This document shows, in pieces, positions 1-64,000 of a DNA stretch of 64,000 bases; within the stretch, counting starts at the first letter, position 1, and every line of letters begins with the position of its first letter. The stretch comes from Hyphomicrobiales bacterium (GTDB taxonomy: Bacteria > Pseudomonadota > Alphaproteobacteria > Rhizobiales > Rhizobiaceae). Under the pieces are notes generated by a model, which did no database searches, was not told the origin of the DNA, and worked only from the letters and a program-made list of their open reading frames with translations. Location: NCBI GenBank assembly GCA_900473175.1, contig UCKM01000028.1, positions 1 through 64,000 of the forward strand, in the 5' to 3' direction. The position numbers and the translations under genes are program-made.

Positions 1-471
1 AAGCTGCGGCAGCAGGCGGCGGACAATCATGCCCGCTTGGATCGCCTTGAAAAGCAGTTCGGTGAAGCACTTCATGCGCCACCGCGAGCGACCGACGCGC
101 CTCCGTCCATCCTGCAGCCTCAACAGTCGCCTCAGTTTACAGGAACGATCGCCGCGTCGCCTGATATCGTTCTGCCCCCAGATACAGTCCCCCGAGTCAT
201 TCTGCGCTTTGCGCGCAACCGCGATTCCGCGCGGACACGAGCGGCGACTCTGGAGCGGAGTCTGCGAGCTCAGGGTCTCGACGTCGTAAAATCCGGAGAT
301 TCACTTGCAAGCTCTCGTGCAGACAAAGTCATGTACTTTTACAAAGAAGATCGACCGAGCGCAGAGCGTATAGCGGCTGGGCTTGCGGAAGCAGCATTCA
401 TCCAGCGCCCATTTGCGGACGATGGCTCACTCCCTCCCCCAGGAACTATCGAAGTGGCAATCGGACGGTAA
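1..471 (+). CDS. Hypothetical protein, 5'-truncated by the window edge
   Basis: The frame is open from base 1 to a TAA ending at 471, so the gene begins upstream of the window. The visible 156 residues hold a Gln/Pro-rich linker (about residues 25-60) followed by a compact alpha/beta-looking C-terminal half. That half contains a run resembling the pairing of two LytR_C-type strands: 'RVILRFARN' early and 'ADKVMYFYKED' later. No catalytic motif is visible. The following OmpA-domain gene starts 33 bases downstream on the same strand, so the two are probably co-transcribed. A function cannot be assigned; a cell-envelope role is inferred only from the neighbours. Confidence 0.6.
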   Translation, partial: KLRQQAADNHARLDRLEKQFGEALHAPPRATDAPPSILQPQQSPQFTGTIAASPDIVLPPDTVPRVILRFARNRDSARTRAATLERSLRAQGLDVVKSGDSLASSRADKVMYFYKEDRPSAERIAAGLAEAAFIQRPFADDGSLPPPGTIEVAIGR

Positions 472-504
472 CTAGTAATGTAGCGTAAAACACAGGAGCC
501 TGAC

Positions 505-960
505 ATGAGCCTCAGTTGCATTGTTCGCCATCTCGCCTTTATTGTCCTGCTGGGAAGCACATCCGCTTTCGCGCAAACAAATCCGCCTTCGCCCGCGACG
601 CCGGCAAGCTCGAAACCAGAAAGTGGTGGACCGGCCCCATTGGTCATCCATTTCGGTAGCGGCAGCAGCGCAATTTCTCCCCAGGAAAGAGAAGTCCTTG
701 ATCAAGCGTCTCGCGCTTTCAACGCGGGCAAGCCGCAAGTCATGATCGTTACGGGCGGTGCCGATCGTGTCGGATCACCGGCGAAGAATCTCTCGCTTTC
801 TCAGCGCAGGGCTACTGCAGTGCTGAAAGCCTTGGTCGATCGCGGACTTCCGGTCGACCGGTTCCAGGTCCTGGCGAAAGGCGAAACGGAACTCGCAGTT
901 CCGACCGAAGAGGGTATTGCCGAAGCTGAAAACCGTCGTGTCGAGATCACTTGGCGCTAA
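505..960 (+). CDS. OmpA/MotB-domain outer-membrane or periplasmic protein
   Basis: A 151-residue protein with a signal peptide ending near 'SAFAQ' (residues 1-24), a Pro-rich spacer, and an OmpA-like peptidoglycan-binding domain over about residues 45-150. The domain shows the family features: 'VIHFGSGSSAISPQE' at its start, 'VTGGADRVGS' in place of the usual GHTD strand, 'LSQRRATAVLKALV', and the final 'NRRVEI' motif. The family binds meso-diaminopimelate in peptidoglycan. The canonical Asp of GHTD is replaced by 'GADRVG', which is common in divergent members. The gene lies four bases before a Sel1-repeat gene, so both are likely translated from one mRNA. Confidence 0.8.
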   Translation: MSLSCIVRHLAFIVLLGSTSAFAQTNPPSPATPASSKPESGGPAPLVIHFGSGSSAISPQEREVLDQASRAFNAGKPQVMIVTGGADRVGSPAKNLSLSQRRATAVLKALVDRGLPVDRFQVLAKGETELAVPTEEGIAEAENRRVEITWR

Positions 961-964
961 CGCC

Positions 965-1714
965 GTGCGCCGTTTCTCGGCGGTGGCCACGCTAGTCCTC
1001 GCGTTTGCACAGTCGGCGACGTCGGCTGGCGCAGAGGATTCGAGTGCTTTATTTCGCGAGGCGCTGCGACAAGACTTGAAGGGCGGGCCGGCGGATGCTC
1101 GGCTCGCCTTCGACATATACCGCCGTGCTGCAGAAGCCGGCTTGCCCGAAGCACAATTCAATGTCGCCATCATGCTTGACAGCGGCCGCGGCGTGTCCCC
1201 GGATGTGGCGCAAGCCGCCACATGGTACGCGCGTGCGGCCTCTCACGGCATTCGAAGAGCGGCGTATAATCTCGGCCAGCTTTACGAAGCAGGGCAGGGC
1301 GTTCCGCAAAACGTTGATCTCGCCCGTGCGTGGTTCAAAGCATCCGATCTCCCGGCTGCCCGCGCGCGCCTGACCGCCATTCGCTCTGGTGGCGCAAAGG
1401 CCGCGACGCTTTCCGCTCCTGTGCTCGTCGCGCCTGGGGATGGCGGGCTAATTGGCTCCGGCGCAAATAATGTCGAACTCGTGTGGACGGCGCGCCAGGG
1501 ACCCGAGGGGGTGCGCTTCTTTGTGGAGTTGCGCGCACTTGTGCCATCTGGTTCAAGGGAGATCTATTCCGGCTTCGTCGAAGTTTCGAGCCTGAACGTA
1601 GCTCTCTCAAGTAGTTTTAAGGGGGCCTTCGCATGGCGGGTGTTCGCCGTTGCACAAGGGAGTGGCCGCTACGCAGCCAGCAATTGGTCTTATCTGCGCA
1701 CCTCTGCCAACTGA
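965..1714 (+). CDS. Secreted Sel1-repeat (tetratricopeptide-like) protein
   Basis: Start chosen at GTG 965, four bases after the stop of the OmpA-domain gene. The open frame continues upstream to a TTG at 917, but that would overlap the neighbour. From GTG the protein is about 249 residues and begins with a hydrophobic signal peptide ending near 'TSAGA'. Two clear Sel1 repeats follow (motif types 'A..G...AQFNVAIMLDSGRGV..D' and 'AAYNLGQLYEAGQGV..N...A..WF'). The C-terminal 110 residues look like a beta-sandwich of unknown type. Sel1 proteins are protein-interaction scaffolds, often in the periplasm. The partner is probably the upstream OmpA-like protein, which is inference. Confidence 0.75.
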   Translation: MRRFSAVATLVLAFAQSATSAGAEDSSALFREALRQDLKGGPADARLAFDIYRRAAEAGLPEAQFNVAIMLDSGRGVSPDVAQAATWYARAASHGIRRAAYNLGQLYEAGQGVPQNVDLARAWFKASDLPAARARLTAIRSGGAKAATLSAPVLVAPGDGGLIGSGANNVELVWTARQGPEGVRFFVELRALVPSGSREIYSGFVEVSSLNVALSSSFKGAFAWRVFAVAQGSGRYAASNWSYLRTSAN

Positions 1715-2446
1715 CGGTCTTGTTTGTCCGCACTCAGGAGGTTGAACTCCACTCAAATGTCGATGTGAATATCCCTAGGAATACCTGGGACGGGCTTTGG
1801 TGCACGCCCGAAATCCGTCCGTCGCATGTCAACCACCGCATAGACGGCAGCTTCAAAGACCCGCGTCCGAAACGTCTGATCCGTGCACCAAAGCCGGTGT
1901 GACATGGAATCGGTAGAACGCTTCGGTCGTGTATTGATCGTCCAGAAGGTCGTTCGACGGATTTGCCCACCCCAACGCGAAGCCGAGGAGATCTGACGGT
2001 GCATTTGGCGGGCGATAACTTACGCCCACTGCAATCTTCCTGTCGATGATTCAGCCCGACCCAGCCGGCGTTCCGAGCCGGTCTGGCGATATCCATCCCT
2101 CCGTCCACCTCTCTACACCTCAGAGCTCGGTCGCCCGCTATAGTTAACAGACTGTTTCAATTGACATTTTTTCGTTATCAGAATTTATTTCGCCGTTAGC
2201 TTCTGCTTTCGGGATTCAAATTCATTGAAGTAACTACGGGCATCACCTGCATTGCCGACGACCCATGTGGAGCGCACTTTCCGGTCACCTCTATCGTTGA
2301 TGGCATAGGGTATGCCGGCCATCAGTCACAGGTATCGGCATGCCTTCCGAGGTTGTACGCTGGGTTCCGTAGTCCCCAATAAAGTGGCGGCCGATCTGGC
2401 TTTTGTACTGCAATTGCATTACATTGTTTGTACGGACGAAGGAGAT
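1715..2446. other. Gene-poor stretch, possible remnant
   Basis: No convincing gene is visible in these 730 bases. Two overlapping minus-strand frames (about 1734-2108 and 1753-2004) carry fragments such as 'RTRVFEAAVYAVVDMRR' that read like real protein but lack starts and ribosome-binding sites, so this may be a decayed gene. The last 150 bases are AT-richer and lead into the toxin-antitoxin promoter. Confidence 0.4.
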
Positions 2447-2452
2447 ATGGTG

Positions 2453-2755
2453 ATGGCAACGAACGCTTTGGTTCAGACACGAATAGATGCAGAAGTTAAG
2501 GAGCGCGCCACCGCTGTTCTGGAGGAGATGGGACTCACGGTTTCAGATGCCGTACGCATCCTTTTAACCCGTACGGCAAAAGAGGGCGCCCTGCCCCTCG
2601 AACTGATTAGTAATAGCGGCGCTTACGACGCTTGGTTTCGAGCCAAAGTACAACAAGCCCTTGACGACACACGGCCCGACGTCGAAGACGCGGAGGCGGA
2701 GGCTCATTTTGCGAAACGGCGAGCGGCCGCAGTGCGCAAGGGCGTGGCAGAATGA
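2453..2755 (+). CDS. RelB/DinJ-family antitoxin
   Basis: A 100-residue protein starting 'MATNALVQTRID', typical of RelB/DinJ antitoxins. The N-terminal ribbon-helix-helix DNA-binding region covers about residues 1-45 ('VKERATAVLEEMGLTVSDAVRILL'), and a charged, flexible toxin-neutralising tail follows. ATG 2453 is preferred over ATG 2447 because the GGAG at 2441-2444 is then eight bases away. The stop overlaps the ATG of the toxin gene (ATGA), which is typical of translationally coupled toxin-antitoxin operons. Antitoxins of this family usually autorepress their own promoter. Confidence 0.88.
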   Translation: MATNALVQTRIDAEVKERATAVLEEMGLTVSDAVRILLTRTAKEGALPLELISNSGAYDAWFRAKVQQALDDTRPDVEDAEAEAHFAKRRAAAVRKGVAE

Positions 2756-3048
2756 TGAGGCTAGTTTGGGCACAATTCGCCCTATCGGACCGTGATGACA
2801 TCTTTACCTATATTGAAACCGAAAGTCCTCGGGCCGCGGTGCATGTCGACGATCAGATCGTGGCTTCGGTACGCCGTCTTCTGGATTTTCCGGAAAGTGG
2901 AAGACCTGGTCGTGTTGCTGGGACACGTGAACTCGTAATACCGCGTACTTCTTATGTCGCCGCCTACGCCGTAACGTTGGACACGATCCGCATTTTGCGC
3001 ATCTTGCATAGCGCACAAATGTGGCCAGACGAGATCACTATTGAATAG
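2752..3048 (+). CDS. RelE/ParE-family toxin
   Basis: A 98-residue protein overlapping the antitoxin stop. It shows the RelE/ParE fold pattern: an N-terminal strand 'LVWAQFALSDRDDI', a helix pair with 'FPESGRPGRVAGTREL' and the C-terminal strands 'YVAAYAVTLDTIRILRILHSAQMWP'. The 'GRPGR..GTREL' and 'ILRILHSAQ.WP' signatures are characteristic. The toxin would be an mRNA interferase (RelE) or a gyrase poison (ParE); sequence alone does not decide which. Next to a recombinase and repABC, the pair probably stabilises the plasmid or the local insertion. Confidence 0.87.
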   Translation: MMRLVWAQFALSDRDDIFTYIETESPRAAVHVDDQIVASVRRLLDFPESGRPGRVAGTRELVIPRTSYVAAYAVTLDTIRILRILHSAQMWPDEITIE

Positions 3049-3955
3049 GCGCTATGCATCCGAGAGTCTTAACCCTCCCCTGTTGGGCTATGCTCGGGTA
3101 TCGACCGAAGACCAGGCTACTGACGCGCAGCTTGTCGAGCTTCGGGCCGCCGGCTGCGACATTATCTATCAAGAACATGGTTCGGGTGCTTCGCGGGCGC
3201 GGCCGGTGCTGGCCCGGCTTTTGCGAGAGATCAATTCGGGTGAGGTGCTGGTGGTGGTGCGGCTTGACCGCCTGGCGCGATCGGTGAGCCATCTGCTGCA
3301 GGTAATCGAACAACTCGAAGCCAAGGGCGCACATTTCCGCTCGTTGCACGACCCGATCGACACCGCGACGCCACAGGGCATGTTTTCGCTGCAGGTCTTG
3401 GGTGCCGTCGCACAGCTCGAACGGGCCTTGATTTCCGAGCGCACCAAGGCGGGGATCAAAGCGGCGAAGGCCCGCGGCAGGCTTCCCGGGAACCCTGGCT
3501 TGCGCGCCCGGCTGCCGGAAGCGATTTCGAAAGCCTCAAGGGCGCGACAACGCAGTCATCTAGCCGATCTTACCACCACCATGTCAACCTGGTTGCCAGT
3601 CGTTCAACGCATGCGCCCAGATCATCCTTGGGAAGACGTAACGCGCAGCCTCAATCGTGAAAACGACCAGCGCTGGACCGTCGATCGCCTGCGCCGTTCG
3701 GTAAAACGGCTGGCCAGCGAAGGCCTGGCTGATCCAGCACTTCTGGTCCCCTCCCCTCGCCGGTTGCCCGAGGACCGGCTGATGATGCTGATCACCGGCA
3801 TAGCCAATGCCAACCCGGATTTGAGTTTGCGCGACATTGCGCTGCAGCTTGAAGCCATGTATGAGCGCACGCCGCGCGGTTCATCGCGTTGGGCCGCCTC
3901 GTCCGTCAAGCACCTCCTCGACCGGGCGCGAAAGCTCGGCCTCGTCGGCAAATAG
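3041..3955 (+). CDS. Serine recombinase (resolvase/invertase family) with long C-terminus
   Basis: The N-terminal catalytic domain of the resolvase/invertase family covers about residues 15-155. It has the nucleophile serine in 'GYARVSTEDQ', then 'VLVVVRLDRLARS', and 'LGAVAQLERALISERTKAG' with the E-helix. The start may be TTG 3041, which overlaps the toxin stop, or the in-frame TTG 3083 just before 'GYARVS'. At up to 304 residues it is much longer than the usual 185-200. The extra part contains two more segments that look helix-turn-helix-like ('PWEDVTRSLNRENDQRWTVDRLRRS' split over two helices, and 'LSLRDIALQLEAMYERT'). It may resolve plasmid multimers or be left from a Tn3-type transposon. 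Confidence 0.85.
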   Translation: MNRRYASESLNPPLLGYARVSTEDQATDAQLVELRAAGCDIIYQEHGSGASRARPVLARLLREINSGEVLVVVRLDRLARSVSHLLQVIEQLEAKGAHFRSLHDPIDTATPQGMFSLQVLGAVAQLERALISERTKAGIKAAKARGRLPGNPGLRARLPEAISKASRARQRSHLADLTTTMSTWLPVVQRMRPDHPWEDVTRSLNRENDQRWTVDRLRRSVKRLASEGLADPALLVPSPRRLPEDRLMMLITGIANANPDLSLRDIALQLEAMYERTPRGSSRWAASSVKHLLDRARKLGLVGK

Positions 3956-3972
3956 CCGGACATTGGCATCCG

Positions 3973-5190
3973 TCACGTCGCGCTCACCAGTTGCGGGCCG
4001 ACACCATTTGCTTTCAGTGCTGCCATCAGCATCGGCCCGACGGCAAATTCCCCTGCCCTTGCCTTTTCGGTTAGCGCCCGCAGATAGCCGCCGGCCGAAT
4101 TGATGCTTTGTGCCCGCTCGAGGATACAGGCAATGACGATGGCGGTGTTCTCCTCGCCGAACACATCGAGCGCCTCCTCGTAGGCGGAGGGCGAAATACC
4201 GAGATAGCCCCTGACCTGCGCCGCCGTCGCCATCAATTCCCGCCAGGTGCCAATGCCGCTTGGCGCATAGTCGGCAATTTCCGGGCAGGCCTTCATCACC
4301 AAGCCAAGCGGATAGGTCTTCGTCGTATTGTCAGCCCTTGGTTTGATGGGTGCAGATTTTGGCCCTTGGCTGTTTCTTAAGCCGGGTTCAAGATCAGATG
4401 AAGAGTCGGTGTTTGAATTCTGTTGCTGCGGCTCAGTTTGAGACTCATTGGAGCTCAAATTCTTGGCATCTACATGGTTTTCCAACAAGATAGCCACCTC
4501 GTCGTGCAAAGTGGCCAGATCGGCAACGATCGGCTCCAGCACTGAGAGCACCGCCTGGCGCGGAATGGCCTCGACAATCGTTCGGAACCGTCTCCAGAGC
4601 GGGCCCCAGTTGCCGGGAATGTCTTCTGCGACCGCAACCGCGATCAGTTTGGCAATATCGCGCCGATGCAGCGTGATCCGCTCGCGAACGAGCTTGAGGG
4701 CCCTGGCGGCTGCCCGGACGCGCTCAGCGGCGGCCTGCAGCTCTTCCGCCCGGGCAAGGAGCGGCGCCAGCGAAAATCCGAATGCATCGGTGATCTCCCC
4801 GCCCCTGCCCTTTCTTGAGTAGCGTTTGCCGTTGGGACTGTCCTTCCGCGTGATCAGGCCGCAGTCAATGAGCGCTGCCAAATGGCGCCGCAACGTGGCG
4901 TTTGCCATACCGTGGGCCCGCATCGAAAGTTGAACGTTCGATGGAAAGACAACTAAACCGCTTTCCGCAGCTAGGTCGTCGTCGGGCAGGAACGACAGCA
5001 AGGCATTGAGCACGGCAAGGGAGCGGTCACCGACCCCAACGATTTCCCTGCCTTCACAGAGCCAGCGATAGACCTGCCATTTGTGGGCTGTCTTTCCCGC
5101 TTCGATTTCCTGCGCTTCAGCCTGTGTCTTTAATTGGCCAAGCGACATCGATCGCCGCCCAAAAGGCGTCGTTATCAAATTCCCAAGCAT
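3973..5190 (-). CDS. repC: Replication initiator RepC
   Basis: A 405-residue RepC, the replication initiator of repABC plasmids. The N-terminal region has the family-typical 'GRRSMSLGQLKTQAEA' and 'HKWQVYRWLCEGREIVGVGDRSLAVLNALLSFLP', followed by a winged-helix DNA-binding part ('MANATLRRHLAALIDCGLI'). A Ser/Gln-rich linker lies near residues 245-290, and the C-terminal domain contains 'GTWRELMATAAQVRGYLGISPSAYEEA'. In this family the origin lies inside repC itself. It is the third gene of a repA-repB-repC order on the minus strand, separated from repB by the antisense-RNA region. Its 3' end faces the serine recombinase at 18 bases. Confidence 0.95.
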   Translation of the reverse strand: MLGNLITTPFGRRSMSLGQLKTQAEAQEIEAGKTAHKWQVYRWLCEGREIVGVGDRSLAVLNALLSFLPDDDLAAESGLVVFPSNVQLSMRAHGMANATLRRHLAALIDCGLITRKDSPNGKRYSRKGRGGEITDAFGFSLAPLLARAEELQAAAERVRAAARALKLVRERITLHRRDIAKLIAVAVAEDIPGNWGPLWRRFRTIVEAIPRQAVLSVLEPIVADLATLHDEVAILLENHVDAKNLSSNESQTEPQQQNSNTDSSSDLEPGLRNSQGPKSAPIKPRADNTTKTYPLGLVMKACPEIADYAPSGIGTWRELMATAAQVRGYLGISPSAYEEALDVFGEENTAIVIACILERAQSINSAGGYLRALTEKARAGEFAVGPMLMAALKANGVGPQLVSAT

Positions 5191-5346
5191 CTCCGTTCAC
5201 CTTTTCTAAAGGCAAAAGACTTCTGCTCGCCAAAGCGACGCCAATCATGCTTGACAGTGATTCGAGGAAATGCGATTCTCAGTCTGCGAAAACTATGAGA
5301 GAGGCTTCCACGACGGCGACGTTTGGGGGCCTTTTTCTTTTGCGGT
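5191..5346. promoter_or_regulatory. repB-repC intergenic region (copy control and incompatibility)
   Basis: These 156 bases separate repB from repC, the place where repABC plasmids encode a small counter-transcribed RNA that represses repC. On the plus strand a TTGACA hexamer (5251-5256) is followed about 17 bases later by a poor -10 (around 5274-5279). A terminator-like hairpin with a T-run follows. The rep mRNA crosses this region on the minus strand. Confidence 0.75.
5281..5340 (+). ncRNA. Counter-transcribed RNA (ctRNA, incA-type) antisense to the repC leader
   Basis: Direct evidence is a plus-strand promoter-like TTGACA at 5251-5256 and a rho-independent terminator. The stem is 8 base pairs, GGCTTCCA (5303-5310) with TGGGGGCC (5324-5331), including two G-U pairs. 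The loop is 13 bases and the run TTTTTCTTTT follows. Position, orientation opposite to repABC, and size match the ctRNA of repABC plasmids, which blocks repC translation and determines incompatibility. The exact 5' end is estimated. Confidence 0.78.
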
Positions 5347-6390
5347 TCAGTCTCCTGTTGCTTCCTTTATCGACTTCCTGAAAGTCTCATAAAGCTCTTC
5401 CAGATTCTCGGTAATCCAGTCGGCGAAGCGTGGCCCGTTTGCCGCTTCAAGCGTCAAAATCGCCTTCTTCGCGTTGTTTTTGAGCGCCACGCGAACAGAA
5501 TCGTCGTCAGGCGTCCACGCTTTAGTATGGGCACTCAGCTTTTCCTGCTTTTGGCTAAGGGCGTCGACCGCGACTTGAAAGCGTTGATTGGAGGATAATA
5601 TGGTGCAGTTGTCCGCGGACAACAACGTCAATAGCTCCTTCACCTTCACTTTGGCCCTCAACAGATGTTCTGCAAAATCCATCCAACGCCGCCTTCCGAC
5701 TTCAGGGGCGGCTCCGATTGCTTCGATCACCTCTACGGGCATCGCCCTGACAACGGAAATCATTTTTGATAGGGCGGCTTTGTCTACACCAATCGCGGCC
5801 ATGATTGTTTCACGCGAGAAGGAGCGTTCCTCAAGTCGTACAGCGAACAGCGCTCTCTCGATATAGGAGAGATTGGTTCTGGCGTTGTTTTCCTGTCCTT
5901 GGCTGACAACGAGCTCGGTATCGGAAAGCTCTCGGATCACCGCACGAACTTTGATATCTAATTTCTTGACTGCGGCAAGTCTCCGGTGGCCGTAGGCCAC
6001 TTGGTATCGACCTTTCGCTTCCGGATGCGGGCGAACAAGGATCGGTACCTGTTGTCCATGATTTTTGATTTGATCGACCAGCTCGGAAAGCTCCACAGCG
6101 TCGATCCCCAGGCGGTCGCTTATAAACGAACCGTCAACTAAGCCCGTATCGAGCTCAACTATCGTCTGGCCTTCCGCCAGTTGTTTTTCGATATCCTGAG
6201 CTCGCTCGAACTTCTGCGTGATGCTGCCCAAGGTCTTTGTAATTCCGCCGATGGGGGCGCTGCGACCTCCAGGAGCAATGAAACCTGCAATTGGCCTGAC
6301 TGCGGTTATGGAAGCGCTAGTATCGGGAGCGGATTCTTCAGCCGCCGAAACCTCAATGAGATTCTTGCGAGCCATTATTTCCTCCCCCAT
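5347..6390 (-). CDS. repB: Partitioning protein RepB (ParB family)
   Basis: A ParB-family centromere-binding protein of up to 347 residues. It starts at 6390, or at the in-frame ATG 6375 ('MARKNLIEV'). Characteristic segments are 'VDGSFISDRLGID', 'QIKNHGQQVPILVRPHPEAKGRYQVAYGHRR' (the ParB/Srx-like nucleotide-binding core), and the helix-turn-helix in 'SYIERALFAVRLEERSFSRETIMAAIGVDKAALSKM', each read in parts. It binds parS and works with the RepA ATPase to segregate the plasmid. The gene overlaps the 3' end of repA, so the two are translationally coupled. A perfect 16-bp parS-like palindrome lies inside its coding sequence (5608-5623). Confidence 0.94.
   Translation of the reverse strand: MGEEIMARKNLIEVSAAEESAPDTSASITAVRPIAGFIAPGGRSAPIGGITKTLGSITQKFERAQDIEKQLAEGQTIVELDTGLVDGSFISDRLGIDAVELSELVDQIKNHGQQVPILVRPHPEAKGRYQVAYGHRRLAAVKKLDIKVRAVIRELSDTELVVSQGQENNARTNLSYIERALFAVRLEERSFSRETIMAAIGVDKAALSKMISVVRAMPVEVIEAIGAAPEVGRRRWMDFAEHLLRAKVKVKELLTLLSADNCTILSSNQRFQVAVDALSQKQEKLSAHTKAWTPDDDSVRVALKNNAKKAILTLEAANGPRFADWITENLEELYETFRKSIKEATGD
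5608..5623. promoter_or_regulatory. parS-like palindrome inside repB
   Basis: GTTGTCCGCGGACAAC is a perfect 16-bp palindrome, identical to the core of the palindrome upstream of repA. It fits the GTTN(4)GC-type dyads used as centromere sites by RepB. Its occurrence inside the repB coding region is directly seen; binding is inferred. Confidence 0.75.
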
Positions 6391-7568
6391 GTTGAATTCA
6401 GTAGATCCTCGATCTCAGAGTTTACAGCGTTTAGCGATTCCATTGCTCGATCGTATGTGCCGCGTGTAAATTGGCTCCGCTCGACCTCATACAGCGTCTG
6501 CTTGGTTACCCCGGCATCGGAAATCGCGGTCGATTTGAGCATGGGATTATGCAGCATACGATTACCGAAGATGGCCCGCATGAAGCCGGTCATCTGGTTT
6601 TGGGGTCCGTCATTCGGCTCGTAGCGTGTGACGAGGTAGCGCATCCAATCGTAGCTGGTGCGTCCCCCTGCCCTCTCGACCACTGCCATCATTTCACTGG
6701 TCATAGCGAGAAATTGCGACATGGACATCACGTCCAGCATTTGTGGGTGCACGGTAATCAATACCGATGTCGCCGCGCACAAAGCCGACATCGTCAGAAA
6801 GCCGAGCTGTGGTGGGCAATCGATGATGACCACATCGTACAAACTTTCGATATCGGCAAGAACCTCGCCGATACGCGCGAAAAACATAGTCTCCGCCGAT
6901 CCCGATGTTATGGCCCGCGGCGTCTCGTGCTCGAATTCCATGAGTTCCAGATTGCCCGGTACAATGTGCAGGTTCTGGGTATAGGTGGCCCGAACGATTT
7001 CAGCGATCGGTCGCGGATCTTCGTAACGGATTGCACCGTAGAGTGTTTCTCCCTCGCCCACGTCCAGTTCCGGTTGATGGCCGAACAGCGCGGATAATGA
7101 TGCTTGCGGATCAAGATCGATGGCCAGAACTCGGTAACCCCGGAGTGCAAGATATTGTGCAAGATGAGCAGAAGTGGTTGTCTTCGCTGAGCCGCCTTTG
7201 AAATTCATGACAGCAATGACCTGAAGCTTTTCTCCGGCACGGCGGTTTGGAATGTACTTCGGCGATCCGTTCTTCTCATCCAGCGAGCGACGAATCCTAT
7301 CCATGTCGGCAGGCGCATACATCCGCCTGCCGTTCGCCAGAGGCTCCGGCCCATGACCTTCCGAAGCCACCTGTCTGAGATAGCCCTCGCCGATGCCGAT
7401 GTAGTACGCGGCTTCAGCGGGCGTGAACTGCCGGATGCTTTTTTGGGATGTGGGCGGAAAAATTTTCTGCTGGTGGAGCTGAAGCTGCCGTGAGAGCTCT
7501 GCCGAATCCGCAGACAACATCGAAGGCAGGTGTTCCTGTTCGCCCAGTGAATTTAACGTCTGTAACAT
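6375..7568 (-). CDS. repA: Partitioning ATPase RepA (ParA family)
   Basis: A 397-residue ParA-type ATPase. The N-terminal 110 residues hold a MerR-like helix-turn-helix ('FTPAEAAYYIGIGEGYLRQ'). The deviant Walker A 'KGGSAKTT' follows at about residue 123, then 'LAIDLDPQASLSALFG' and the Walker B-like 'YDVVIIDCPPQLGFL'. RepA drives segregation with RepB and represses the repABC promoter. It is the first gene of the operon; its promoter lies in the 7569-7715 region together with a palindrome that RepA or RepB can be expected to bind. Confidence 0.95.
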   Translation of the reverse strand: MLQTLNSLGEQEHLPSMLSADSAELSRQLQLHQQKIFPPTSQKSIRQFTPAEAAYYIGIGEGYLRQVASEGHGPEPLANGRRMYAPADMDRIRRSLDEKNGSPKYIPNRRAGEKLQVIAVMNFKGGSAKTTTSAHLAQYLALRGYRVLAIDLDPQASLSALFGHQPELDVGEGETLYGAIRYEDPRPIAEIVRATYTQNLHIVPGNLELMEFEHETPRAITSGSAETMFFARIGEVLADIESLYDVVIIDCPPQLGFLTMSALCAATSVLITVHPQMLDVMSMSQFLAMTSEMMAVVERAGGRTSYDWMRYLVTRYEPNDGPQNQMTGFMRAIFGNRMLHNPMLKSTAISDAGVTKQTLYEVERSQFTRGTYDRAMESLNAVNSEIEDLLNSTWGRK

Positions 7569-7687
7569 AGGTGGCCCTCAAACTGCGCTATTGATGCTTT
7601 TTTCAATCAAACTGCGCAGTTACAATATGGCCCGATTCGTAAAGAAGTTACAAACATTTAACCATGACGTTTTTCTCAACGTTCAAA

Positions 7688-7715
7688 ATATCAGTTGTCC
7701 GCGGACAACTGATAT
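7688..7715. promoter_or_regulatory. 28-bp palindrome with parS core upstream of repA
   Basis: Bases 7688-7715 form a perfect 28-bp palindrome centred between 7701 and 7702. Its core, GTTGTCCGCGGACAAC (7694-7709), is identical to the site in repB. It lies 120 bases upstream of the repA start. It is probably a centromere (parS) and perhaps also an operator for repABC autoregulation. Confidence 0.8.
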
Positions 7716-7958
7716 GCCAACACCCTCACGAGTGTAAGACTAAGGCACCGCTCGCGGCGACCCCCAAAAAAGCACGGCAGGTATGGGTAACCGCGAGCAA
7801 GCACGATGTGCAACCACGATCTCCGCCTTTGACGCCTGATCCAATCGCTCACACTCGCCACCTAACGCGGCTCGCAAATACACTTGAGACGGAATCAGTA
7901 CGGCTCCCGATCAGACGCGGATTTTTATAGCTCGGCCGTGATCGTCGCCGCGTACAAG

Positions 7959-8378
7959 CTATGGAGCTTCAATGGTTTCCGAACCCTTCTCGGTATCTTG
8001 TCGCGGCAAAAGCGCGGCCCCGACCGTTCTAATATGAGACTCATTCAGCGCTTCAATGGCATCATCTCGGAGAAATAGTACCTTGCCCACGCGCGACTTG
8101 GTTACGCCCGGAACATGGATACGATCGACAACACCGCGTGATTTCATCGCTTTGGAAAGCAACGCTAGTTGTGAAGGATGAGAACCCACGCTTTGTGCGA
8201 GGCCGTGGATGGTAGGCCGTCTGCCCACTGCCGCTTCACCGGCTAGACAATTGACGAAGGCAATCTGACGATAGCGAGCTGCACCCGAGTCACCGGGAAA
8301 TCTCGAACGGTCGATCATATGGCAAAGCGTAAATAGATCACTAGAAGCAATGGTGAGCGCTAGTGCAGTTGGCTGCAT
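7959..8378 (-). CDS. Hypothetical protein with winged-helix-like fold
   Basis: A 139-residue frame upstream of repA on the same strand. The central part reads like a winged helix-turn-helix: 'RRPTIHGLAQSVGSHPSQL', then 'LLSKAMKSRGVVDRI' and the wing-like 'VTKSRVGKVLFLRDDAIEAL'. The start may be ATG 8378 or ATG 8318 ('MIDRSRFPGDSGAARYRQI'); neither has a strong ribosome-binding site. Composition suits a real protein. It could be a plasmid-borne transcription factor; no family is recognised with confidence. Confidence 0.55.
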   Translation of the reverse strand: MQPTALALTIASSDLFTLCHMIDRSRFPGDSGAARYRQIAFVNCLAGEAAVGRRPTIHGLAQSVGSHPSQLALLSKAMKSRGVVDRIHVPGVTKSRVGKVLFLRDDAIEALNESHIRTVGAALLPRQDTEKGSETIEAP

Positions 8379-9550
8379 CGGGGCGGGGGTGGGGCCAGAC
8401 GAAGTGCTGTGCTGTTGCTATTGTTGTTTCAGGTGATGAGTCAGATGGGTTGCCAACGGCCACCCGACGAGGCGGCAAAAAAGCCGCAGCCGGGAATTTA
8501 CTTGAAGGAACCGATTGGAAGTTGGTTCATTGAAGTTGGGACAGCCTCGGTCGTGTCAACCAGACGTGACGGTAGGACGGACAGGAGAGTTTTTCTGGTT
8601 TCCGATCCTGGCCAACGAATTGGCAGGCGAGCGCATACCCCGTCCGACCGAGGCGTCACCGAGCGCTTTCATCGATTGGTGCACGAAAAGACCCGCACTC
8701 GCAGGCTCTGGTAGTAGGGCTCATATCCCCACCTATTACCTGTTACCCTTGGCGTTACCCGGCCTGCGGACCGAGGTTGGGAATCGGCAGAAACTACAGT
8801 AATTTATGGCTGCCCAACATCGGTCGGCGACCCAAGAGATGATCTTCAACTATGCTGCCCGGCCGCGTATCGCACGCTAAGCCTTTGGATCGTCTATCCC
8901 CAGCGGCTGCGCTGGGCGCCATATGTTCGGGCGTATTAGATTGACCTGTCCCAGCACGTGGATGCTTTGCGGCGGCAGCAGCACCGCGAGCCAAAGAATT
9001 AGCTAAAAGGGCCTCTGTCCTGCAGCATGGACCGCGGGCGGCCGCATACTGGGGCGTTTGCTGCACCGCCGAAGTCAGCGCCAAAATCAGCTTTTTGATC
9101 CGGCGCACTCAAATACGATTGACCTGCAAGCGCCGCCGATTTTTGCTATTAATTCCGACGATGGCCAAGACGTTGTCCTCGTCGCATGCCACAAAACGGT
9201 CCGATAGGGTGCAATGCGGACATTATCGCGGGTAGTCAAGAAGGATTTCGGAGCGAAGCATAGTAATCTTGCTGGTATTGTCCAACGGAGGCGCGGAACC
9301 CCGGCTCCGTGTCACCACAAGAGCAATCCCTGACCGCCGGGGGGAACCTACACAATGACATGTTTTTGGCCGCTCATGGCACGGCGAGGGCGATCTGGGT
9401 CGCATAGTTCTCTCAAATGACCGTCCGATCGAACTTTTTTCGTGACTAATGTATCTTTGCCCATGCAGTACCCATGGAACGCCAGATTGTTGAACGCGTT
9501 CTCGTTGAATTGAGTTAAGGATAGGCCCACAAGCTGAGGGGATTCGAATA
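8379..9550. other. Gene-poor stretch
   Basis: No supportable gene in about 1.17 kb. Short overlapping frames on both strands (8409-8714, 8515-8802, 8794-9108, 9223-9705) show no family features and no ribosome-binding sites. A GCGGC/GCCGC hairpin with an A6 loop lies at 8472-8487 but lacks a T-run. Confidence 0.45.
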
Positions 9551-9817
9551 ATGCGCAATGCAGTTTCACAATATCTTTCGCACAGCCATATCTTGCTGAT
9601 TGTCATTCCGCTCACGGTGCTTGCGTCGTGTGCGTCTTCTGAGAAGAAGTGGGTCCATAGCGAAGCTCCGGTAACCCCTGCGGATAACGACATGGTGCAG
9701 TGCAAGTATCAAGCCGCCAGTGCAACGGCCTCCTTGGCTTCCGATACTTCCGCCAGACGCAAGGAAGAAGCCAATTTGATCAATAACTGCATGCAAGCAA
9801 AAGGGTACAAACAATAA
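9551..9817 (+). CDS. Small predicted lipoprotein
   Basis: An 88-residue protein with a hydrophobic N-terminus and a lipobox 'LASC' (Cys about residue 27), then a short polar domain ending 'NNCMQAKGYKQ'. Two further cysteines ('QCKYQ' and 'NNCMQ') could form a disulfide. This layout, with a signal, a small domain and a conserved 'CMQAKGY' tail, is seen in many small alphaproteobacterial lipoproteins of unknown role. No operon partner lies nearby. Confidence 0.7.
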   Translation: MRNAVSQYLSHSHILLIVIPLTVLASCASSEKKWVHSEAPVTPADNDMVQCKYQAASATASLASDTSARRKEEANLINNCMQAKGYKQ

Positions 9818-10021
9818 TCAGTTCGCGGTCTTCGTGCCCGTTTAAACAAGCTTCGAGAGCTTAAGGGAAGGAGCCGCTTTGGTTGCAGCGTTGCTTGCAG
9901 TGCAATCACCCGGTTCAGCAAGCACTGAAGTGTCGCATGATGTCGGGTAACTCGCGCCGACTTCGATCTGGCTCACAACCAGGTTCAAAATCCGCCCTTC
10001 AGTATATGCCCCTCAGCGCGG

Positions 10022-10228
10022 TCACCCCCCGGTTAGAAGGCGTGCCATCGGTTGAAGCAGCGCTGCTGCGTGTTTATCCACAATCAAGTCGGTTGAAGCG
10101 GCCATCATGATGTTCCAAAGGGGACTTGCCTCTTTGGGCAAGCCGCGACCCAGACGTTCGACATGCGCTTCGGCCCGACCGGCCAGGCTTTCCGCGTGTT
10201 CCCCAAGATGGGACGTGCCGATGTGCAT
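10022..10228 (-). CDS. Small ORF of unknown function behind a leftward tra box
   Basis: A 68-residue frame starting ATG 10228. It is well composed ('GEHAESLAGRAEAHVERLG', 'SPLWNIMMAASTDLIVDKH', 'AAALLQPMARL') and reads like helical protein. The frame stays open upstream for some 25 codons without a start, so the true gene may be slightly longer or 5'-damaged. A LuxR-type dyad at 10298-10314 lies about 70 bases upstream, where a TraR-controlled promoter would sit. I do not recognise the family. Confidence 0.4.
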   Translation of the reverse strand: MHIGTSHLGEHAESLAGRAEAHVERLGRGLPKEASPLWNIMMAASTDLIVDKHAAALLQPMARLLTGG

Positions 10229-10297
10229 TTCCGTGATCGGACAATGTTTCCCCGTAGTTAGCGATCCACACAGCTCGTCGCGTTCATGTTCTGTGTT

Positions 10298-10314
10298 ACT
10301 GTGAATCCTACAAT
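10298..10314. promoter_or_regulatory. tra box 1 (imperfect LuxR/TraR-type dyad)
   Basis: ACTGTGAATCCTACAAT. The reverse complement matches the box upstream of traC (28584-28600) in all 17 positions. One half-site is CTACAA; the other is degenerate. It may serve a leftward promoter toward the 10022-10228 ORF, or be a second site for traI. Confidence 0.65.
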
Positions 10315-10394
10315 GCTAGCGTCTTTGCACAGGCAACCCAGGCGGTCCGCGACGGTTCGTTGTCGTTTGGGACAGCCGACTCAGCGAATGCGAT

Positions 10395-10410
10395 TTGTAG
10401 GATTCTACAA
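10395..10410. promoter_or_regulatory. tra box 2 (perfect LuxR/TraR-type dyad) upstream of traI
   Basis: TTGTAG-GATT-CTACAA is a perfect dyad with 6-bp arms and a 4-bp spacer. It lies 62 bases upstream of the preferred traI ATG (10473), a suitable distance for activating the traI-trb operon by TraR with acyl-homoserine lactone. Confidence 0.75.
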
Positions 10411-10472
10411 CTGCCGCCCGATTCCCATCTATGCTGAGTTCCCCGCCGACACTCGATCGACGGAGAAAACTC

Positions 10473-11099
10473 ATGAAGGTTATGGCAATCTCGAAACCCC
10501 GCGGCTGCGTTGAAGCGCAGCTGCTCCAGGCCCACCACAAGCTGCGCGCCGAGGTCTTTTCGGGCCGTTTAGGGTGGGACGTTAATGTCAAGGACGGCAT
10601 CGAAGCCGATAGATTCGATCTCCTGCAACCATCCTACATTCTCGCAGTCAAAGATGATGGAAAGGTCGCGGGCTGCGCGCGCCTCCTCCCGGCACGTGGC
10701 CCCACAATGGTTCTTGACGTCTTCTCGTCGCCGTTGACGGGCGGGAAACTCGACACTCACTCCGCAATGATCGAGAGCTCCCGCTTCTGCGTCGACACCA
10801 CCATCGAACAGAGCAGGGGAACGGGCTCGGTACACGAAACAACGCTCGCGATGTTCGCGGCGATCGTCGAGTGGTCGGTCGCGAACGGATACCACGAAAT
10901 CGTCACCGTCACGGATCTGCGCTTCGAGAGGATCCTCGCTCGGGTCGGCTGGCCTCTACGACGGCTGGGCCCTCCGAAGCAGATTGGTGTAACCAATGCC
11001 GTCGCGGGGACCTTGCCGGCGGACGAGTGCACGTTCCTAACGCTTCGCCCTGCGGGCTATCGCTCGCTCATTTCCGCCCCGATCAGCCAAGCCGCATAA
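10473..11099 (+). CDS. traI: Acyl-homoserine-lactone synthase TraI (LuxI family)
   Basis: A 208-residue LuxI-type synthase that makes the acyl-homoserine lactone sensed by TraR. Family hallmarks are the N-terminal 'HHKLRAEVFSGRLGW' with the conserved Arg and Trp, 'DRFD', 'GCARLLPARGPTMV', 'ESSRFCVD' and the C-terminal 'LARVGWPLRRLGPP'. ATG 10473 is chosen because CGGAGAAA lies a proper distance upstream; the frame extends back to ATG 10431 without a ribosome-binding site. It is the first gene of a traI-trb operon, as in Ti and related plasmids, and trbB starts 10 bases after its stop. Confidence 0.95.
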   Translation: MKVMAISKPRGCVEAQLLQAHHKLRAEVFSGRLGWDVNVKDGIEADRFDLLQPSYILAVKDDGKVAGCARLLPARGPTMVLDVFSSPLTGGKLDTHSAMIESSRFCVDTTIEQSRGTGSVHETTLAMFAAIVEWSVANGYHEIVTVTDLRFERILARVGWPLRRLGPPKQIGVTNAVAGTLPADECTFLTLRPAGYRSLISAPISQAA

Positions 11100-11109
11100 G
11101 GAGGCGTTC

Positions 11110-12087
11110 GTGACACAGCTTCGGTCTCATCCCAGACTGGTTCGCAAACTGCAAGAGGCGCTCGGCGACCAGCTTTGCGTCGCGCTGGACGACAGCACGG
11201 TCGTCGAAATCATGCTCAATCCAGACGGTAAGCTCTTCATCGAACGTCTCGGCCATGGCGTCACTCCCGCCGGCGAAATGTCATCGGCCGCGGCGGAGAT
11301 GGTGATCGGAACGGTTGCCCATGCCCTTCAATCGGAGGTCGATGCAGATCAACCCATCATTTCCGGTGAGCTCCCGATCGGCGGCCACCGCTTTGAGGGT
11401 TTGCTGCCGCCAATCGTCGCCAGGCCCGCCTTTACGATCCGGCGCCGTGCCTCGCGGATGATCCCGCTCGACGACTATGTCAAAACCGGGGTCATGACGG
11501 CGTTACAGGCTGGCACCATTCGCAGCGCGATCGATTCGCGTCTCAATATCATCATTTCCGGTGGAACCGGGTCGGGAAAGACAACGCTCGCCAATGCGGT
11601 CATCGACGAGATCGTCAAGAGTGCTCCGGAGGACCGGCTGGTCATCCTGGAAGACACTGCCGAGATCCAGTGCACGGCAGAGAACGCTGTCCTCCTGCAT
11701 ACAAGCGATGCCGTCGATATGGGCCGGCTCCTCAAGAGCACGATGCGGCTGCGGCCAGATCGGATTGTTGTGGGCGAGGTTCGCGACGGCGCGGCACTCA
11801 CCCTGCTTAAAGCCTGGAATACTGGCCATCCGGGCGGCGTCGCGACGATCCATTCAAATACAGCGACATCGGCGCTGCGACGACTGGAGCAGCTGACGGC
11901 CGAGGCTAGCCACCAACCGATGCATGAGGTGATCGGGGAGGCGGTCGATCTCATCGTTTCGATCGAGCGAACGCCACGGGGCCGGCGTGTGCGCGACGTC
12001 ATCCATGTCGAGCGCTTTCTCAACGGCCAATACGAAATCCAGTCTGAACAGCCCACCGAAGAACAGGAGGTGCGCCATGTCGCGTAA
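11110..12087 (+). CDS. trbB: Conjugal transfer ATPase TrbB (VirB11 family)
   Basis: A 325-residue secretion ATPase starting GTG 11110 with GGAGG just upstream. The Walker A '[10 protein letters not shown]' is at residues 151-160. It is followed by the Asp box '[12 protein letters not shown]', Walker B-like '[14 protein letters not shown]' and the His box '[15 protein letters not shown]'. It energises mating-pore assembly as a hexamer at the inner membrane. Its 3' end overlaps trbC. Confidence 0.96.
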
Positions 12088-12460
12088 GTTACCCACTGTT
12101 GCCATCGCCCTTCTTGCAGCGCCGTTCCTCTTGCTATCGGTAGCGCCATCGCTCGCAAGCTCGGGCGGCGGCGGACTGCCTTGGGAAGGTCCTCTGCAAC
12201 AGATCCAGGAATCGATCACCGGCCCGGTCGCCGGGTACATTGCGCTTGCGGCCGTGGCGATCGCCGGCGGCATGCTGATCTTCGGCGGGGAGCTCAACGA
12301 TTTCGCGCGACGGCTCATGTATGTCGTCCTCGTTGCCGGCATCCTGCTTGGCGCAACGACGATTGTCGGATTGTTCGGCGCGACAGGGGCGTCGATCGGC
12401 GCGCAGATGAAGCAGACTGATCCAGGGGTTGACGCGAGAGGGGAGGGGGCTCGTGGCTGA
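12077..12460 (+). CDS. trbC: Mating-pilus pilin TrbC (VirB2 family)
   Basis: A 127-residue prepilin. A signal peptide ends near 'PSLAS', then a Gly-rich stretch and two hydrophobic segments ('[20 protein letters not shown]' and '[21 protein letters not shown]') follow, as in TrbC/VirB2 pilins. ATG 12077 overlaps the end of trbB and has AGGAGG upstream. Pilins of this group are often cyclised by a TraF-type peptidase, and traF is present at 24.5 kb. The stop overlaps trbD. Confidence 0.92.
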
Positions 12461-12752
12461 CTCCGTTTCCGGACTTCACCGTCATCGCATTCATCGTGCC
12501 TTGTCGCGGCCCAATCTGCTGATGGGGGCAGACCGCGAACTGGTTCTCATCACCGGGCTTGCAGCCGTCATTCTGATCTTCGTGGTGTTGACGGTCTATT
12601 CGGCACTCTTCGGTGTTGCCGTCTGGATCGTGCTCGTCGGCTTGCTTCGGCTGATGGCGAAATCCGATCCGCTGATGCGCCAGGTCTATCTCCGTCACAT
12701 CTCCTACCGCCATTACTACAAGCCGACCACGTCCCCGTGGCGTCGGTACTGA
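12453..12752 (+). CDS. trbD: Conjugal transfer protein TrbD (VirB3 family)
   Basis: A 99-residue inner-membrane protein starting GTG 12453, eight bases inside the trbC 3' end, with GGAGG upstream. The pattern is typical: '[20 protein letters not shown]' at the N-terminus, one broad hydrophobic region ('[19 protein letters not shown]' and '[13 protein letters not shown]'), and the C-terminal '[14 protein letters not shown]'. It works beside the TrbE ATPase, whose gene follows after nine bases. Confidence 0.93.
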
Positions 12753-12761
12753 GGGACGAGA

Positions 12762-15218
12762 ATGGCTGCTCTCAAACGCTTCCGGGTCACCGGCCCATCA
12801 TTTGCGGATCTCGTTCCTTATGCAGGTCTGATTGATAATGGCGTGCTGCTTCTGAAAGACGGCAGCCTGATGGCCGGCTGGTACTTTGCCGGGCCGGACT
12901 CTGAAAGCGCGACCGATCTTGAGCGCAATGAACTGTCGCGCCAGATCAACGCGGTTCTGTCGCGGCTCGGCAGTGGCTGGATGATCCAGGTCGAGGCGAT
13001 CCGCGTTCCGACGGTAGAATATCCCTCGACCGAACGGTGCTATTTTCAAGACCCGGTGACATTGGCGATCGACGCCGAGCGTCGAGCGCACTTTCAGCGG
13101 GAGCAGGGCCACTTCGAAAGCAAGCATGCGTTGATCCTGACCTACCGGCCACTGGAATCGAAACGGACGGCGATCAGCCGATACATCTATTCCGATGAGG
13201 AGAGTCGCAACAAATCCTACGCGGATACGGTGCTGTTCATTTTCAAGAACGCCGTTCGCGAAATCGAGCAGTATCTCGCCAACACCGTTTCGATCCGGCG
13301 GATGGAAACCCGCGAGACCACCGAGAGGGGAGTGGAGAGGATTGCCCGCTATGACGAACTTTTGCAGTTCGTCCGGTTCTGCATCTCGGGTGAAAATCAT
13401 CCGGTCCGCCTGCCTGATGTGCCGATGTATTTGGACTGGATCGCAACGGCCGAGCTCCAGCACGGGCTGACGCCGAAAATCGAGAATCGTTTCCTTGGTG
13501 TTGTTGCCATCGACGGACTACCGGCCGAAAGCTGGCCCGGCATTCTCAACAGCCTCGACCTAATGCCGCTCACCTATCGCTGGTCGTCGCGCTTCATCTT
13601 CCTGGATGCGGAAGAAGCGCGCCAGAAGCTCGAGCGCACACGCAAGAAATGGCAGCAGAAGGTGCGGCCGTTCTTCGATCAGTTGTTCCAGACCCAGAGC
13701 CGATCGGTGGATCAGGACGCCATGGCGATGGTGGCCGAGACCGAGGATGCGATCGCGCAGGCCTCGTCGCAACTGGTGGCCTACGGTTATTACACTCCTG
13801 TTGTAGTTCTCTTCGACGACGACAGGGAAGCCTTGCAGGAAAAGGCAGAAGCCATCCGCCGGCTGGTGCAGGCAGAAGGGTTCGGCGCCCGGATCGAGAC
13901 GCTCAATGCGACCGATGCCTATCTAGGGAGCCTGCCCGGAAACTGGTACTGCAACATCCGGGAACCGCTGATCAACACCAGCAATCTTGCCGACCTTATT
14001 CCGCTCAACTCGGTCTGGTCGGGTTCGCCCATAGCGCCTTGCCCGTTTTATCCTCCCAACTCCCCGCCGCTGATGCAGGTCGCAAGCGGCTCGACGCCGT
14101 TCCGTCTCAATCTGCATGTCGACGACGTCGGTCATACACTGATCTTCGGGCCGACCGGTTCCGGCAAATCGACGCTGCTTGCGCTGATCGCCGCGCAGTT
14201 CCGGCGCTACGATCGCGCCCAGATCTTCGCGTTCGACAAGGGTAGTTCGCTGCTGCCCCTGACGCTTGCCTGTGGCGGCGACCATTATGAGATTGGCGGG
14301 GACGACGACGCTGAGGAGCGCACGCTGGCATTCTGCCCGCTTTCCGATTTAGCCAGCGACGGAGATCGCGCCTGGACCACCGAATGGATCGAGATGCTCG
14401 TCGGCTTGCAGGGCGTGACGATCACCCCTGATCATCGCAACGCGATTTCGCGCCAGATCGGTCTGATGAGCAATGCACCGGGCCGCTCCCTCTCCGACTT
14501 TGTCAGCGGCGTGCAGATGCGTGAAATCAAGGATGCCCTGCACCACTACACAGTCGATGGTCCGATGGGACAGTTGCTCGACGCGGAGGATGACGGCCTG
14601 ACGTTCGGCGCCTTCCAATGCTTCGAGATCGAGCAGCTGATGAACATGGGCGAGCGCAATCTCGTGCCAGTTTTGACCTATCTCTTTCGGCGGATCGAAA
14701 AACGGCTCGATGGCGCGCCCAGCCTGATCGTCCTCGACGAAGCCTGGTTGATGCTCGGTCACCCTGTCTTCCGCAGCAAGATCCGCGAATGGCTGAAGGT
14801 CCTCCGCAAGGCGAACTGTGCCGTGGTTCTGGCGACGCAGTCGATCTCGGACGCCGAACGATCCGGCATCATCGATGTCCTGAAGGAGTCTTGCCCGACA
14901 AAGATATGCCTTCCGAATGGTGCTGCGCGCGAACCGGGCACACGAGAGTTCTACGAGCGCATAGGCTTCAACGAGCGGCAGATCGAGATCGTCTCGAGCG
15001 CCATTCCGAAGCGGGAATACTACGTCGCAACCCCGGAGGGGAGGCGGCTCTTCGACATGTCGCTCGGCCCGGTGGCGCTGAGCTTCGTCGGCGCCTCAGG
15101 TAAGGACGACCTCAAGCGCATCCGCGCGCTCAAATCCGAACACGGCCGGAGTTGGCCGATCCACTGGCTTGAAACGAGAGGAGTTCACGATGCCGCGTCG
15201 CTCATCAACTTCGCATAG
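12762..15218 (+). CDS. trbE: Conjugal transfer ATPase TrbE (VirB4 family)
   Basis: An 818-residue VirB4-type ATPase, a normal length for TrbE. The N-terminal CagE/TrbE domain begins 'FRVTGPSFADLVPYAG'. The Walker A motif 'GPTGSGKSTLLAL' lies at about residue 463 and the Walker B 'PSLIVLDEAWLML' near residue 650. 'VVLATQSISDAE' and 'PTKICLPN' follow as in the family. It supplies energy for pilus assembly and substrate transfer. The 3' end overlaps the start of trbJ. Confidence 0.96.
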   Translation: MAALKRFRVTGPSFADLVPYAGLIDNGVLLLKDGSLMAGWYFAGPDSESATDLERNELSRQINAVLSRLGSGWMIQVEAIRVPTVEYPSTERCYFQDPVTLAIDAERRAHFQREQGHFESKHALILTYRPLESKRTAISRYIYSDEESRNKSYADTVLFIFKNAVREIEQYLANTVSIRRMETRETTERGVERIARYDELLQFVRFCISGENHPVRLPDVPMYLDWIATAELQHGLTPKIENRFLGVVAIDGLPAESWPGILNSLDLMPLTYRWSSRFIFLDAEEARQKLERTRKKWQQKVRPFFDQLFQTQSRSVDQDAMAMVAETEDAIAQASSQLVAYGYYTPVVVLFDDDREALQEKAEAIRRLVQAEGFGARIETLNATDAYLGSLPGNWYCNIREPLINTSNLADLIPLNSVWSGSPIAPCPFYPPNSPPLMQVASGSTPFRLNLHVDDVGHTLIFGPTGSGKSTLLALIAAQFRRYDRAQIFAFDKGSSLLPLTLACGGDHYEIGGDDDAEERTLAFCPLSDLASDGDRAWTTEWIEMLVGLQGVTITPDHRNAISRQIGLMSNAPGRSLSDFVSGVQMREIKDALHHYTVDGPMGQLLDAEDDGLTFGAFQCFEIEQLMNMGERNLVPVLTYLFRRIEKRLDGAPSLIVLDEAWLMLGHPVFRSKIREWLKVLRKANCAVVLATQSISDAERSGIIDVLKESCPTKICLPNGAAREPGTREFYERIGFNERQIEIVSSAIPKREYYVATPEGRRLFDMSLGPVALSFVGASGKDDLKRIRALKSEHGRSWPIHWLETRGVHDAASLINFA

Positions 15219-15993
15219 ATGGCTCACAGGAATTGCCGTCACGGCGATCACCTTGACGTCCCTGACCTTCGCTGAAGCAGGCTCGGCGACCGGTGCTGCC
15301 ACGGAATGGACCCAGCTTGCCAATAACGCGCAGCTGGTCGATCTCCTGAAAAGCTCGGGGTTGCAGGTCGATAATCAGCTGACCCAGATCAGCCAGCTTA
15401 CCGAGCAGATCCAGAACCAGCTGAAGATCTACGAAAACATGCTGCAGAACACGGCGCAGCTCCCCAACCACATCTGGGGACAGGTCGAGGGCGACCTGAA
15501 CAAGCTTCGCAGCATCGTCGATCAGGGACAGAGTATCGCCTTTTCGATGGGCAACGCCGACGACGTCCTGAAGCAGCGTTTCAAGAGCTACGGGGACCTC
15601 AAAGTCAATTTGCCGAACGCCGAAACTTTCTCATCGACCTACCAGTCCTGGTCGGACACCAATCGCGACACCATCGGCAGCACGTTGAAAGCCGCGATCC
15701 TGACCGCCGATCAGTTCGACAGCGAAGAAAGCACCATGAGCTCACTGCGATCCATGTCTGAATCGGCCGATGGCCAGATGAAGGCTTTGCAGGTCGGTCA
15801 TGAGATCGCCGCGCAGCAGGTGGCGCAGATGCAGAAGCTTCGCGGCCTCGTCTCTCAGCAGATGGCGATGATGGGAACTTGGCTTCAAACCGAGCAGACC
15901 GACAAGGATCTGGCGCAGGCTCGCCGAGAAAAGTTCTTCAACGCAGACGTTAAGTCCGTGCCGAGCGGCCAGAAGATGGAGCCACGATGGTGA
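15190..15993 (+). CDS. trbJ: Conjugal transfer protein TrbJ (VirB5-like)
   Basis: A 267-residue secreted protein. The signal peptide ends near 'LTFAEAGSA'. The body is long and helical ('NQLTQISQLTEQIQNQLKIYENML', read in two parts), as in TrbJ/VirB5 minor pilus proteins. The start ATG 15190 overlaps trbE and follows GAGAGGAG. The C-terminal tail 'KSVPSGQKMEPRW' resembles the tail of the next protein (TrbK, 'GQEMRPRW'). Confidence 0.92.
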   Translation: MPRRSSTSHRWLTGIAVTAITLTSLTFAEAGSATGAATEWTQLANNAQLVDLLKSSGLQVDNQLTQISQLTEQIQNQLKIYENMLQNTAQLPNHIWGQVEGDLNKLRSIVDQGQSIAFSMGNADDVLKQRFKSYGDLKVNLPNAETFSSTYQSWSDTNRDTIGSTLKAAILTADQFDSEESTMSSLRSMSESADGQMKALQVGHEIAAQQVAQMQKLRGLVSQQMAMMGTWLQTEQTDKDLAQARREKFFNADVKSVPSGQKMEPRW

Positions 15994-16193
15994 GCCGCGC
16001 CGTCCTCATCGTCGTCGCTCTCTTGGTTATCGCGGCCACTGCCACGGCAACAACAATACTTTTCATCAACTCCAAGGCGTCGGGTACGCCGCAAGTGAGT
16101 GAGGAACAGCGGCTGACGCGCGAACGCTTTTTTGGGTCGAACAGGGAGCTCCCTCCAATCCAAAAGGGCCAGGAGATGCGTCCGCGATGGTGA
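15987..16193 (+). CDS. trbK: Entry-exclusion protein TrbK
   Basis: A 68-residue protein with one N-terminal membrane segment ('AVLIVVALLVIAATATATTI') and a short periplasmic tail ending 'QEMRPRW'. Size and position between trbJ and trbL match TrbK, which blocks redundant transfer into cells that already carry the plasmid. Unlike the IncP TrbK lipoprotein, no cysteine is present, so it is probably anchored by its uncleaved signal. It overlaps both neighbours. Confidence 0.85.
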   Translation: MVSRAVLIVVALLVIAATATATTILFINSKASGTPQVSEEQRLTRERFFGSNRELPPIQKGQEMRPRW

Positions 16194-17368
16194 AACACGA
16201 TCTCGAGCGCGCGTTCATCCTCGCCGGTGTGCTGTGCGTCATCCTTGCGAGCCCCGCATTCGCGCAACAAGGCCAGGTCTTGACCGAACTGGAAAATCAA
16301 GTGTCCGCGGCTGCGAAGGGCTGGGAAACCACCATCATGGACGCCGCCAAGTCTTTGTTCTGGATCCTGGCTGCGATCGAAGTCGGGATTGCCGCCGTAT
16401 GGCTGGCAATCCAGGCCGCGTCGCTGGATAGCTGGTTCGCCGAGCTGGTCCGTCGGATCATGTTCATCGGCTTCTTTGCCTTCGTCTTGAACCAAGGGCC
16501 AACATTCGCGCGCGTCGTCGTCGACAGCCTCTATCAGATCGGCGCTGGTGGCGGATCCGCGTCGCCGGCCGAAGTGTTTGACGCCGGTATCCGCGTCGCC
16601 TCGCAAATGTCTCAGCAAGCCAAGTTCGGCGTGTTCGAAGATAATGCACTGGCGATTGCCGCCGTTCTGGCGATGGGTGTTGTCGTCATCTGCTTTTCTC
16701 TCGTCGCCGCGATCTTTGTTGCTGTGATGGTCGAAATGTATGTCGGCCTGCTCGCTGGAATGATCATGCTCGGCCTAGGCGGCTCATCCTTCACGAAGGA
16801 CTTTTCCGTCCGGTATCTGATCTATGCCTTCGGCGTGGGCATGAAGCTGATGGCCTTGGTTATGATCGCCAAGATTGGCTCGGAGGTGCTCCTTGGGCTT
16901 GCGCAAGCTCCGACAGCCGAGTCCGATCAGTTCATTACGACGCTGGCCATCGCTGGTATCTCTGTCGTCGTTTTTATCATCGCGATGTATGTGCCGAACA
17001 TCATCCAGGGTCTGGTGCAGGGCGCGTCGGTATCCGGGGGAATGGAGGCGATCCGCCATGGTGGCCAGGCGGCCTCCTTCGCCGCCGGAGGCACATTCCT
17101 TGCCGCCGGCGCTGCCGGCGCGGGCTTTGCGGCGGGCCAGGCTGCGAGGGCGGCCGGCTCATCCGTTGCCGGAGCGGCGGTCCGGGGAATGGGCGCGGGG
17201 ATAGGATCGGCGGGCAAAGCTGCCGGTTCCGCAGCCAAGGAGAAGGCGATCGGATCGCCTGGCGCCTATGCCGGCTCGATCATGGGATTGGCAAACGCAA
17301 AGCTGGGGGAGAGCCTAGGCGGCTATAGCGGTCCAAAGCCTCCTCCCGAACGCAGCGACAAAGCATAA
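16187..17368 (+). CDS. trbL: Conjugal transfer membrane protein TrbL (VirB6 family)
   Basis: A 393-residue polytopic protein. The N-terminal signal-like segment ends 'SPAFAQQ'. At least five hydrophobic segments follow across residues 50-270, with the conserved 'ELVRRIMFIGFFAFVLNQGP'-type stretch near residue 90. The Ala/Gly-rich C-terminal region (residues 285-370) is typical of TrbL. It forms part of the inner-membrane channel. ATG 16187 overlaps the trbK stop. Confidence 0.94.
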   Translation: MVKHDLERAFILAGVLCVILASPAFAQQGQVLTELENQVSAAAKGWETTIMDAAKSLFWILAAIEVGIAAVWLAIQAASLDSWFAELVRRIMFIGFFAFVLNQGPTFARVVVDSLYQIGAGGGSASPAEVFDAGIRVASQMSQQAKFGVFEDNALAIAAVLAMGVVVICFSLVAAIFVAVMVEMYVGLLAGMIMLGLGGSSFTKDFSVRYLIYAFGVGMKLMALVMIAKIGSEVLLGLAQAPTAESDQFITTLAIAGISVVVFIIAMYVPNIIQGLVQGASVSGGMEAIRHGGQAASFAAGGTFLAAGAAGAGFAAGQAARAAGSSVAGAAVRGMGAGIGSAGKAAGSAAKEKAIGSPGAYAGSIMGLANAKLGESLGGYSGPKPPPERSDKA

Positions 17369-17386
17369 GCAGAAAGGCAACATGCA

Positions 17387-18049
17387 ATGGCAGCAGATCG
17401 CGGCCCGGAAAACCCATACCTTGCCGCCCGGCAGGAGTGGACGGAGCGCTATGGCTCCTATGTTCAAGCCGCACGCGCCTGGCGGATCGTCGGTGTGATC
17501 GGCCTTTCAATGGGGGTGATTGGCTTTACCTATGCGCTGTACCTGAGCAGCCAGGTCAAGCTCGTCCCCTACATCGTCGAGGTGGATAAGCTCGGGACAT
17601 CGGCGTCAGTCGGCTTCCCGCAACAGATCGAATATGCCGATCCGCGCGTGGTACGCGCCACGCTCGGCAATTTCGTCGCGAGCTTTCGGTCGATCACGCC
17701 AGATGCGGTCGTGCAGAAGCAGTATATCGATCGGACCTACGCACTGCTGCGCACGCCGGATCCTTCGACCCAGAAGATCAATGCGTGGTTTCGCGGGAAT
17801 TCGCCGTTCGAAAAGGCGAAGACCGCGACGGTGGCCATCGAAGTCAACAACATCGTGGCGCTCTCGAACCAGACCTATCAGGTCGACTGGACTGAGTACG
17901 AGCGCGACCGCAAGGGCAAGGAAACAGGCACGCGCCGATTCCGCGGCATCGCGACGGTGGCACTGACCGCGCCACAGGATGAGGCGATTATACGCCTCAA
18001 TCCGATTGGTCTCTACGTCCAGGACTTCGACTGGACGGCGCAGCTTTAA
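17387..18049 (+). CDS. trbF: Conjugal transfer protein TrbF (VirB8 family)
   Basis: A 220-residue bitopic protein. It has the family-typical '[18 protein letters not shown]' at the N-terminus, one transmembrane segment ('[20 protein letters not shown]'), and a periplasmic VirB8-like domain with '[11 protein letters not shown]'. It is a nucleation factor of the mating pore linking inner-membrane and periplasmic parts. Confidence 0.95.
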
Positions 18050-18061
18050 GGGGCGGAATTC

Positions 18062-18874
18062 ATGAGCATGATGAGAAGCATCGCGGCCCTTGGCTGCATG
18101 GGCGTCTTTGCCTTCACAAGCGCTGCGTTCGCGCAAAGCATGACGTCAAACGAGGTGAAGGGAACCAACATCTCCAGAAAGTGGCGGGGGACGCCGGGGC
18201 TCATCACGACCGGGACGGATGGAAAGGTCATCTTCCTGTTTGGCGAAACCCAGCCATCCGTCGTCTGCTCGCCGCTACAGGTTTGCGACATCGAGCTGCA
18301 GGGCGGTGAGATCGTTCGCGACGTGCTCGTCGGCGACACCGTGCGGTGGAAGGTCGAGCCCGCGACATCAGGCGCGACGGGCGGTCAGGCCATCCATCTG
18401 ATTGTCAAACCATCGGAGGCCGGGCTGGTCACGTCGATGGTGGTCACGACCTCGCGGCGGACCTACCACATCCAGCTCAAATCCCATCCCAGCCAGTACA
18501 TGGCGCGGGTCGGATTTGAATATCCAGAAGATGCTTCGACCAAACTGGCCGACATCAACGCGCGGCTGGAAACTGGTGGAATCTCGAGCGCGGCACCCGA
18601 CAAACTGAATTTTTCATACTCGGTGAGTGGCAGCGCGGCGTGGCGGCCGAAGCGCGTCTATTCCGATGGCGAGAAAACCTATATCCAGTTTCCCAAGTCG
18701 ATCTCCGGCCAGGATGCACCGGTGCTTTTCGTCGTTTCCGGTGGCCAGAATCGCATCGTCAATTACCGAATGAAGAACGACATGATGATCGTCGACTACG
18801 CCGTCGACAAGGCCGTCCTCGTCGCAGGCGTTGGCTGGCGACAGCAGAAGATCACCATCAGGCGGGGAGGCTAG
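18062..18874 (+). CDS. trbG: Conjugal transfer protein TrbG (VirB9 family)
   Basis: A 270-residue periplasmic protein with a signal peptide ending 'SAAFAQ'. VirB9 features are '[17 protein letters not shown]', '[11 protein letters not shown]', '[14 protein letters not shown]' and the C-terminal beta-rich '[19 protein letters not shown]' and '[13 protein letters not shown]'. With TrbH and TrbI it forms the outer-membrane core complex. trbH starts two bases after its stop. Confidence 0.95.
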
Positions 18875-18876
18875 CC

Positions 18877-19317
18877 ATGCGCCAGGTCCTCTTTGCAATC
18901 ATGGCGCTGGGGCTTCTTTCGGGCTGCCAATCGACCGACGACGCCCTGACCACCAGTACCACACCTGTCGCCGTCACCGGGGCCACTGCGGGCGCGATCG
19001 CCGGCGACATGACGAGCCGGCTGGCGGAACAGATAGGTCCTACTGGCACGACGCTGGTCAAGATGGATAAGGACGCTTCGGAATATGCGGCGGCGCTGGA
19101 GGCAGCGCTGACAGGGTGGGGCTATACCGTCATTGCTGATGGCAAGGTTGGTAAGGATCAGAAGCCTATCGAGATCGCCTGGTCGATCGATAGCTTCGAT
19201 GGCCAGGTGGTCCTTGCCCGCCTGAGTACGCCGTCGGTCGTACTCGGGAGGGCTTATACGGCGACAACTGCCGGCGCCACGCCGGCGAGCTCTCTTTCCG
19301 TTATGAAGCTCAATTGA
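18877..19317 (+). CDS. trbH: Conjugal transfer lipoprotein TrbH
   Basis: A 146-residue lipoprotein with lipobox 'LLSGC' (Cys about residue 17). An Ala/Gly-rich spacer 'GATAGAIAGDM' and a small C-terminal alpha/beta domain with 'LVKMDKDASEYAAALEAAL' follow. TrbH is the VirB7-like outer-membrane anchor of the Trb core complex. The start ATG 18877 follows GGGGAGG, and the frame fits tightly between trbG and trbI. Confidence 0.93.
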   Translation: MRQVLFAIMALGLLSGCQSTDDALTTSTTPVAVTGATAGAIAGDMTSRLAEQIGPTGTTLVKMDKDASEYAAALEAALTGWGYTVIADGKVGKDQKPIEIAWSIDSFDGQVVLARLSTPSVVLGRAYTATTAGATPASSLSVMKLN

Positions 19318-19327
19318 GAAGGGAAAG

Positions 19328-20626
19328 ATGATGGTTCAGTCACTCCAGCTCGGCACCAGCAAGGCAGGCGATCAGCAGAACATGCGGCGTCTCAACCGCC
19401 TCCCGATCATCATTGCCATTGTCGTCATCGTGCTGTTCCTCGGCGTTGTTGTCGTCGGTCTTTCCTGGCGCGGGCTCTCCTTTAACCGCGGCAATGACCT
19501 CGACAACGGATCCAGCGCGCCGGCAACCGGCTTCGGCGATCAACTGAAGCGCGGCGTTTCCGACGGCATTATTGGCGAGCCCGAAAGACAGGAAATATTC
19601 CAACCGACGCCTGTCGTTCGCCAGGAAGAAGAGAAACAGGAGCCTGTGTTCAAACGGCAGCCGGCGGAACGCCGGGACCAGCGGCCGCAGCTGGAATCCG
19701 AGGAGGAATGGAGAGCCCGCCTAAAGCGCGAACAGGACGAGCAATACCTGCGCGAAGCACAACGTCAGCGGATGGCGCGTCTTCAGGCCCGAGCGACGGC
19801 GCTGGACTCGCCCCTGAAAGTCGATGTCTCCGATGTCGACGGAGCCACAGATGAAAGGGCGGGCGGCCGCCAGCCTGGAAACTTGGGATCCAACAGTGCA
19901 TCTGACCTCTACGCGGCCGCCATGAAATCTGGCCTGATGGGCCAGAATGTCGATCCGAACGGGCAGGGGTCGAAGGAGGATTTCTTCAATCAGGACATCA
20001 AGGATCTCGGCTACCTGCCAAACCAGGTCGTGCCGCAGATGGCGCCGTATGAATTGAAGCGCGGATCAGTGATCCCTGCAACGCTGATCACCGGGCTCAA
20101 CTCCGACCTTCCCGGAAGAATCACCGCGCAAATCAGTCAGAATGTCTATGACAGTGCCACCGGATACCGGCTTCTGATCCCGCAAGGCGCCAAACTGTTT
20201 GGCCGCTACGATTCCAAAATATCATTCGGACAGGAGAGAGTGCTCGTCGTCTGGACGGATCTAATCTTTCCGAACGGATCGACTTTGCAGATCGGCGGAA
20301 TGGCGGGCACGGACGCCGAAGGCTATGGTGGCTTTAAAGATAAGGTCGATCGGCACCTGTGGCGAACATTCGGTTCGGCCGCGCTTGTTGCGTTGATCGG
20401 CACGGGGATCGACATGTCGATCCCCGAGAGCTCGACGCTTGCGACCCAAGACACGGCGTCTGATGCGGCGCGACGCAATTTCGCGGAATCCTTTGGCCGA
20501 GCGGCCGAGCAGACGATTTCAAAAAACCTCAACGTGCAGCCAACGATCCGAATTCGACCGGGGTACAAGTTCAATGTGCTTGTTGATCAGGACATCGTCT
20601 TTCCGTCAGCTTATCGATCGCATTGA
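19328..20626 (+). CDS. trbI: Conjugal transfer protein TrbI (VirB10 family)
   Basis: A 432-residue protein with one N-terminal membrane segment ('IIIAIVVIVLFLGVVVVGLS'), a Pro/Glu/Arg-rich periplasmic linker (residues 70-160), and the C-terminal VirB10 beta-barrel domain. That domain has 'YELKRGSVIPATLITGLNSD', 'GYRLLIPQGAKLFGRYDS' and the final 'IRIRPGYKFNVLVDQDIVF'. It spans the envelope as the gate of the core complex. It is the last gene of the traI-trb operon. Confidence 0.95.
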   Translation: MMVQSLQLGTSKAGDQQNMRRLNRLPIIIAIVVIVLFLGVVVVGLSWRGLSFNRGNDLDNGSSAPATGFGDQLKRGVSDGIIGEPERQEIFQPTPVVRQEEEKQEPVFKRQPAERRDQRPQLESEEEWRARLKREQDEQYLREAQRQRMARLQARATALDSPLKVDVSDVDGATDERAGGRQPGNLGSNSASDLYAAAMKSGLMGQNVDPNGQGSKEDFFNQDIKDLGYLPNQVVPQMAPYELKRGSVIPATLITGLNSDLPGRITAQISQNVYDSATGYRLLIPQGAKLFGRYDSKISFGQERVLVVWTDLIFPNGSTLQIGGMAGTDAEGYGGFKDKVDRHLWRTFGSAALVALIGTGIDMSIPESSTLATQDTASDAARRNFAESFGRAAEQTISKNLNVQPTIRIRPGYKFNVLVDQDIVFPSAYRSH

Positions 20627-21992
<1,366 letters not shown>

Positions 21993-22164
21993 AATACAGA
22001 CCTGTGCTACAGCACTCTAAACGTTTAAAGCCAGCGCTGCACCAACTAGCCGGAAAACATCTCATGGCTATTAGCCTTTTACCGTTCATGGATTATCACG
22101 TCCAGCAACGAATCGGAACTATAGTTCCTAGAACCATCGTTCCGATTGAGGTTTCGCTCATGCC

Positions 22165-22383
22165 ATGGATCTCAAGGAGGTCATGGCCATCAATCTGCGT
22201 CGGATCCGCCATGATAAGAATTTGACGCAAGAAGAATTGGCGCACCTTTCCGGGCTCAGCGCACGCTATATTGGCGAGATTGAGCGGGCTCACAAGTCTG
22301 CTACCGTAACTGTCCTTGGCCAAGTGTCGGCAGCGCTGGGCGTCGAGCCTGCCGAGCTTCTCGCAAGGCCGCTTGAAAGGTAA
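22165..22383 (+). CDS. Small XRE-family transcriptional regulator
   Basis: A 72-residue protein consisting of one lambda-repressor-type helix-turn-helix: 'INLRRIRHDKNLTQEELAHL', 'SGLSARYIGEIER', and the trailing 'LGQVSAALGVEPAELL'. It has no partner domain. It stands alone between traM and traH. Upstream is an imperfect dyad of GGAAC/GTTCC elements (about 22111-22145) that may be its own operator. Target genes are unknown. Confidence 0.85.
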   Translation: MDLKEVMAINLRRIRHDKNLTQEELAHLSGLSARYIGEIERAHKSATVTVLGQVSAALGVEPAELLARPLER

Positions 22384-22765
22384 ATGCACAATGCAACGCT
22401 TAAATCAGCCCGGAACTCCGAGACACCTAAGACATTCGGGGTAGATACTGAATCTTCTCGAAAATGCCGGCCAAATAACGGCAAAGAGACGCAATCCTGT
22501 GCCTCGTAGCAGGCGATGACGTTATAAATCCCCATTGCTTTGACTGGTCGCCTCATCCTCAGCATGGCTGCCATTCGGGACGATATCGATCGGCCTATAA
22601 GATCCTCTAGTGCGTAACAAAAGTGTCTGCAGTCTAGACATTCCAGTTCATCGAAAGGCGATAAGCAATTGTTGTACGCCTGCAGCGCAGCAAAGGCTAC
22701 GCTGTGGCCAGCCATCGATCAGCTCGCTAGTCCAGAACGCGCGTCACGCTCAAGAAAACTGTTCG
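22384..22765. other. Intergenic stretch
   Basis: About 380 bases between the XRE regulator and the 3' end of traH. I see no gene, terminator or repeat that I can support. Confidence 0.4.
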
Positions 22766-23380
22766 CTATTGAGTACCTCCGATCCGTGAAAGATCAACAC
22801 GTATCCCAGCCGACCCGGGCCGGCTCTCATCTGGTGGTGGCGCGTCATGAGGACCAACAGCGTCGTGTGAATTGCCGGCATCCACTTTCGACAGCTCCGT
22901 CTGGTTTGGCGCCGCCCCGCTCGGATCTTCGGCTTGAAACACCCCGACGCCTTCAAACTCACCGGATTTCCAGGCATAGACTGCGTCATTGAAGATCTGC
23001 GGGAACACCTCCTCGCTTTTTGGATTCCCATACCACTTGGCGACGATCCTTAGAACCTTGGCAAACATCCGGGTCCCCCTGCGCAGGTTTTCACATGGGT
23101 CGAGGAGATCAGCCTTTATCTCGATCGCATTTTTTACTCCGACCCCCGCAGGAAACTGGGTGAGGCCAACCCGTATCACTGCCCGGCCGACATTGTCGCG
23201 TATGAGGGCGAGCGCTTCGTCCGCGTTCTGAGGCCTTGGCACCAGGACCAACCGGCTCCCGGATTTGACCGTGACCGCGAGAGGATCAGTGGTGCCGGCC
23301 GACTGGATGAACTGCTCGACGATCGCCGGTTTCAGCGACGGGTCGGCACATTGTTGGATCAGGGCAGCGTCCAGAATCAT
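22766..23380 (-). CDS. traH: Conjugal transfer protein TraH
   Basis: A 204-residue protein starting ATG 23380 ('MILDAALIQQCADPSLKPAI'), as expected for Ti-type TraH. It resembles the VirB1-like group in length and in the N-terminal 'CADPSLKPAIVEQFI', and the central part has 'VKNAIEIKADLLDPCENL' and 'FNDAVYAWKSG'. The C-terminal third is Pro/Asp-rich and probably unstructured. It is the last gene of the leftward traA-traF-traB-traH operon, 12 bases after traB. Confidence 0.88.
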   Translation of the reverse strand: MILDAALIQQCADPSLKPAIVEQFIQSAGTTDPLAVTVKSGSRLVLVPRPQNADEALALIRDNVGRAVIRVGLTQFPAGVGVKNAIEIKADLLDPCENLRRGTRMFAKVLRIVAKWYGNPKSEEVFPQIFNDAVYAWKSGEFEGVGVFQAEDPSGAAPNQTELSKVDAGNSHDAVGPHDAPPPDESRPGSAGIRVDLSRIGGTQ

Positions 23381-23391
23381 CGCTCCTGTAT

Positions 23392-24555
23392 CTACGTGTT
23401 GAACGACATGATGAGAGGTTTGGCAAACAGACGCGCCCAGGCGGTGACGCTGGCACGTTGGATTCCGACAATGGAGGTGCCTGATGTCCACCAGCCATTG
23501 CCGACAGCGATAATGACACCGGGGTTCCACAGCATTGACTGCAGGACCGGCCAGACGAGCAGTTGCTCGTAACAAATAAGCGGAGCAATTGTTTTTCCGT
23601 TGAGCTCAACAACGGGATTGGCAAAGACATCAGCGCGCGCGCTGCCGGATTGGCCGAGCCAGGTGCGCCATGGTTGCCACATCGATCCCGGGACCGGCAT
23701 CCGCTCGCGGTAGAGCACGTGACCACCGTGTTCGGAAACCGCCACGAGCACATTGTCATATCCATCGGCGGTCATCTCTGCGGCGCCGGCAATCAGCGTC
23801 GTCGACGTGCCTGACAACGCTCGCGTCCACAGGCGCTCGATTGTTGGCGTCCAGTTTCCCAGTGCGCTTTCCGGCAGGACGACGACCGATCCGTCACGCC
23901 GGACCCTATCCCGGACGATCGACATCAAAGCGCGATGTCGTTCAAGCCCGGCGTCGCGGCCGAGCGACGCCCCGAGATCGAGGTCGACACCGTCCCAGCC
24001 GTCAGCTAGATTCGGTTCGGTCCAGGTTGCGGCGGACCAGAGCCACAGGCTCAACAGCGCAAGCGTGACAGCTGGCCAGAAGCGGGTTACGAGGCCCATC
24101 AGGCCGGCTGTCATCGCCGCGATACCCCACCATCCCCAAGCAGGAAAAAGAATACCGGCAGCCGTGATCGGATGCGCCCAACCGGTGATCCCGAAGGGCG
24201 GTGCGGCCATGAGAACGACAGCGATGAGATAGCGAAATGGCCGATGTCGCGCATCGCCGCTCCACATTGCTGTGTACACTGCGACGAAGCTGACCGATGC
24301 GCAGAGCCAGAGGGCGAGACCCGGCCAAAGATCCGATTGGTAGAACGTCGCGACGCCTTGTGGCAGTCCCCGTGACGCGGCCAGAAAGTAGCCGCCGGCA
24401 ATCGGACCCGCCTCTGCTCGGCTCGGCGCCATTGACCACAAAACGGGGAACAATAGGGCGACGGGCAGGAGGAGCGGAACGCCGCTCCAGGCGGCCCAAC
24501 CAACAGCGATGGACAGGGTTGTAAGACCCGCGATTGATAGGAGTTCACGGCGCAT
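23392..24555 (-). CDS. traB: Conjugal transfer protein TraB (nitrilase/apolipoprotein N-acyltransferase-like)
   Basis: A 387-residue protein. The N-terminal half is hydrophobic with about five or six membrane segments. The C-terminal half is a carbon-nitrogen hydrolase domain with the Glu of 'VVLPESALGNW', the Lys region after 'LYRERMPVPG', and the Cys in 'IAPLICYEQLLVWP'. This is the same plan as apolipoprotein N-acyltransferase. In Ti plasmids TraB raises conjugation efficiency. Its start overlaps the traF stop. Confidence 0.93.
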   Translation of the reverse strand: MRRELLSIAGLTTLSIAVGWAAWSGVPLLLPVALLFPVLWSMAPSRAEAGPIAGGYFLAASRGLPQGVATFYQSDLWPGLALWLCASVSFVAVYTAMWSGDARHRPFRYLIAVVLMAAPPFGITGWAHPITAAGILFPAWGWWGIAAMTAGLMGLVTRFWPAVTLALLSLWLWSAATWTEPNLADGWDGVDLDLGASLGRDAGLERHRALMSIVRDRVRRDGSVVVLPESALGNWTPTIERLWTRALSGTSTTLIAGAAEMTADGYDNVLVAVSEHGGHVLYRERMPVPGSMWQPWRTWLGQSGSARADVFANPVVELNGKTIAPLICYEQLLVWPVLQSMLWNPGVIIAVGNGWWTSGTSIVGIQRASVTAWARLFAKPLIMSFNT

Positions 24556-25111
24556 AGATCCAAACCTTTTGAGCCAGGCCGAGAACCCCGGATGCGGGGA
24601 TGGGACCGAAATATCGGGAATCGAATGAGCCAGAAAAATTCGAATGAAGGAACACGTGACCAGCGGGGATTACACCACCGCCAAAGCTTGAAAGCGGCCG
24701 GCCTTCGCCATCGCGTGTGACGACATCAGAGTGCGGGATCGGGTGACCATCGATCTGAACGTCTTGCCCGACGTCGGCTCTCTGACCTCCAACACCAACC
24801 ACCGTCTTGATCAGCGGCGCGTAGCCAGCCGGGCACAGCCCGCTGCGCAAATAACCGCGTTCGCGCGCGAACTGCATAGTTCGTGTTTCGGGAGGGCAGA
24901 TGAAGACGACATCGCCAACCGCAGTTGGCCGATCGAGCGGAAGAACGCGCCACAGACCCATCGGCTCGCTTGGCGTAAGGTTCACGCGTAAGCCGCCAGT
25001 CCAACCAGCGACCAGGATTGAAAACGCTGCGAGCGACGAACCGGCAACGAGGCGACAAGCCAATCGTTTTTGACGGTGCCTACTTCTACTGCTCTGCATG
25101 GCGCCGGTCAT
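24545..25111 (-). CDS. traF: Conjugal pilin-processing peptidase TraF (signal peptidase S26 family)
   Basis: A 188-residue S26-type peptidase starting ATG 25111, whose ATGA overlaps the traA stop (ATG 25099 is an alternative). After one membrane segment, 'TPSEPMGLWRV' carries the catalytic Ser and 'LIKTVVGVGG' the general-base Lys. The C-terminal 'PAGHVFLHSNFSGSFDSRYFGP' fits the family. TraF matures, and in relatives cyclises, the TrbC pilin. Confidence 0.93.
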   Translation of the reverse strand: MTGAMQSSRSRHRQKRLACRLVAGSSLAAFSILVAGWTGGLRVNLTPSEPMGLWRVLPLDRPTAVGDVVFICPPETRTMQFARERGYLRSGLCPAGYAPLIKTVVGVGGQRADVGQDVQIDGHPIPHSDVVTRDGEGRPLSSFGGGVIPAGHVFLHSNFSGSFDSRYFGPIPASGVLGLAQKVWIYAP

Positions 25112-28100
25112 TTGAGGGACAGCCCTTTCGTCTGGCTCTGCCGGAACGTCTGTGCCTCCTTCAGACTTTCGGCGGCGCGCTCGTGGGCAGTGAGTTGCTG
25201 TACGGTTCGCATGGTCTGCCAAGCAGATCGCACCTCAGCTATCTGCGTTGGTGTCATGCCCGAGGTGACCATCTTGAAGCTTTCGCCGGCCGGCTCCTTA
25301 GCGGCGATGCCGAGGAAGGTCCGCTCGCCAAACCGCTCCGAGACGGCGCGGGCAAATCCTTCGAGCTCGGCCTTCACCATCTTGTCAGCCAGCGCATATT
25401 CGAGACCGGATGGCAGGTCGTTGCGGTCAATGGCATCGCGTACCTTCTCCAGCGTCTGCTTGGCCAGGGGCGAGAGCGCCGGGATATCGACCGAGACCTT
25501 GAGACGGGCGGATCGCTCCTCGGCCTCGTGCTTGTGCTCGGCTTCGCTGCGTGACTGCAGATAGCGTTCGATGTTGCGTGCCAGCGCCGGCGCGTTGACG
25601 AGCGCCGTATCGCGCGCCTGCTTGTCAGCTCGCCCGGCAAACATGCCGCTCTTGCCCTTCAGCGCACCAAAGGTTTCAGGCTCGACAGCGATCCTCGAAA
25701 GTGTCGCTTTGGCTTTCTCGGCGTCCTTCAGCATTGCGTCTACATCGATGGCCTTGAAGGCGGCTTGCGGCTCGGCATAGACGAGGTGAAAGCGTGTCGT
25801 GACGTCATGCCACTGCTTCTTGAGAGCAGGGTCGGCTGCGAGCCGCTCCTCGACGCTTTGCTGCAGCGACTTCGGAAACGTCGTAGTGCCCGATACCATC
25901 GGCTTCATCTCCTTTGCGGCAGTTGACACTATGTGCTGAGCGGTGGCGGCCAAACCGATCTTCGCGCCGATCGCACGCAGTCGCGTCCCGAGATCGGCAA
26001 GCTTCTGCTTTTGCCGCACCGTCCATTCGAGGCGGTCGCGGACGATCGTGCGGGCGACGTTGACGAGATGCAGACCTCGGGCATCGGCAAAGCGAAGGGC
26101 GGCGCGATAGAAGGCGCCCTTCTCATAGTCGAGGGTAGTCTCCTTGGCGTTGTTGCGCGAAAGAAGCTTCACCAGGCCGCCTGCCTTGGCAAAGGACCGG
26201 GTGCCGTAATAAACGGCGAGATCATCGCGGTGGCGGGTCATCGCCACATAGGTTAGATGCCGGTCGAGCGACAGCGAGGCCAGCACCTTCACCCGGTCGA
26301 CAGTCGCCCCTTGCGACTTGTGGATCGTCGTCGCATAGCCGTGGTCGACATTGTTGTAGAAGCGCTGTTCGACAACGACCTGACGTCTGTCGTCGCCTAT
26401 CCCAATTTCAGCGACGATGCGTCCCGGCCCGACCTCGACAACCTTTGCCAGCATGCCGTTCTTGACGCCGATCGAACCCTCGTTCCTCAGGAAGACGATC
26501 TGGTCGCCGGCCGCGAATTGCCGCATGCCATCCGCCGTCTTGAAGGCAGAGCCGACATCGATAATGCCGCGCGCGATGAGGTCCGCCCGGGCAAGCGTAT
26601 TCAGCATCAGCACGTCCCGACGAAGATGGGCTAGGATCAACGATGTCTTCGTCGGATCGTAATCCCGGCTCCAGTCCGTGATCAGGTTTCCGACGGCGTC
26701 GGCCTTGAGTTCGGAGCCCATCAACCTGCCATGACCACGATAGGCTTCGACCGCCTTGGCGACGTCGCCACGGGCAAGATCGAGGGAGGCGTCGCGCATC
26801 CACTGCTCGCGCTGGCGATAGATGGTTTCGAGTTCGGCATAGCCAATGTGATCGGCAATTGCCCGGAACGCGGCCCCTGCTTCGATCGGTTGAAGCTGCT
26901 CGGGATCACCGACGAGCACGAGCTTGGCGCCAGACATCACTGCGGTATCGACGAAGAACGCCATCTGGCGCGATGAGACCATGCCGGCTTCGTCGAGAAC
27001 GAACACCGTCTTGGCGTCGAGCCGGTCACGGCCTTGCTCCCAGCGAAGCTGCCATGAGGAAAGGGTGCGCGAGGCGATACCAGCTTCCTTCTCTAGCCCT
27101 TCCGCCGCCTTGCCTGCCAATGCGCCACCGACGACACGATAACCAGCGGCTTCCCAGGCCCCTCGTGCGGCCTTCATCATCGTCGTCTTGCCGGCACCCG
27201 CCCGGCCGATGACAGCAGCGATCTGCCCGTCGGCGACGACATGATGGATCGCCGTCTTCTGCTCGTCGGAGAGGCGCGGGTGGCGGTCGAATGTTGTCTC
27301 AAGAACTGTCTGACGCACACGGTGCGACGCACGACTGTCGAGCCAGATCGCCTGGTTGGCCATGGCCGCCTCGAGCCGGATCATCTCGCGGGTCGTGTAC
27401 TTGGCAGAGGCGCGCAGGCCGGTGGTAAAGTCAATGCGCTCCTTATCGAGCCGCAGCACATCCGGGTGTTGCAGGATGCGCGCCATCAGGTTCTGAAAGA
27501 GCGCCGCATCGTCGATGTAGCGGTGCATAACCTTTGCGACATCCTTGCTGTCGAAGACGCTTTTCTCCCGCGTGATCAGGTCGAGCACAAGCGACGGGTT
27601 GAGCTCGATGCGTGCGGCATTTTCTGCGCGCCGTTCCTGCTGCAACTTGATGCGTTCAAGCGACAGAGAGGATGTAAGGTCGCCATCTGCCTTCCGGTCG
27701 ATCGCGGTCGCAGCAACGCCGACATGAACCGTCGGCGTCAGCGCAATGCCCTGCTTTTCAAAGGAGCTGCCATCGATCCGCAGATCAAGGCCTGCGAGAG
27801 CAAGATGCCTGTTCTGACAGGCGAACCAGCCATCGCGCAAGATGTTGAAGTCGTCGGCACTTCCCGCCCAAAGCTCGTAAGCGATCTTGCCGGCATCATT
27901 GCGCAGCGGGTTGCCATCGGGTCCGAGCACAGCGGTCTTCTTGGCCCCAAAGCCCGTCTCAGTCAGCGGCCGAAGCGTCGTCATCAGATGCACATGCGGA
28001 TTGCCGGGTGCGTCGTGATAGACCCAGTCGGCAACCATCCCCTTGGCAGCGATGTGCTCGGCAATGAAATCGCGCATGAGGGCGATATTTTGCCCAGCCG

Positions 28101-28419
28101 TCAGCTCGATCGGCAGGGCAATGGTGACGTCCTTGGCAAGCTGGGCGTCCGAGCGCTTCTCGAAGTCCTCGACCGTGTTCCAGAATGCCTCAGACGCGCC
28201 TGCGACCAATCGATCGGCGATGAGGGCACGCAGCCATTGCGGCGCATCCGCGGGAATCACGAACTCCTCGTGGAGCATGCCCTGCTTGCGGGAATAGTCG
28301 ATCGTGCGGGCTTCGCGCCCGAACTCCATCCTGGCGCAGTGGCGGTAGGCCGCCGACAGCACCGCGCTGCGGCCGGAGCCACGGGCAACGATACTGACGG
28401 AGAAATGCGGGACGGCCAC
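25108..28419 (-). CDS. traA: Conjugal relaxase-helicase TraA (MOB-Q type)
   Basis: A 1103-residue bifunctional protein. The N-terminal relaxase has the 'HFSVSIVARGSGRSAVLSAAYR' start with the likely catalytic Tyr (residue 25), and the metal-binding 'GNPHVHLMTTLRP' with His142 and His144. The central RecD-like helicase has Walker A 'GRAGAGKTT' at about residues 405-413 and Walker B 'VFVLDEAGMVSS'; 'TIHKSQGATVDRV' and 'YVAMTRHRDDLAVYYG' are helicase motifs V-VI. It nicks oriT just upstream of its gene and unwinds the transferred strand. It is the first gene of the leftward operon, under the shared tra box at 28585-28600. Confidence 0.96.
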   Translation of the reverse strand: MAVPHFSVSIVARGSGRSAVLSAAYRHCARMEFGREARTIDYSRKQGMLHEEFVIPADAPQWLRALIADRLVAGASEAFWNTVEDFEKRSDAQLAKDVTIALPIELTAGQNIALMRDFIAEHIAAKGMVADWVYHDAPGNPHVHLMTTLRPLTETGFGAKKTAVLGPDGNPLRNDAGKIAYELWAGSADDFNILRDGWFACQNRHLALAGLDLRIDGSSFEKQGIALTPTVHVGVAATAIDRKADGDLTSSLSLERIKLQQERRAENAARIELNPSLVLDLITREKSVFDSKDVAKVMHRYIDDAALFQNLMARILQHPDVLRLDKERIDFTTGLRASAKYTTREMIRLEAAMANQAIWLDSRASHRVRQTVLETTFDRHPRLSDEQKTAIHHVVADGQIAAVIGRAGAGKTTMMKAARGAWEAAGYRVVGGALAGKAAEGLEKEAGIASRTLSSWQLRWEQGRDRLDAKTVFVLDEAGMVSSRQMAFFVDTAVMSGAKLVLVGDPEQLQPIEAGAAFRAIADHIGYAELETIYRQREQWMRDASLDLARGDVAKAVEAYRGHGRLMGSELKADAVGNLITDWSRDYDPTKTSLILAHLRRDVLMLNTLARADLIARGIIDVGSAFKTADGMRQFAAGDQIVFLRNEGSIGVKNGMLAKVVEVGPGRIVAEIGIGDDRRQVVVEQRFYNNVDHGYATTIHKSQGATVDRVKVLASLSLDRHLTYVAMTRHRDDLAVYYGTRSFAKAGGLVKLLSRNNAKETTLDYEKGAFYRAALRFADARGLHLVNVARTIVRDRLEWTVRQKQKLADLGTRLRAIGAKIGLAATAQHIVSTAAKEMKPMVSGTTTFPKSLQQSVEERLAADPALKKQWHDVTTRFHLVYAEPQAAFKAIDVDAMLKDAEKAKATLSRIAVEPETFGALKGKSGMFAGRADKQARDTALVNAPALARNIERYLQSRSEAEHKHEAEERSARLKVSVDIPALSPLAKQTLEKVRDAIDRNDLPSGLEYALADKMVKAELEGFARAVSERFGERTFLGIAAKEPAGESFKMVTSGMTPTQIAEVRSAWQTMRTVQQLTAHERAAESLKEAQTFRQSQTKGLSLK

Positions 28420-28499
28420 GGTGCAACGAGCTCCTTTTTCCTAATGGTTTCAAACCGTTCGTCAAAGGAAGCGGCCCCGCCAGGGCTGGAAAAGCAGGG

Positions 28500-28535
28500 C
28501 GTCGCGTCAGCGACGTATAATTGCGCCCTTGGAAG
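28500..28535. other. oriT: Origin of transfer (oriT) with nic region
   Basis: A hairpin CGTCGC-gtca-GCGACG (28500-28515) is followed by TATAATTGCGCCCTT. The segment ATTGCGCCC aligns with the nic region of RSF1010/Ti-type oriTs (relaxase family MOB-Q), suggesting cleavage near 28523/28524. It lies between divergent traA and traC, the normal position of oriT in Ti-type plasmids. Confidence 0.85.
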
Positions 28536-28583
28536 CCGTCCTTCGAACGGCAGGGATCATTCACCAAAGCATCGCCGTTGGCG

Positions 28584-28600
28584 ATTGTAGGATTCACAGT
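28584..28600. promoter_or_regulatory. tra box 3 between traA and traC
   Basis: ATTGTAGGATTCACAGT, the exact reverse complement of the box at 10298-10314 and sharing TTGTAGGATTC with the perfect dyad at 10395-10410. It lies 74 bases upstream of traC and about 165 bases upstream of traA, so it could drive both divergent tra operons. Confidence 0.75.
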
Positions 28601-28673
28601 AGTGCGTGCCGCACTCCGCTCTGAAATCCTCTGGCTCGAAAGGCAAGCTTTCTCGCCAAAGGAGAACAGACAC

Positions 28674-28970
28674 ATGAAGAAACCATCCTCGAAAATCCGC
28701 GAAGAAATCGCCAGGCTGCAGGATCAACTGCGCCAGGCCGAAACCCGGGAAGCTGAGCGGATCGGACGGATTGCGCTAAAAGCCGGCCTTGGCGAAGTCC
28801 AAATCGACGAGGCCGAGCTGCAGGCGGCCTTCGAGGATATCTCCAGACGGTTTCGCGGCGGAAAGGCCGGATCGAACGGAAAAGGAAAGGCAGCAGCAAG
28901 TGGATCGACGACTGCGGAGACCGCGCCGGACGCGTCTGGCGCGGCTGAGAGCAGCGGTCACGAGGCTTGA
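28674..28970 (+). CDS. traC: Conjugal transfer protein TraC
   Basis: A 98-residue protein starting ATG 28674 after AAAGGAG. It begins '[20 protein letters not shown]', which is typical of TraC, with a helical N-terminal half and a Gly/Ala/Lys-rich tail. In Ti plasmids TraC is a relaxosome accessory protein. The stop lies four bases before traD. Confidence 0.92.
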
Positions 28971-28974
28971 GCGC

Positions 28975-29190
28975 ATGAGCCGAAATGCCACATCCGACGC
29001 CCGCAAACGGGACACGCGCGACAAGATTGCCTTGGGCGGACTGATCGTCAAAGCTGGACTGCGCTTTGAAAAGCGTGCGCTTCTACTGGGTGCGCTGATC
29101 GACCTTAGCCACCGCCTGAAAGCCGACGAGAACGAGCGAGCGCGCTTGACCGCAATCGGCGCGGAGGCTTTCGGCAATGGCGGCGAATAG
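28975..29190 (+). CDS. traD: Conjugal transfer protein TraD
   Basis: A 71-residue protein, the usual size for Ti-type TraD. It contains '[18 protein letters not shown]' and '[15 protein letters not shown]'. The 3' end overlaps the start of traG by 14 bases. The role in the relaxosome is not well defined in the family. Confidence 0.92.
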
Positions 29191-31102
29191 GGTCATTCTC
29201 ACCATCGCACCCGTCATGCTGATGCTCGCCGTTGGCTTTGCGCTGACCGGGCTGGAAAGCTGGCTTGCCGGCTTCGGTAAAACGGAAGCAGCGAAGCTGA
29301 CGCTTGGGCGTGCCGGCATCGCATTGCCCTATGTTGGAGCCGCTGCCGCCGGTCTGATCTTCCTCTTTGCAACCGCTGGAGCCGCTAGTATTCGTTTCGC
29401 CGGGTGGGGCGTCGTGTCAGGCTCGGTGGCAACGATCGTCATCGCTTTGCTGCGTGAAGCGCACCGGCTTTCGGCTTTTGTCGGGAAGGTCCCGGAAGGG
29501 CAATCGCTCGCATCCTATCTCGATCCCTCGACGATGATCGGTGCTGCTGCGGCCCTGATGTGCGGATGCTTTGCGGTGCGCGTCGCAATGATCGGCAATG
29601 CCGCTTTCGCGCGATCGGAGCCGAAGCGCATCCGCGGCAAACGCGCCATGCATGGCGAGGCGGATTGGATGAAGCTGGGAGACGCCGAACAGCTTTTTCC
29701 GGATACCGGCGGGATCGTCATTGGCGAGCGTTATCGAGTCGACCGCGACAGCGTGGCGGCGATGTCGTTCCGAGCGGGTCGCCCGGAGACATGGGGCGCT
29801 GGCGGCAAGTCCGGGCTGCTCTGCTTCGATGGTTCGTTCGGCTCATCGCATGGGATCGTCTTTGCTGGATCGGGCGGTTTCAAGACGACGTCGGTGACCA
29901 TCCCGACCGCGCTCAAATGGGGTGGTTCGCTCATCGTGCTTGATCCGTCGAACGAGGTTGCGCCCATGGTCTCGGACCATCGCGGTAAAGCCGGTCGTGA
30001 TGTGCATGTGCTCGATCCGAAGAACTCTGATATCGGCTTGAACGTCCTCGACTGGATCGGCCGGCATGGCGGCACGAAGGAAGAAGACATTGCGGCAGTG
30101 GCCTCCTGGATCATGAGCGACAGCGGCAGGGCAACGGGCGTGCGCGACGATTTCTTCCGAGCGTCGGGACTGCAGCTGCTAACGGCGATGATCGCCGATG
30201 TCTGCCTGTCCGGTCATACGGAAAAGAAGGATCAGACGCTGCGGCAGGTTCGCCAGAATCTCGCCGAGCCTGAACCGAAACTGCGCGAGCGGCTGGAGAA
30301 GATTCACGCGATCTCGAAGTCGGATTTCGTCAAGGAGAATGTCGCAGCTTTCGTCAACATGACGCCGGAGACATTCAGCGGCGTCTACGCCAATGCGGTT
30401 AAGGAAACCCATTGGCTATCCTACCCGAACTATGCAGCCCTGGTGTCAGGATCGAGCTTCTCGACCGATGACATTGTCAGTGGAAAGGTCGACGTGTTCA
30501 TAAACATCGACCTCAAGACGTTGGAGACTCATGCCGGACTTGCCCGCGTCATCATCGGCTCGTTTTTGAACGCGATCTACAATCGCCACGGGGCGATGCA
30601 GGGCAGGGCGCTATTCCTCCTCGATGAGGTCGCGAGGCTTGGTTACATGCGCATCCTCGAGACCGCAAGAGATGCCGGCCGAAAGTATGGCATCACGCTC
30701 ACCATGATCTTCCAGTCGATCGGCCAGATGCGCGAAACCTACGGCGGCCGCGATGCGTCGAGCAAGTGGTTCGAAAGCGCCAGCTGGATTTCGTTTGCAG
30801 CGATCAACGATCCTGAAACTGCCGACTACATCTCGCGGCGATGCGGCACGACCACGGTCGAGATCGACCAGGTGAGCCGCAGTTACCAGTCGCGCGGATC
30901 ATCGCGAACGCGATCGAAGCAACTGGCCGCGCGGCCGCTGATCCAGCCACATGAAGTGCTGCGCATGCGCCCAGACGAGCAGATCGTCTTCACCGCCGGC
31001 AACCCGCCGCTGAGATGCGGCCGCGCCATCTGGTTTCGCCGCAACGATATGAAAACCTGTGTCGGGCAAAACCGCTTCCATCGTCCGGGCGGTTCAGCGT
31101 AG
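29177..31102 (+). CDS. traG: Type IV coupling protein TraG (VirD4 family)
   Basis: A 641-residue coupling ATPase. Three hydrophobic segments occupy residues 1-115. The Walker A-like motif '[17 protein letters not shown]' starts near residue 229, then '[12 protein letters not shown]' follows, and the Walker B '[16 protein letters not shown]' lies near residue 475. '[18 protein letters not shown]' is the family's downstream motif. It links the oriT-TraA relaxosome to the Trb channel. It is the last gene of the traCDG operon. Confidence 0.96.
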
Positions 31103-31197
31103 GCGGGCCCCGCCGAGACGCGGTCGACAGACAGCTTGTCCGCCACCTTCACGATGTGCGGAGAAGACCCCGCCCGATGGGCGGAGCCTCGTTTACC
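31103..31197. other. Post-traG region with inverted repeat
   Basis: CCGCCC-gat-GGGCGG (31170-31184) forms a six-base-pair hairpin between the convergent 3' ends of traG and the DUF736 remnant. There is no T-run, so a terminator role is uncertain. Confidence 0.4.
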
Positions 31198-31386
31198 TCA
31201 GTCCCGGTTCGGCCGGGACCAAATGAGCTGCAGTTCCTTCTCGCCTTCGACCTCGGAAAGCGTCGCGTAGATTGGAGCGGGGAAGCTCGGGTCGTCGAGC
31301 TTGACCGAGAGATAGTCGCGACCCTGCTCGGAGGTCTTCTGCCAGGCGGAGCCCAGCTCAACTTTATGTGGAGCTCCACATAGCAC
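31198..31386 (-). pseudogene. 5'-truncated DUF736 gene
   Basis: The 62-residue frame matches the C-terminal part of DUF736 proteins: '[20 protein letters not shown]', '[15 protein letters not shown]' and the final '[10 protein letters not shown]'. The family is normally about 100 residues and starts with 'IGTF.k....tG.i.TL', which is absent. The recognisable part begins around 'HKVELG', so the frame is truncated at its 5' end. DUF736 genes are common beside rhizobial plasmid transfer genes; their function is not established. Confidence 0.72.
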
Positions 31387-31680
31387 AGATTATGCGTAGC
31401 GAGTTGTTATGCGGAGTTGGCGGCCTGTGATGCCCGGATTCCGGGTACTTCGCGTGGCTTTTGCTCCGCATAATACCGAGCGGGTTTCGGGTCGGGCGCT
31501 CCGCTCACAGCGGGGCGCCCGACCCCAGGCTGTGCAAGAACTCGGCTCGCAGCAGCCGAACACGGTCGCCGCGAAGCGAGGCTGCGGCTCAGCTCGGCCT
31601 GATCGCCGGAGTGCCGAAGGCGTTCACGGAATGTCCGCTTGCAGGCATTTGTCCACTGCAAGCGTCGCCGGCGACCTGCC
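31387..31680. other. Stretch without a supportable gene
   Basis: About 295 GC-rich bases between the DUF736 remnant and the LysR gene. They contain an imperfect inverted repeat (GGTCGGGCGCTCCG near 31489 and CGGGGCGCCCGACC near 31510), which could form a strong hairpin. No ORF on either strand shows family features. Confidence 0.4.
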
Positions 31681-31685
31681 GCACA

Positions 31686-32582
31686 TCAGTCGCGCGATAC
31701 AGACAGCCCCGCAAGAAGCGGCGCGTACGCGGCGAGCCTGCGGGATACGAACTCAGTGAAGAGCCGCACGCGCTTCGTCTTGCGTGTCTCCCCCTGTGTG
31801 AGAAGCCAGAGCGTTCCATGCATGTGCAGGTCGGTGCCCGGCACCCTCACCAGTAGGGGGTTGGCATCTCCGACGAAGCACGGCAGTGCCGTCATCCCGA
31901 GCCCTTGCCGTACTGCAACGATCTGCGCCTCGCCGTCCGTGGTCCTGAACGGAACCCCCGTGGTGCGAACCTCACCCTCGCGGGCCCAGTCGGGGATTCC
32001 ATGAATGCTTATGACAATCCACCGGATGGGATCAGGCGCGCCAGCACGCCACGCGGCTAGCCGATCGCGGGACATGTAGACGCCGCCGAACAATTCCGGT
32101 CCCTTCAGGCCGTGAAGATTGAGCGGCAGGGTTTTGCGGTCGTAGACGACGCGGATCGCGACGTCGGCCTCTCGGTTGGTCAGATTTGCCAACTCGCCGG
32201 ACGACAAGATTTCCATCTCGATGTCCGGATGCAGACGCGCAAACTCAGCGAAGTCGGGCATGAGCAAGTGCGTCGCGAGGGTCGGCGCCAGTGTCACCCG
32301 CAGAAGCCCGCGCACGCCCTGGTCGCGCCCGAAGATTTGCGTCTCCAGCCGGTTCGACGAAGCCTCCATCTGCTCCGCGAACTCGAGGACCTCCTCGCCC
32401 GCGGCCGTCAGGCGGTAGCCCGAGGGCAGCTTCTCGAACATCTGCGCCCCCAGCCGCTCCTCCAGATGGGCAATGCGCCGCAGCACTGTGGTGTGGTTCA
32501 CCCCGAGGCGCTCGGCGGCGGCTCGGACCGAGCCCCCACGCGCGACGGCAAGAAAGTAGCGAACGTCGTCCCAGTCGATCAT
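31686..32582 (-). CDS. LysR-family transcriptional regulator
   Basis: A 298-residue LysR regulator starting ATG 32582. The N-terminal winged helix is 'DDVRYFLAVARGGSVRAAAE' then 'RLGVNHTTVLRRIAHLEERL'. The substrate-binding domain follows from about residue 90. It is divergent from an SDR gene that starts 268 bases away, so it probably controls that gene and the reductase behind it. The inverted repeat at 32594-32607 immediately upstream is a candidate operator. Confidence 0.9.
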   Translation of the reverse strand: MIDWDDVRYFLAVARGGSVRAAAERLGVNHTTVLRRIAHLEERLGAQMFEKLPSGYRLTAAGEEVLEFAEQMEASSNRLETQIFGRDQGVRGLLRVTLAPTLATHLLMPDFAEFARLHPDIEMEILSSGELANLTNREADVAIRVVYDRKTLPLNLHGLKGPELFGGVYMSRDRLAAWRAGAPDPIRWIVISIHGIPDWAREGEVRTTGVPFRTTDGEAQIVAVRQGLGMTALPCFVGDANPLLVRVPGTDLHMHGTLWLLTQGETRKTKRVRLFTEFVSRRLAAYAPLLAGLSVSRD

Positions 32583-32593
32583 GGTGCAATCCC

Positions 32594-32607
32594 GCACCGT
32601 GCGGTGC
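32594..32607. promoter_or_regulatory. Candidate operator upstream of the LysR gene
   Basis: GCACCG-TG-CGGTGC is a six-base-pair inverted repeat 12 bases before the LysR start codon. The position suits autoregulation; binding is not shown by sequence. Confidence 0.4.
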
Positions 32608-32849
32608 GCCTTCCAAAGCCCGTATCTAACACATCGAACAGCAGTACGGGCGGTCATAATGGCCTATGTCGACGAGCGCGGCCCAATTCCGAACGGCGGA
32701 CACCGATCGTCGCGGCTGGCGTCAGTCGTCCAGCCGGATCGATTTCGCACCACCGATGTGCGCGCTTCCGCACTCAACAACCGACCCCGGCGGACCCATT
32801 TCGAGGTTCTCGGAGGCAGACGCTGTCCGACACGATGAAAGGAGAAGTC

Positions 32850-33584
32850 ATGAGAAAGCTTGAGCGTAAGGTTGCAGTCATCACGGGCGGATCGAGCGGC
32901 ATGGCGCTGGCGAGCGCCAAGCGGTTCGTTGAAGAAGGCGCCTATGTTTTCATCACGGGCCGGAGACAGGAGGCGCTGGACGAGGCCGTCAAGCTGATCG
33001 GCCGGAACGTGACCGGCGTGCGCGGCGACGCGTCCAATCTCGACGACCTCGACCGCCTGTTCGATACAGTCAAGCGGGAAAAGGGCAAGATCGACGTCCT
33101 GTACGCGAGCGCTGGCACGGGCGAAGCCGTCCCACTGGGCGAGATTACCGAGCAGCACTTCGATGCGACCTTCAACCTGAATGCGCGCGGCACGCTGTTT
33201 ACGGTTCAGAAGGCGTTGCCGCTGTTCAACGATGGCGGATCCATCTTCATGACCGGGTCAATTGCTTCGATCAAAGGTTTTCCTGGTTTCACCGTGTATG
33301 CGGCAAGCAAGGCGACGTTGCTCGCATTCGCACGCGGGTGGCTCAACGAACTGAAGGGCCGGAAAATCCGGGTGAACGTGCTGAGCCCGGGGCAGATCGC
33401 CACACCCATTCAGGAGCAACTCTTCGACGAGGAGACGAAGCGGTATTTCGAATCCCTGGTCCCGCGGGGAAAGATGGGTGGTCCTGAGGAAATTGCAGCG
33501 GTCGCGGTGTTTCTTGCTTCAGACGATTCGAGCTTCGTGAATGGGGTGGAGTTGTATGTCGACGGCGGCCTGTCGGCCATCTGA
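32850..33584 (+). CDS. Short-chain dehydrogenase/reductase (SDR)
   Basis: A 244-residue classical SDR starting ATG 32850 after AAAGGAG. The cofactor loop is 'TGGSSGMALA', the NAG region is replaced by 'YASAGTGEAV', the Ser is in 'MTGSIASIKG', and the catalytic Tyr and Lys are in 'YAASKATLLAF'. The last Gly of the TGxxxGxG loop is Ala, a minor deviation also found in some members. The C-terminal 'FVNGVELYVDGG' is typical. Substrate unknown. It is probably activated by the divergent LysR regulator in response to an electrophile or oxidative signal, which is inference. Confidence 0.88.
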   Translation: MRKLERKVAVITGGSSGMALASAKRFVEEGAYVFITGRRQEALDEAVKLIGRNVTGVRGDASNLDDLDRLFDTVKREKGKIDVLYASAGTGEAVPLGEITEQHFDATFNLNARGTLFTVQKALPLFNDGGSIFMTGSIASIKGFPGFTVYAASKATLLAFARGWLNELKGRKIRVNVLSPGQIATPIQEQLFDEETKRYFESLVPRGKMGGPEEIAAVAVFLASDDSSFVNGVELYVDGGLSAI

Positions 33585-33734
33585 AATCGCGCCGGATCGC
33601 GGGAAGCGGCTGATCGGCGGGAACTAGCGTGTCAATGGTGGAACGACTACGCAAAGGTCGCCACACAGCGGAACGGATAACCCAGCGTCGTTGAAGGCCG
33701 GGGAATCAATATCAACACGGATCGGAGAAGTATT

Positions 33735-34334
33735 ATGAGCTATGCAATTGTAGGATTCGGTAAGATAGGCCAGGCCCTCGCCCAAGCCTTCGCCCGTAAG
33801 AATATCAAGGTGGCCGTCGCGAGCCGCCGGCCGCCCGAGGCATTGGCGCCGCAGGCTCGGGCGATTGGACCCACGATCGTCGCCAAGTCGCTGCGGGATG
33901 CATTCGAGGCCGACACCATCATCTTGGCAATTCCGTTCGGGGAGCACCGAGAGGTTGCGAAGGCTCTGCCGAGCTGGGAAGGCAAGACGGTCATCGACGC
34001 GACAAACGTGTTTCCAGTCCCTGAAGAGCTGGACGGTCTCCCGTCCTCCGCCGTCATCGCGAAGGCGTTCACTGGCGCCAAGCTCGTCAAAGGGTTCAAT
34101 CACCTGATTGCGGCCACCCTGGCTACCGATCCGGTCGTCGAGGGCGGGCACCGGGTCGTCTTTCTGTCGAGCGACGACGAGGACGCGACCGCTCCAGTGG
34201 CGGCCTTGGCCAAACAACTCGGGTTCGCACCCGTCAAGCTGGGAAAGCTCAACGAGGGTGGCGCGCTGGTGCACGCACGCGGCAGCATTTGGGGCCAGCT
34301 GATCTTCCAGGACCTGTTCAAGAAGGAGCAGTAA
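33735..34334 (+). CDS. NADPH-dependent F420-reductase-like oxidoreductase
   Basis: A 199-residue protein starting ATG 33735 with GGAG upstream. The Rossmann fold has 'YAIVGFGKIGQALAQAFARK', then 'VAVASRRPP', 'ADTIILAIPFGEHREVAKAL', 'KTVIDATNVF' and 'KAFTGAKLVKGFNHL'. This matches the family of predicted dinucleotide-binding enzymes related to F420H2:NADP oxidoreductase; in Proteobacteria the substrate is not F420 and is unknown. It follows the SDR by 150 bases and may share its regulation. Confidence 0.85.
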   Translation: MSYAIVGFGKIGQALAQAFARKNIKVAVASRRPPEALAPQARAIGPTIVAKSLRDAFEADTIILAIPFGEHREVAKALPSWEGKTVIDATNVFPVPEELDGLPSSAVIAKAFTGAKLVKGFNHLIAATLATDPVVEGGHRVVFLSSDDEDATAPVAALAKQLGFAPVKLGKLNEGGALVHARGSIWGQLIFQDLFKKEQ

Positions 34335-34572
34335 CGGATTTACTGTCCACTGTCAGAGGTGCTGATTGCCCGGGCCCGTCCATGAGAGTCCACGCGGCCT
34401 AAGTCATAATCCGAGGTCCGGTAGCGGCGAGGGCTTCGACGTCCCTTTCCAGACCACCGCGTCGAACAGGCGACCCCTACCTTTGTGCGCCCAATGACAT
34501 CGGTTACAAGTTACCAAGAAAGTGCTATATAGGTAGAAAGATGATCTTGTGGCACCTAGGAACCTAGCTGAT
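34335..34572. promoter_or_regulatory. Intergenic region with the vapBC promoter
   Basis: An AT-rich TATATA (about 34523-34528) about 45 bases upstream of the antitoxin start may be the -10 of the vapBC promoter. The repeated CCTAG elements at 34556-34567 overlap the leader. Confidence 0.4.
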
Positions 34573-34827
34573 ATGGCGCTTAGTATAAAGGATCGGGAAA
34601 CCGAGCATCTTGCTCGTACGCTAGCAGAACGTACCGGCGAGACAATTACGATTGCAACCAAGCGTGCTCTGGAAGAGCGCCTTCGTCGGTTCGGGTCCGA
34701 CGCGCGCAAAGCCGCCCTGTTGGAAGACATGGCCGCCAGCCGGCGACGCTGGAGCAACTTGCAGGTGTTGGACGCTCGACCCGCCGATGAGATCCTCTGC
34801 TACGACGAAGACGGCCTGCCGCGCTAA
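34573..34827 (+). CDS. VapB-type antitoxin
   Basis: An 84-residue VapB antitoxin starting ATG 34573 ('MALSIKDRETEHLARTLAER'). The N-terminal DNA-binding strand-helix is followed by 'TGETITIATKRALEERLRR' and a C-terminal toxin-binding tail. The stop TAA overlaps the ATG of the toxin by one base. It should neutralise and autoregulate with the VapC encoded next. Confidence 0.88.
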   Translation: MALSIKDRETEHLARTLAERTGETITIATKRALEERLRRFGSDARKAALLEDMAASRRRWSNLQVLDARPADEILCYDEDGLPR

Positions 34828-35213
34828 TGGTGATCGACACGTCCGCAATCGTAGCGATAGCACTTGATGAGCCGGAAGCGCCGATTCTTGAAGGGCGCAT
34901 CGCCGGCGATCCGGTTCGGTTGATATCGGCAGCTACGCTCCTGGAGGCTGCGTTAGTACTCGAAACACGCCTTGGCGAGGCTGGCGGAATGGAGCTTGAT
35001 CTTTGGTTGCATAAAATCGGCGTCGAGATCGTAAGTGTAGAGCCTGATCACGCGGATCAGGCTCGGCGCGCCTGGCGTCGATATGGCAAGGGCCGTCATC
35101 CGGCAGGTCTCAACTTCGGCGATTGCTTCTCTTACGCACTTGCCAAACTCGCGGACGAACCCCTCCTGTTTAAGGGCAACGATTTTTCTCAAACTGATAT
35201 TCGCGCCGCTTAG
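34827..35213 (+). CDS. VapC-type toxin (PIN-domain ribonuclease)
   Basis: A 128-residue PIN-domain protein. The acidic residues of the active site are visible in 'MVIDTSAIVAI' (Asp4), 'ISAATLLEAALVLE' (Glu), and 'LNFGDCFSYALAKL' (Asp), with 'LLFKGNDFSQTDI' at the end. It is one base overlapped with the antitoxin gene. Members cut tRNA or rRNA. An ISL3 remnant begins directly after its stop. Confidence 0.88.
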   Translation: MVIDTSAIVAIALDEPEAPILEGRIAGDPVRLISAATLLEAALVLETRLGEAGGMELDLWLHKIGVEIVSVEPDHADQARRAWRRYGKGRHPAGLNFGDCFSYALAKLADEPLLFKGNDFSQTDIRAA

Positions 35214-35216
35214 TGC

Positions 35217-36223
35217 ATGTCCAACAAATCCGCGCGGCAGGTAGCCGACGGCTTTCATCTCCTTCAAAATCTGTGGCACACAATGGAAACAGAGCTCAGT
35301 CGCGCAGATCGTTCAACCGGTAGCGCTTTGCTGCCAAATGCCGATAGCGAGGACAAAATCGGTTCGACAACTCCACGTGCGCAACGGCAACTTGCGCGGC
35401 AGACGCATCACCACTCACGGAAGATGATCTTTGACACGATATGCGCCCTGCGTGGCAAGGGAATGTCTATCGACAACATTGCTCGACAGACCGGCTTCGG
35501 TCGGCGCAGCATTGCAAAATGGCTCAAGTTTGATGCACCTTTGGACCGCCGCCCAGCCGCCGTGCGACCGAGTTCGCCCCTCTATTTTCAGGAGTATCTG
35601 TTGGGGCGTTGGAGCGCCGGTGTAGTCCGAGGTCGCGATCTGTTCGACGAGATTAAACGTCGCGGCTATACCGGCAGCTTTTCGCGGAGCGGCTTCTGGC
35701 CAGGTGGCGACACGCCGACGATACGAGAAGAGACATTGCGCCCTCGGCGCCCACGATTGTAGCGCCATCGGCCCCGACCCGCGTCTTGGATCCCGCGACC
35801 GGCCATGTGATATCGCCGATCGTCGCTGCTGCCCTTTGCATGAAGCCGCGAGGGTTGCTGACAGCAGAGCAAACGGCAAAGATCGATGCCCTGAAAAAAG
35901 CGTCGCGAGATTTCGCCGTAATGCGCAATCTTGCCCTGCGCTTCGAGGGCATTCTCCGGAGCAAAGATGTTTCGAAGCTGGAAGACTGGCTCGACGATGC
36001 ATCTGAGGCGGGCATTTATTCCATACTGCGCTTCGTCCGAACGCTAAACCGAGATCTCGATGCTGTCAGGAATGCCGTTGAGCACCCCTGGAGCAACGGC
36101 CAGACTGACGGGCAGGTCAACAGGTTGAAGACCCTCAAACGCGCAATGTACGGTCGCGCAAGCACTGAACTTCTACGTGCAAGAATGCTGCCGCTACAGG
36201 CATCCAACCAGCACACAGATTGA
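35217..36223 (+). pseudogene. ISL3-family transposase remnant
   Basis: Two frames together resemble the middle and end of an ISL3-type transposase. The first (35217-35760) starts mid-protein with 'ARQVADGFHLLQNLW' and includes a helix-turn-helix 'KGMSIDNIARQTGFGRRSI'. The second (35786-36223) has the family end: 'LEDWLDDASEAGI', 'RNAVEHPWSNGQTDGQVNRL' and 'KRAMYGRASTELLRARML'. The N-terminal zinc-ribbon part is missing and at least one frameshift lies near 35700-35790, so it is inactive. Confidence 0.82.
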
Positions 36224-36237
36224 GGAAGACCCTAATT

Positions 36238-36485
36238 AAACGCCCCGCACAACGGGAACGAATGCGACGGGGATTTCGATCTGTCGGAAGCTTACAACAC
36301 TTCGTTTCGCTGTTTTCTGCCGTCCGTAATCTCTTTGTTCCAGATCACACAAAACCTTCCGCCAATCAGATCCGCGATCACAGACGGCAAGTAATGGCCG
36401 AATGGAAAGCCGTCAGTGACCAGCTCGTCTGAAACTGTCCGCATGAGCCTTCACGCGCCGGTACTTCAAACAAGGTGACAGCGCC
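36238..36485 (+). mobile_element. IS6-family element, 3' fragment
   Basis: The frame ending at 36432 encodes the C-terminal 60 residues of an IS6-type transposase ('RERMRRGFRSVGSLQHFVSL' onward), after the DDE glutamate. The right terminal repeat is present: read inward it is GGCGCTGTCACCTTGTTT, ending at 36485. The left part is missing where it meets the ISL3 remnant. It is about three-quarters identical, by eye, to the C-terminus of the full copy at 48.8 kb and in the same orientation. Confidence 0.82.
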
Positions 36486-36507
36486 CCTACGCGATGTATC
36501 CCGTCGC

Positions 36508-37569
36508 TCAGGTTGCGACGTTTAATCCAGGCTTGCCTATCCCCACTGAACCGACGATCCGGGCTGCGGGATAGCCTGCGGCGGCGATCTTGCGTAGCAG
36601 GTCCGTCGCCCGTTCGGCGCTGCACGAAACCAGTAGCCCGCCGGAAGTCTGGGGATCCGTCAGTATGTGGCGTTGCCAGACTGGGAAATCGTCGGGCAAG
36701 ACAACGTCTGTGCCATAGCTTGCCCAATTGCGATAGGACGCCCCGGTAACAAAACCCTGCTGCGCCAGTTCCGCGCCGAGCGAAAAGAGAGCGATACCGT
36801 CGACGCGCAGCGAAATCTGCAGGTTCGAACCCCGAGCCATCTCCAGGGCGTGGCCAAGAATACCAAATCCGGTGACGTCGGTGATGGCATGTACATCGGC
36901 ATCCCGGGCGAGTTCGGCACCAATGCAATTGAGAAGGGTCGTCGATGCAATGAGTTCGGCGTAGGCATCCGCCGGCAACATGCCTTTCTTGAATGCTGCC
37001 GAGTAAATTCCGACACCAAGCGCCTTGGTCAGGATCAGCGTGTCACCGGCCTTGGCGCCACTATTGCGCCGCAGGCTGGCTACAGGGCAGGTGCCTATTA
37101 CGGCAAGACCGTAGATCGGTTCCGGAGAATCGATCGAATGACCCCCGGCAACAGGAATACCGGCCTCGGCGCAGATTGCACTTCCGCCCTTCAATATCTC
37201 GCGCACCAATTCAGCTGGCATCTTATCGATCGGCATGCCGAGAATGGCGAGTGCCATAATTGGCTTTCCACCCATCGCGTAGATATCGGAAATCGCATTG
37301 GTTGCCGCGATCCGGCCAAAGTCGAAGGGGTCATCGACCATCGGCATGAAGAAGTCTGTAGTAGCGATCACGCAGGTTTCGTCGTCAAGCTGCCAGACGG
37401 CGGCATCGTCGCCAGTTTCGGTTCCGACAAGCAACCGGGCGTACGGCGCGACGGCGGGCCGATCCGCAAGCAATTGCTGCAAGACCGAGGGTGCCAGCTT
37501 GCAGCCGCAACCGCCGCCATGGGCTAGCGACGTCAGACGTATCGGTGATGCTGCAGTTTGATCATCCAT
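36508..37569 (-). CDS. selD: Selenide, water dikinase SelD
   Basis: A 353-residue selenophosphate synthetase starting ATG 37569 after GGGAGG. It makes selenophosphate from selenide and ATP for Sec-tRNA synthesis. The N-terminal '[10 protein letters not shown]' carries the catalytic Cys and Lys, with Cys where some bacteria have Sec. '[11 protein letters not shown]' and '[20 protein letters not shown]' hold the Asp residues that bind metal-ATP, and '[15 protein letters not shown]' and '[12 protein letters not shown]' are AIR-synthase-family motifs. It is divergent from the fdoG-selB operon, with a 509-base shared upstream region. Confidence 0.96.
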
Positions 37570-38078
37570 GATCGTACCTCCCTGGAACAACGTTTGCGAA
37601 GTCGAGATCAAGTCAGATCGTGATTTCGCGCGACTGGATTGGTGACAGCTTTGCGTGTTGTGTAAGAGACAAGATTGGCGCCAGCCGGTTTCACCAGTTT
37701 CAGGTGTATTTAATAGCCGAATCGCCGTGAAGACTGCCCCGAAACTCGGGAGCGACAAGTAAAGCTCACACCTGTATTCTTGTCCCTTTAGTGCTGGACG
37801 TCAATTCGCGGTTGCTGAGCTAGGCAGTTGAAGTTGCGGATGCAGCGGCCAGTAAATCCGGTTCATGCAACCAGATGCGACTAAATTATTCAATATTTGG
37901 CGTCGTTCAGTGCTATAACCACAATTCATGTTGTATCGCTCATTATTGAATTGACAACTAATGTCGTGAGGCAGAATTTTATATGTAAATGTCGATAGTT
38001 CGTGGCTCGAATTGCCGAGCCCATCTAACTTCCGGCATGCTGTGTTGGCAGAGCCGGCTTATAGGGAGGTAACATGCT
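37570..38078. promoter_or_regulatory. Divergent selD/fdoG upstream region
   Basis: These 509 bases separate the divergently read selD and fdoG. The half nearer fdoG (37860-37990) is AT-rich and should hold the fdo promoter. I see no clear FNR-type TTGAT/ATCAA dyad and no rho-independent terminator. Confidence 0.5.
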
Positions 38079-41000
38079 ATGAACATGGAACTCTCGCGGC
38101 GCCAATTTCTTGGAGCGGCCGGCGCGGGTGTTGCGGGCACGGCGCTTGGAGCCTTTGGTTTTGGCGAAGTCGAGACGGCACACGCCGAAGCGATCCGCGC
38201 TTTCAAACTCGTGAACACCACTGAAACCCGGAACACCTGTCCGTATTGCTCCGTTGCATGCGGCATCATCATGTACTCGATGGGTGATCTGAAAAAGGGC
38301 GAACAGGCCAAAATCATTCATATCGAGGGCGACACCGACCATCCGACAAATCGCGGAACACTTTGCCCGAAGGGCGCGGCGCTGCTCGATTTCGTCAAAG
38401 CAGAAACGCGCTTGAAATATCCGATGATCCGCAAGCCCGGGTCCGACAAATTCGAGCGCATCGCCTGGAAGGACGCGCTTGATCGCATCGCCCGGTTGAT
38501 GAAGGACGATCGTGACGGCAATTTCGTCCAGAAAAACAACGACGGCGTGACAGTGAACCGATGGACGACGACGGGGTTCCTCGCCGCCTCCGCTACGACG
38601 AACGAAACGGCGTTTGTGACCTATAAGGTCGTTCGCAGCGCCGGAATGCTGGTATTCGATAACCAGGCACGTGTCTGACACGGCCCAACGGTGTCCAGTT
38701 TGGGCCCAACATTTGGCCGTGGTGCAATGACCAACTCCTGGACCGACATCAAGAACACGGATCTTGTTGTCATCATGGGAGGCAATGCTGCCGAAGCGCA
38801 CCCTTGCGGGTTCAAATGGGTCACGGAGGCGAAGGCCAACCGTGGCGCCAGGCTGATTGTCGTCGATCCGCGCTTTACGCGGTCTGCATCGGTTGCCGAT
38901 CTATACGCTCCGATCCGTCAAGGTACGGATATCGCCTTCCTGCTGGGGGTGATGAATTACTGCATCCAGAACGACAAGGTTCATTGGGACTATGTCAAGG
39001 CATTCACCAACGCCAGCTACATCATCAAGGACGGCTTCGAATATAAGGACGGCCTGTTCACCGGTTACAACGAGACAAAGCGCGACTATGACAAGTCGAG
39101 CTGGGACTATGTAATCGGTGATGATGGTTATGCCCAGGTGGACGACACGCTGACACACCCGCGTAGTGTGTGGAACCTGTTGAAAGCACACGTCTCTGTC
39201 TACACACCGGAAATGGTCGAGCGCATCTGTGGCACGCCAAAGGAGAAGTTTCTGAAGGTGGCCGAGATGATCTCGGAATGCGCGTCTCCCACCAAGACAA
39301 TGACGTCCATGTATGCGCTTGGCTGGACACAGCATTCGAAAGGCTCGCAGAACATCCGTTCGATGGCAATGCTGCAGCTCATTCTGGGCAATATCGGCGT
39401 GCGTGGCGGCGGCATGAATGCGCTACGCGGTCACTCCAATATTCAGGGCCTCACGGATGTCGGCCTGATGTCGAACCTCATACCGGGCTATATGACACTG
39501 CCGACCGAGAAGGAGGTGGATTTCGAGAGCTATATGTCGACACGTGCCTTCAAGCCGCTCCGGCCCAACCAGATGAGTTACTGGCAAAACTACAGGAAAT
39601 TCTTTGTCAGTTTCCTGAAGGCAATGTGGGGCCCGGCGGCGGCGCCGGAAAATCATTTTGCCTATGACTGGCTGCCGAAGCTGGACGTGCCGGGTTACGA
39701 TATCCTGCGTGCCTTCGAGCTCATGAATCAAGGCAAGATGGCGGGTTATATCTGCCAGGGCTTCAATCCGCTGCTTGCAGCTCCGAACCGGAAGAAAGTC
39801 ACCGAATCCCTGTCGAAGCTAAAATTCCTGGTCACGATGGATCCGCTGGACACGGAAACGGCGCGGTTCTGGGAAAATCACGGCGAGTTCAATGATGTCG
39901 ATTCCTCGCAGATCCAGACGGAGGTCATTCAACTGCCCTCCACCTGTTTTGCGGAAGATGAGGGATCGCTCACCAATTCCGGGCGCTGGCTGCAGTGGCA
40001 TTGGCCTGGTGGTACGCCCCCCGGTGAAGCGATGACGGATAATTGGATCATGGCTCAGATTCACATCCGCCTGAAGGAGCTCTATCGCAAGGAAGGCGGA
40101 GCATTCCCCGATCCGATCGTCAACCTGAATTGGGACTATGCGGATCCGGGTGAGCCGACTGCGGAAGAACTTGCCAAGGAAATCAATGGCAAGGCGTATG
40201 CCAACGTCTACGACCCGACCGATGCGACCAAGGTGGTGGTTGAAGCCGGCAAGCGGGTGCCAAGCTTCGCTGCGCTGCGTGACGATGGCTCGACCTCCTG
40301 CGGCTGCTGGATCTACTCAGGTTGCTTCAACGAGAACGGCAACAACATGGCCCGGCGCGATACGTCGGACCCCGGCGAGACCGGCGCTTATTCCAAGTGG
40401 GCGTTCTCATGGCCGGTCAACCGCCGCATTCTCTATAACCGGGCTTCGGCAGACTTGAACGGCAAGGCATGGGATCCGAGCCGCAAGCTGATCGAATGGG
40501 ACGGGCAGAAGTGGTCGGGCTATGATGTGCCGGATATTGCGCCGACAGCCAAGCCATCGGACGTCGGGCCATTCATCATGAATCCGGAAGGGGTGTCACG
40601 CCTCTTTGTCCGTGGCATGATGCGCGACGGACCATTTCCGGCGCACTACGAACCGTTCGAGTCGCCGGTCGCCAATCTCGTTGCACCGAATGTGCGTGGC
40701 AATCCTGCGGCTCGTGTGTTCAAGGGCGATTTCGAGCAGTTTGCCAAGCCCGCGTCGGAAGAATTCCCCTATGCGGCGACATCTTACCGTCTTACCGAAC
40801 ACTTCCACTATTGGACCAAGCATGTCTGGGTGAATGCCGTCCTGCAGCCGGAATTCTTCGTCGAGATATCGGAAGAACTCGCGAAGGAGAAAGGCATCGT
40901 CGGGGGCGGTTGGGTGCGTGTATGGTCCAAACGCGGATCGATTAGAGCCAAGGCGGTTGTAACCAAACGCATCAAACCTTTGATCTGCGATGGTAAAGCG

Positions 41001-41165
41001 GTTCATGTGGTGGGTATTCCACTGCACTGGGGTTTCACCGGGGGTGCGAAGAAGGGCTTCGGCCCGAACTCGCTGACACCTTTCGTCGGTGACGCCAATA
41101 TTGAGACGCCTGAATACAAGGCGTTCCTGGTCAATATCGAGCCCATCGCCGGGCCGGTGGCATAG
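38079..41165 (+). CDS. fdoG: Formate dehydrogenase-O/N type alpha subunit, selenoprotein with in-frame UGA
   Basis: A 1028-residue catalytic subunit of respiratory formate dehydrogenase, read through a TGA at 38676-38678 (residue 200) as selenocysteine. The Tat signal is 'LSRRQFLGAA' (residues 5-14), so it is exported folded. The [4Fe-4S] cysteines are Cys54, Cys57, Cys61 and Cys96 ('CPYCSVACG'...'LCPKG'). The Sec site reads 'NQARV-U-HGPTVSSLGPTF', matching the active site of FdnG/FdoG. The bis-MGD molybdopterin domains follow. It oxidises formate in the periplasm and passes electrons to FdoH. Conceptual translation without Sec decoding would split it into two ORFs (38079-38678 and 38691 onward). 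ATG 38079 follows GGGAGG. Confidence 0.97.
38676..38721 (+). promoter_or_regulatory. Bacterial SECIS element in fdoG
   Basis: Immediately after the UGA, CACGGCC (38679-38685) pairs perfectly with GGCCGTG (38715-38721). An inner stem GTCC/GGGC closes an AGTTT loop. Place, size and sequence (TGACACGGCCCAACGG) follow the E. coli fdhF/fdnG SECIS hairpin that SelB recognises. Confidence 0.88.
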
Positions 41166-41177
41166 GAGACGGCAGCC

Positions 41178-42122
41178 ATGTTCCCGCCTGTTCCAAACCC
41201 CACAACCCGGTCCGAAAGTCCGAAATTCGGCGAGCAGGACCTGATCCGCCGGTCGGCGTCAACCGTGACGCCGCCCGCTCAGCGGCAGACCGAGGTGGCA
41301 AAGCTCATCGATGTGTCCAAGTGCATCGGCTGCAAGGCCTGCCAATCAGCCTGTATCGAATGGAACGACACGCATCCGGAGGTTGGAATCAATACCGGCG
41401 TTTATGAAAATCCGCATGATCTTACGCCGGACATGTTCACGCTGATGCGCTTCAGCGAATGGGAGAACCCCGAGACGAATAATCTAGAATGGCTCATCCG
41501 CAAGGATGGCTGCATGCATTGCGAGGACCCAGGCTGCCTCAAGGCTTGCCCTGCACCCGGCGCCATCGTGCAATATTCCAACGGTATTGTTGATTTCGTT
41601 CATGAGAACTGCATCGGCTGCGGTTATTGCATCAAGGGATGCCCGTTCAACATTCCGCGCATCTCCCAGGTCGATCACACCGCTTATAAATGCACACTCT
41701 GCTCCGACCGGTTGGCTGTAGGACAGGGACCAGCCTGTGCCAAGGCCTGCCCGACGCAGGCGATCGTGTTTGGTACGAAAGAGGAGATGAAGCAGCATGC
41801 GGAAGGACGCATCACCGATCTGAAATCGCGCGGCTTCTCCAATGCGGGTCTCTACGACCCGCCCGGTGTTGGCGGTACGCATGTCATGTATGTGCTGCAT
41901 CATGCTGACAAGCCGGAGATCTATGCCGGTCTGCCGAACAATCCGAGGATTAGCCCGATCGTCGAGGCCTGGAAGGGTGTCACGAAATACGCCGGTCTTG
42001 CCGTGATCGGTGTCGCCGCTGCGACCGGGTTTATGCACTATATGGTCGCCGGTCCGAACCGCGTTTCCCAAGAAGACGAAGAGGCAGCGGAAAAGCTGAC
42101 GGGAGAGGATCGGCGCTCATGA
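41178..42122 (+). CDS. fdoH: Formate dehydrogenase beta subunit (iron-sulfur)
   Basis: A 314-residue electron-transfer subunit. Four ferredoxin-type cysteine clusters are visible: '[11 protein letters not shown]', '[14 protein letters not shown]', '[12 protein letters not shown]' and 'CTLCSDR...CAKACP'. They bind four [4Fe-4S] centres. A single C-terminal membrane helix ('[20 protein letters not shown]') anchors it. It carries electrons from FdoG to the cytochrome b subunit. It starts 12 bases after fdoG and its stop overlaps fdoI by four bases (ATGA). Confidence 0.96.
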
Positions 42123-42820
42123 GCACGGACTATGATGTGGAGAGAGGCGACAGCGTTCATCCCGGCAAACCTGTCACGGTCGATCGCTACACGGCGGGAG
42201 CACGCGTCAATCATTGGATTACGGCGACAAGCCTCGTGCTTCTGGCACTGTCAGGCATGGCCTTGTTCCATCCACGTCTCTTTTTCCTGACGGGGCTCTT
42301 TGGCGGTGGACCGTTGACGCGGATCATTCATCCTTGGATCGGCGTCGTTCTCTTTTTCAGCTTTTTTGGGCTGTTCCTTCGCTTTTGGAAAGCCAACCTC
42401 TGGAAGCGGGAAGATGGCACCTGGCTCGCGCGCATTCGAGATGTGCTCACAGCACATGAAGAACGCCTGCCGGAAGTGGGCAAGTACAATGCCGGGCAAA
42501 AATTTGTTTTCTGGTCGATGTCGGTTCTGATCATCGTGCTGATAACAACTGGCGTGATGATCTGGGATCAGTATTTCTTCGGGTTCACGACCATCGAACA
42601 GAAGCGATGGGCCGTGCTTGTGCACTCGATGGCAGCTATCCTGGTCATCAGCGTCTGGATCATCCATGTCTACGCAGCAATCTGGGTACGTGGTACAATA
42701 CGGGCGATGACCCGTGGTTCTGTCACCGGTGGGTGGGCATGGCGGCATCATCGCAAATGGTTGCGCGAGTTGGTCGCGAAATCGTCGAAAGGCAAATCCG
42801 GAAGAACGCCCGCCGAATGA
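42119..42820 (+). CDS. fdoI: Formate dehydrogenase gamma subunit (cytochrome b556)
   Basis: A 233-residue membrane protein with four hydrophobic segments. It has '[20 protein letters not shown]' (His ligand), '[20 protein letters not shown]', '[20 protein letters not shown]', and '[20 protein letters not shown]' with a further '[12 protein letters not shown]' stretch. This is the pattern of di-haem FdnI/FdoI subunits. It anchors the complex and delivers electrons to quinone. Confidence 0.95.
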
Positions 42821-42877
42821 AAGGGGTGTTAGAGCAGGATCGGTACACGTGGCCCGGGTGGTTCGTGAGGGAGTGCT

Positions 42878-43795
42878 ATGAGTCGCAAAAGCGCGGTCAT
42901 GCCGGATCCAACGGCGATTGGAAATGTTTCGTCACCTCCCTTTGCGCGCCTCCCTGATCCCGCTTCGCTTTTTTCGGTCAGGGCGGCACGTCTGCGCCAA
43001 TTGGCTGGAATCAGTAATCTTGCACCTTATCTGAGGTTTCTTGCCGAACTTGTGCAAACCCAGCACGATATCCAGACTGACTTGCCTCTCCCGGAAAGTC
43101 CGGATGCAAAGGCGATCGCGCGGGCCCGCGAGTTCGAAATGCCGCCGCTCGACCGGGGCCAGATAGAGGTCGACAAGGCCGTCAGCTCTATATTCGATCG
43201 CCTGTTTGCCGCCGCTGCCGCAATCGAGAAGCCGGTTGCAGCGACCGAAGCGCTTGCGCACGTGACCGCAGCCGATCCTGCCGAACGCCTTGCCATGGCG
43301 CATGCAGTATTTTCCAATACATTGCCCGCAGATGCGATTGCCGAGCATGTTTTTGTGTGGGCAGGGCTTCAGGTGCATTTTGCCCGGCTCGCATCGGTTC
43401 TCGATGTGGCGGCGCTGGCACCGGTGGCCGATGGCGTTTGCCCCGTCTGCGGCGCCATACCGGTATCGACGATGGTCGTTGGCTGGCCCGGTTCGCACGG
43501 CGCGCGGTTTTGTTCATGTTCCCTGTGTGACACGCTCTGGCACTATGTCCGTATTAAATGTGTGCTTTGCGGTTCCACCAAGGGGATCGGCTATAAGGAG
43601 ATCGACGGGCAAGGCGGGGCCATCAAGGCCGAGACCTGCGACGAATGTCACGGCTGGTCGAAGATTCTGTACCAGGACAAGCTGCCGGATGCCGACCCGG
43701 TCGCTGACGACGTGGCAAGTCTCAGCCTGGACATCCTGATGCGAGAAGGGCCCTATCATCGAGGCGGTTTTTCCCCGCTGCTTGCCGGTTTTTAG
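42878..43795 (+). CDS. fdhE: Formate dehydrogenase accessory protein FdhE
   Basis: A 305-residue cytoplasmic maturation factor needed for active respiratory formate dehydrogenase. The C-terminal half holds four CxxC-type motifs of two zinc-ribbon or rubredoxin-like folds: '[10 protein letters not shown]', '[20 protein letters not shown]' and 'CDECHGWSK'. The final '[20 protein letters not shown]' is also typical. It sits between the structural genes and selA, eight bases before selA. Confidence 0.95.
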
Positions 43796-43803
43796 GAACG
43801 ACA

Positions 43804-45228
43804 ATGGATACCAACGCCAGTCTGCGCCGCATTCCTTCGGTGGATGAGCTTCTGAAGTCGGCATCGGCGGGCGCTGCAATCGAGCGCTTTGGACGACCCG
43901 CCGTCACTGAAGCGTTGCGGGCTGCAGTCGCCGATTTGCGTAACGAGGTCCGTAAAGGCCGCAATCTTCCCGCTCGGGAGAACATCATTGCTGCCGCGCT
44001 TGCCAGACTGGACGCGGGCGATCAGTCGACGCTCCGGCCCCTTTTCAATCTGACCGGCACCGTGCTGCACACCAATCTCGGCCGCGCATTGCTTGCACAA
44101 GCAGCAATTGACGCGGCAACGGCGGCGATGCGCGAGGCTGTCTCTCTCGAATTCGCCCTGGAGAGCGGCAAGCGCGGCGAACGCGATGACCATGTGCGCG
44201 CACTCATTTGCGAACTCACCGGGGCGGAAGATGCGACCATTGTCAATAATAACGCCGCGGCTGTCCTTCTGGTGCTGAACAGTCTGGCGTCGGGCAAGGA
44301 AGCTATTGTCTCACGCGGTGAGCTGATCGAAATCGGCGGAGCCTTTCGCATGCCGGATATCATGGCGCGTGCCGGTGTCCGTCTTGTCGAGGTCGGAACT
44401 ACAAATCGTACCCATGCAAGGGATTACAGCAATGCCGCTGGTCCCGACACGGGCCTTATATTGAAAGTCCATACCTCCAATTACCGCATCGAGGGCTTCA
44501 CCAAGGAAGTGGGCGCGCGCGAACTGGCCGGCATCGCTCGCAAAAACGGTGTACCCCTCGTCAACGACCTCGGTTCAGGCACATTGACGGATCTCACCCG
44601 TTTCGGGATTGCCCACGAACCGACTGTGCGCGAGGCGATCAGTGAGGGTGCAGACATCGTGACCTTCTCCGGCGACAAGCTGCTCGGTGGGCCGCAAACC
44701 GGGTTCATCGTGGGACGCAAGGCGCTCATCGAGACGATCAACAGGAATCCGATGAAACGCGCGCTGCGCGTCGACAAGATTCGACTCGCAGCGTTGGAAG
44801 CGACATTGCGACTCTATCGCGATCCGGATCGCCTGAGCGAGCGCCTGCCCACCATGCGGTTGCTTACCCGGTCACGAGGCGACATCGACGCGCAAGCGCA
44901 ACGATTGGCGCCGGCCGTGGAACATGCGCTGGAGGGTGCTTTCAGAGTCTCCATTATTGCCTGCGACAGCCAAATCGGTTCGGGGGCCTTGCCGCTTTCC
45001 ACCGTACCGAGCGCTGGCTTGGCGCTGATACCGATCGAACGCAGTGGCCGCGTGCTCGCCGAGTTGGCAGCGGCGCTCAGGCAACTCCCGGTGCCGGTCA
45101 TCGGCCGTATCGAGCGCGGATCGCTGGTGCTGGATCTGCGCTGTCTTGAGGACGAAGCAGGTTTTGTCGCCAATTTTGCCGGTGTCATTCCACACTTCAA
45201 AGGGGGCTTCGATGATGAGCCTTCTTAG
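43804..45228 (+). CDS. selA: L-seryl-tRNA(Sec) selenium transferase SelA
   Basis: A 474-residue PLP enzyme that converts Ser-tRNA-Sec to Sec-tRNA-Sec with selenophosphate. It begins '[11 protein letters not shown]', and has '[17 protein letters not shown]', '[13 protein letters not shown]' and '[19 protein letters not shown]'. The PLP lysine is Lys292 in '[17 protein letters not shown]'. Length is normal. The 3' end overlaps the Sel1-repeat gene by 14-17 bases. Confidence 0.97.
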
Positions 45229-46033
45229 CCGGTTCTCGCGAAAACAGGCAGAGAACGATGCGTCCCTCGAGGGGAAGATGGCGATTGCGCTGGCGGCCGC
45301 AACGAAAGGCGATTACGCAACGGCGCTCTCCATATGGGAACCTCTGGCGCGAGCCGGAAATGCGCGGGCTCAAAACAATATCGGCGCGTGTTTTGCTGGC
45401 GAATTGGGTGTTGCCAAGGATGCCCATCTCGCTCGTGACTGGCTGACATTGTCGTCGGAAGCCGGTGACCCGGTCGGGCAGCGCAATCTTGCATCTCTCT
45501 TGTTCAAGGGTGAGGGGATCGAACCGGACCATGAACGGGCACTCGCGCTTTATCGCGAGGCGGCGGAAAAAGGCGATGGCGAGGCTCAGGACATGTTGAG
45601 CTGGATGCTGCTGGAAGGCGAAATCGCCGGGCCCGATCCTGCAGAAGCACGTCGATGGGCGCTTGCTGCCGCGCAAAACGGCTCTGCCGCTTCGATGACA
45701 CGCTTAGGAATGCTTTTTCACAACGCTATTGGCGTCCCACGGGATCCGGTCGAGGCGGCTCGCTGGTGGCGGCTCGGCGCAAACGCCGGCGATGCCGATG
45801 GACAGGCGATGCTTGGCGCTGCCTATCACCTGGGCAACGGTGTCGCTCGCGATTCCGTCGAGGCGTTCGCATGGTTGTTGAGAGCGCACGAGGGCGGCAG
45901 CAGTCTGGCCATACCTTTCTTCGCCGTCGTGCGTGCCACACTCGATGCTGACCAGCTCGCCCAAGCTGAACGCCTTGCTGCAATATCCCTGCCCGATACA
46001 TCGGCCCCGTCCTCAAAGGCAGGCAAGCCATGA
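45215..46033 (+). CDS. Sel1-repeat protein embedded between selA and selB
   Basis: A 272-residue protein starting ATG 45215 (or 45212) after AAGGGGG, inside the selA 3' end. It consists of five or six Sel1-type repeats ('[21 protein letters not shown]', '[20 protein letters not shown]', '[14 protein letters not shown]', '[20 protein letters not shown]', '[20 protein letters not shown]'). It has no signal peptide, so it is cytoplasmic. Both ends overlap Sec genes (four-base overlap with selB), so it is translated with them. The role is not established; a scaffold for Sec or formate dehydrogenase assembly is inference. Confidence 0.88.
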
Positions 46034-48111
46034 TCATCGGTACCGCAGGGCATATCGATCATGGCAAGACATCGCTGGTCAAGGCACTGACCAATGTCGA
46101 TACCGATCGGCTGAAAGAGGAAAAAGCTCGCGGCATTTCGATCGATCTCGGCTTTGCCTATATGCCAGTGGATGGGGCTGAGACACTTGGCTTTGTCGAT
46201 GTGCCGGGACATGAGAAGTTCATCCACACCATGCTTGCCGGTTCCAGCGGCATCGATTTCGTTCTGCTGGTGATCGCCGCCGATGATGGTCTGATGCCGC
46301 AGACGCACGAACACCTCGCCATCATCGATCTTCTTGGTGTTGAACGTGGCGTCGTCGCACTCACTAAGGCCGATCTCGTGCAGGAAGACCGGCTAACCGA
46401 GGTCGAAGCTGCAATCCGAAACGAACTCGCCGGGACGGCGCTTTGCGATGCGCCGATTATCGCAGTTTCGACGGTCTCGGGCCAGGGCATCGCAGCGTTG
46501 CGCGATGGGATCGCCACTGCTGCCCGCCGATTCACCCGGCGCCAGGCAACGGGTCGCTTTCGGCTGGCGGTGGATCGATCATTCACCATTCAAGGGACCG
46601 GGACGGTCGTGACCGGAACTGTGCTTTCGGGGACGGTGGCGGTTGAAGATCACGTGATTGTAGGCCCATCAGGCCTTGCGGCCCGTATCCGCTCAATTCA
46701 TGCCCAGAACCAGCCGAGTGAAAATGGCCGTGCCGGCGATCGTTGTGCCCTCAACCTCGTCGGCGACGGCATAACAAAGGCGGCAATCAAACGCGGTGAT
46801 ATGGTGCTTGAGCGAAGCCTGCACGCTCCGACGAGTCGAATTGACGCGACACTGCGCGTGCTAAGCTCCGAACGTAAGCCGATCGGTCACTGGTTTCCGG
46901 TACGGCTTCATCATGCATCGACCGAGGTTGGCGCTCGCATCGTGTTGCTAACTGATGAGCCAGTCGCGCCCGGAACGGCTACCCTCGTACAACTTGTACT
47001 GGACCAGCCAATTGCTGCGGCTGTGGGCGATCGTTACATCGTTCGCGACACGTCGGCCCGGCGCACAATCGGCGGCGGCGGCTTTCTGGATTTGCGCGCT
47101 CCGGCCCGCAGACGCCGCACACCGGAGCGAAGGGCACAGCTCGAAGCGCACGTACTCATGGATGCGGAGCGCGCAATTGAGGCACTGCTTGCAGCACCGC
47201 CATTTTATCTCGATGTCACAGCCTTCGCCCGCGACAGGGTCTTGTCGGTGGCGCATGCCGGCACGCTGGCAGAATTGTCAGGCGCGGTACAGTTGCCCCT
47301 GAATGCTTCTGTTGTGGCCATATCGCCCGGGCACTGGCGCAAATTCCGGCAAAGTCTTCTGGACCGGCTCGGAACTTTCCATGCTGGCAATCCGGATCTG
47401 ATGGGGATTGGCATTGAACGGCTGCGGACACAGCTTGAACCGCGCCTGCCGGTCCCTGCGTTTCGAGCAGCCTTGCAAAGGCTTGCCGGCGCAGGGGAGA
47501 TTGCGGTTGACGGAGCCTGGGTGCGGCTCGCCGGTCATGAAGTTACGATGGCGCCGGCTGACGAGCGGCTTTGGAACATGATCGAGCCGTTGCTGGGCAG
47601 AGCAGAGCGGTTCCGTCCTCCGCGCGTTCGCGACATCGCTGAATTGCTCGCGGTTCCGGAGTCGCAGGTGCGGCGGTTGCTGAAGCTGGGTAGCCGCATG
47701 GGCAAGGTGCATGAGGTGGCACACGACCATTTCTTCCTGCGCGATACGGTTGCAAAAATGGTTGCGATCGTCGCCGAGCTAAGCTCAGCCGCAGAAAATG
47801 GCTGGTTCACCGCCGCGCAGTTTCGCGACCGCGTTGATAATGGTCGTAAGGTTGCAATCCAGATTCTCGATTTCTTCGATCGCCACAGTGTCACTGTACG
47901 TCGTGGCGATCTCCGCCGCATCAACTGGAACCGTCTGAACCTCTTTGCCAGTTTGACGGCCAGCGAAAGAGTTGTTTCTGGAGGAGAATCGTCCCCGGTG
48001 GGGCGTCCGGACTTCAAATCCGGGAGGGGCCGAAAGACGGTCTTTGGTGGGTTCGACTCCCACTCTCTTCCGCCATTGCCAGGCCAGCCCGGTTCCGGAA
48101 GCTCTCGATGA
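46030..48111 (+). CDS. selB: Selenocysteine-specific elongation factor SelB
   Basis: A GTPase that brings Sec-tRNA-Sec to UGA codons next to SECIS elements. The N-terminal EF-Tu-like part has 'GTAGHIDHGKTSLVKAL', 'GISIDLGFAYM', 'DVPGHEKFIHTML' and 'ALTKADL'. The C-terminal winged-helix domains bind SECIS ('RPPRVRDIAELLAVPESQV' and 'AAQFRDRVDNGRKVAIQILD'). The family would normally end shortly after 'VRRGDLRRINWNRLNLF' (about 47945). Here no stop occurs: the frame runs on through the complete tRNA-Sec gene to TGA 48109-48111, adding about 50 residues of tRNA-encoded tail. The full frame is 693 residues. Confidence 0.95.
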   Translation: MIIGTAGHIDHGKTSLVKALTNVDTDRLKEEKARGISIDLGFAYMPVDGAETLGFVDVPGHEKFIHTMLAGSSGIDFVLLVIAADDGLMPQTHEHLAIIDLLGVERGVVALTKADLVQEDRLTEVEAAIRNELAGTALCDAPIIAVSTVSGQGIAALRDGIATAARRFTRRQATGRFRLAVDRSFTIQGTGTVVTGTVLSGTVAVEDHVIVGPSGLAARIRSIHAQNQPSENGRAGDRCALNLVGDGITKAAIKRGDMVLERSLHAPTSRIDATLRVLSSERKPIGHWFPVRLHHASTEVGARIVLLTDEPVAPGTATLVQLVLDQPIAAAVGDRYIVRDTSARRTIGGGGFLDLRAPARRRRTPERRAQLEAHVLMDAERAIEALLAAPPFYLDVTAFARDRVLSVAHAGTLAELSGAVQLPLNASVVAISPGHWRKFRQSLLDRLGTFHAGNPDLMGIGIERLRTQLEPRLPVPAFRAALQRLAGAGEIAVDGAWVRLAGHEVTMAPADERLWNMIEPLLGRAERFRPPRVRDIAELLAVPESQVRRLLKLGSRMGKVHEVAHDHFFLRDTVAKMVAIVAELSSAAENGWFTAAQFRDRVDNGRKVAIQILDFFDRHSVTVRRGDLRRINWNRLNLFASLTASERVVSGGESSPVGRPDFKSGRGRKTVFGGFDSHSLPPLPGQPGSGSSR
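47980..48075 (+). tRNA. selC: tRNA-Sec (anticodon TCA)
   Basis: 96 bases with an encoded CCA end. The eight-base-pair acceptor stem is GGAGGAGA (47980-47987) with TCTCTTCC (48064-48071, one G-U pair), then G and CCA (48073-48075). The anticodon arm is CCGGA-cttcaaa-TCCGG (48007-48023) with anticodon TCA at 48014-48016. A long variable arm and the T-loop GTTCGACTC follow. These are hallmarks of bacterial tRNA-Sec. The whole gene lies inside the selB reading frame. Confidence 0.95.
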
Positions 48112-48602
48112 TGACGGCAACCACGTATATCGAGGGATTACAGCGGGCAGCCGACGAGGCGCAATCGATGGAAGCCGCTTACCGGCTGGAGGCGGCTGCC
48201 CGGATAGCAACACTCGAACGCGAACGTGCCTTCGCTTTTCGTCGGATGAATTTGATGCGGGCTATCGCCGAAGTTGCAATGCCGCAAGCGGATGACAGTA
48301 GCGATCCGGATGAACGAAGCGGCGAGGAAATTGCCGTCGCCCGCGCGCTTGCCCTGTTACGCATCAAACTGGGCTGGTCGTCGGACAGTGTAACGCGAGA
48401 TGCAACGCTTGCGAAGTTCACGCCTGTGTCTGTTGCGCTTTATCGTGCGTCGAACGGTGAAGGTCAAAATACACCGGATGGCACCCCAGACATTGGCGAG
48501 GCCCTTGGTCGTTTTGAGGACTGGTACGAGAAGGCTCATGCCGTTTCGTTCTGGATGCTTTTTGAGAATCCCATGCCAGACACCCCACGCGTCGACTTCT
48601 GA
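48108..48602 (+). CDS. Unknown protein at the end of the Sec operon
   Basis: A 164-residue soluble protein whose ATGA start overlaps the selB stop by four bases. It has a charged helical N-terminal half ('MEAAYRLEAAARIATLERER', 'AFAFRRMNLMRAIAEVAM'), an acidic middle, 'ARALALLRIKLGWS', and a C-terminal 'FEDWYEKAHAVSFWMLFENP' segment. There is no signal peptide and no cysteine. I do not recognise the family. Overlap with selB and downstream position suggest a role linked to selenocysteine or formate dehydrogenase, which is inference. Confidence 0.8.
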   Translation: MMTATTYIEGLQRAADEAQSMEAAYRLEAAARIATLERERAFAFRRMNLMRAIAEVAMPQADDSSDPDERSGEEIAVARALALLRIKLGWSSDSVTRDATLAKFTPVSVALYRASNGEGQNTPDGTPDIGEALGRFEDWYEKAHAVSFWMLFENPMPDTPRVDF

Positions 48603-48811
48603 GCTAGAGCATTTTCTGGATTCTGTCGCAAATTCACATGGGGACATAAGTCAAGGTGCCATAAGGGGTCTCCGGGGATGGTTCGGATCCAAGGTCTGAG
48701 CCCATCGCGAGAACGTGGATCATGCCAGGTTCAAACGGTACCGTCGCAAACTTTGACGCGATTCGCGAGGCGGCATTGTTCAGCCCATTTCATGCAGCCA
48801 GGATGTTGAAC
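48603..48811. other. Sec operon end / IS6 junction
   Basis: About 210 bases without a gene. No clear rho-independent terminator is seen after the operon. The left end of the IS6 element follows at 48812. Confidence 0.4.
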
Positions 48812-49621
48812 GGTGCTATCACATTGTTTTTGGTTTAAGGAATTGTCGATATTGATCGTGGGCATGAGCCAGCCCATCGCAAATTATAAGAATCACCGTT
48901 TTCCGCCAGAGATCATCGCTCGTGCCGTCTGGCTCTACTACCGGTTTCCGCTCAGCTTGCGCCACGTTGAGGAAATGCTGCTTGAGCGCGGTATTGTCGT
49001 TTCTTACGAGACGATCCGCCGCTGGGGCAGAAGACATGGTCCCGACTATGCCCGCCGCATTACCGGAAAGCAGCCGTTGAAGAGCGATATCTGGCACCTC
49101 GACGAGGTTGTGGTCCGCATCAAAGGCAAGAAATTCTGGCTGTGGCGCGCTGTCGATCAGGATGGCTATGTCCTTGATGAAATCGTGCAGAACCGCAGGA
49201 ATACCAAGGCGGCCAGGCGTTTGTTGACGCGTCTTTTGAAGAAACAGGGCATGGTGCCAAAGCGGATAGTGACTGACAAACTGCGCTCTTATGGAGCAGC
49301 AAAACGTCAGGTCATGCCCAATGTCGAGCATCGCTCGCACAAAGGCTTGAACAATCGCGCTGAGAACTCCCATGTACCGTTTCGAAAGCGGGAGCGAATG
49401 CGACAGGGATTTCGATCCGTAGGCAACTTGCAATGCTTCGGTTCGCTGTTCTCTGCCGTCCGCAATCGCTTCGTTCCAGATCGTACCAAACACACAGCTA
49501 ACCAAATCCGCAATCACAGACTACAAGCCATCGCTGAGTGGAAGTCCGTAAGCGGACAGATCGTCTGAAACTGTCGTCACGAGCTCTTACGCGACCATAC
49601 CTTAAACAAGGTGACATCGCC
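48812..49621 (+). mobile_element. IS6-family insertion sequence, complete copy
   Basis: An 810-base element bounded by imperfect terminal repeats: left GGTGCTATCACATTGTTT, right (read inward) GGCGATGTCACCTTGTTT. It contains one intact transposase gene. The eight bases on each side do not match (TGTTGAAC against TCTCCGCC), so there is no target duplication, consistent with IS-mediated rearrangement or cointegrate resolution. Confidence 0.85.
48864..49568 (+). CDS. IS6-family transposase
   Basis: A 234-residue DDE transposase. It starts 'MSQPIANYKNHRFPPEIIAR', followed by a helix-turn-helix with 'LSLRHVEEMLLERGIVVSYE' and 'TIRRWGRRHG'. The catalytic residues are Asp in 'WHLDEVVVRIKGK', Asp in 'IVTDKLRSYGAAK', and Glu in 'NRAENSHVPFRKRER'. 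Length is standard and the frame is intact, so the element may still be active. Confidence 0.93.
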   Translation: MSQPIANYKNHRFPPEIIARAVWLYYRFPLSLRHVEEMLLERGIVVSYETIRRWGRRHGPDYARRITGKQPLKSDIWHLDEVVVRIKGKKFWLWRAVDQDGYVLDEIVQNRRNTKAARRLLTRLLKKQGMVPKRIVTDKLRSYGAAKRQVMPNVEHRSHKGLNNRAENSHVPFRKRERMRQGFRSVGNLQCFGSLFSAVRNRFVPDRTKHTANQIRNHRLQAIAEWKSVSGQIV

Positions 49622-49796
49622 TCTCCGCCCACATCCGGATTGTCTGGTGGGAGACGATGATGCCCCGGGCAGCGAGCAAGTCCTCGACCATGCGCAGGCT
49701 CAGCGGGAAACGAAAATACAGCCACACCGCACGCGCGATGATCTCGGAGGGAAAACGGTAGCGGTGGTAAACGGGATCACGGTGTTGCTGGGTCAT
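49622..49796 (-). pseudogene. IS6-family transposase, 5' fragment of a second element
   Basis: The minus-strand frame 49602-49796 encodes the first 55-60 residues of another IS6 transposase ('RYRFPSEIIARAVWLYFRFP', 'LSLRMVEDLLAARGIIVSH', 'QTIRMWAERR'). It is cut at the right end of the complete IS6 copy, so that copy inserted into or recombined with this one. The two are related but clearly different elements. Confidence 0.8.
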
Positions 49797-50176
49797 GCCG
49801 GATTATCCTGCCTACCCATAAACTCCCGGTTAAGTTTACAGTGCCGTCCTGCCTGCTCCCGCCGACAATGCCTGAGACGCCGCACGCTGACTCGGAACGT
49901 ACCGGTGGTGAGGGATCTGTCAGCGGCATTCCTCGCGTTGTCTCGCGGTCAATTCGAATAAGGCTCTGAGAGCTGTAAGGGTATGAATGCACGGTTTGGG
50001 TGGGCGCAGTCGTTCCGCTGTCATCAACATCCAGAATGAGCCCCGCCATGCTGGCCCACAAGGGGCGCCGTCTCATAGCTGCTTTGGAGAAAATCGGACG
50101 ATACTCTCGCCAACATGTTCTCGATATGGGAGTTCTCGCTGAGGTGCGACTTTGGCGCATCGGCAAGCTAACCTGT
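49797..50176. other. Stretch between insertion sequences
   Basis: About 380 bases with no supportable gene. It probably includes the end of the second IS6 element and the right end of the IS30 element; I could not define terminal repeats. Confidence 0.35.
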
Positions 50177-51188
50177 TCATCGCATCCGCGCCATGACCTT
50201 TGCCGGAACACTTCGGCCGGCGTCCTGAAGCCGAGGCATTTGCGCGGCGTCGTGTTGAGCTGGTCGCAGACGCGGCGCAGTTCGCTATCGCTGACGGCGA
50301 GCGGGTCAACCTCGCTCGAAAGCCATCTTCGGGCCCGGCAGGTGGTGTTCTCGACAGTGCCTTTCTGCCCGGGCGACTGCGGATCACAGAACCAGGTCTG
50401 CGTGCCAAGTCCGGCCTGGAGATAGGGCCAGTCGGTGAATTCGGTGCCACGGTCGAAGGTGATTGGCGGCGGGCCGTTGCGGGCAGGGCCTCCAGCGTGC
50501 GGATCAGCCGCTCCATGATCGGCCGCGACTGCCGGTCATTGTTGCGCAGAAACACGGTAAAGCGGCTCACTCGCTCGACCAGTGAGGTGGCTTCACCGAA
50601 CTTCTTCCTGAACTGCATCAGATCGCACTCCCAATGCCCAAACTGCTGGCGCTCACGCACAATGTCCGGCCGATGCAAAATGCTCAGATGCGGACTGAAA
50701 CGGCGGCCATGGCGACGCCGGGCATGCCGCGGCCGGCGTCGCGCTCGGCGTTCCGGCAGGTGATGCCACAGCTTGATGGCCTGGCCATCCTTCGAATAGG
50801 CAAACCGGTAGATTGTCTCGTGACAGACCGTCATGCCATGCCGTCCGCCTTCCAGCTTCAGACAGCCGGCGACTTGCTCGGGCGACCAGCCATGGCGAAT
50901 CCGCTCGATAATCGCCTCGCGCAGTTGCGGCAACCGCACCAGCTTGCGCCGATTGCCCCGCCGATCCTTTGACTTCGTATCGGCGATCGGACCGTAATAA
51001 CCAGCCAGTTCAAGCATCTCGGGATCATCGAAGCGGTTGCGCTTCAGTTCGCGAAAAACCGTTGAGCGATGCCGTCCGAGTTTCTCGGCAATAACGTCGA
51101 CGCTGATCTTCGCAGCGTGCCAGCGTTCGATCTTGCGGCGTTCGTCGAGCGTGATTTGGGAGTAGGTGCGCCGAAACGGTTGATCCAT
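50177..51188 (-). pseudogene. IS30-family transposase, frameshifted
   Basis: The gene starts ATG 51188 ('MDQPFRRTYSQITLDERRKI'). It has the IS30 helix-turn-helix ('VIAEKLGRHRSTVFRELKRN'), 'GWSPEQVAGCLKLEG', and the DDE core beginning 'GHWECDLMQFRKKFGEATSL'. Near 50480 the frame is lost: the expected continuation 'ITFDRGTEFTDWPYL' and 'VENTTCRARRWLS' is found one frame over, running on to 'NTTPRKCLGFRTPAEVF'. A possible second shift precedes the end near 50177. The element is probably inactive, unless programmed frameshifting occurs. Confidence 0.85.
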
Positions 51189-51557
51189 GGCGATTCCTTT
51201 GTTGCGATAAGCCATTGTTATCGCTACAAAGTCGCGCTTCGAAATAGACCATTTGTGCTTCAAAAGCTGCATAACAGGAATTATGGAACCCACCGCCCGG
51301 AAATGCCGAAACATAAATGGTGGGGCTGCTTGGTGCGGACAACTAAGGGTATCGGGAAAACCGGCCCGGTTAAAGATGAGTGGGAGGATAAACTCACGCA
51401 TGCAGCGAATTGACTCACAAATGGCACGGAAGTAACTTCCATGATATCGATAAACGATATCGCATAGCGATATTGCTGGCGCTTGGTGGATGGCATTTGT
51501 TCCTCATCCATATATTAGCTACCAAGCGCGCATGCCCGGCACAGGGAGGATTATGCA
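51189..51557. promoter_or_regulatory. IS30 end and VOC-gene upstream region
   Basis: No gene. The left part should hold an IS30 terminal repeat, which I could not define. The right part contains the two overlapping palindromes described separately. Confidence 0.45.
51443..51473. promoter_or_regulatory. Two overlapping palindromes, candidate PadR operator of the VOC gene
   Basis: GATATCG-ataaa-CGATATC (51443-51461) and ATATCGC-ata-GCGATAT (51457-51473) are perfect inverted repeats that overlap. Their arms match the palindrome upstream of the padR-like gene. They lie about 85 bases before the VOC gene. Confidence 0.7.
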
Positions 51558-51938
51558 ATGCCTGAAGCATTTGTGAGCGTCCGCTACATCGTCGATGACG
51601 TTACCGCATCCATTGAATTCTACACGACCCTGCTCGGTTTCACACTCCAGCACGACGCCGGGGCCGCCTTCGCATCGGTGACCCGCGGCAACCTGCGCCT
51701 GCTGCTCAGTGGCAAGGCCAGTTCCGGCGCGCAGGCCATGCCCGACGGAAGGCAACCGATCCCAGGTGGCTGGAACCGCATTTTGCTCATCGTGCCCAAC
51801 ATCACCGCCGAAGTCGAACGGCTGCGTAAGGCCGACTTGTCGTTCCGAAACGATATTCTCAAGGGCGTCGGCGGCAGCCAGATACTGCTCGACGACCCGT
51901 CCGGAAATCCGATTGAACTGTTCGAGCCTGCACACTGA
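51558..51938 (+). CDS. Glyoxalase/bleomycin-resistance (VOC) family protein
   Basis: A 126-residue VOC protein starting ATG 51558 after GGGAGG. Its paired beta-alpha-beta modules read 'SVRYIVDDVTASIEFYTTLL', 'GFTLQHDAGAAFASV', 'RNDILKGVGGSQILLDDPSG' and 'NPIELFEPAH', with the metal-type Glu at the C-terminal end. Members include glyoxalase I, extradiol dioxygenases and antibiotic-binding proteins; the substrate cannot be told. It is followed by a PadR regulator and carries matching operator-like palindromes. Confidence 0.88.
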   Translation: MPEAFVSVRYIVDDVTASIEFYTTLLGFTLQHDAGAAFASVTRGNLRLLLSGKASSGAQAMPDGRQPIPGGWNRILLIVPNITAEVERLRKADLSFRNDILKGVGGSQILLDDPSGNPIELFEPAH

Positions 51939-52019
51939 GGGCCCGGACAGCGGTAAACCCTGTCCCCGGTCATTTAAAGAACCGAAGGCGAATCGACTCC
52001 GTCTTCATCGGCAATATGG

Positions 52020-52044
52020 GTTAGCGATATCGAATATCGATAAC
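52020..52044. promoter_or_regulatory. Palindrome upstream of the padR-like gene
   Basis: GTTA-g-CGATAT-cga-ATATCG-a-TAAC is a 25-base near-perfect dyad 29 bases before the regulator start. It shares the CGATAT/ATATCG arms with the site upstream of the VOC gene. The position fits autorepression. Confidence 0.75.
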
Positions 52045-52072
52045 GTGAGCCGGATAACAATGATTGGACAGT

Positions 52073-52372
52073 ATGGAACACCAGGATCTTCTGAACGGCC
52101 TTATCCGCCTTCACGTCCTGCATCATGCAGTCGAAGGCGAACTCTACGGTCAGTGGATGATCGAAGAGCTTGCCCGCCACGGATACAAGCTGAGTGCAGG
52201 CACGCTGTATCCAATGCTGAAATCAATGGAGAAGAAGGGATATCTTGTTTCCGAAAATCGCCGCGACGGGCGAACTGCCCGCAAATTCTATCGGGCAACG
52301 CCCCTGGGGCGCGAAGCGCTGCAGATTGCCCGCGGCAAGGTAAGGGAACTGATTGGCGAAATGATGGAGTAG
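52073..52372 (+). CDS. PadR-family transcriptional regulator
   Basis: A 99-residue PadR regulator starting ATG 52073. The winged helix is 'LNGLIRLHVLHHAVEGELYG', 'QWMIEELARHGYKLSAGTLY', 'PMLKSMEKKGYLVSE'; the wing carries 'RRDGRTARKFYRATPLGREA'. It lacks the long C-terminal dimerisation helices of PadR-s1 proteins, so it belongs to the short class. It probably represses itself and the upstream VOC gene through the shared palindromes. Confidence 0.9.
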   Translation: MEHQDLLNGLIRLHVLHHAVEGELYGQWMIEELARHGYKLSAGTLYPMLKSMEKKGYLVSENRRDGRTARKFYRATPLGREALQIARGKVRELIGEMME

Positions 52373-52557
52373 ACGCCTCTCGGTCTTTAGCCGCGGTCAG
52401 ATCAGTCCTTTAATGAAAGACGCTGTAACGACAACCGATCGCCTGAAACGAAATAGCATGCTTGAAGTTTTTGCCGCGTTCCTGAAGCTCCGCGATAACG
52501 GTTTGAGCAACGCTGACCGTACAACTTTCTCTCGACATCCACGGACATCAGGCTGCT

Positions 52558-53604
52558 TCAGGCAGAACTTCGCAGCATCAGGTCTGATGCCAGCAGCTTT
52601 CGGTCGTCGCCGTGACCCTGCATGAAGCTTGGAAGGGTACCGCTCAACTTGTGAATTAGCATCTCGATCGCAAGCCTTCCTATCTCGTTATAGTTTTGCG
52701 CGACTGTCGTAATTGGTGGACAGGCATATCGGGAGAGAGGGTGATCATCATGCCCGGCCACACGCAGATCACAGTCCGCACCGTGGCCGACTTTAAGGCC
52801 CTTTTGGAACACCGCCGCAATAACTCCGAAAGCTACCCGGTCGTTTGCGCACAAAACGGTTCTCGTGGGAAAATTTGCAGTCGATTCGAGGATCCGCGTG
52901 GCCTCTTCAAAACCGAACCGCTCGAAATCCCACGTGGCGGTTTCGGAAACATCGACGATCCGCGGCGTCATTCGGAACTGCTCCATCGCTTCGATGTAGG
53001 CTTGCTGACGGGTGCGGGCGTTCGTGTTGACTTGCGGCATTCCAAAATAACACGGAGGTTCGCCTGACCTGCAGAGATAGTCGACAATCAGGCGGAAGCT
53101 CTGCCGGTTGTCCGTTCCTACAAAGGCGGACGTCTCATCCAAAGGTGAGTCGACGTAGACGAGCGGGATCGTGTGGCCGAGTTCGATCAAAGTTTCTTGG
53201 TGCGATTTTACGCCAAGAGGGGCAATTATTGCGCCGGATACGTTCATCGATTTAAATGTCTTGATCGCCTGATCTTCCAGTTCGGGCTTTCCGTCCGAGG
53301 ATAGGACAAAGGCGAGGAAGCCCGCCTCATTGGCAATCCCCTCGATGCGCCGGGTCAGGGCCATATAAAACGGGTCGGTCGAGTTCGGCACAATCACGCC
53401 CAGGATATTGCTGCGCCGCCGATTGAGGTTGACGGCAAAAAGGTTTGGCTGGAAACCCGATTTCTTCAGAGCGACTTCTATGCGATAGCGTGTGTTCCTT
53501 CTTACTGATGATGGATCTTGAAAATACTTGGAGACTGTTGGCCGGGAAAGACCGACGAATTCGGAGAACTCCTCCATCGTTTTTATCGTCTTTGCCACGA
53601 ACAT
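52558..53604 (-). CDS. LacI-family transcriptional regulator
   Basis: A 348-residue LacI regulator. The N-terminal helix-turn-helix is 'TMEEFSEFVGLSRPTVSKYF' followed by 'RNTRYRIEVALKKSGFQPN'. The sugar-binding domain begins 'NILGVIVPNSTDPFYMALTR' and has 'GAIIAPLG', 'IPLVYVDS' and 'TVLCANDRVAFGVIAAV'. It is read in the same direction as the dehydrogenase, SDR and binding-protein genes behind it, which it probably controls in response to a sugar or sugar alcohol. Confidence 0.92.
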   Translation of the reverse strand: MFVAKTIKTMEEFSEFVGLSRPTVSKYFQDPSSVRRNTRYRIEVALKKSGFQPNLFAVNLNRRRSNILGVIVPNSTDPFYMALTRRIEGIANEAGFLAFVLSSDGKPELEDQAIKTFKSMNVSGAIIAPLGVKSHQETLIELGHTIPLVYVDSPLDETSAFVGTDNRQSFRLIVDYLCRSGEPPCYFGMPQVNTNARTRQQAYIEAMEQFRMTPRIVDVSETATWDFERFGFEEATRILESTANFPTRTVLCANDRVAFGVIAAVFQKGLKVGHGADCDLRVAGHDDHPLSRYACPPITTVAQNYNEIGRLAIEMLIHKLSGTLPSFMQGHGDDRKLLASDLMLRSSA

Positions 53605-53702
53605 CTCCTGCTAGCTCTTCGATTTTAAACCGTTTAGCTGATGGATCCGCAGTCTGAAAGCTTCATGCGAAATCTTTGAACGAATTTCCGGTCCGGCAAC
53701 TG

Positions 53703-54722
53703 TCAGTCGGCGACGAACTGAACCTTCATCGTGGATGGGGCGACGTCACGCTTCGTTATAAACGAAACAACTTCTGTCAGAGGCAACCGGTGTGAGACGA
53801 GCCGCGCCATCAAGCCTTCATTATCGTGCGACAGGATCGCGAGAGCATCGGGGATGTTTCGGTTGAGTGAGTGCGAGCCGACGATTTTTATCTGGCGGCG
53901 AAAGATTTCAAACGGTGATATGGAAACTTCTGTGCCGGGAGCACAGACTCCGAACACGAGCGCAGTGCCCCCGTCAGCGACAAACCCGACAAGTCCTTCA
54001 ATTACCCGTGCGACGCCGGTTGCGTCCGCGACAAAATCGAACTGCTTCGTACGCACCGCCAGGTCGTCCGAACCGGGAACGGCTGTCGACAGCCCAAGTG
54101 ACTGAGCAAACTCTAGGCGGCTTTCAACAATGTCAGCAACCGTCACCTGCTGCACACCCTTGGCCTTAAGCGACAGGGCGAGGAGCAGACCGATCGGACC
54201 GGCTCCGAACACTAGTGCGTTCTGTGTCGCAAAGGGACCAGTCGTCAGTTGTGCTGCGTTCAGGCCGTTGAGCACGCAAGCCAACGGTTCGGCAAGTGCC
54301 GCCGTTTCGAAAGGCAGCGACCCGATATCGCAAAGATGGCTGGCCTTGACCATACTGTAAGCAGCGAAGCCCCCGTTGTTTGTCACACCGTAAGCTTTGA
54401 GGTTGCTGCACAGGTTAAACATCCTTTTTTGGCAGGCACGGCATGTCCCGCACGGGAGATTTGGATCTATGGCGACGCGTGAGCCAACCTCAAGACCAGT
54501 CACATCTTCGGCCACAGCCTCCACTACGCCAGCATATTCATGTCCGGGCACCAGCGGAAAATGACCACCGCCGTAACGGGCGTGCAGCACTTCAATGTCC
54601 GTATGGCAAAGACCAGCCGCCCTCACCCGGACAAGGGCATGTCCGGGCATTAGATCGGGAACCGGAATTTCAGTGACTTCTGCTATCCCCAGAGCAGGAT
54701 AATGAATGGCTTGCATGGTCAT
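53703..54722 (-). CDS. Zinc-dependent alcohol/polyol dehydrogenase (MDR family)
   Basis: A 339-residue medium-chain dehydrogenase. The catalytic-zinc site is in 'GLCHTDIEVLH' (Cys) and 'VPGHEYAGVVE' (His-Glu). The structural-zinc cysteines are 'CGTCRACQKRMFNLC', and the NAD(P)-binding loop is 'VFGAGPIGLLLA'. The closest group by eye is sorbitol/threonine-type dehydrogenases. Context (LacI regulator, SDR, sugar-binding protein) points to oxidation of a sugar alcohol. It ends the SDR-dehydrogenase pair, seven bases after the SDR stop. Confidence 0.9.
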   Translation of the reverse strand: MTMQAIHYPALGIAEVTEIPVPDLMPGHALVRVRAAGLCHTDIEVLHARYGGGHFPLVPGHEYAGVVEAVAEDVTGLEVGSRVAIDPNLPCGTCRACQKRMFNLCSNLKAYGVTNNGGFAAYSMVKASHLCDIGSLPFETAALAEPLACVLNGLNAAQLTTGPFATQNALVFGAGPIGLLLALSLKAKGVQQVTVADIVESRLEFAQSLGLSTAVPGSDDLAVRTKQFDFVADATGVARVIEGLVGFVADGGTALVFGVCAPGTEVSISPFEIFRRQIKIVGSHSLNRNIPDALAILSHDNEGLMARLVSHRLPLTEVVSFITKRDVAPSTMKVQFVAD

Positions 54723-54729
54723 CCGCTCG

Positions 54730-55500
54730 TCAGCTCATCCAGTTGCCGCCGTCGACGTTGTACGTCTGGGCGAGGATGTAATCGCTTTCGCTTGAGGCAA
54801 GGAAAATCGCCAGTCCCTTAATGTCATCCGGTGTTGCAAACCGCCCTATAGGTACTTCCCGCGCCACTGACGCTTTCTTTTCGCCGGGCTTGAGCCCTTC
54901 CCATTCGGCAAATTTCGCGTCAACGATATCCCAATGCTCGCCGTCGACCACACCGGGTGCGATCGCGTTGACGTTGATACCGTGTTTGACAAGAGCTAGG
55001 GCAGCGGATTGGGTGGCGGAGATAATCGCCGCCTTGGAGGCACAATAGAGGGTGACGAGCGCCTCTCCGCGCCTGCCGGCCTGGCTTGCCATGTTGATGA
55101 TTTTGCCGCCACGACCCCGGACGATCATCGCGTTGGCGACCGCCTTCATCATGAACAGCGGACCTTTGAGGTTAATGTCAAATACCCGCTTGTAGCTGTC
55201 CTCCGTTATGCCCTGAATCGGGGCCATATCGAAGATTGCGGCATTGTTGATCAGAATATCGATGCCGCTGAATTCTTCATCGACACTCTTCACCACCGCC
55301 TCGATCTCTGCGAGATCCGTCACATCCAGCTTCAGTGCCTTCGCGGCGGGGCCAATCGCTTCGGCCGCAGCTGTCGCTCGCGTGATATCGATATCGGCAA
55401 TGATGACCTTAGCACCTTCATTCACAAAGGCTTCCGCAAAGCCAAGTCCGATACCACGGGCACCGCCAGTGATGAGAGCCACCTTGTCTTTCAGTCTCAT
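54730..55500 (-). CDS. Short-chain dehydrogenase/reductase
   Basis: A 256-residue classical SDR starting ATG 55500. The cofactor loop is 'TGGARGIGLGFAEAF', then 'ADIDITRA' and 'ILINNAAIFDMAPI', Ser in 'IINMASQAGRRG', and Tyr-Lys in 'YCASKAAIISATQ'. The Asp at the end of the second strand suggests NAD rather than NADP. By eye it is like sorbitol dehydrogenase (SmoS/PolS type) or other polyol dehydrogenases. It lies between the binding-protein remnant and the zinc dehydrogenase, which suggests a polyol pathway. Confidence 0.9.
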   Translation of the reverse strand: MRLKDKVALITGGARGIGLGFAEAFVNEGAKVIIADIDITRATAAAEAIGPAAKALKLDVTDLAEIEAVVKSVDEEFSGIDILINNAAIFDMAPIQGITEDSYKRVFDINLKGPLFMMKAVANAMIVRGRGGKIINMASQAGRRGEALVTLYCASKAAIISATQSAALALVKHGINVNAIAPGVVDGEHWDIVDAKFAEWEGLKPGEKKASVAREVPIGRFATPDDIKGLAIFLASSESDYILAQTYNVDGGNWMS

Positions 55501-55666
55501 AATGATCTCCAGAGTATTTTGATCTCGTGCGTATCGCATCGATAAAACAGAAGAGCGCAGACCGGTGATGCCATACAGCCCGCCCCTGAAACCAATGGTC
55601 CGGCAGTGTGTGCTGCCGGACCATCCTCCGGGAGGAGCCTGCGGCATTCCCGCCGCAGGATTGACA

Positions 55667-56948
55667 TTACTTGATATAGCCTGCGCGGGTCATGTCGCGT
55701 TGGACCTGAGACTGGGCAGCCTCCAGTGCGGCGTCCACAGTCTGAGAGCCGGCAAGAGCAGCTGCAATCTGCTGGCCCACGACCGTGCCGATCGACTGGA
55801 ACTCAGGGATCGCAACAAACTGGACACCCGTATAGGGGACCGGGTCCTTGGTCGGCTTGGACGGGTCTGCCGACATGATAGCCTCCAGGACCGTTGATGC
55901 GAAAGGTGCCGCCTTCTGGTATTCGGGCAAAGCGTAGGTCGACTTGCGCGTGCCGGGCGGAACCGCGACCCAACCCTCAGATTCGCCGACGACCTTCACG
56001 TAGTCCTTCGATGTCGCCCATTTGAGGAAGGACTTTGCCGCCTCAAGCTTCTGCGAGGTCTGGGGAATAGCGAGGTTCCAGGACCATGACCAGCTTGAGC
56101 CGTTCGGCGTTACCGATACCGGAGACCGGCTGAACGCGATCTTGTCGGCGACCTGGCTCTGTTTCGGATCGTAGACCCGCCCTGCCGCCGAGGTGGCGTC
56201 GATCCACATGGCGCAGTGGCCGGTCGCGAACAGCGCCTGATTTTCATTGAACCCGTTGGCCGTCGCCCCCGGAGGACCGTAGTCTGTCATCAGCTTGACG
56301 TAGTCGTTGATGGCGTTCTTCCAAGGCTCGGAAGTGAGCTGGGGCTTCCAGTCCATGTCAAACCAGCGACCGCCGTAACTGTTCACCATGGTGCCAAGGA
56401 AGGCCATGTTTTCGCCCCAGCCGGGTTTGCCACGCAAGCAGATGCCATACTGCTGCTTCGATTTGTCCGTCAGCTTCGCCGCGAACTCTTTGATCTGATC
56501 GTAGGTCGGCTGATCGGGCATCTTCAAGCCTGCAGCGTCGAAGAGGTCCTTGCGGTAAAGCGTGAAAGAACTCTCGGTGTAGAACGGAACTGCGTAGAGT
56601 TTGCCGTCCACCGTCAGGCCTTTCTTGATCGGGTCGAGAAGATCGCTGTAGTCGTAGTCGTCGCCGAGGTCATCGACGGGTGCAAGCCACCCCTGTTTAC
56701 CCCAAATCGGCGCTTCGTAACCGCCGATGGTCATGATGTCGTACTGGCCACCCTTGGTCGCGATGTCCGTTGTCACCCGTTCGCGCAGGATGTTTTCTTC
56801 CAATACCACCCAGTTGATCTTGTTGCCGGTCTCTTTCTCCCAGGCCGGCGACAGCTTTTGCATAATGATCATATCGCCATTGTTCACCGTGGCGATGGTC
56901 AGTTCCTCAGCGTAACCCGTTGCGCCAACCAACGCTGCGCCAGCAACG
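55667..56948 (-). pseudogene. ABC-transporter sugar-binding protein, 5' end cut by a 141-bp element
   Basis: The frame encodes a nearly complete family-1 extracellular solute-binding protein: 'LTIATVNNGDMIIMQKLSPA', 'YDIMTIGGYEAPIWGKQGWL', 'LYAVPFYTESSFTLYRKDLF', 'GHCAMWIDATSAAG' and 'AIPQTSQKLEAAKSFLKWA'. Only the last part of the signal peptide ('VAGAALVGATGYA') remains. The coding sequence stops exactly at the terminal repeat of the element at 56949, so start codon, most of the signal peptide and promoter are lost. Only a TTG at 56932 could serve as start. The permease and ATPase genes are missing. Confidence 0.85.
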
Positions 56949-57089
56949 GGGATGTCACGTTAACGGAAAATACTGCCTTCTACTCGTCAAGCGGAAAATC
57001 TCATGATAATGAAATCAGGTATTTAGCGGGCTGCAAAACCGCGTGGGCGAACCGCCAACAGCACTATACTGAGTCAACGTGACATCCCC
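56949..57089. mobile_element. 141-bp miniature element with IS6-like terminal repeats
   Basis: The ends are inverted copies of GGGGATGTCACGTTRAC (56949-56965 and 57073-57089). The inside is non-coding. The TGTCACGTT part of the ends is shared with the terminal repeats of the IS6 copies at 62.7-63.5 kb (GGGAGTTGTCACGTT) and, less closely, 48.8-49.6 kb. No matching flanking duplication is seen (GCAAC-type left flank against ACTCG-type right). Confidence 0.72.
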
Positions 57090-57452
57090 ACTCGGCGAAA
57101 ACCGCGCCCACTTCGGCAAGCTCGCCGTTCAAATGCTTGCCCAAAACTGTATGTCTGCCGATCCACAACAATTGCAGTTAATTTGATAAATGACGTCGCT
57201 TGGATTCTCAAATTAACTACAGCAATCGGTCGTGAACGGCCACATTCTTACGATTAAGTACAGTGCGACACCCACAATTTATGATGGTAGATCGGCCAGT
57301 ATGTAGATAGTCAATAGCACTTGAGCTTCGACCCTCCGGGCAAGAAATTTCGATGCCACATCAGTGAACGCACTGCATAGAAATGCTGCAACCGGCATAG
57401 ATTTTATCACCAAATGGTGCTATTTTCCGCGCTTCAATTAGGGAGCTACATC
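57090..57452. other. AT-rich region with repeat block 1
   Basis: About 360 bases without a gene. The centre holds repeat block 1 (57174-57270). The rest leads to the second vapBC pair. Confidence 0.5.
57174..57270 (+). repeat. AT-rich terminal block 1 (A - A' - B)
   Basis: Element A, GCAGTTAATTTGATAA (57174-57189), faces an inverted partner A' (57203-57223, GATTCTCAAATTAACT core). After 19 bases comes element B (57243-57270), CATTCTTACGATTAAGTACA then GTGCGACA. The same A-A'-spacer-B layout recurs at 61231-61327 and, degenerate, at 63658-63803. Confidence 0.75.
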
Positions 57453-57653
57453 ATGCGATCGACTATTAACCTCGACGACACGCTTATGGAGACGGCTAGG
57501 TTCTTGACCGGTACAAATGAAACTGCGGCCCTAGTGCGCCAGGCGTTGGAAACGCTTGTCCGTGTGGAGTCCGGAAAGCGCCTCATCGCGCTCGGAGGAA
57601 CTATGCCCGATGCCGAGGCAGCTCCGCGCCGCCGGAGCGCAGCGGCCAAGTGA
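57453..57653 (+). CDS. VapB-type antitoxin (second pair)
   Basis: A 66-residue antitoxin starting ATG 57453 after GGGAG ('MRSTINLDDTLMETARFLTG'). This is the VapB group 2 type, with a ribbon-helix-helix start followed by 'ETAALVRQALETLVRVESGK' and a basic C-terminal tail. The stop overlaps the GTG start of the toxin (GTGA). It is different in sequence from the vapB at 34.6 kb. Confidence 0.88.
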   Translation: MRSTINLDDTLMETARFLTGTNETAALVRQALETLVRVESGKRLIALGGTMPDAEAAPRRRSAAAK

Positions 57654-58033
57654 TACTTGCGGACACCTCGATCTGGATTGATCATTTTCGTCGTGTTGAT
57701 GCGGAGCTGCGCAGGATTATTGAAGACGACCTCCTACTTTGCCACCCAGCCGTGATCGGTGAGCTGGCGCTTGGCAGCCTTAGGGATCGCGGCAGCGTGA
57801 TCGCTTTTCTGGCGGCGCAGCGCGCGGCGGTCGTCGCCACGCACGACGAAGTCATGACAATGATCGATCGCCACAGTCTTTTCAGCATCGGCATTGGCTA
57901 CACCGATGCTCACTTGCTGGCATCCGTCCTTCTTGACCAGCGAGCGACCTTATGGACCAGAGACAAGCGCCTAAGAGCAGCGGCCGAAAAGGCAGGCGCT
58001 TCACTGCACCTACCCGTAAATCGTCCCAACTAA
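57650..58033 (+). CDS. VapC-type toxin (PIN-domain ribonuclease, second pair)
   Basis: A 127-residue PIN-domain toxin starting GTG 57650. Active-site acids lie in 'ILADTSIWIDHF' (Asp5), 'VIGELALGSL' (Glu), and 'IGIGYTDAHLLASVLL' (Asp), with 'ATLWTRDKRLRAAAEK' following. It matches the VapC group that cuts tRNA anticodon loops. Together with its antitoxin it lies between repeat blocks 1 and 2, so it may maintain that cassette. Confidence 0.9.
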   Translation: MILADTSIWIDHFRRVDAELRRIIEDDLLLCHPAVIGELALGSLRDRGSVIAFLAAQRAAVVATHDEVMTMIDRHSLFSIGIGYTDAHLLASVLLDQRATLWTRDKRLRAAAEKAGASLHLPVNRPN

Positions 58034-58375
58034 AATTGCCAAACCAAAGCCCTTATTTCAAACGCCCCAGTAGCAGACATCGGCCCGGCGTGATTGGAAT
58101 GACCGATTTGGGGCCGAGAGAGGACTGGCAGCTTCGAGACTCAAATCGTCAGAAGCGGACATTCAGGCTCCTTGGGGGCATCGACGTGATCTGACCCTGA
58201 GCGGGCTTTCGGAGCAACTGCGTCAAACGGACGACCGCCGACAGAACAGTCATTGCCCGGATCTGCACGGCGGCTCGCCCACATGAGACATCGCCCAAGA
58301 TCGCTCCGAAAAGAAGCGAAAAGTTCCGTCTTGCCGACTGTCTTCCTGCTATAGTGGAGAAGAGGAGACGGCTCA
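58034..58375. other. Upstream region of the adenylate cyclase gene
   Basis: About 340 bases with no gene; short minus-strand frames here are shadows. It should contain the promoter of the cyclase gene. GGAGAC at 58367-58372 is a weak ribosome-binding site. Confidence 0.4.
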
Positions 58376-60151
58376 ATGGGCGAGAATCGCAAGCTGGCCG
58401 CAATTCTGGCCGCCGACGTGGTCGGATACAGCAGGCTCGCAAGCGCGGACGAAGATCGTATTCTGGCGAGGTTGCGGGCACTGCGTAGTGACCTGATCGA
58501 TCCAACTATAGCTGTGCACAACGGGCGCGTGATCAAGCGCACAGGCGATGGGGCATTGGTCGAATTCCGCAGCGTGGTGGACGCCGTCCGCTGCGCCGTC
58601 GAGGTGCAGAATGCCATGGTCGAACGCAATGCCGGCGTGCCCCAAGACCGCCGTATTGAGTTCCGGATCGGCATCCATTTGGGGGATGTGGTCGAGGAAA
58701 GCGACGGTGACCTGATGGGCGACGGCGTCAATATCGCGTCGCGCCTGGAGGGCGTCGCAGCGCCGGGCGCCATTTGCGTGTCGGAAGATGCCTATCGCCA
58801 AGTCAAGGCGAGGCTCGATCTCTCCGTCACCGATCTCGGCAGCACACAGCTCAAGAACATCGCCGAGCCGGTTCGGATCTATTCGCTCCAGGTCGGCGTC
58901 GCCGCACTGGCAAAGTCAACAGTGACCGCCTACGCCGCCGCTGGTCGCGTGCCAGCCGCATCGCCGCCGGCGCTCTCGATTGCCGTGCTGCCCTTCGCCA
59001 ACATGAGCGGTGATGCCGAGCAAGAATACTTCGCCGATGGCATCTCCGAAGACATCATCACGGCTCTGTCGAAGCTGTCGCAGCTGTTCGTCATCGCCCG
59101 CAACTCGTCGTTCACCTTCAAGGGCCGGAACGTGAACGTCCAAGAGGTGGGCCGCGGCCTTGGCGTGCGCTACGTGCTGGAGGGCAGTGTCCGCAAATCG
59201 GGCAGCAGGGTGCGGATCACCGCACAGCTGATCGACGCGACATCAGGCGGCCATCTGTGGGCGGAGCGTTTCGATCGCGACCTGACCGACATCTTTGCCG
59301 TGCAGGACGACGTAACGCAGCAGATTGTCGGCGCGCTCGCGCTCAACCTGCGAGAGGGCGACCAGCAGCGGCTGGCTGCGGAGCAGACCGAGAGCCTGGA
59401 GGCGTATGACTGCTTCCTTCGGGGCCGTGAACACATGTGGCGGTTGACGAGAGAGCAAAACACACAGGGCCGGGAACTGTTGCAACGCGCCATCGAGCTT
59501 GACCCGAAATTCGTTCCGGCCTACGCGTTCCTCGCCGTCACACATGGGCTGGCCTACATCAACCAGTGGAGCCAATCGCCGTCGAAATCGCTTGAACAGG
59601 CGATAGAGGCTGCCACGCGGGCGGTGGCGCTCGACGATCAATATCCCTACGCGCATTGGGCGCTCGGCGTCGTCAAACTGCACTTGCGACAGCATGACGT
59701 GGCCATCGCCGAGGCCGAACGCGTGATCGCGCTTGCTCCCAATCTTGTCGAGGGGTACGAGAATCTCGGCAACGCACTGCACTATGCTGGAAGGTCGGCC
59801 GAGGCGCTCGCCTATTTCGAGCGGGCAATGGCCCTGAACCCCTATTACCCGGACCTGTTCCTGCACTTCTACGCGCAGGCGATGTTTCAGCTAGGCAGGT
59901 ACGAAGAGGCCGTCGTCATCCTGAAGCGGCGGCTCGTCCGTAATCCAAACACCGACGTCTCGCGAGTGCTGCTGGCGGCGAGCTATGGTCACTTGGGGCG
60001 CTTCGAGGAGGCGCGCGGTGAGTGGGCGGAAGTGTTCCGAATCAATCCCGATTATTCCCTGGAGCACAGGCGCAAAGTACTGCCCTACAAGAACCCTGCC
60101 GATTTCGAACGCATTGTGGACGGCCTGCGGCAGGCTGGCCTGACTAGCTGA
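58376..60151 (+). CDS. Class III adenylate/guanylate cyclase with TolB-like and TPR domains
   Basis: A 591-residue protein starting ATG 58376. Residues 5-175 are the class III catalytic domain: 'KLAAILAADVVGYSRLASAD' with the first metal Asp, 'RTGDGALVEFRSVVDAVRCA' with the second, and 'RIGIHLGDVVEESDGDLMGD' then 'GVNIASRLEGVA'. Residues 200-320 are the TolB-like region ('LSIAVLPFANMSGDAEQEYF', 'ADGISEDIITALSKL', 'GVRYVLEGSVRKSG'). Residues 335-570 are TPR repeats. No membrane segment is visible. It would make cAMP from ATP in response to an unknown signal sensed through the TPR part. This architecture is greatly expanded in rhizobia. Confidence 0.93.
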   Translation: MGENRKLAAILAADVVGYSRLASADEDRILARLRALRSDLIDPTIAVHNGRVIKRTGDGALVEFRSVVDAVRCAVEVQNAMVERNAGVPQDRRIEFRIGIHLGDVVEESDGDLMGDGVNIASRLEGVAAPGAICVSEDAYRQVKARLDLSVTDLGSTQLKNIAEPVRIYSLQVGVAALAKSTVTAYAAAGRVPAASPPALSIAVLPFANMSGDAEQEYFADGISEDIITALSKLSQLFVIARNSSFTFKGRNVNVQEVGRGLGVRYVLEGSVRKSGSRVRITAQLIDATSGGHLWAERFDRDLTDIFAVQDDVTQQIVGALALNLREGDQQRLAAEQTESLEAYDCFLRGREHMWRLTREQNTQGRELLQRAIELDPKFVPAYAFLAVTHGLAYINQWSQSPSKSLEQAIEAATRAVALDDQYPYAHWALGVVKLHLRQHDVAIAEAERVIALAPNLVEGYENLGNALHYAGRSAEALAYFERAMALNPYYPDLFLHFYAQAMFQLGRYEEAVVILKRRLVRNPNTDVSRVLLAASYGHLGRFEEARGEWAEVFRINPDYSLEHRRKVLPYKNPADFERIVDGLRQAGLTS

Positions 60152-60459
60152 TTGTTTTGCCGCCGGCGGCAATGGGCCACAGCTTCTGTGCGGGGTCCAC
60201 CGATGCATGCTGTCTGGTTTTGGGCCGGATGGTTCGCATCAGATTGTCCGAGAGACGTGCTCATGGGGCGCTAGACCAAGACTAGTGCAGGCGGTTGTGT
60301 GTGGAACCAGGGACAACTCCTCGACGCAAAGCGATCATTGGTCCGGATGACCGCTTCTGGCGTCCTGCGCCAGCTCAGTGAATGACCGCTCTTGCAAACT
60401 TTGGAATTGGAAACGTTCCGTTGATACGTGCGGCCCCACAGTGTGCGGGGCCGCACGCG
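60152..60459. other. Cyclase-recombinase intergenic stretch
   Basis: About 300 bases with no supportable gene. The minus-strand frame 60335-60550 overlaps its right end and represents the C-terminus of the broken recombinase. Confidence 0.4.
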
Positions 60460-60959
60460 CTCGGATCTCAGTATGCTCCGCTAGTTCCAGTGCATCCTCA
60501 ATGTCCACTCCAAGGTACTTGACGGTATTTTCGATCTTGCTGTGCCCCAACAGGATTTGAATCGCGCGAAGATTGCCTGTCGCCTTTGTAGATCATTGCG
60601 GCTTTAGTGCGCCGAAGCGAGTGCGTGCCGTAGTCTTCGCGTCGTAGACCAATTGCGGTCACCCATTCGTCGACCAATCGGGCATATTGGCGAGTACTCA
60701 GATGATCGGTATGGTCGACTCGACTGGGAAAGGCGTAGTCGTCAACTGTTCCACCTCGCCGCTCAAGCCATGCAAGCAAACTTGCCCTCACGTCCGCCGT
60801 GATTTCGAACTGAACCGGACGGCCGGTCTTTTGCTGGACGACCATGGCCCGGGTTCGAATTTCCGTTCCTGTCACGAGGCTTCCGATTTTCATTTTGACG
60901 AGATCGCAACCACGCAGCTTGCTGTCGATTGCGAGGTCAAACAAGGCGCGATCTCTCAT
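60460..60959 (-). pseudogene. Tyrosine recombinase (phage-integrase family), truncated and frameshifted
   Basis: The frame 60498-60959 encodes the catalytic core of a tyrosine recombinase: 'RDRALFDLAIDSKLRGCDLV' with the first Arg region, 'KTGRPVQFEITADVRASLLA', and 'YGTHSLRRTKAAMIYK' (the HxxR box as HSLRR). It then shifts near 60585; the other frame continues 'GHSKIENTVKYLGVDIEDAL' with the catalytic Tyr. The N-terminal 25-30 residues usual in this family are missing. It is next to repeat block 2, whose element B' begins 14 bases upstream of its first codon. Confidence 0.85.
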
Positions 60960-60972
60960 GCGACCCTCCCGG

Positions 60973-61100
60973 TGTCGGACAGCAGTTAATTGTAAGAATA
61001 CTACGTCAATGATTTCAAGAGGTTAGGCTTGCAGTTAATTTGAGAATTAGCACTCAATTTGATAACCGGTCGCGAATTTCAGCAGTTAATTTGAGAATCC
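60973..61100 (-). repeat. AT-rich terminal block 2 (B' - A elements)
   Basis: Element B' (60973-61000: TGTCGGACAGCAGTTAATTG then TAAGAATA) is the reverse of the B type in block 1. A-type copies follow: GCAGTTAATTTGAGAATT (61031-61048), CACTCAATTTGATAA (61051-61065) and GCAGTTAATTTGAGAATCC (61082-61100). The block is oriented opposite to block 1, so the two bracket the vapBC-cyclase-recombinase segment as inverted ends. Confidence 0.72.
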
Positions 61101-61230
61101 ATCGACGCAAAGTATTTGAGCGATCGATTAAGGCGCATGCTTCTCATGCATTAAACGCGATTGATCAAAACCTCTCATATTTTCAAGATCATAAGCAATG
61201 CCACGGCGGATGCCATCCGAGTCTAGCTGG

Positions 61231-61327
61231 GGCATTTTATTTGAGAACCGAAGCACTGAGATTCTCATAATTAAATGCCACAGTTCGCACAAACTGCCGC
61301 ATTCTTGCGTTTAAGTGCCAGCCGACA
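61231..61327 (+). repeat. AT-rich terminal block 3 (A - A' - B)
   Basis: A (61231-61249, GGCATTTTATTTGAGAACC) faces an inverted A' (61260-61279, GATTCTCATAATTAAATGCC). After 20 bases comes B (61300-61327, CATTCTTGCGTTTAAGTGCC then AGCCGACA). Spacing and order equal block 1 almost exactly, though sequences have diverged in both arms together. Confidence 0.75.
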
Positions 61328-61372
61328 GCGTTTGTCTTCCCCTTGTTAGGGTTTTCAGCACTAGATGGAACA

Positions 61373-61954
61373 TCAGTCACGGAACTTTCCCCAAGCGTTA
61401 GTGATCGTCGTTAGAAAGTGATTAGCGAGAACCGCTGCAATAAAAGTAACCGAACTGATCAAACATAAAATTCCCACCGCAATAATTACAATATAAATAG
61501 TCAATGGTCGATGTATAGATAAACGGTATAGACTCAAGGTGTCTTCAAAATTTGAAAACATGAAAAATGCCGCGCATATCACGGCAAAGAACATCACTGG
61601 CCAGGCTCGGCGCATGTCGAGAATGTCACCGTAATATTTAAGCGAAACCTTCTTCGCAAATATAGATGCGATGTACGCTACAAATATGGTTATACTGTAT
61701 AGATATGCAATCACCGCTGTGTTAGATAAAATCAAGACCGTATAGGCAATACTGTCTTCCGCAAAAGAAAAACTTCGCAGGGCCTCCATATACCTATAAT
61801 TTAGTGGCCACACATTTGCGTACCATGAGTGCAGAACCGGCGTGAAATCGACAAAATATGAAAGACCTAGCGCAAACGCGATATTGAGCGCGCAAAGCAG
61901 AAATGGCGCTAACCCTGCAACAGTTCTTACCCTAGCTACCGTTCTTTTTATCAT
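61373..61954 (-). CDS. Predicted four-helix membrane protein of unknown function
   Basis: A 193-residue integral membrane protein with about four hydrophobic segments ('VAGLAPFLLCALNIAFALGL', 'IAYTVLILSNTAVIAYLYSI', 'AWPVMFFAVICAAFFMF', 'IYIVIIAVGILCLISSVTFI'). I do not recognise a family. The gene is markedly AT-richer than its surroundings, which points to foreign origin. It lies between blocks 3 and 4 of the repeat series, as the possible cargo of a small cassette. An 80-codon frame ends six bases upstream on the same strand. Confidence 0.7.
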   Translation of the reverse strand: MIKRTVARVRTVAGLAPFLLCALNIAFALGLSYFVDFTPVLHSWYANVWPLNYRYMEALRSFSFAEDSIAYTVLILSNTAVIAYLYSITIFVAYIASIFAKKVSLKYYGDILDMRRAWPVMFFAVICAAFFMFSNFEDTLSLYRLSIHRPLTIYIVIIAVGILCLISSVTFIAAVLANHFLTTITNAWGKFRD

Positions 61955-61959
61955 TTACT

Positions 61960-62202
61960 TCACTCGCAAGCGCAGTTCAGTCGCAGCCGGAATGACGGTT
62001 CTGGAGCACCAAGCTTCGCCCACTCGTCTTGGATGGGTTCGGTTGTGATAAAACGTGCGTAATCATGACCGAAATCCGTAGGAGCCCCACGATCTCTCGG
62101 AGCACCAGCAGCCGTGAGGTCACCCAAAATGGACCCCATCGAGGTGTCACATATCGAAAATGCATCGAACATTGTCTTCAAGCGCCCATCATATATAACC
62201 AA
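61960..62202 (-). CDS. Possible small protein upstream of the membrane-protein gene
   Basis: An 80-residue frame starting TTG 62202 and ending five bases before the membrane-protein gene. The frame is open a further 17 codons upstream without an ATG ('AQFYGTELVIYDGRLKTMFD' across the start). It has two cysteines in a C-terminal 'LNCACE'. The tight spacing and protein-like composition favour a real or recently broken gene. No family recognised. Confidence 0.4.
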   Translation of the reverse strand: MVIYDGRLKTMFDAFSICDTSMGSILGDLTAAGAPRDRGAPTDFGHDYARFITTEPIQDEWAKLGAPEPSFRLRLNCACE

Positions 62203-62708
62203 TTCTGTTCCATAGAATTGCGCCGCCCCACGGCTTATACATTCGTTTACAAGCTAGGAGATAATACTGTCAATCACATAGAATAATATATTTATCAACA
62301 GTCATTCTTTTCCAGAATAAACTTTTGCAAGCATTGATTTGATCAGAACAATAGATGTATCTGAATATTTTTTTCGCGTCGCTCAACAATATTTGAGTAT
62401 ATCCGAGTCACGATGAAATAATTAATTGAAATTCTCATTACACGTGCCACGTTTTACCAGACAGTGTCGCACTGAACTTAATTCGGCTCTTTCTCAATCT
62501 GCGTGATGCTGGTTTGATGGACTGACAGGCGAGTTGTTATGCGCACTTATGCAAACAAAATCAGAATGGTCTCCCGGACCGAATCTGCGGGTTGTTGGCG
62601 CTGAACGCGTCGTTGGCGGGTGGGTGATCTCTGCTGTTGGTCAGGGATCTGAATAGTGCCCTGGATGTAACAAACGCTCAAAGCGCCGCCATGGCGGGTA
62701 TCATCGCC
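62203..62708. other. AT-rich stretch with repeat element B'
   Basis: About 500 bases, notably AT-rich between 62250 and 62450, without a gene. It includes element B' at 62465-62486. Confidence 0.45.
62465..62486 (-). repeat. AT-rich terminal block 4 (partial, B' only)
   Basis: TGTCGCACTGAACTTAATTC matches the reverse of the block 1 B element (TGTCGCACTGTACTTAATCG). No clear A pair lies on its right side, where the IS6 copy begins 220 bases later. Orientation is opposite to block 3, so the two may be ends of a cassette carrying the membrane-protein gene. Confidence 0.6.
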
Positions 62709-63515
62709 GGGAGTTGTCACGTTGTTTGAAGCAGGCGGCAACGATGTCCGTCAGAGTGTTTCAGACAAGTGTGCCAGTGACGGCTTTCCACTCTGCCATT
62801 GCGTTAAGGCGATGCAGGTGAATTTGGAATGCAGAGCAGCTTGTGCGGGGTGAGACGAAGAGATTGCGGATTGCAGAGAAGATCGAGACGAAGTGCTGTA
62901 GCCCTCCGGGAGATCGGAAGCCTTGCATCATTCGCTCTCTTTTCCGCAGCGGCACATGCGAATTCTCCGCCCGGTTGTTGAGACCCTTGTGGGAGCGATG
63001 CTCGATTTCCGGCATGACTTGACGCTTTGCTGCTCCGTATGAGCGCAGCTTGTCAGTGGTTATGCGCTTTGGCGCCAGCCCCTGTTTCTTCAGCAGGCGG
63101 ACGAGTAACCGCTTGGCTGCCTTGGTTGCGGCGGGTCTGGACAATCTCGTCGAGCACATATCTGTCCTGATCGACCGCCCGCCACAACCAGTGTCTCTTG
63201 CCGGCGATGGAGATCACCACTTCATCCAGATGCCAAACATCATTCGGCGAAGGCCGCTTGGGGCGAAGCCGACGGATATAGCCGGGACCAAACTTCCGGC
63301 CCCATCGACGGATCGTTTCATAGGAGACGACGACGCCGCGCTCCAGCAGCATCTCCTCACCAGCCGCAGGCTCAAAGGGAACCGATAATAGAGCCAGACG
63401 GCATGGGTGATGATCTGCGGTGGAAAGCGATGGTTCTTGTAGCTGACGTCGGGCTTACTCATTTCTCAACGAATTAGCCCCGAACCGTTAAGTCAAAAAT
63501 AACGTGACAGCTCCC
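62709..63515 (-). mobile_element. IS6-family insertion sequence with disrupted transposase
   Basis: An 807-base element with terminal repeats GGGAGTTGTCACGTTGTTT (left) and, read inward from the right, GGGAGCTGTCACGTTATTT. The two flanking octamers do not match (TCATCGCC against GTCATCAA), so no target duplication is present. The transposase inside is broken. Confidence 0.82.
62761..63462 (-). pseudogene. IS6-family transposase, two frameshifts
   Basis: The protein is spread over three frames: 'MSKPDVSYKNHRFPPQIITH' to 'YRFPLSLRLV' (63462 to about 63370), 'MLLERGVVVSYETIRRWGRK' to 'DRYVLDEIVQTRRN' (63352 to about 63115), and 'KAAKRLLVRLLKKQG' to the stop at 62761. All three catalytic regions (WHLDEVV, TTDKLRSYG, NRAENSHV) are present, but the shifts at about 63360 and 63130 break the gene. 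It is related to, but distinct from, the copy at 48.8 kb. Confidence 0.87.
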
Positions 63516-63837
63516 GTCATCAAGGTCAGATAGCAGTTCCTTGTTTTGTAGGAACGCAAGACGGGCCTCGCTCGATGTCCGCCCATGGCGCAAGATGCTC
63601 GTATCGCGCTGCAGTTAATAATGGAATGTCGACTCAAGGTTTCAACGAGTTAGCTTTGCACTTAATTTGAGAGCGTGCAGTTTTTTGAGAATTCTGCACC
63701 AAACGGCCGCTTCACACGTGAGATTCGAGTTCACTGGAGTCTCACCTTTTAATGCCAAACTCGACTGGAACCACCCATTCTTACATTTTAGTGCCGAACG
63801 ACACGCTCTTGACAAGTGCACTCCTGCCGCAGGCGCC
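63516..63837. other. Intergenic stretch with repeat block 5
   Basis: About 320 bases with no gene, mostly occupied by repeat block 5 (63658-63803). Confidence 0.5.
63658..63803 (+). repeat. AT-rich terminal block 5 (A elements - B)
   Basis: A-type copies GCACTTAATTTGAGAG (63658-63673) and a dyad GTGCAG...CTGCAC (63675-63699) are followed by an inverted pair GTGAGA/TCTCAC (63718-63745). Element B is at 63776-63803 (CATTCTTACATTTTAGTGCC then GAACGACA). It has the same order and orientation as blocks 1 and 3. Confidence 0.68.
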
Positions 63838-64000
63838 TAGCTGGCAGACACCTGGCTGATGCCGGTATCGATCCAGGAACGTGTCTGTTCCAACACCTCA
63901 TCCGAAAGCGCGGGATCGTCGATCGCCCGTGCAAGGATCACTGCCCCCACCATCGCGGCAAAGCTTCCGATCGCCACCCGTCGTCTGTCGGCCGCATCCA
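63838..64000 (-). CDS. TetR-family regulator, C-terminal part (runs off the window)
   Basis: The minus-strand frame is open from the window end to a TAG at 63838-63840. The visible 53 residues ('RRRVAIGSFAAMVGAVILAR', 'AIDDPALSDEVLEQTRSWI') match the last helices of TetR regulators of the AcrR-like group, where an 'A.mVGAl.LAR' motif near the C-terminus is common. The DNA-binding part lies outside the window. Confidence 0.65.

Follow-up and report, generated by a model that had tools for sequence, protein, structure and literature searches.

The selB reading frame through a nested tRNA-Sec gene looks selected and may couple the next ORF to selB

Introduction

The selB gene examined here, which lies in a 64,000-nucleotide stretch of DNA from a member of the Hyphomicrobiales (“the window”; GenBank assembly GCA_900473175.1, contig UCKM01000028.1), has a reading frame that passes through an entire tRNA-Sec gene and stops on the start codon of the next ORF. 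Comparison with other SelB loci indicates that this frame looks to be under selection, and suggests a stronger evolutionary hold on the reading frame than on the protein tail that it encodes. The fuller conclusion, which is about evenly balanced between holding and failing, is that ribosomes routinely translate a functional tRNA gene, that the frame is selected mainly to bring them to the next start and not for the peptide, and that an uncharacterised, predicted-helical protein is thereby coupled to the choice between SelB and tRNA-Sec.

The nested selB-selC arrangement is already described in work published in 2021, and what is added here is a quantitative test of selection on the frame. In that work (Mukai 2021, Int J Mol Sci 22:4605, PMC8124441), selB genes that enclose selC were found across diverse members of the Rhizobiales and in some further Alphaproteobacteria, the laboratory organism Azorhizobium caulinodans being among the carriers named; the stop of such a selB was noted often to overlap the start of the following ORF, and by the paper's own statement this was the first such case in bacteria. 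The paper also reported that S. meliloti pSymA keeps a selC remnant in selB, which was attributed to a transposon. Its proposal was that tRNA processing generates a nonstop selB mRNA, with SelB and tRNA-Sec as alternative products; the antagonism between translation and tRNA processing, in which processing represses full-length SelB, was put forward as a hypothesis, and the model includes a leader-less downstream mRNA piece (PMC8124441). A 2022 review restates this account (PMC9312934), and a 2026 review has it in its reference list (PMC13188914). No experimental follow-up or test of the 2021 work stood out in the literature searched.

Results

Structure of the locus

The features of the selenium cluster in the window are as follows.

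38079..41165, + strand: ORF of 1028 codons with one in-frame TGA and a SECIS_3 match at 38673-38731; taken as fdoG
42878..43795, + strand: fdhE, within the selenium cluster
43804..45228, + strand: selA (Pfam SelA, 4.5e-165)
45212..46033, + strand: Sel1-repeat protein gene (Pfam); its TGA overlaps the selB ATG (ATGA)
46030..48111, + strand: selB, 693 codons, with a C-terminal extension read through tRNA-Sec (TIGR00475, Pfam SelB domains)
47947..47979, + strand: spacer, 11 codons linking ...RLNLF to the tRNA
47980..48075, + strand: tRNA-Sec gene (selC), 96 nt including CCA; equals selB codons 651-682 (ARAGORN, Rfam)
48076..48108, + strand: trailer, the 11 codons that separate the tRNA from the stop, with a weak Shine-Dalgarno-like GGAAG for the next ORF
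48108..48111, + strand: ATGA stop/start overlap, selB TGA at 48109-48111 and next-ORF ATG at 48108
48108..48602, + strand: downstream ORF (family f1), 164 aa, predicted helical; no known family or fold matched

The name fdoG, for a selenoprotein formate dehydrogenase, was inferred from gene context alone. The identity of selB is clear from the profile TIGR00475, which matches residues 1-630 with 410.1 bits against a cut-off of 242.25; the Pfam SelB-wing_3 domain also ends at residue 630, and no recognised SelB domain lies beyond it. The tRNA-Sec gene was located by ARAGORN at 47980-48075, with anticodon TCA and on the same strand as selB, and by the Rfam model RF01852 at 47980-48071, with 76.2 bits against a gathering score of 47. 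It begins on a codon boundary, being preceded by 650 selB codons and then occupying exactly 32, and its translation in the selB frame is GGESSPVGRPDFKSGRGRKTVFGGFDSHSLPP, with GGA (Gly) as the first codon and CCA (Pro) as the last.

The frame 46030-48111 contains no stop codon earlier than 48109, so that the original prediction of a selB frame open across the whole tRNA-Sec gene, with its stop inside an ATGA, was confirmed by the ORF list, ARAGORN and Rfam. That prediction had also proposed a tail of roughly 50 residues encoded by the tRNA. The tail past ...RLNLF exists and has 54 residues, only 32 of which come from the tRNA, the other 22 being divided equally between the spacer and the trailer.

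A further suggestion, that it is meaningful for selB to end in the very codon that SelB reinterprets, was not borne out. Recoding of the terminal UGA by SelB is not supported, since no SECIS family appeared among the seven Rfam matches up to E 10 in 47900-48300 (a search with Rfam models only), and since the stop codon varies among the 45 nested genes that share the window's codon phase (TGA in 37, TAA in 5, TAG in 3). The match at 38673-38731 is the sole SECIS match above gathering in the window.

Directly past the selenium cluster lies an ORF for a DDE_Tnp_IS240 transposase (48813-49568), and just beyond the cluster there is also an ORF with an HTH_38 domain (50073-51401), which we take to be IS30-like. 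Rfam matches to ctRNA_p42d and the S-element at 5188-5343 suggest a plasmid replicon, presumably of the repABC type.

The sample of SelB loci

SelB loci were drawn from whole-genome samples of the order, class, family and genus, from a scan of named genome contigs (the best 80 of 586) and from plasmids (12 of 486 matching plasmid records). Matching genomes that were distant or fragmentary were left out, 6 of 54 in one whole-genome sample and 2 of 48 in the family sample. Loci L001-L008 and L119, the window's own copy, were excluded before the set of 219 loci was formed, and removal of four duplicates gave 215 distinct loci. These comprise 46 nested loci, 6 partial loci in which the selB stop falls inside the tRNA, 82 “before” loci in which it falls ahead of the tRNA, 69 with no tRNA-Sec on the locus, 11 with tRNA-Sec elsewhere on the locus, and one at a contig end that was left unclassified. 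Because the loci from whole-genome searches carry a flank of about 1.5 kb, membership of the group of 69 does not mean that tRNA-Sec is absent from the genome.

In the window's genus, SelB is found in 9 of 20 genomes, the window's own included, and all nine loci are nested, in the same phase and with ATGA; in this count the Phyllobacterium zundukense plasmid locus L149 stands in for the genus-mate L191, which duplicates it over the 480 bases compared, and from which the window probably belongs to Phyllobacterium. A sequencing error that happened to open the frame, which the original prediction had named as a way for it to fail, is therefore unlikely.

The PLSDB gene tables for two nested loci, L149 and L156 (a Terrarubrum flagellatum plasmid), list selA and the downstream ORF and do not list selB. 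Annotation may be losing nested selB genes, for which this is only a hint, the PLSDB table being incomplete by design.

Conservation of the reading frame

An open frame in a single sequence proves little, because 54 random codons of the same composition are open in 28% of trials, a share that rises to 59% when the actual tRNA stays in position. The openness of the tRNA frame was also rejected as evidence by itself, since many tRNA-Sec genes that are not nested are open too: in 88 such loci, the three frames are open in 62 (frame 0), 76 and 64 cases. The evidence comes instead from comparing genomes. The tRNA is in phase 0 in 45 of the 46 nested loci, the exception being L208, and a phase based on the anticodon gives the same result. 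Other phases occur in L208 and, with the anticodon as anchor, in 2 of the 6 partial loci. The tRNA is 96 nt long in all 45 phase-0 nested loci, compared with 50 of the 82 “before” loci.

Changes in phase and in length were counted on a SelB tree of 117 rows, all of them 47% or more identical to the SelB of the window. Measured to the anticodon, the 46 nested rows, L208 included, show one phase change in at least 22 length changes, while the 35 “before” rows in the tree show 12 in 25; nested and partial rows taken together show 2 in 26. An earlier count, which was anchored on the ARAGORN tRNA start and omitted L208, gave 0 phase changes in 20 length changes against 13 in 24 for the “before” rows, the zero among the 45 phase-0 rows being true by the choice of rows. 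The contrast between nested and “before” loci thus persists in weaker form with L208 and the anticodon anchor.

The contrast is not forced by stop codons. Simulated deletions in the spacer leave the frame open through the tRNA at a mean of 89% of positions for 1-nt deletions and 62% for 2-nt deletions, so that only about 0.40 of the surviving changes would be expected to keep the phase. On that expectation, 20 or more of 21 keeping it has p about 1e-7, and the comparison of 1 in 21 with 13 in 24 gives a Fisher p of about 4e-4; both values are nominal, since the event counts are parsimony minima, the anchors differ between counts and the sample is a subset of the matching loci. Given that simulated frameshifts so often remain open, it is the frame itself that appears to be selected.

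The downstream ORF

In 30 of the 45 phase-0 nested loci the selB stop has bases in common with the start codon of an ORF from either of two families, f1 in 25 cases and f2 in 5; the two families are unrelated (no BLASTP match between them at 1e-3). Only starts that share bases with the stop were counted as coupled; longer overlaps, which are possible in L160 and L198, fall outside the count. The same overlap is found in 0 of 82 “before” loci, 1 of 6 partial loci, 0 of 6 loci with only a tRNA remnant, 0 of 10 loci with tRNA-Sec elsewhere, 0 of 1 nested locus in phase 2 and 1 of 64 other loci without tRNA-Sec. An f1 or f2 ORF lies downstream without such an overlap in 8 of the 82 “before” loci. 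Of the 15 phase-0 nested loci without such coupling, 3 have an f1 ORF nearby that does not overlap, and the other 12 contain no ORF of either family.

A Shine-Dalgarno match of at least 3 nt precedes 33 of 33 overlapping starts, counted for ORFs of any length, compared with about 65% of shuffled upstream stretches from the 45 loci. Of 394 genomes in the taxonomic family of the window, 18 carry an f1 ORF; all of these but genome G984 (17 of 18) are among the 48 that have SelB.

The window's downstream ORF, the f1 ORFs of L039, L047 and L149 and the f2 ORF of L043 gave no Pfam match above the cut-off; the window's ORF also gave no match in NCBIfam and none in a PDB sequence search up to E 0.1. 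Its predicted structure is helical (mean pLDDT 79.9, from a 5-row alignment), and a fold search with it returned 55 matches up to E 10, none of them at E <= 0.001. Family f2 is probably the ORF2 of the published account, because ORF2 was placed after selB in Roseomonas mucosa (Mukai 2021, PMC8124441) and, in L160, a plasmid of R. mucosa, the ORF behind selB belongs to f2; f1 is then probably ORF1 of that account.

The spacer and trailer

Among the 45 phase-0 nested loci the shortest spacer has 6 codons and the longest 31, and the lengths differ by multiples of three nucleotides. Substitutions in the spacer number 209, 149 and 220 at codon positions 1, 2 and 3 (592 codons, 42 non-independent pairs), so that the first and third positions are substituted to a similar degree and the second about 30% less. 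The codon-position composition of the spacer was checked for a coding signature and is not coding-like, with GC1/2/3 of 0.61/0.53/0.56 as against 0.74/0.48/0.75 in the selB body. In the trailer a codon-phase structure is present but unusual, with a GC2 of 0.74, which may reflect Ser, Gly, Pro and Arg codons together with the start signal of the next ORF. Judged from these patterns, the spacer peptide looks weakly constrained at most; some constraint on the peptide is possible, since the trailer has codon-phase structure and the spacer has fewer substitutions at position 2.

Loci with a tRNA remnant

Six loci that carry only a remnant of the tRNA inside selB were chosen by eye from the junction comparison. 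These six loci, and the 11 of 215 with tRNA-Sec elsewhere on the locus, speak against the idea that nesting protects selB and tRNA-Sec from separation.

Homology to the tRNA breaks off at roughly one shared position of the anticodon loop in L155/L167, L159 and L183, and extends further in L181 and L045. Each of pSymA, L155, G842 and G1035 has an intact tRNA-Sec about 2 to 4.5 kb downstream, G841 has one on another contig, and none was found for L045. In pSymA, L155 and G842, the D-arm of the intact tRNA-Sec is unlike that of the remnant, which would fit the delivery of a new 5' half by an integrating element. The loci behind these observations include L155 (4972-7155), L234 from pSymA (94-4712), L236 from G842 and L235 from G1035. 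In two of the remnant genomes an f1 ORF sits just downstream of the intact tRNA-Sec, apart from selB (G1035 C1:334372-334995 and G841 C30:356444-357040).

Discussion

The explanation that accounts best for these observations, and which we consider fairly likely, is that ribosomes reading on through the tRNA link the next ORF to selB, and that this translation competes with processing of the tRNA. The selC gene would then lie inside the translated part of a selA-sel1-selB operon. Ribosomes would finish SelB, continue over the spacer, the 32 codons of tRNA-Sec and the trailer, and stop at the UGA that overlaps the next AUG, where they would reinitiate, so that translational coupling of the next ORF to selB would run across the tRNA. 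The same transcript would have to be cut by RNase P and 3' processing to release the tRNA, which would sever the selB mRNA ahead of its stop; the yield of each transcript would therefore be either tRNA-Sec or full-length SelB together with the downstream protein. After processing, the downstream piece would carry a leader of about 32 nt with the weak Shine-Dalgarno-like GGAAG, and the “leader-less” element of the published model therefore need not hold here. A search for a separate tRNA promoter found 0 sigma-70-like sites in 47500-48800, which is weak evidence, since the search covered promoters of the sigma-70 type only.

The original prediction that ribosomes translating selB pass over the tRNA is probably correct, because the frame looks selected and is linked to the stop/start overlap with the next ORF; its overall interpretation is partly supported. 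Where it suggested that tRNA processing may be coupled to SelB translation, Mukai 2021 proposes antagonism. We conclude from the comparative sequence evidence that selection appears to preserve the frame as a means of bringing ribosomes to the next start. The 15 nested loci that have no coupled ORF speak most strongly against this conclusion; their phase may have been kept through common ancestry.

The strongest alternative, which we nevertheless regard as unlikely, is that the overlap serves mainly as a switch, in which processing of the nested tRNA destroys the selB mRNA and keeps SelB low relative to tRNA-Sec (Mukai 2021), with the coupling to the next ORF as a by-product. Such a switch follows from the anatomy of the locus, is the published model and is compatible with the explanation preferred here; it requires no fixed phase, however, and yet 45 of 46 nested loci share one phase, the frame is tied to the downstream start in 30 of 45 nested loci, and selB stops ahead of a nearby tRNA-Sec in 82 of 215 loci.

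It is improbable that the tail peptide is functional in itself, for example in binding tRNA-Sec or regulating SelB. The constant phase makes the tRNA-encoded peptide similar among nested loci, the six remnant loci retain the 5' part of the tRNA in frame, and both the somewhat lower substitution at spacer position 2 and the codon-phase composition of the trailer are what such a function could produce; but spacer positions 1 and 3 change alike, the spacer length ranges over 6-31 codons, conservation within the tRNA stretch would be expected from the tRNA by itself, and many relatives, namely the 82 “before” loci, have no tail.

A chance origin, in which selB lost its stop and ran on through a GC-rich tRNA-Sec that is stop-free in most frames, is disfavoured and very improbable, since the high openness of random codons (28%) and of frame 0 in non-nested tRNAs (62 of 88), and the resemblance of L208 and L205 to such cases, are outweighed by the rarity of phase changes (1 in 22 or more changes of length, compared with 12 in 25) and by the coupling to two ORF families.

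The locus is a rare described case in which one stretch serves both as an mRNA coding frame and as a tRNA gene, and in which the tRNA is the one carried by the encoded protein. If translation competes with processing of the tRNA, then the ratio of SelB to tRNA-Sec would be set on one transcript. The published prediction also gains a measurable signature: a frame that is kept, a spacer peptide that is nearly free to vary, and a next start that is coupled.

Comparison with known systems

An ATGA overlap of stop and start is a familiar form of translational coupling in bacterial operons, one that Mukai 2021 also cites. The overlap between selB and the next ORF is of this kind, as is the sel1-selB junction of the window, with the difference that coupling here must cross a structured tRNA which is also excised from the same transcript. 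A tRNA gene in sense orientation within a protein-coding gene is likewise found in Armadillidium mitochondria, where tRNA-Lys is nested in cox1 (Doublet 2015, as cited in PMC8124441); as far as that citation describes it, this system differs from selB-selC in being mitochondrial and in that the protein does not handle the nested tRNA.

From the nested selB-selC systems of Mukai 2021 the present locus differs not in kind. The entire tRNA-Sec lies in the selB ORF in sense orientation with a length of 96 nt, its first codon is GGA, the selB stop and the start of the following ORF overlap, and the context is fdoGHI-selAB with a Sel1-like gene in Rhizobiales, as in the published cases. The differences lie in the little constraint found here on the spacer peptide, in the processed downstream piece, which here would not be leaderless, and in the statistical test of frame conservation, which the 2021 text does not contain and the present analysis supplies.
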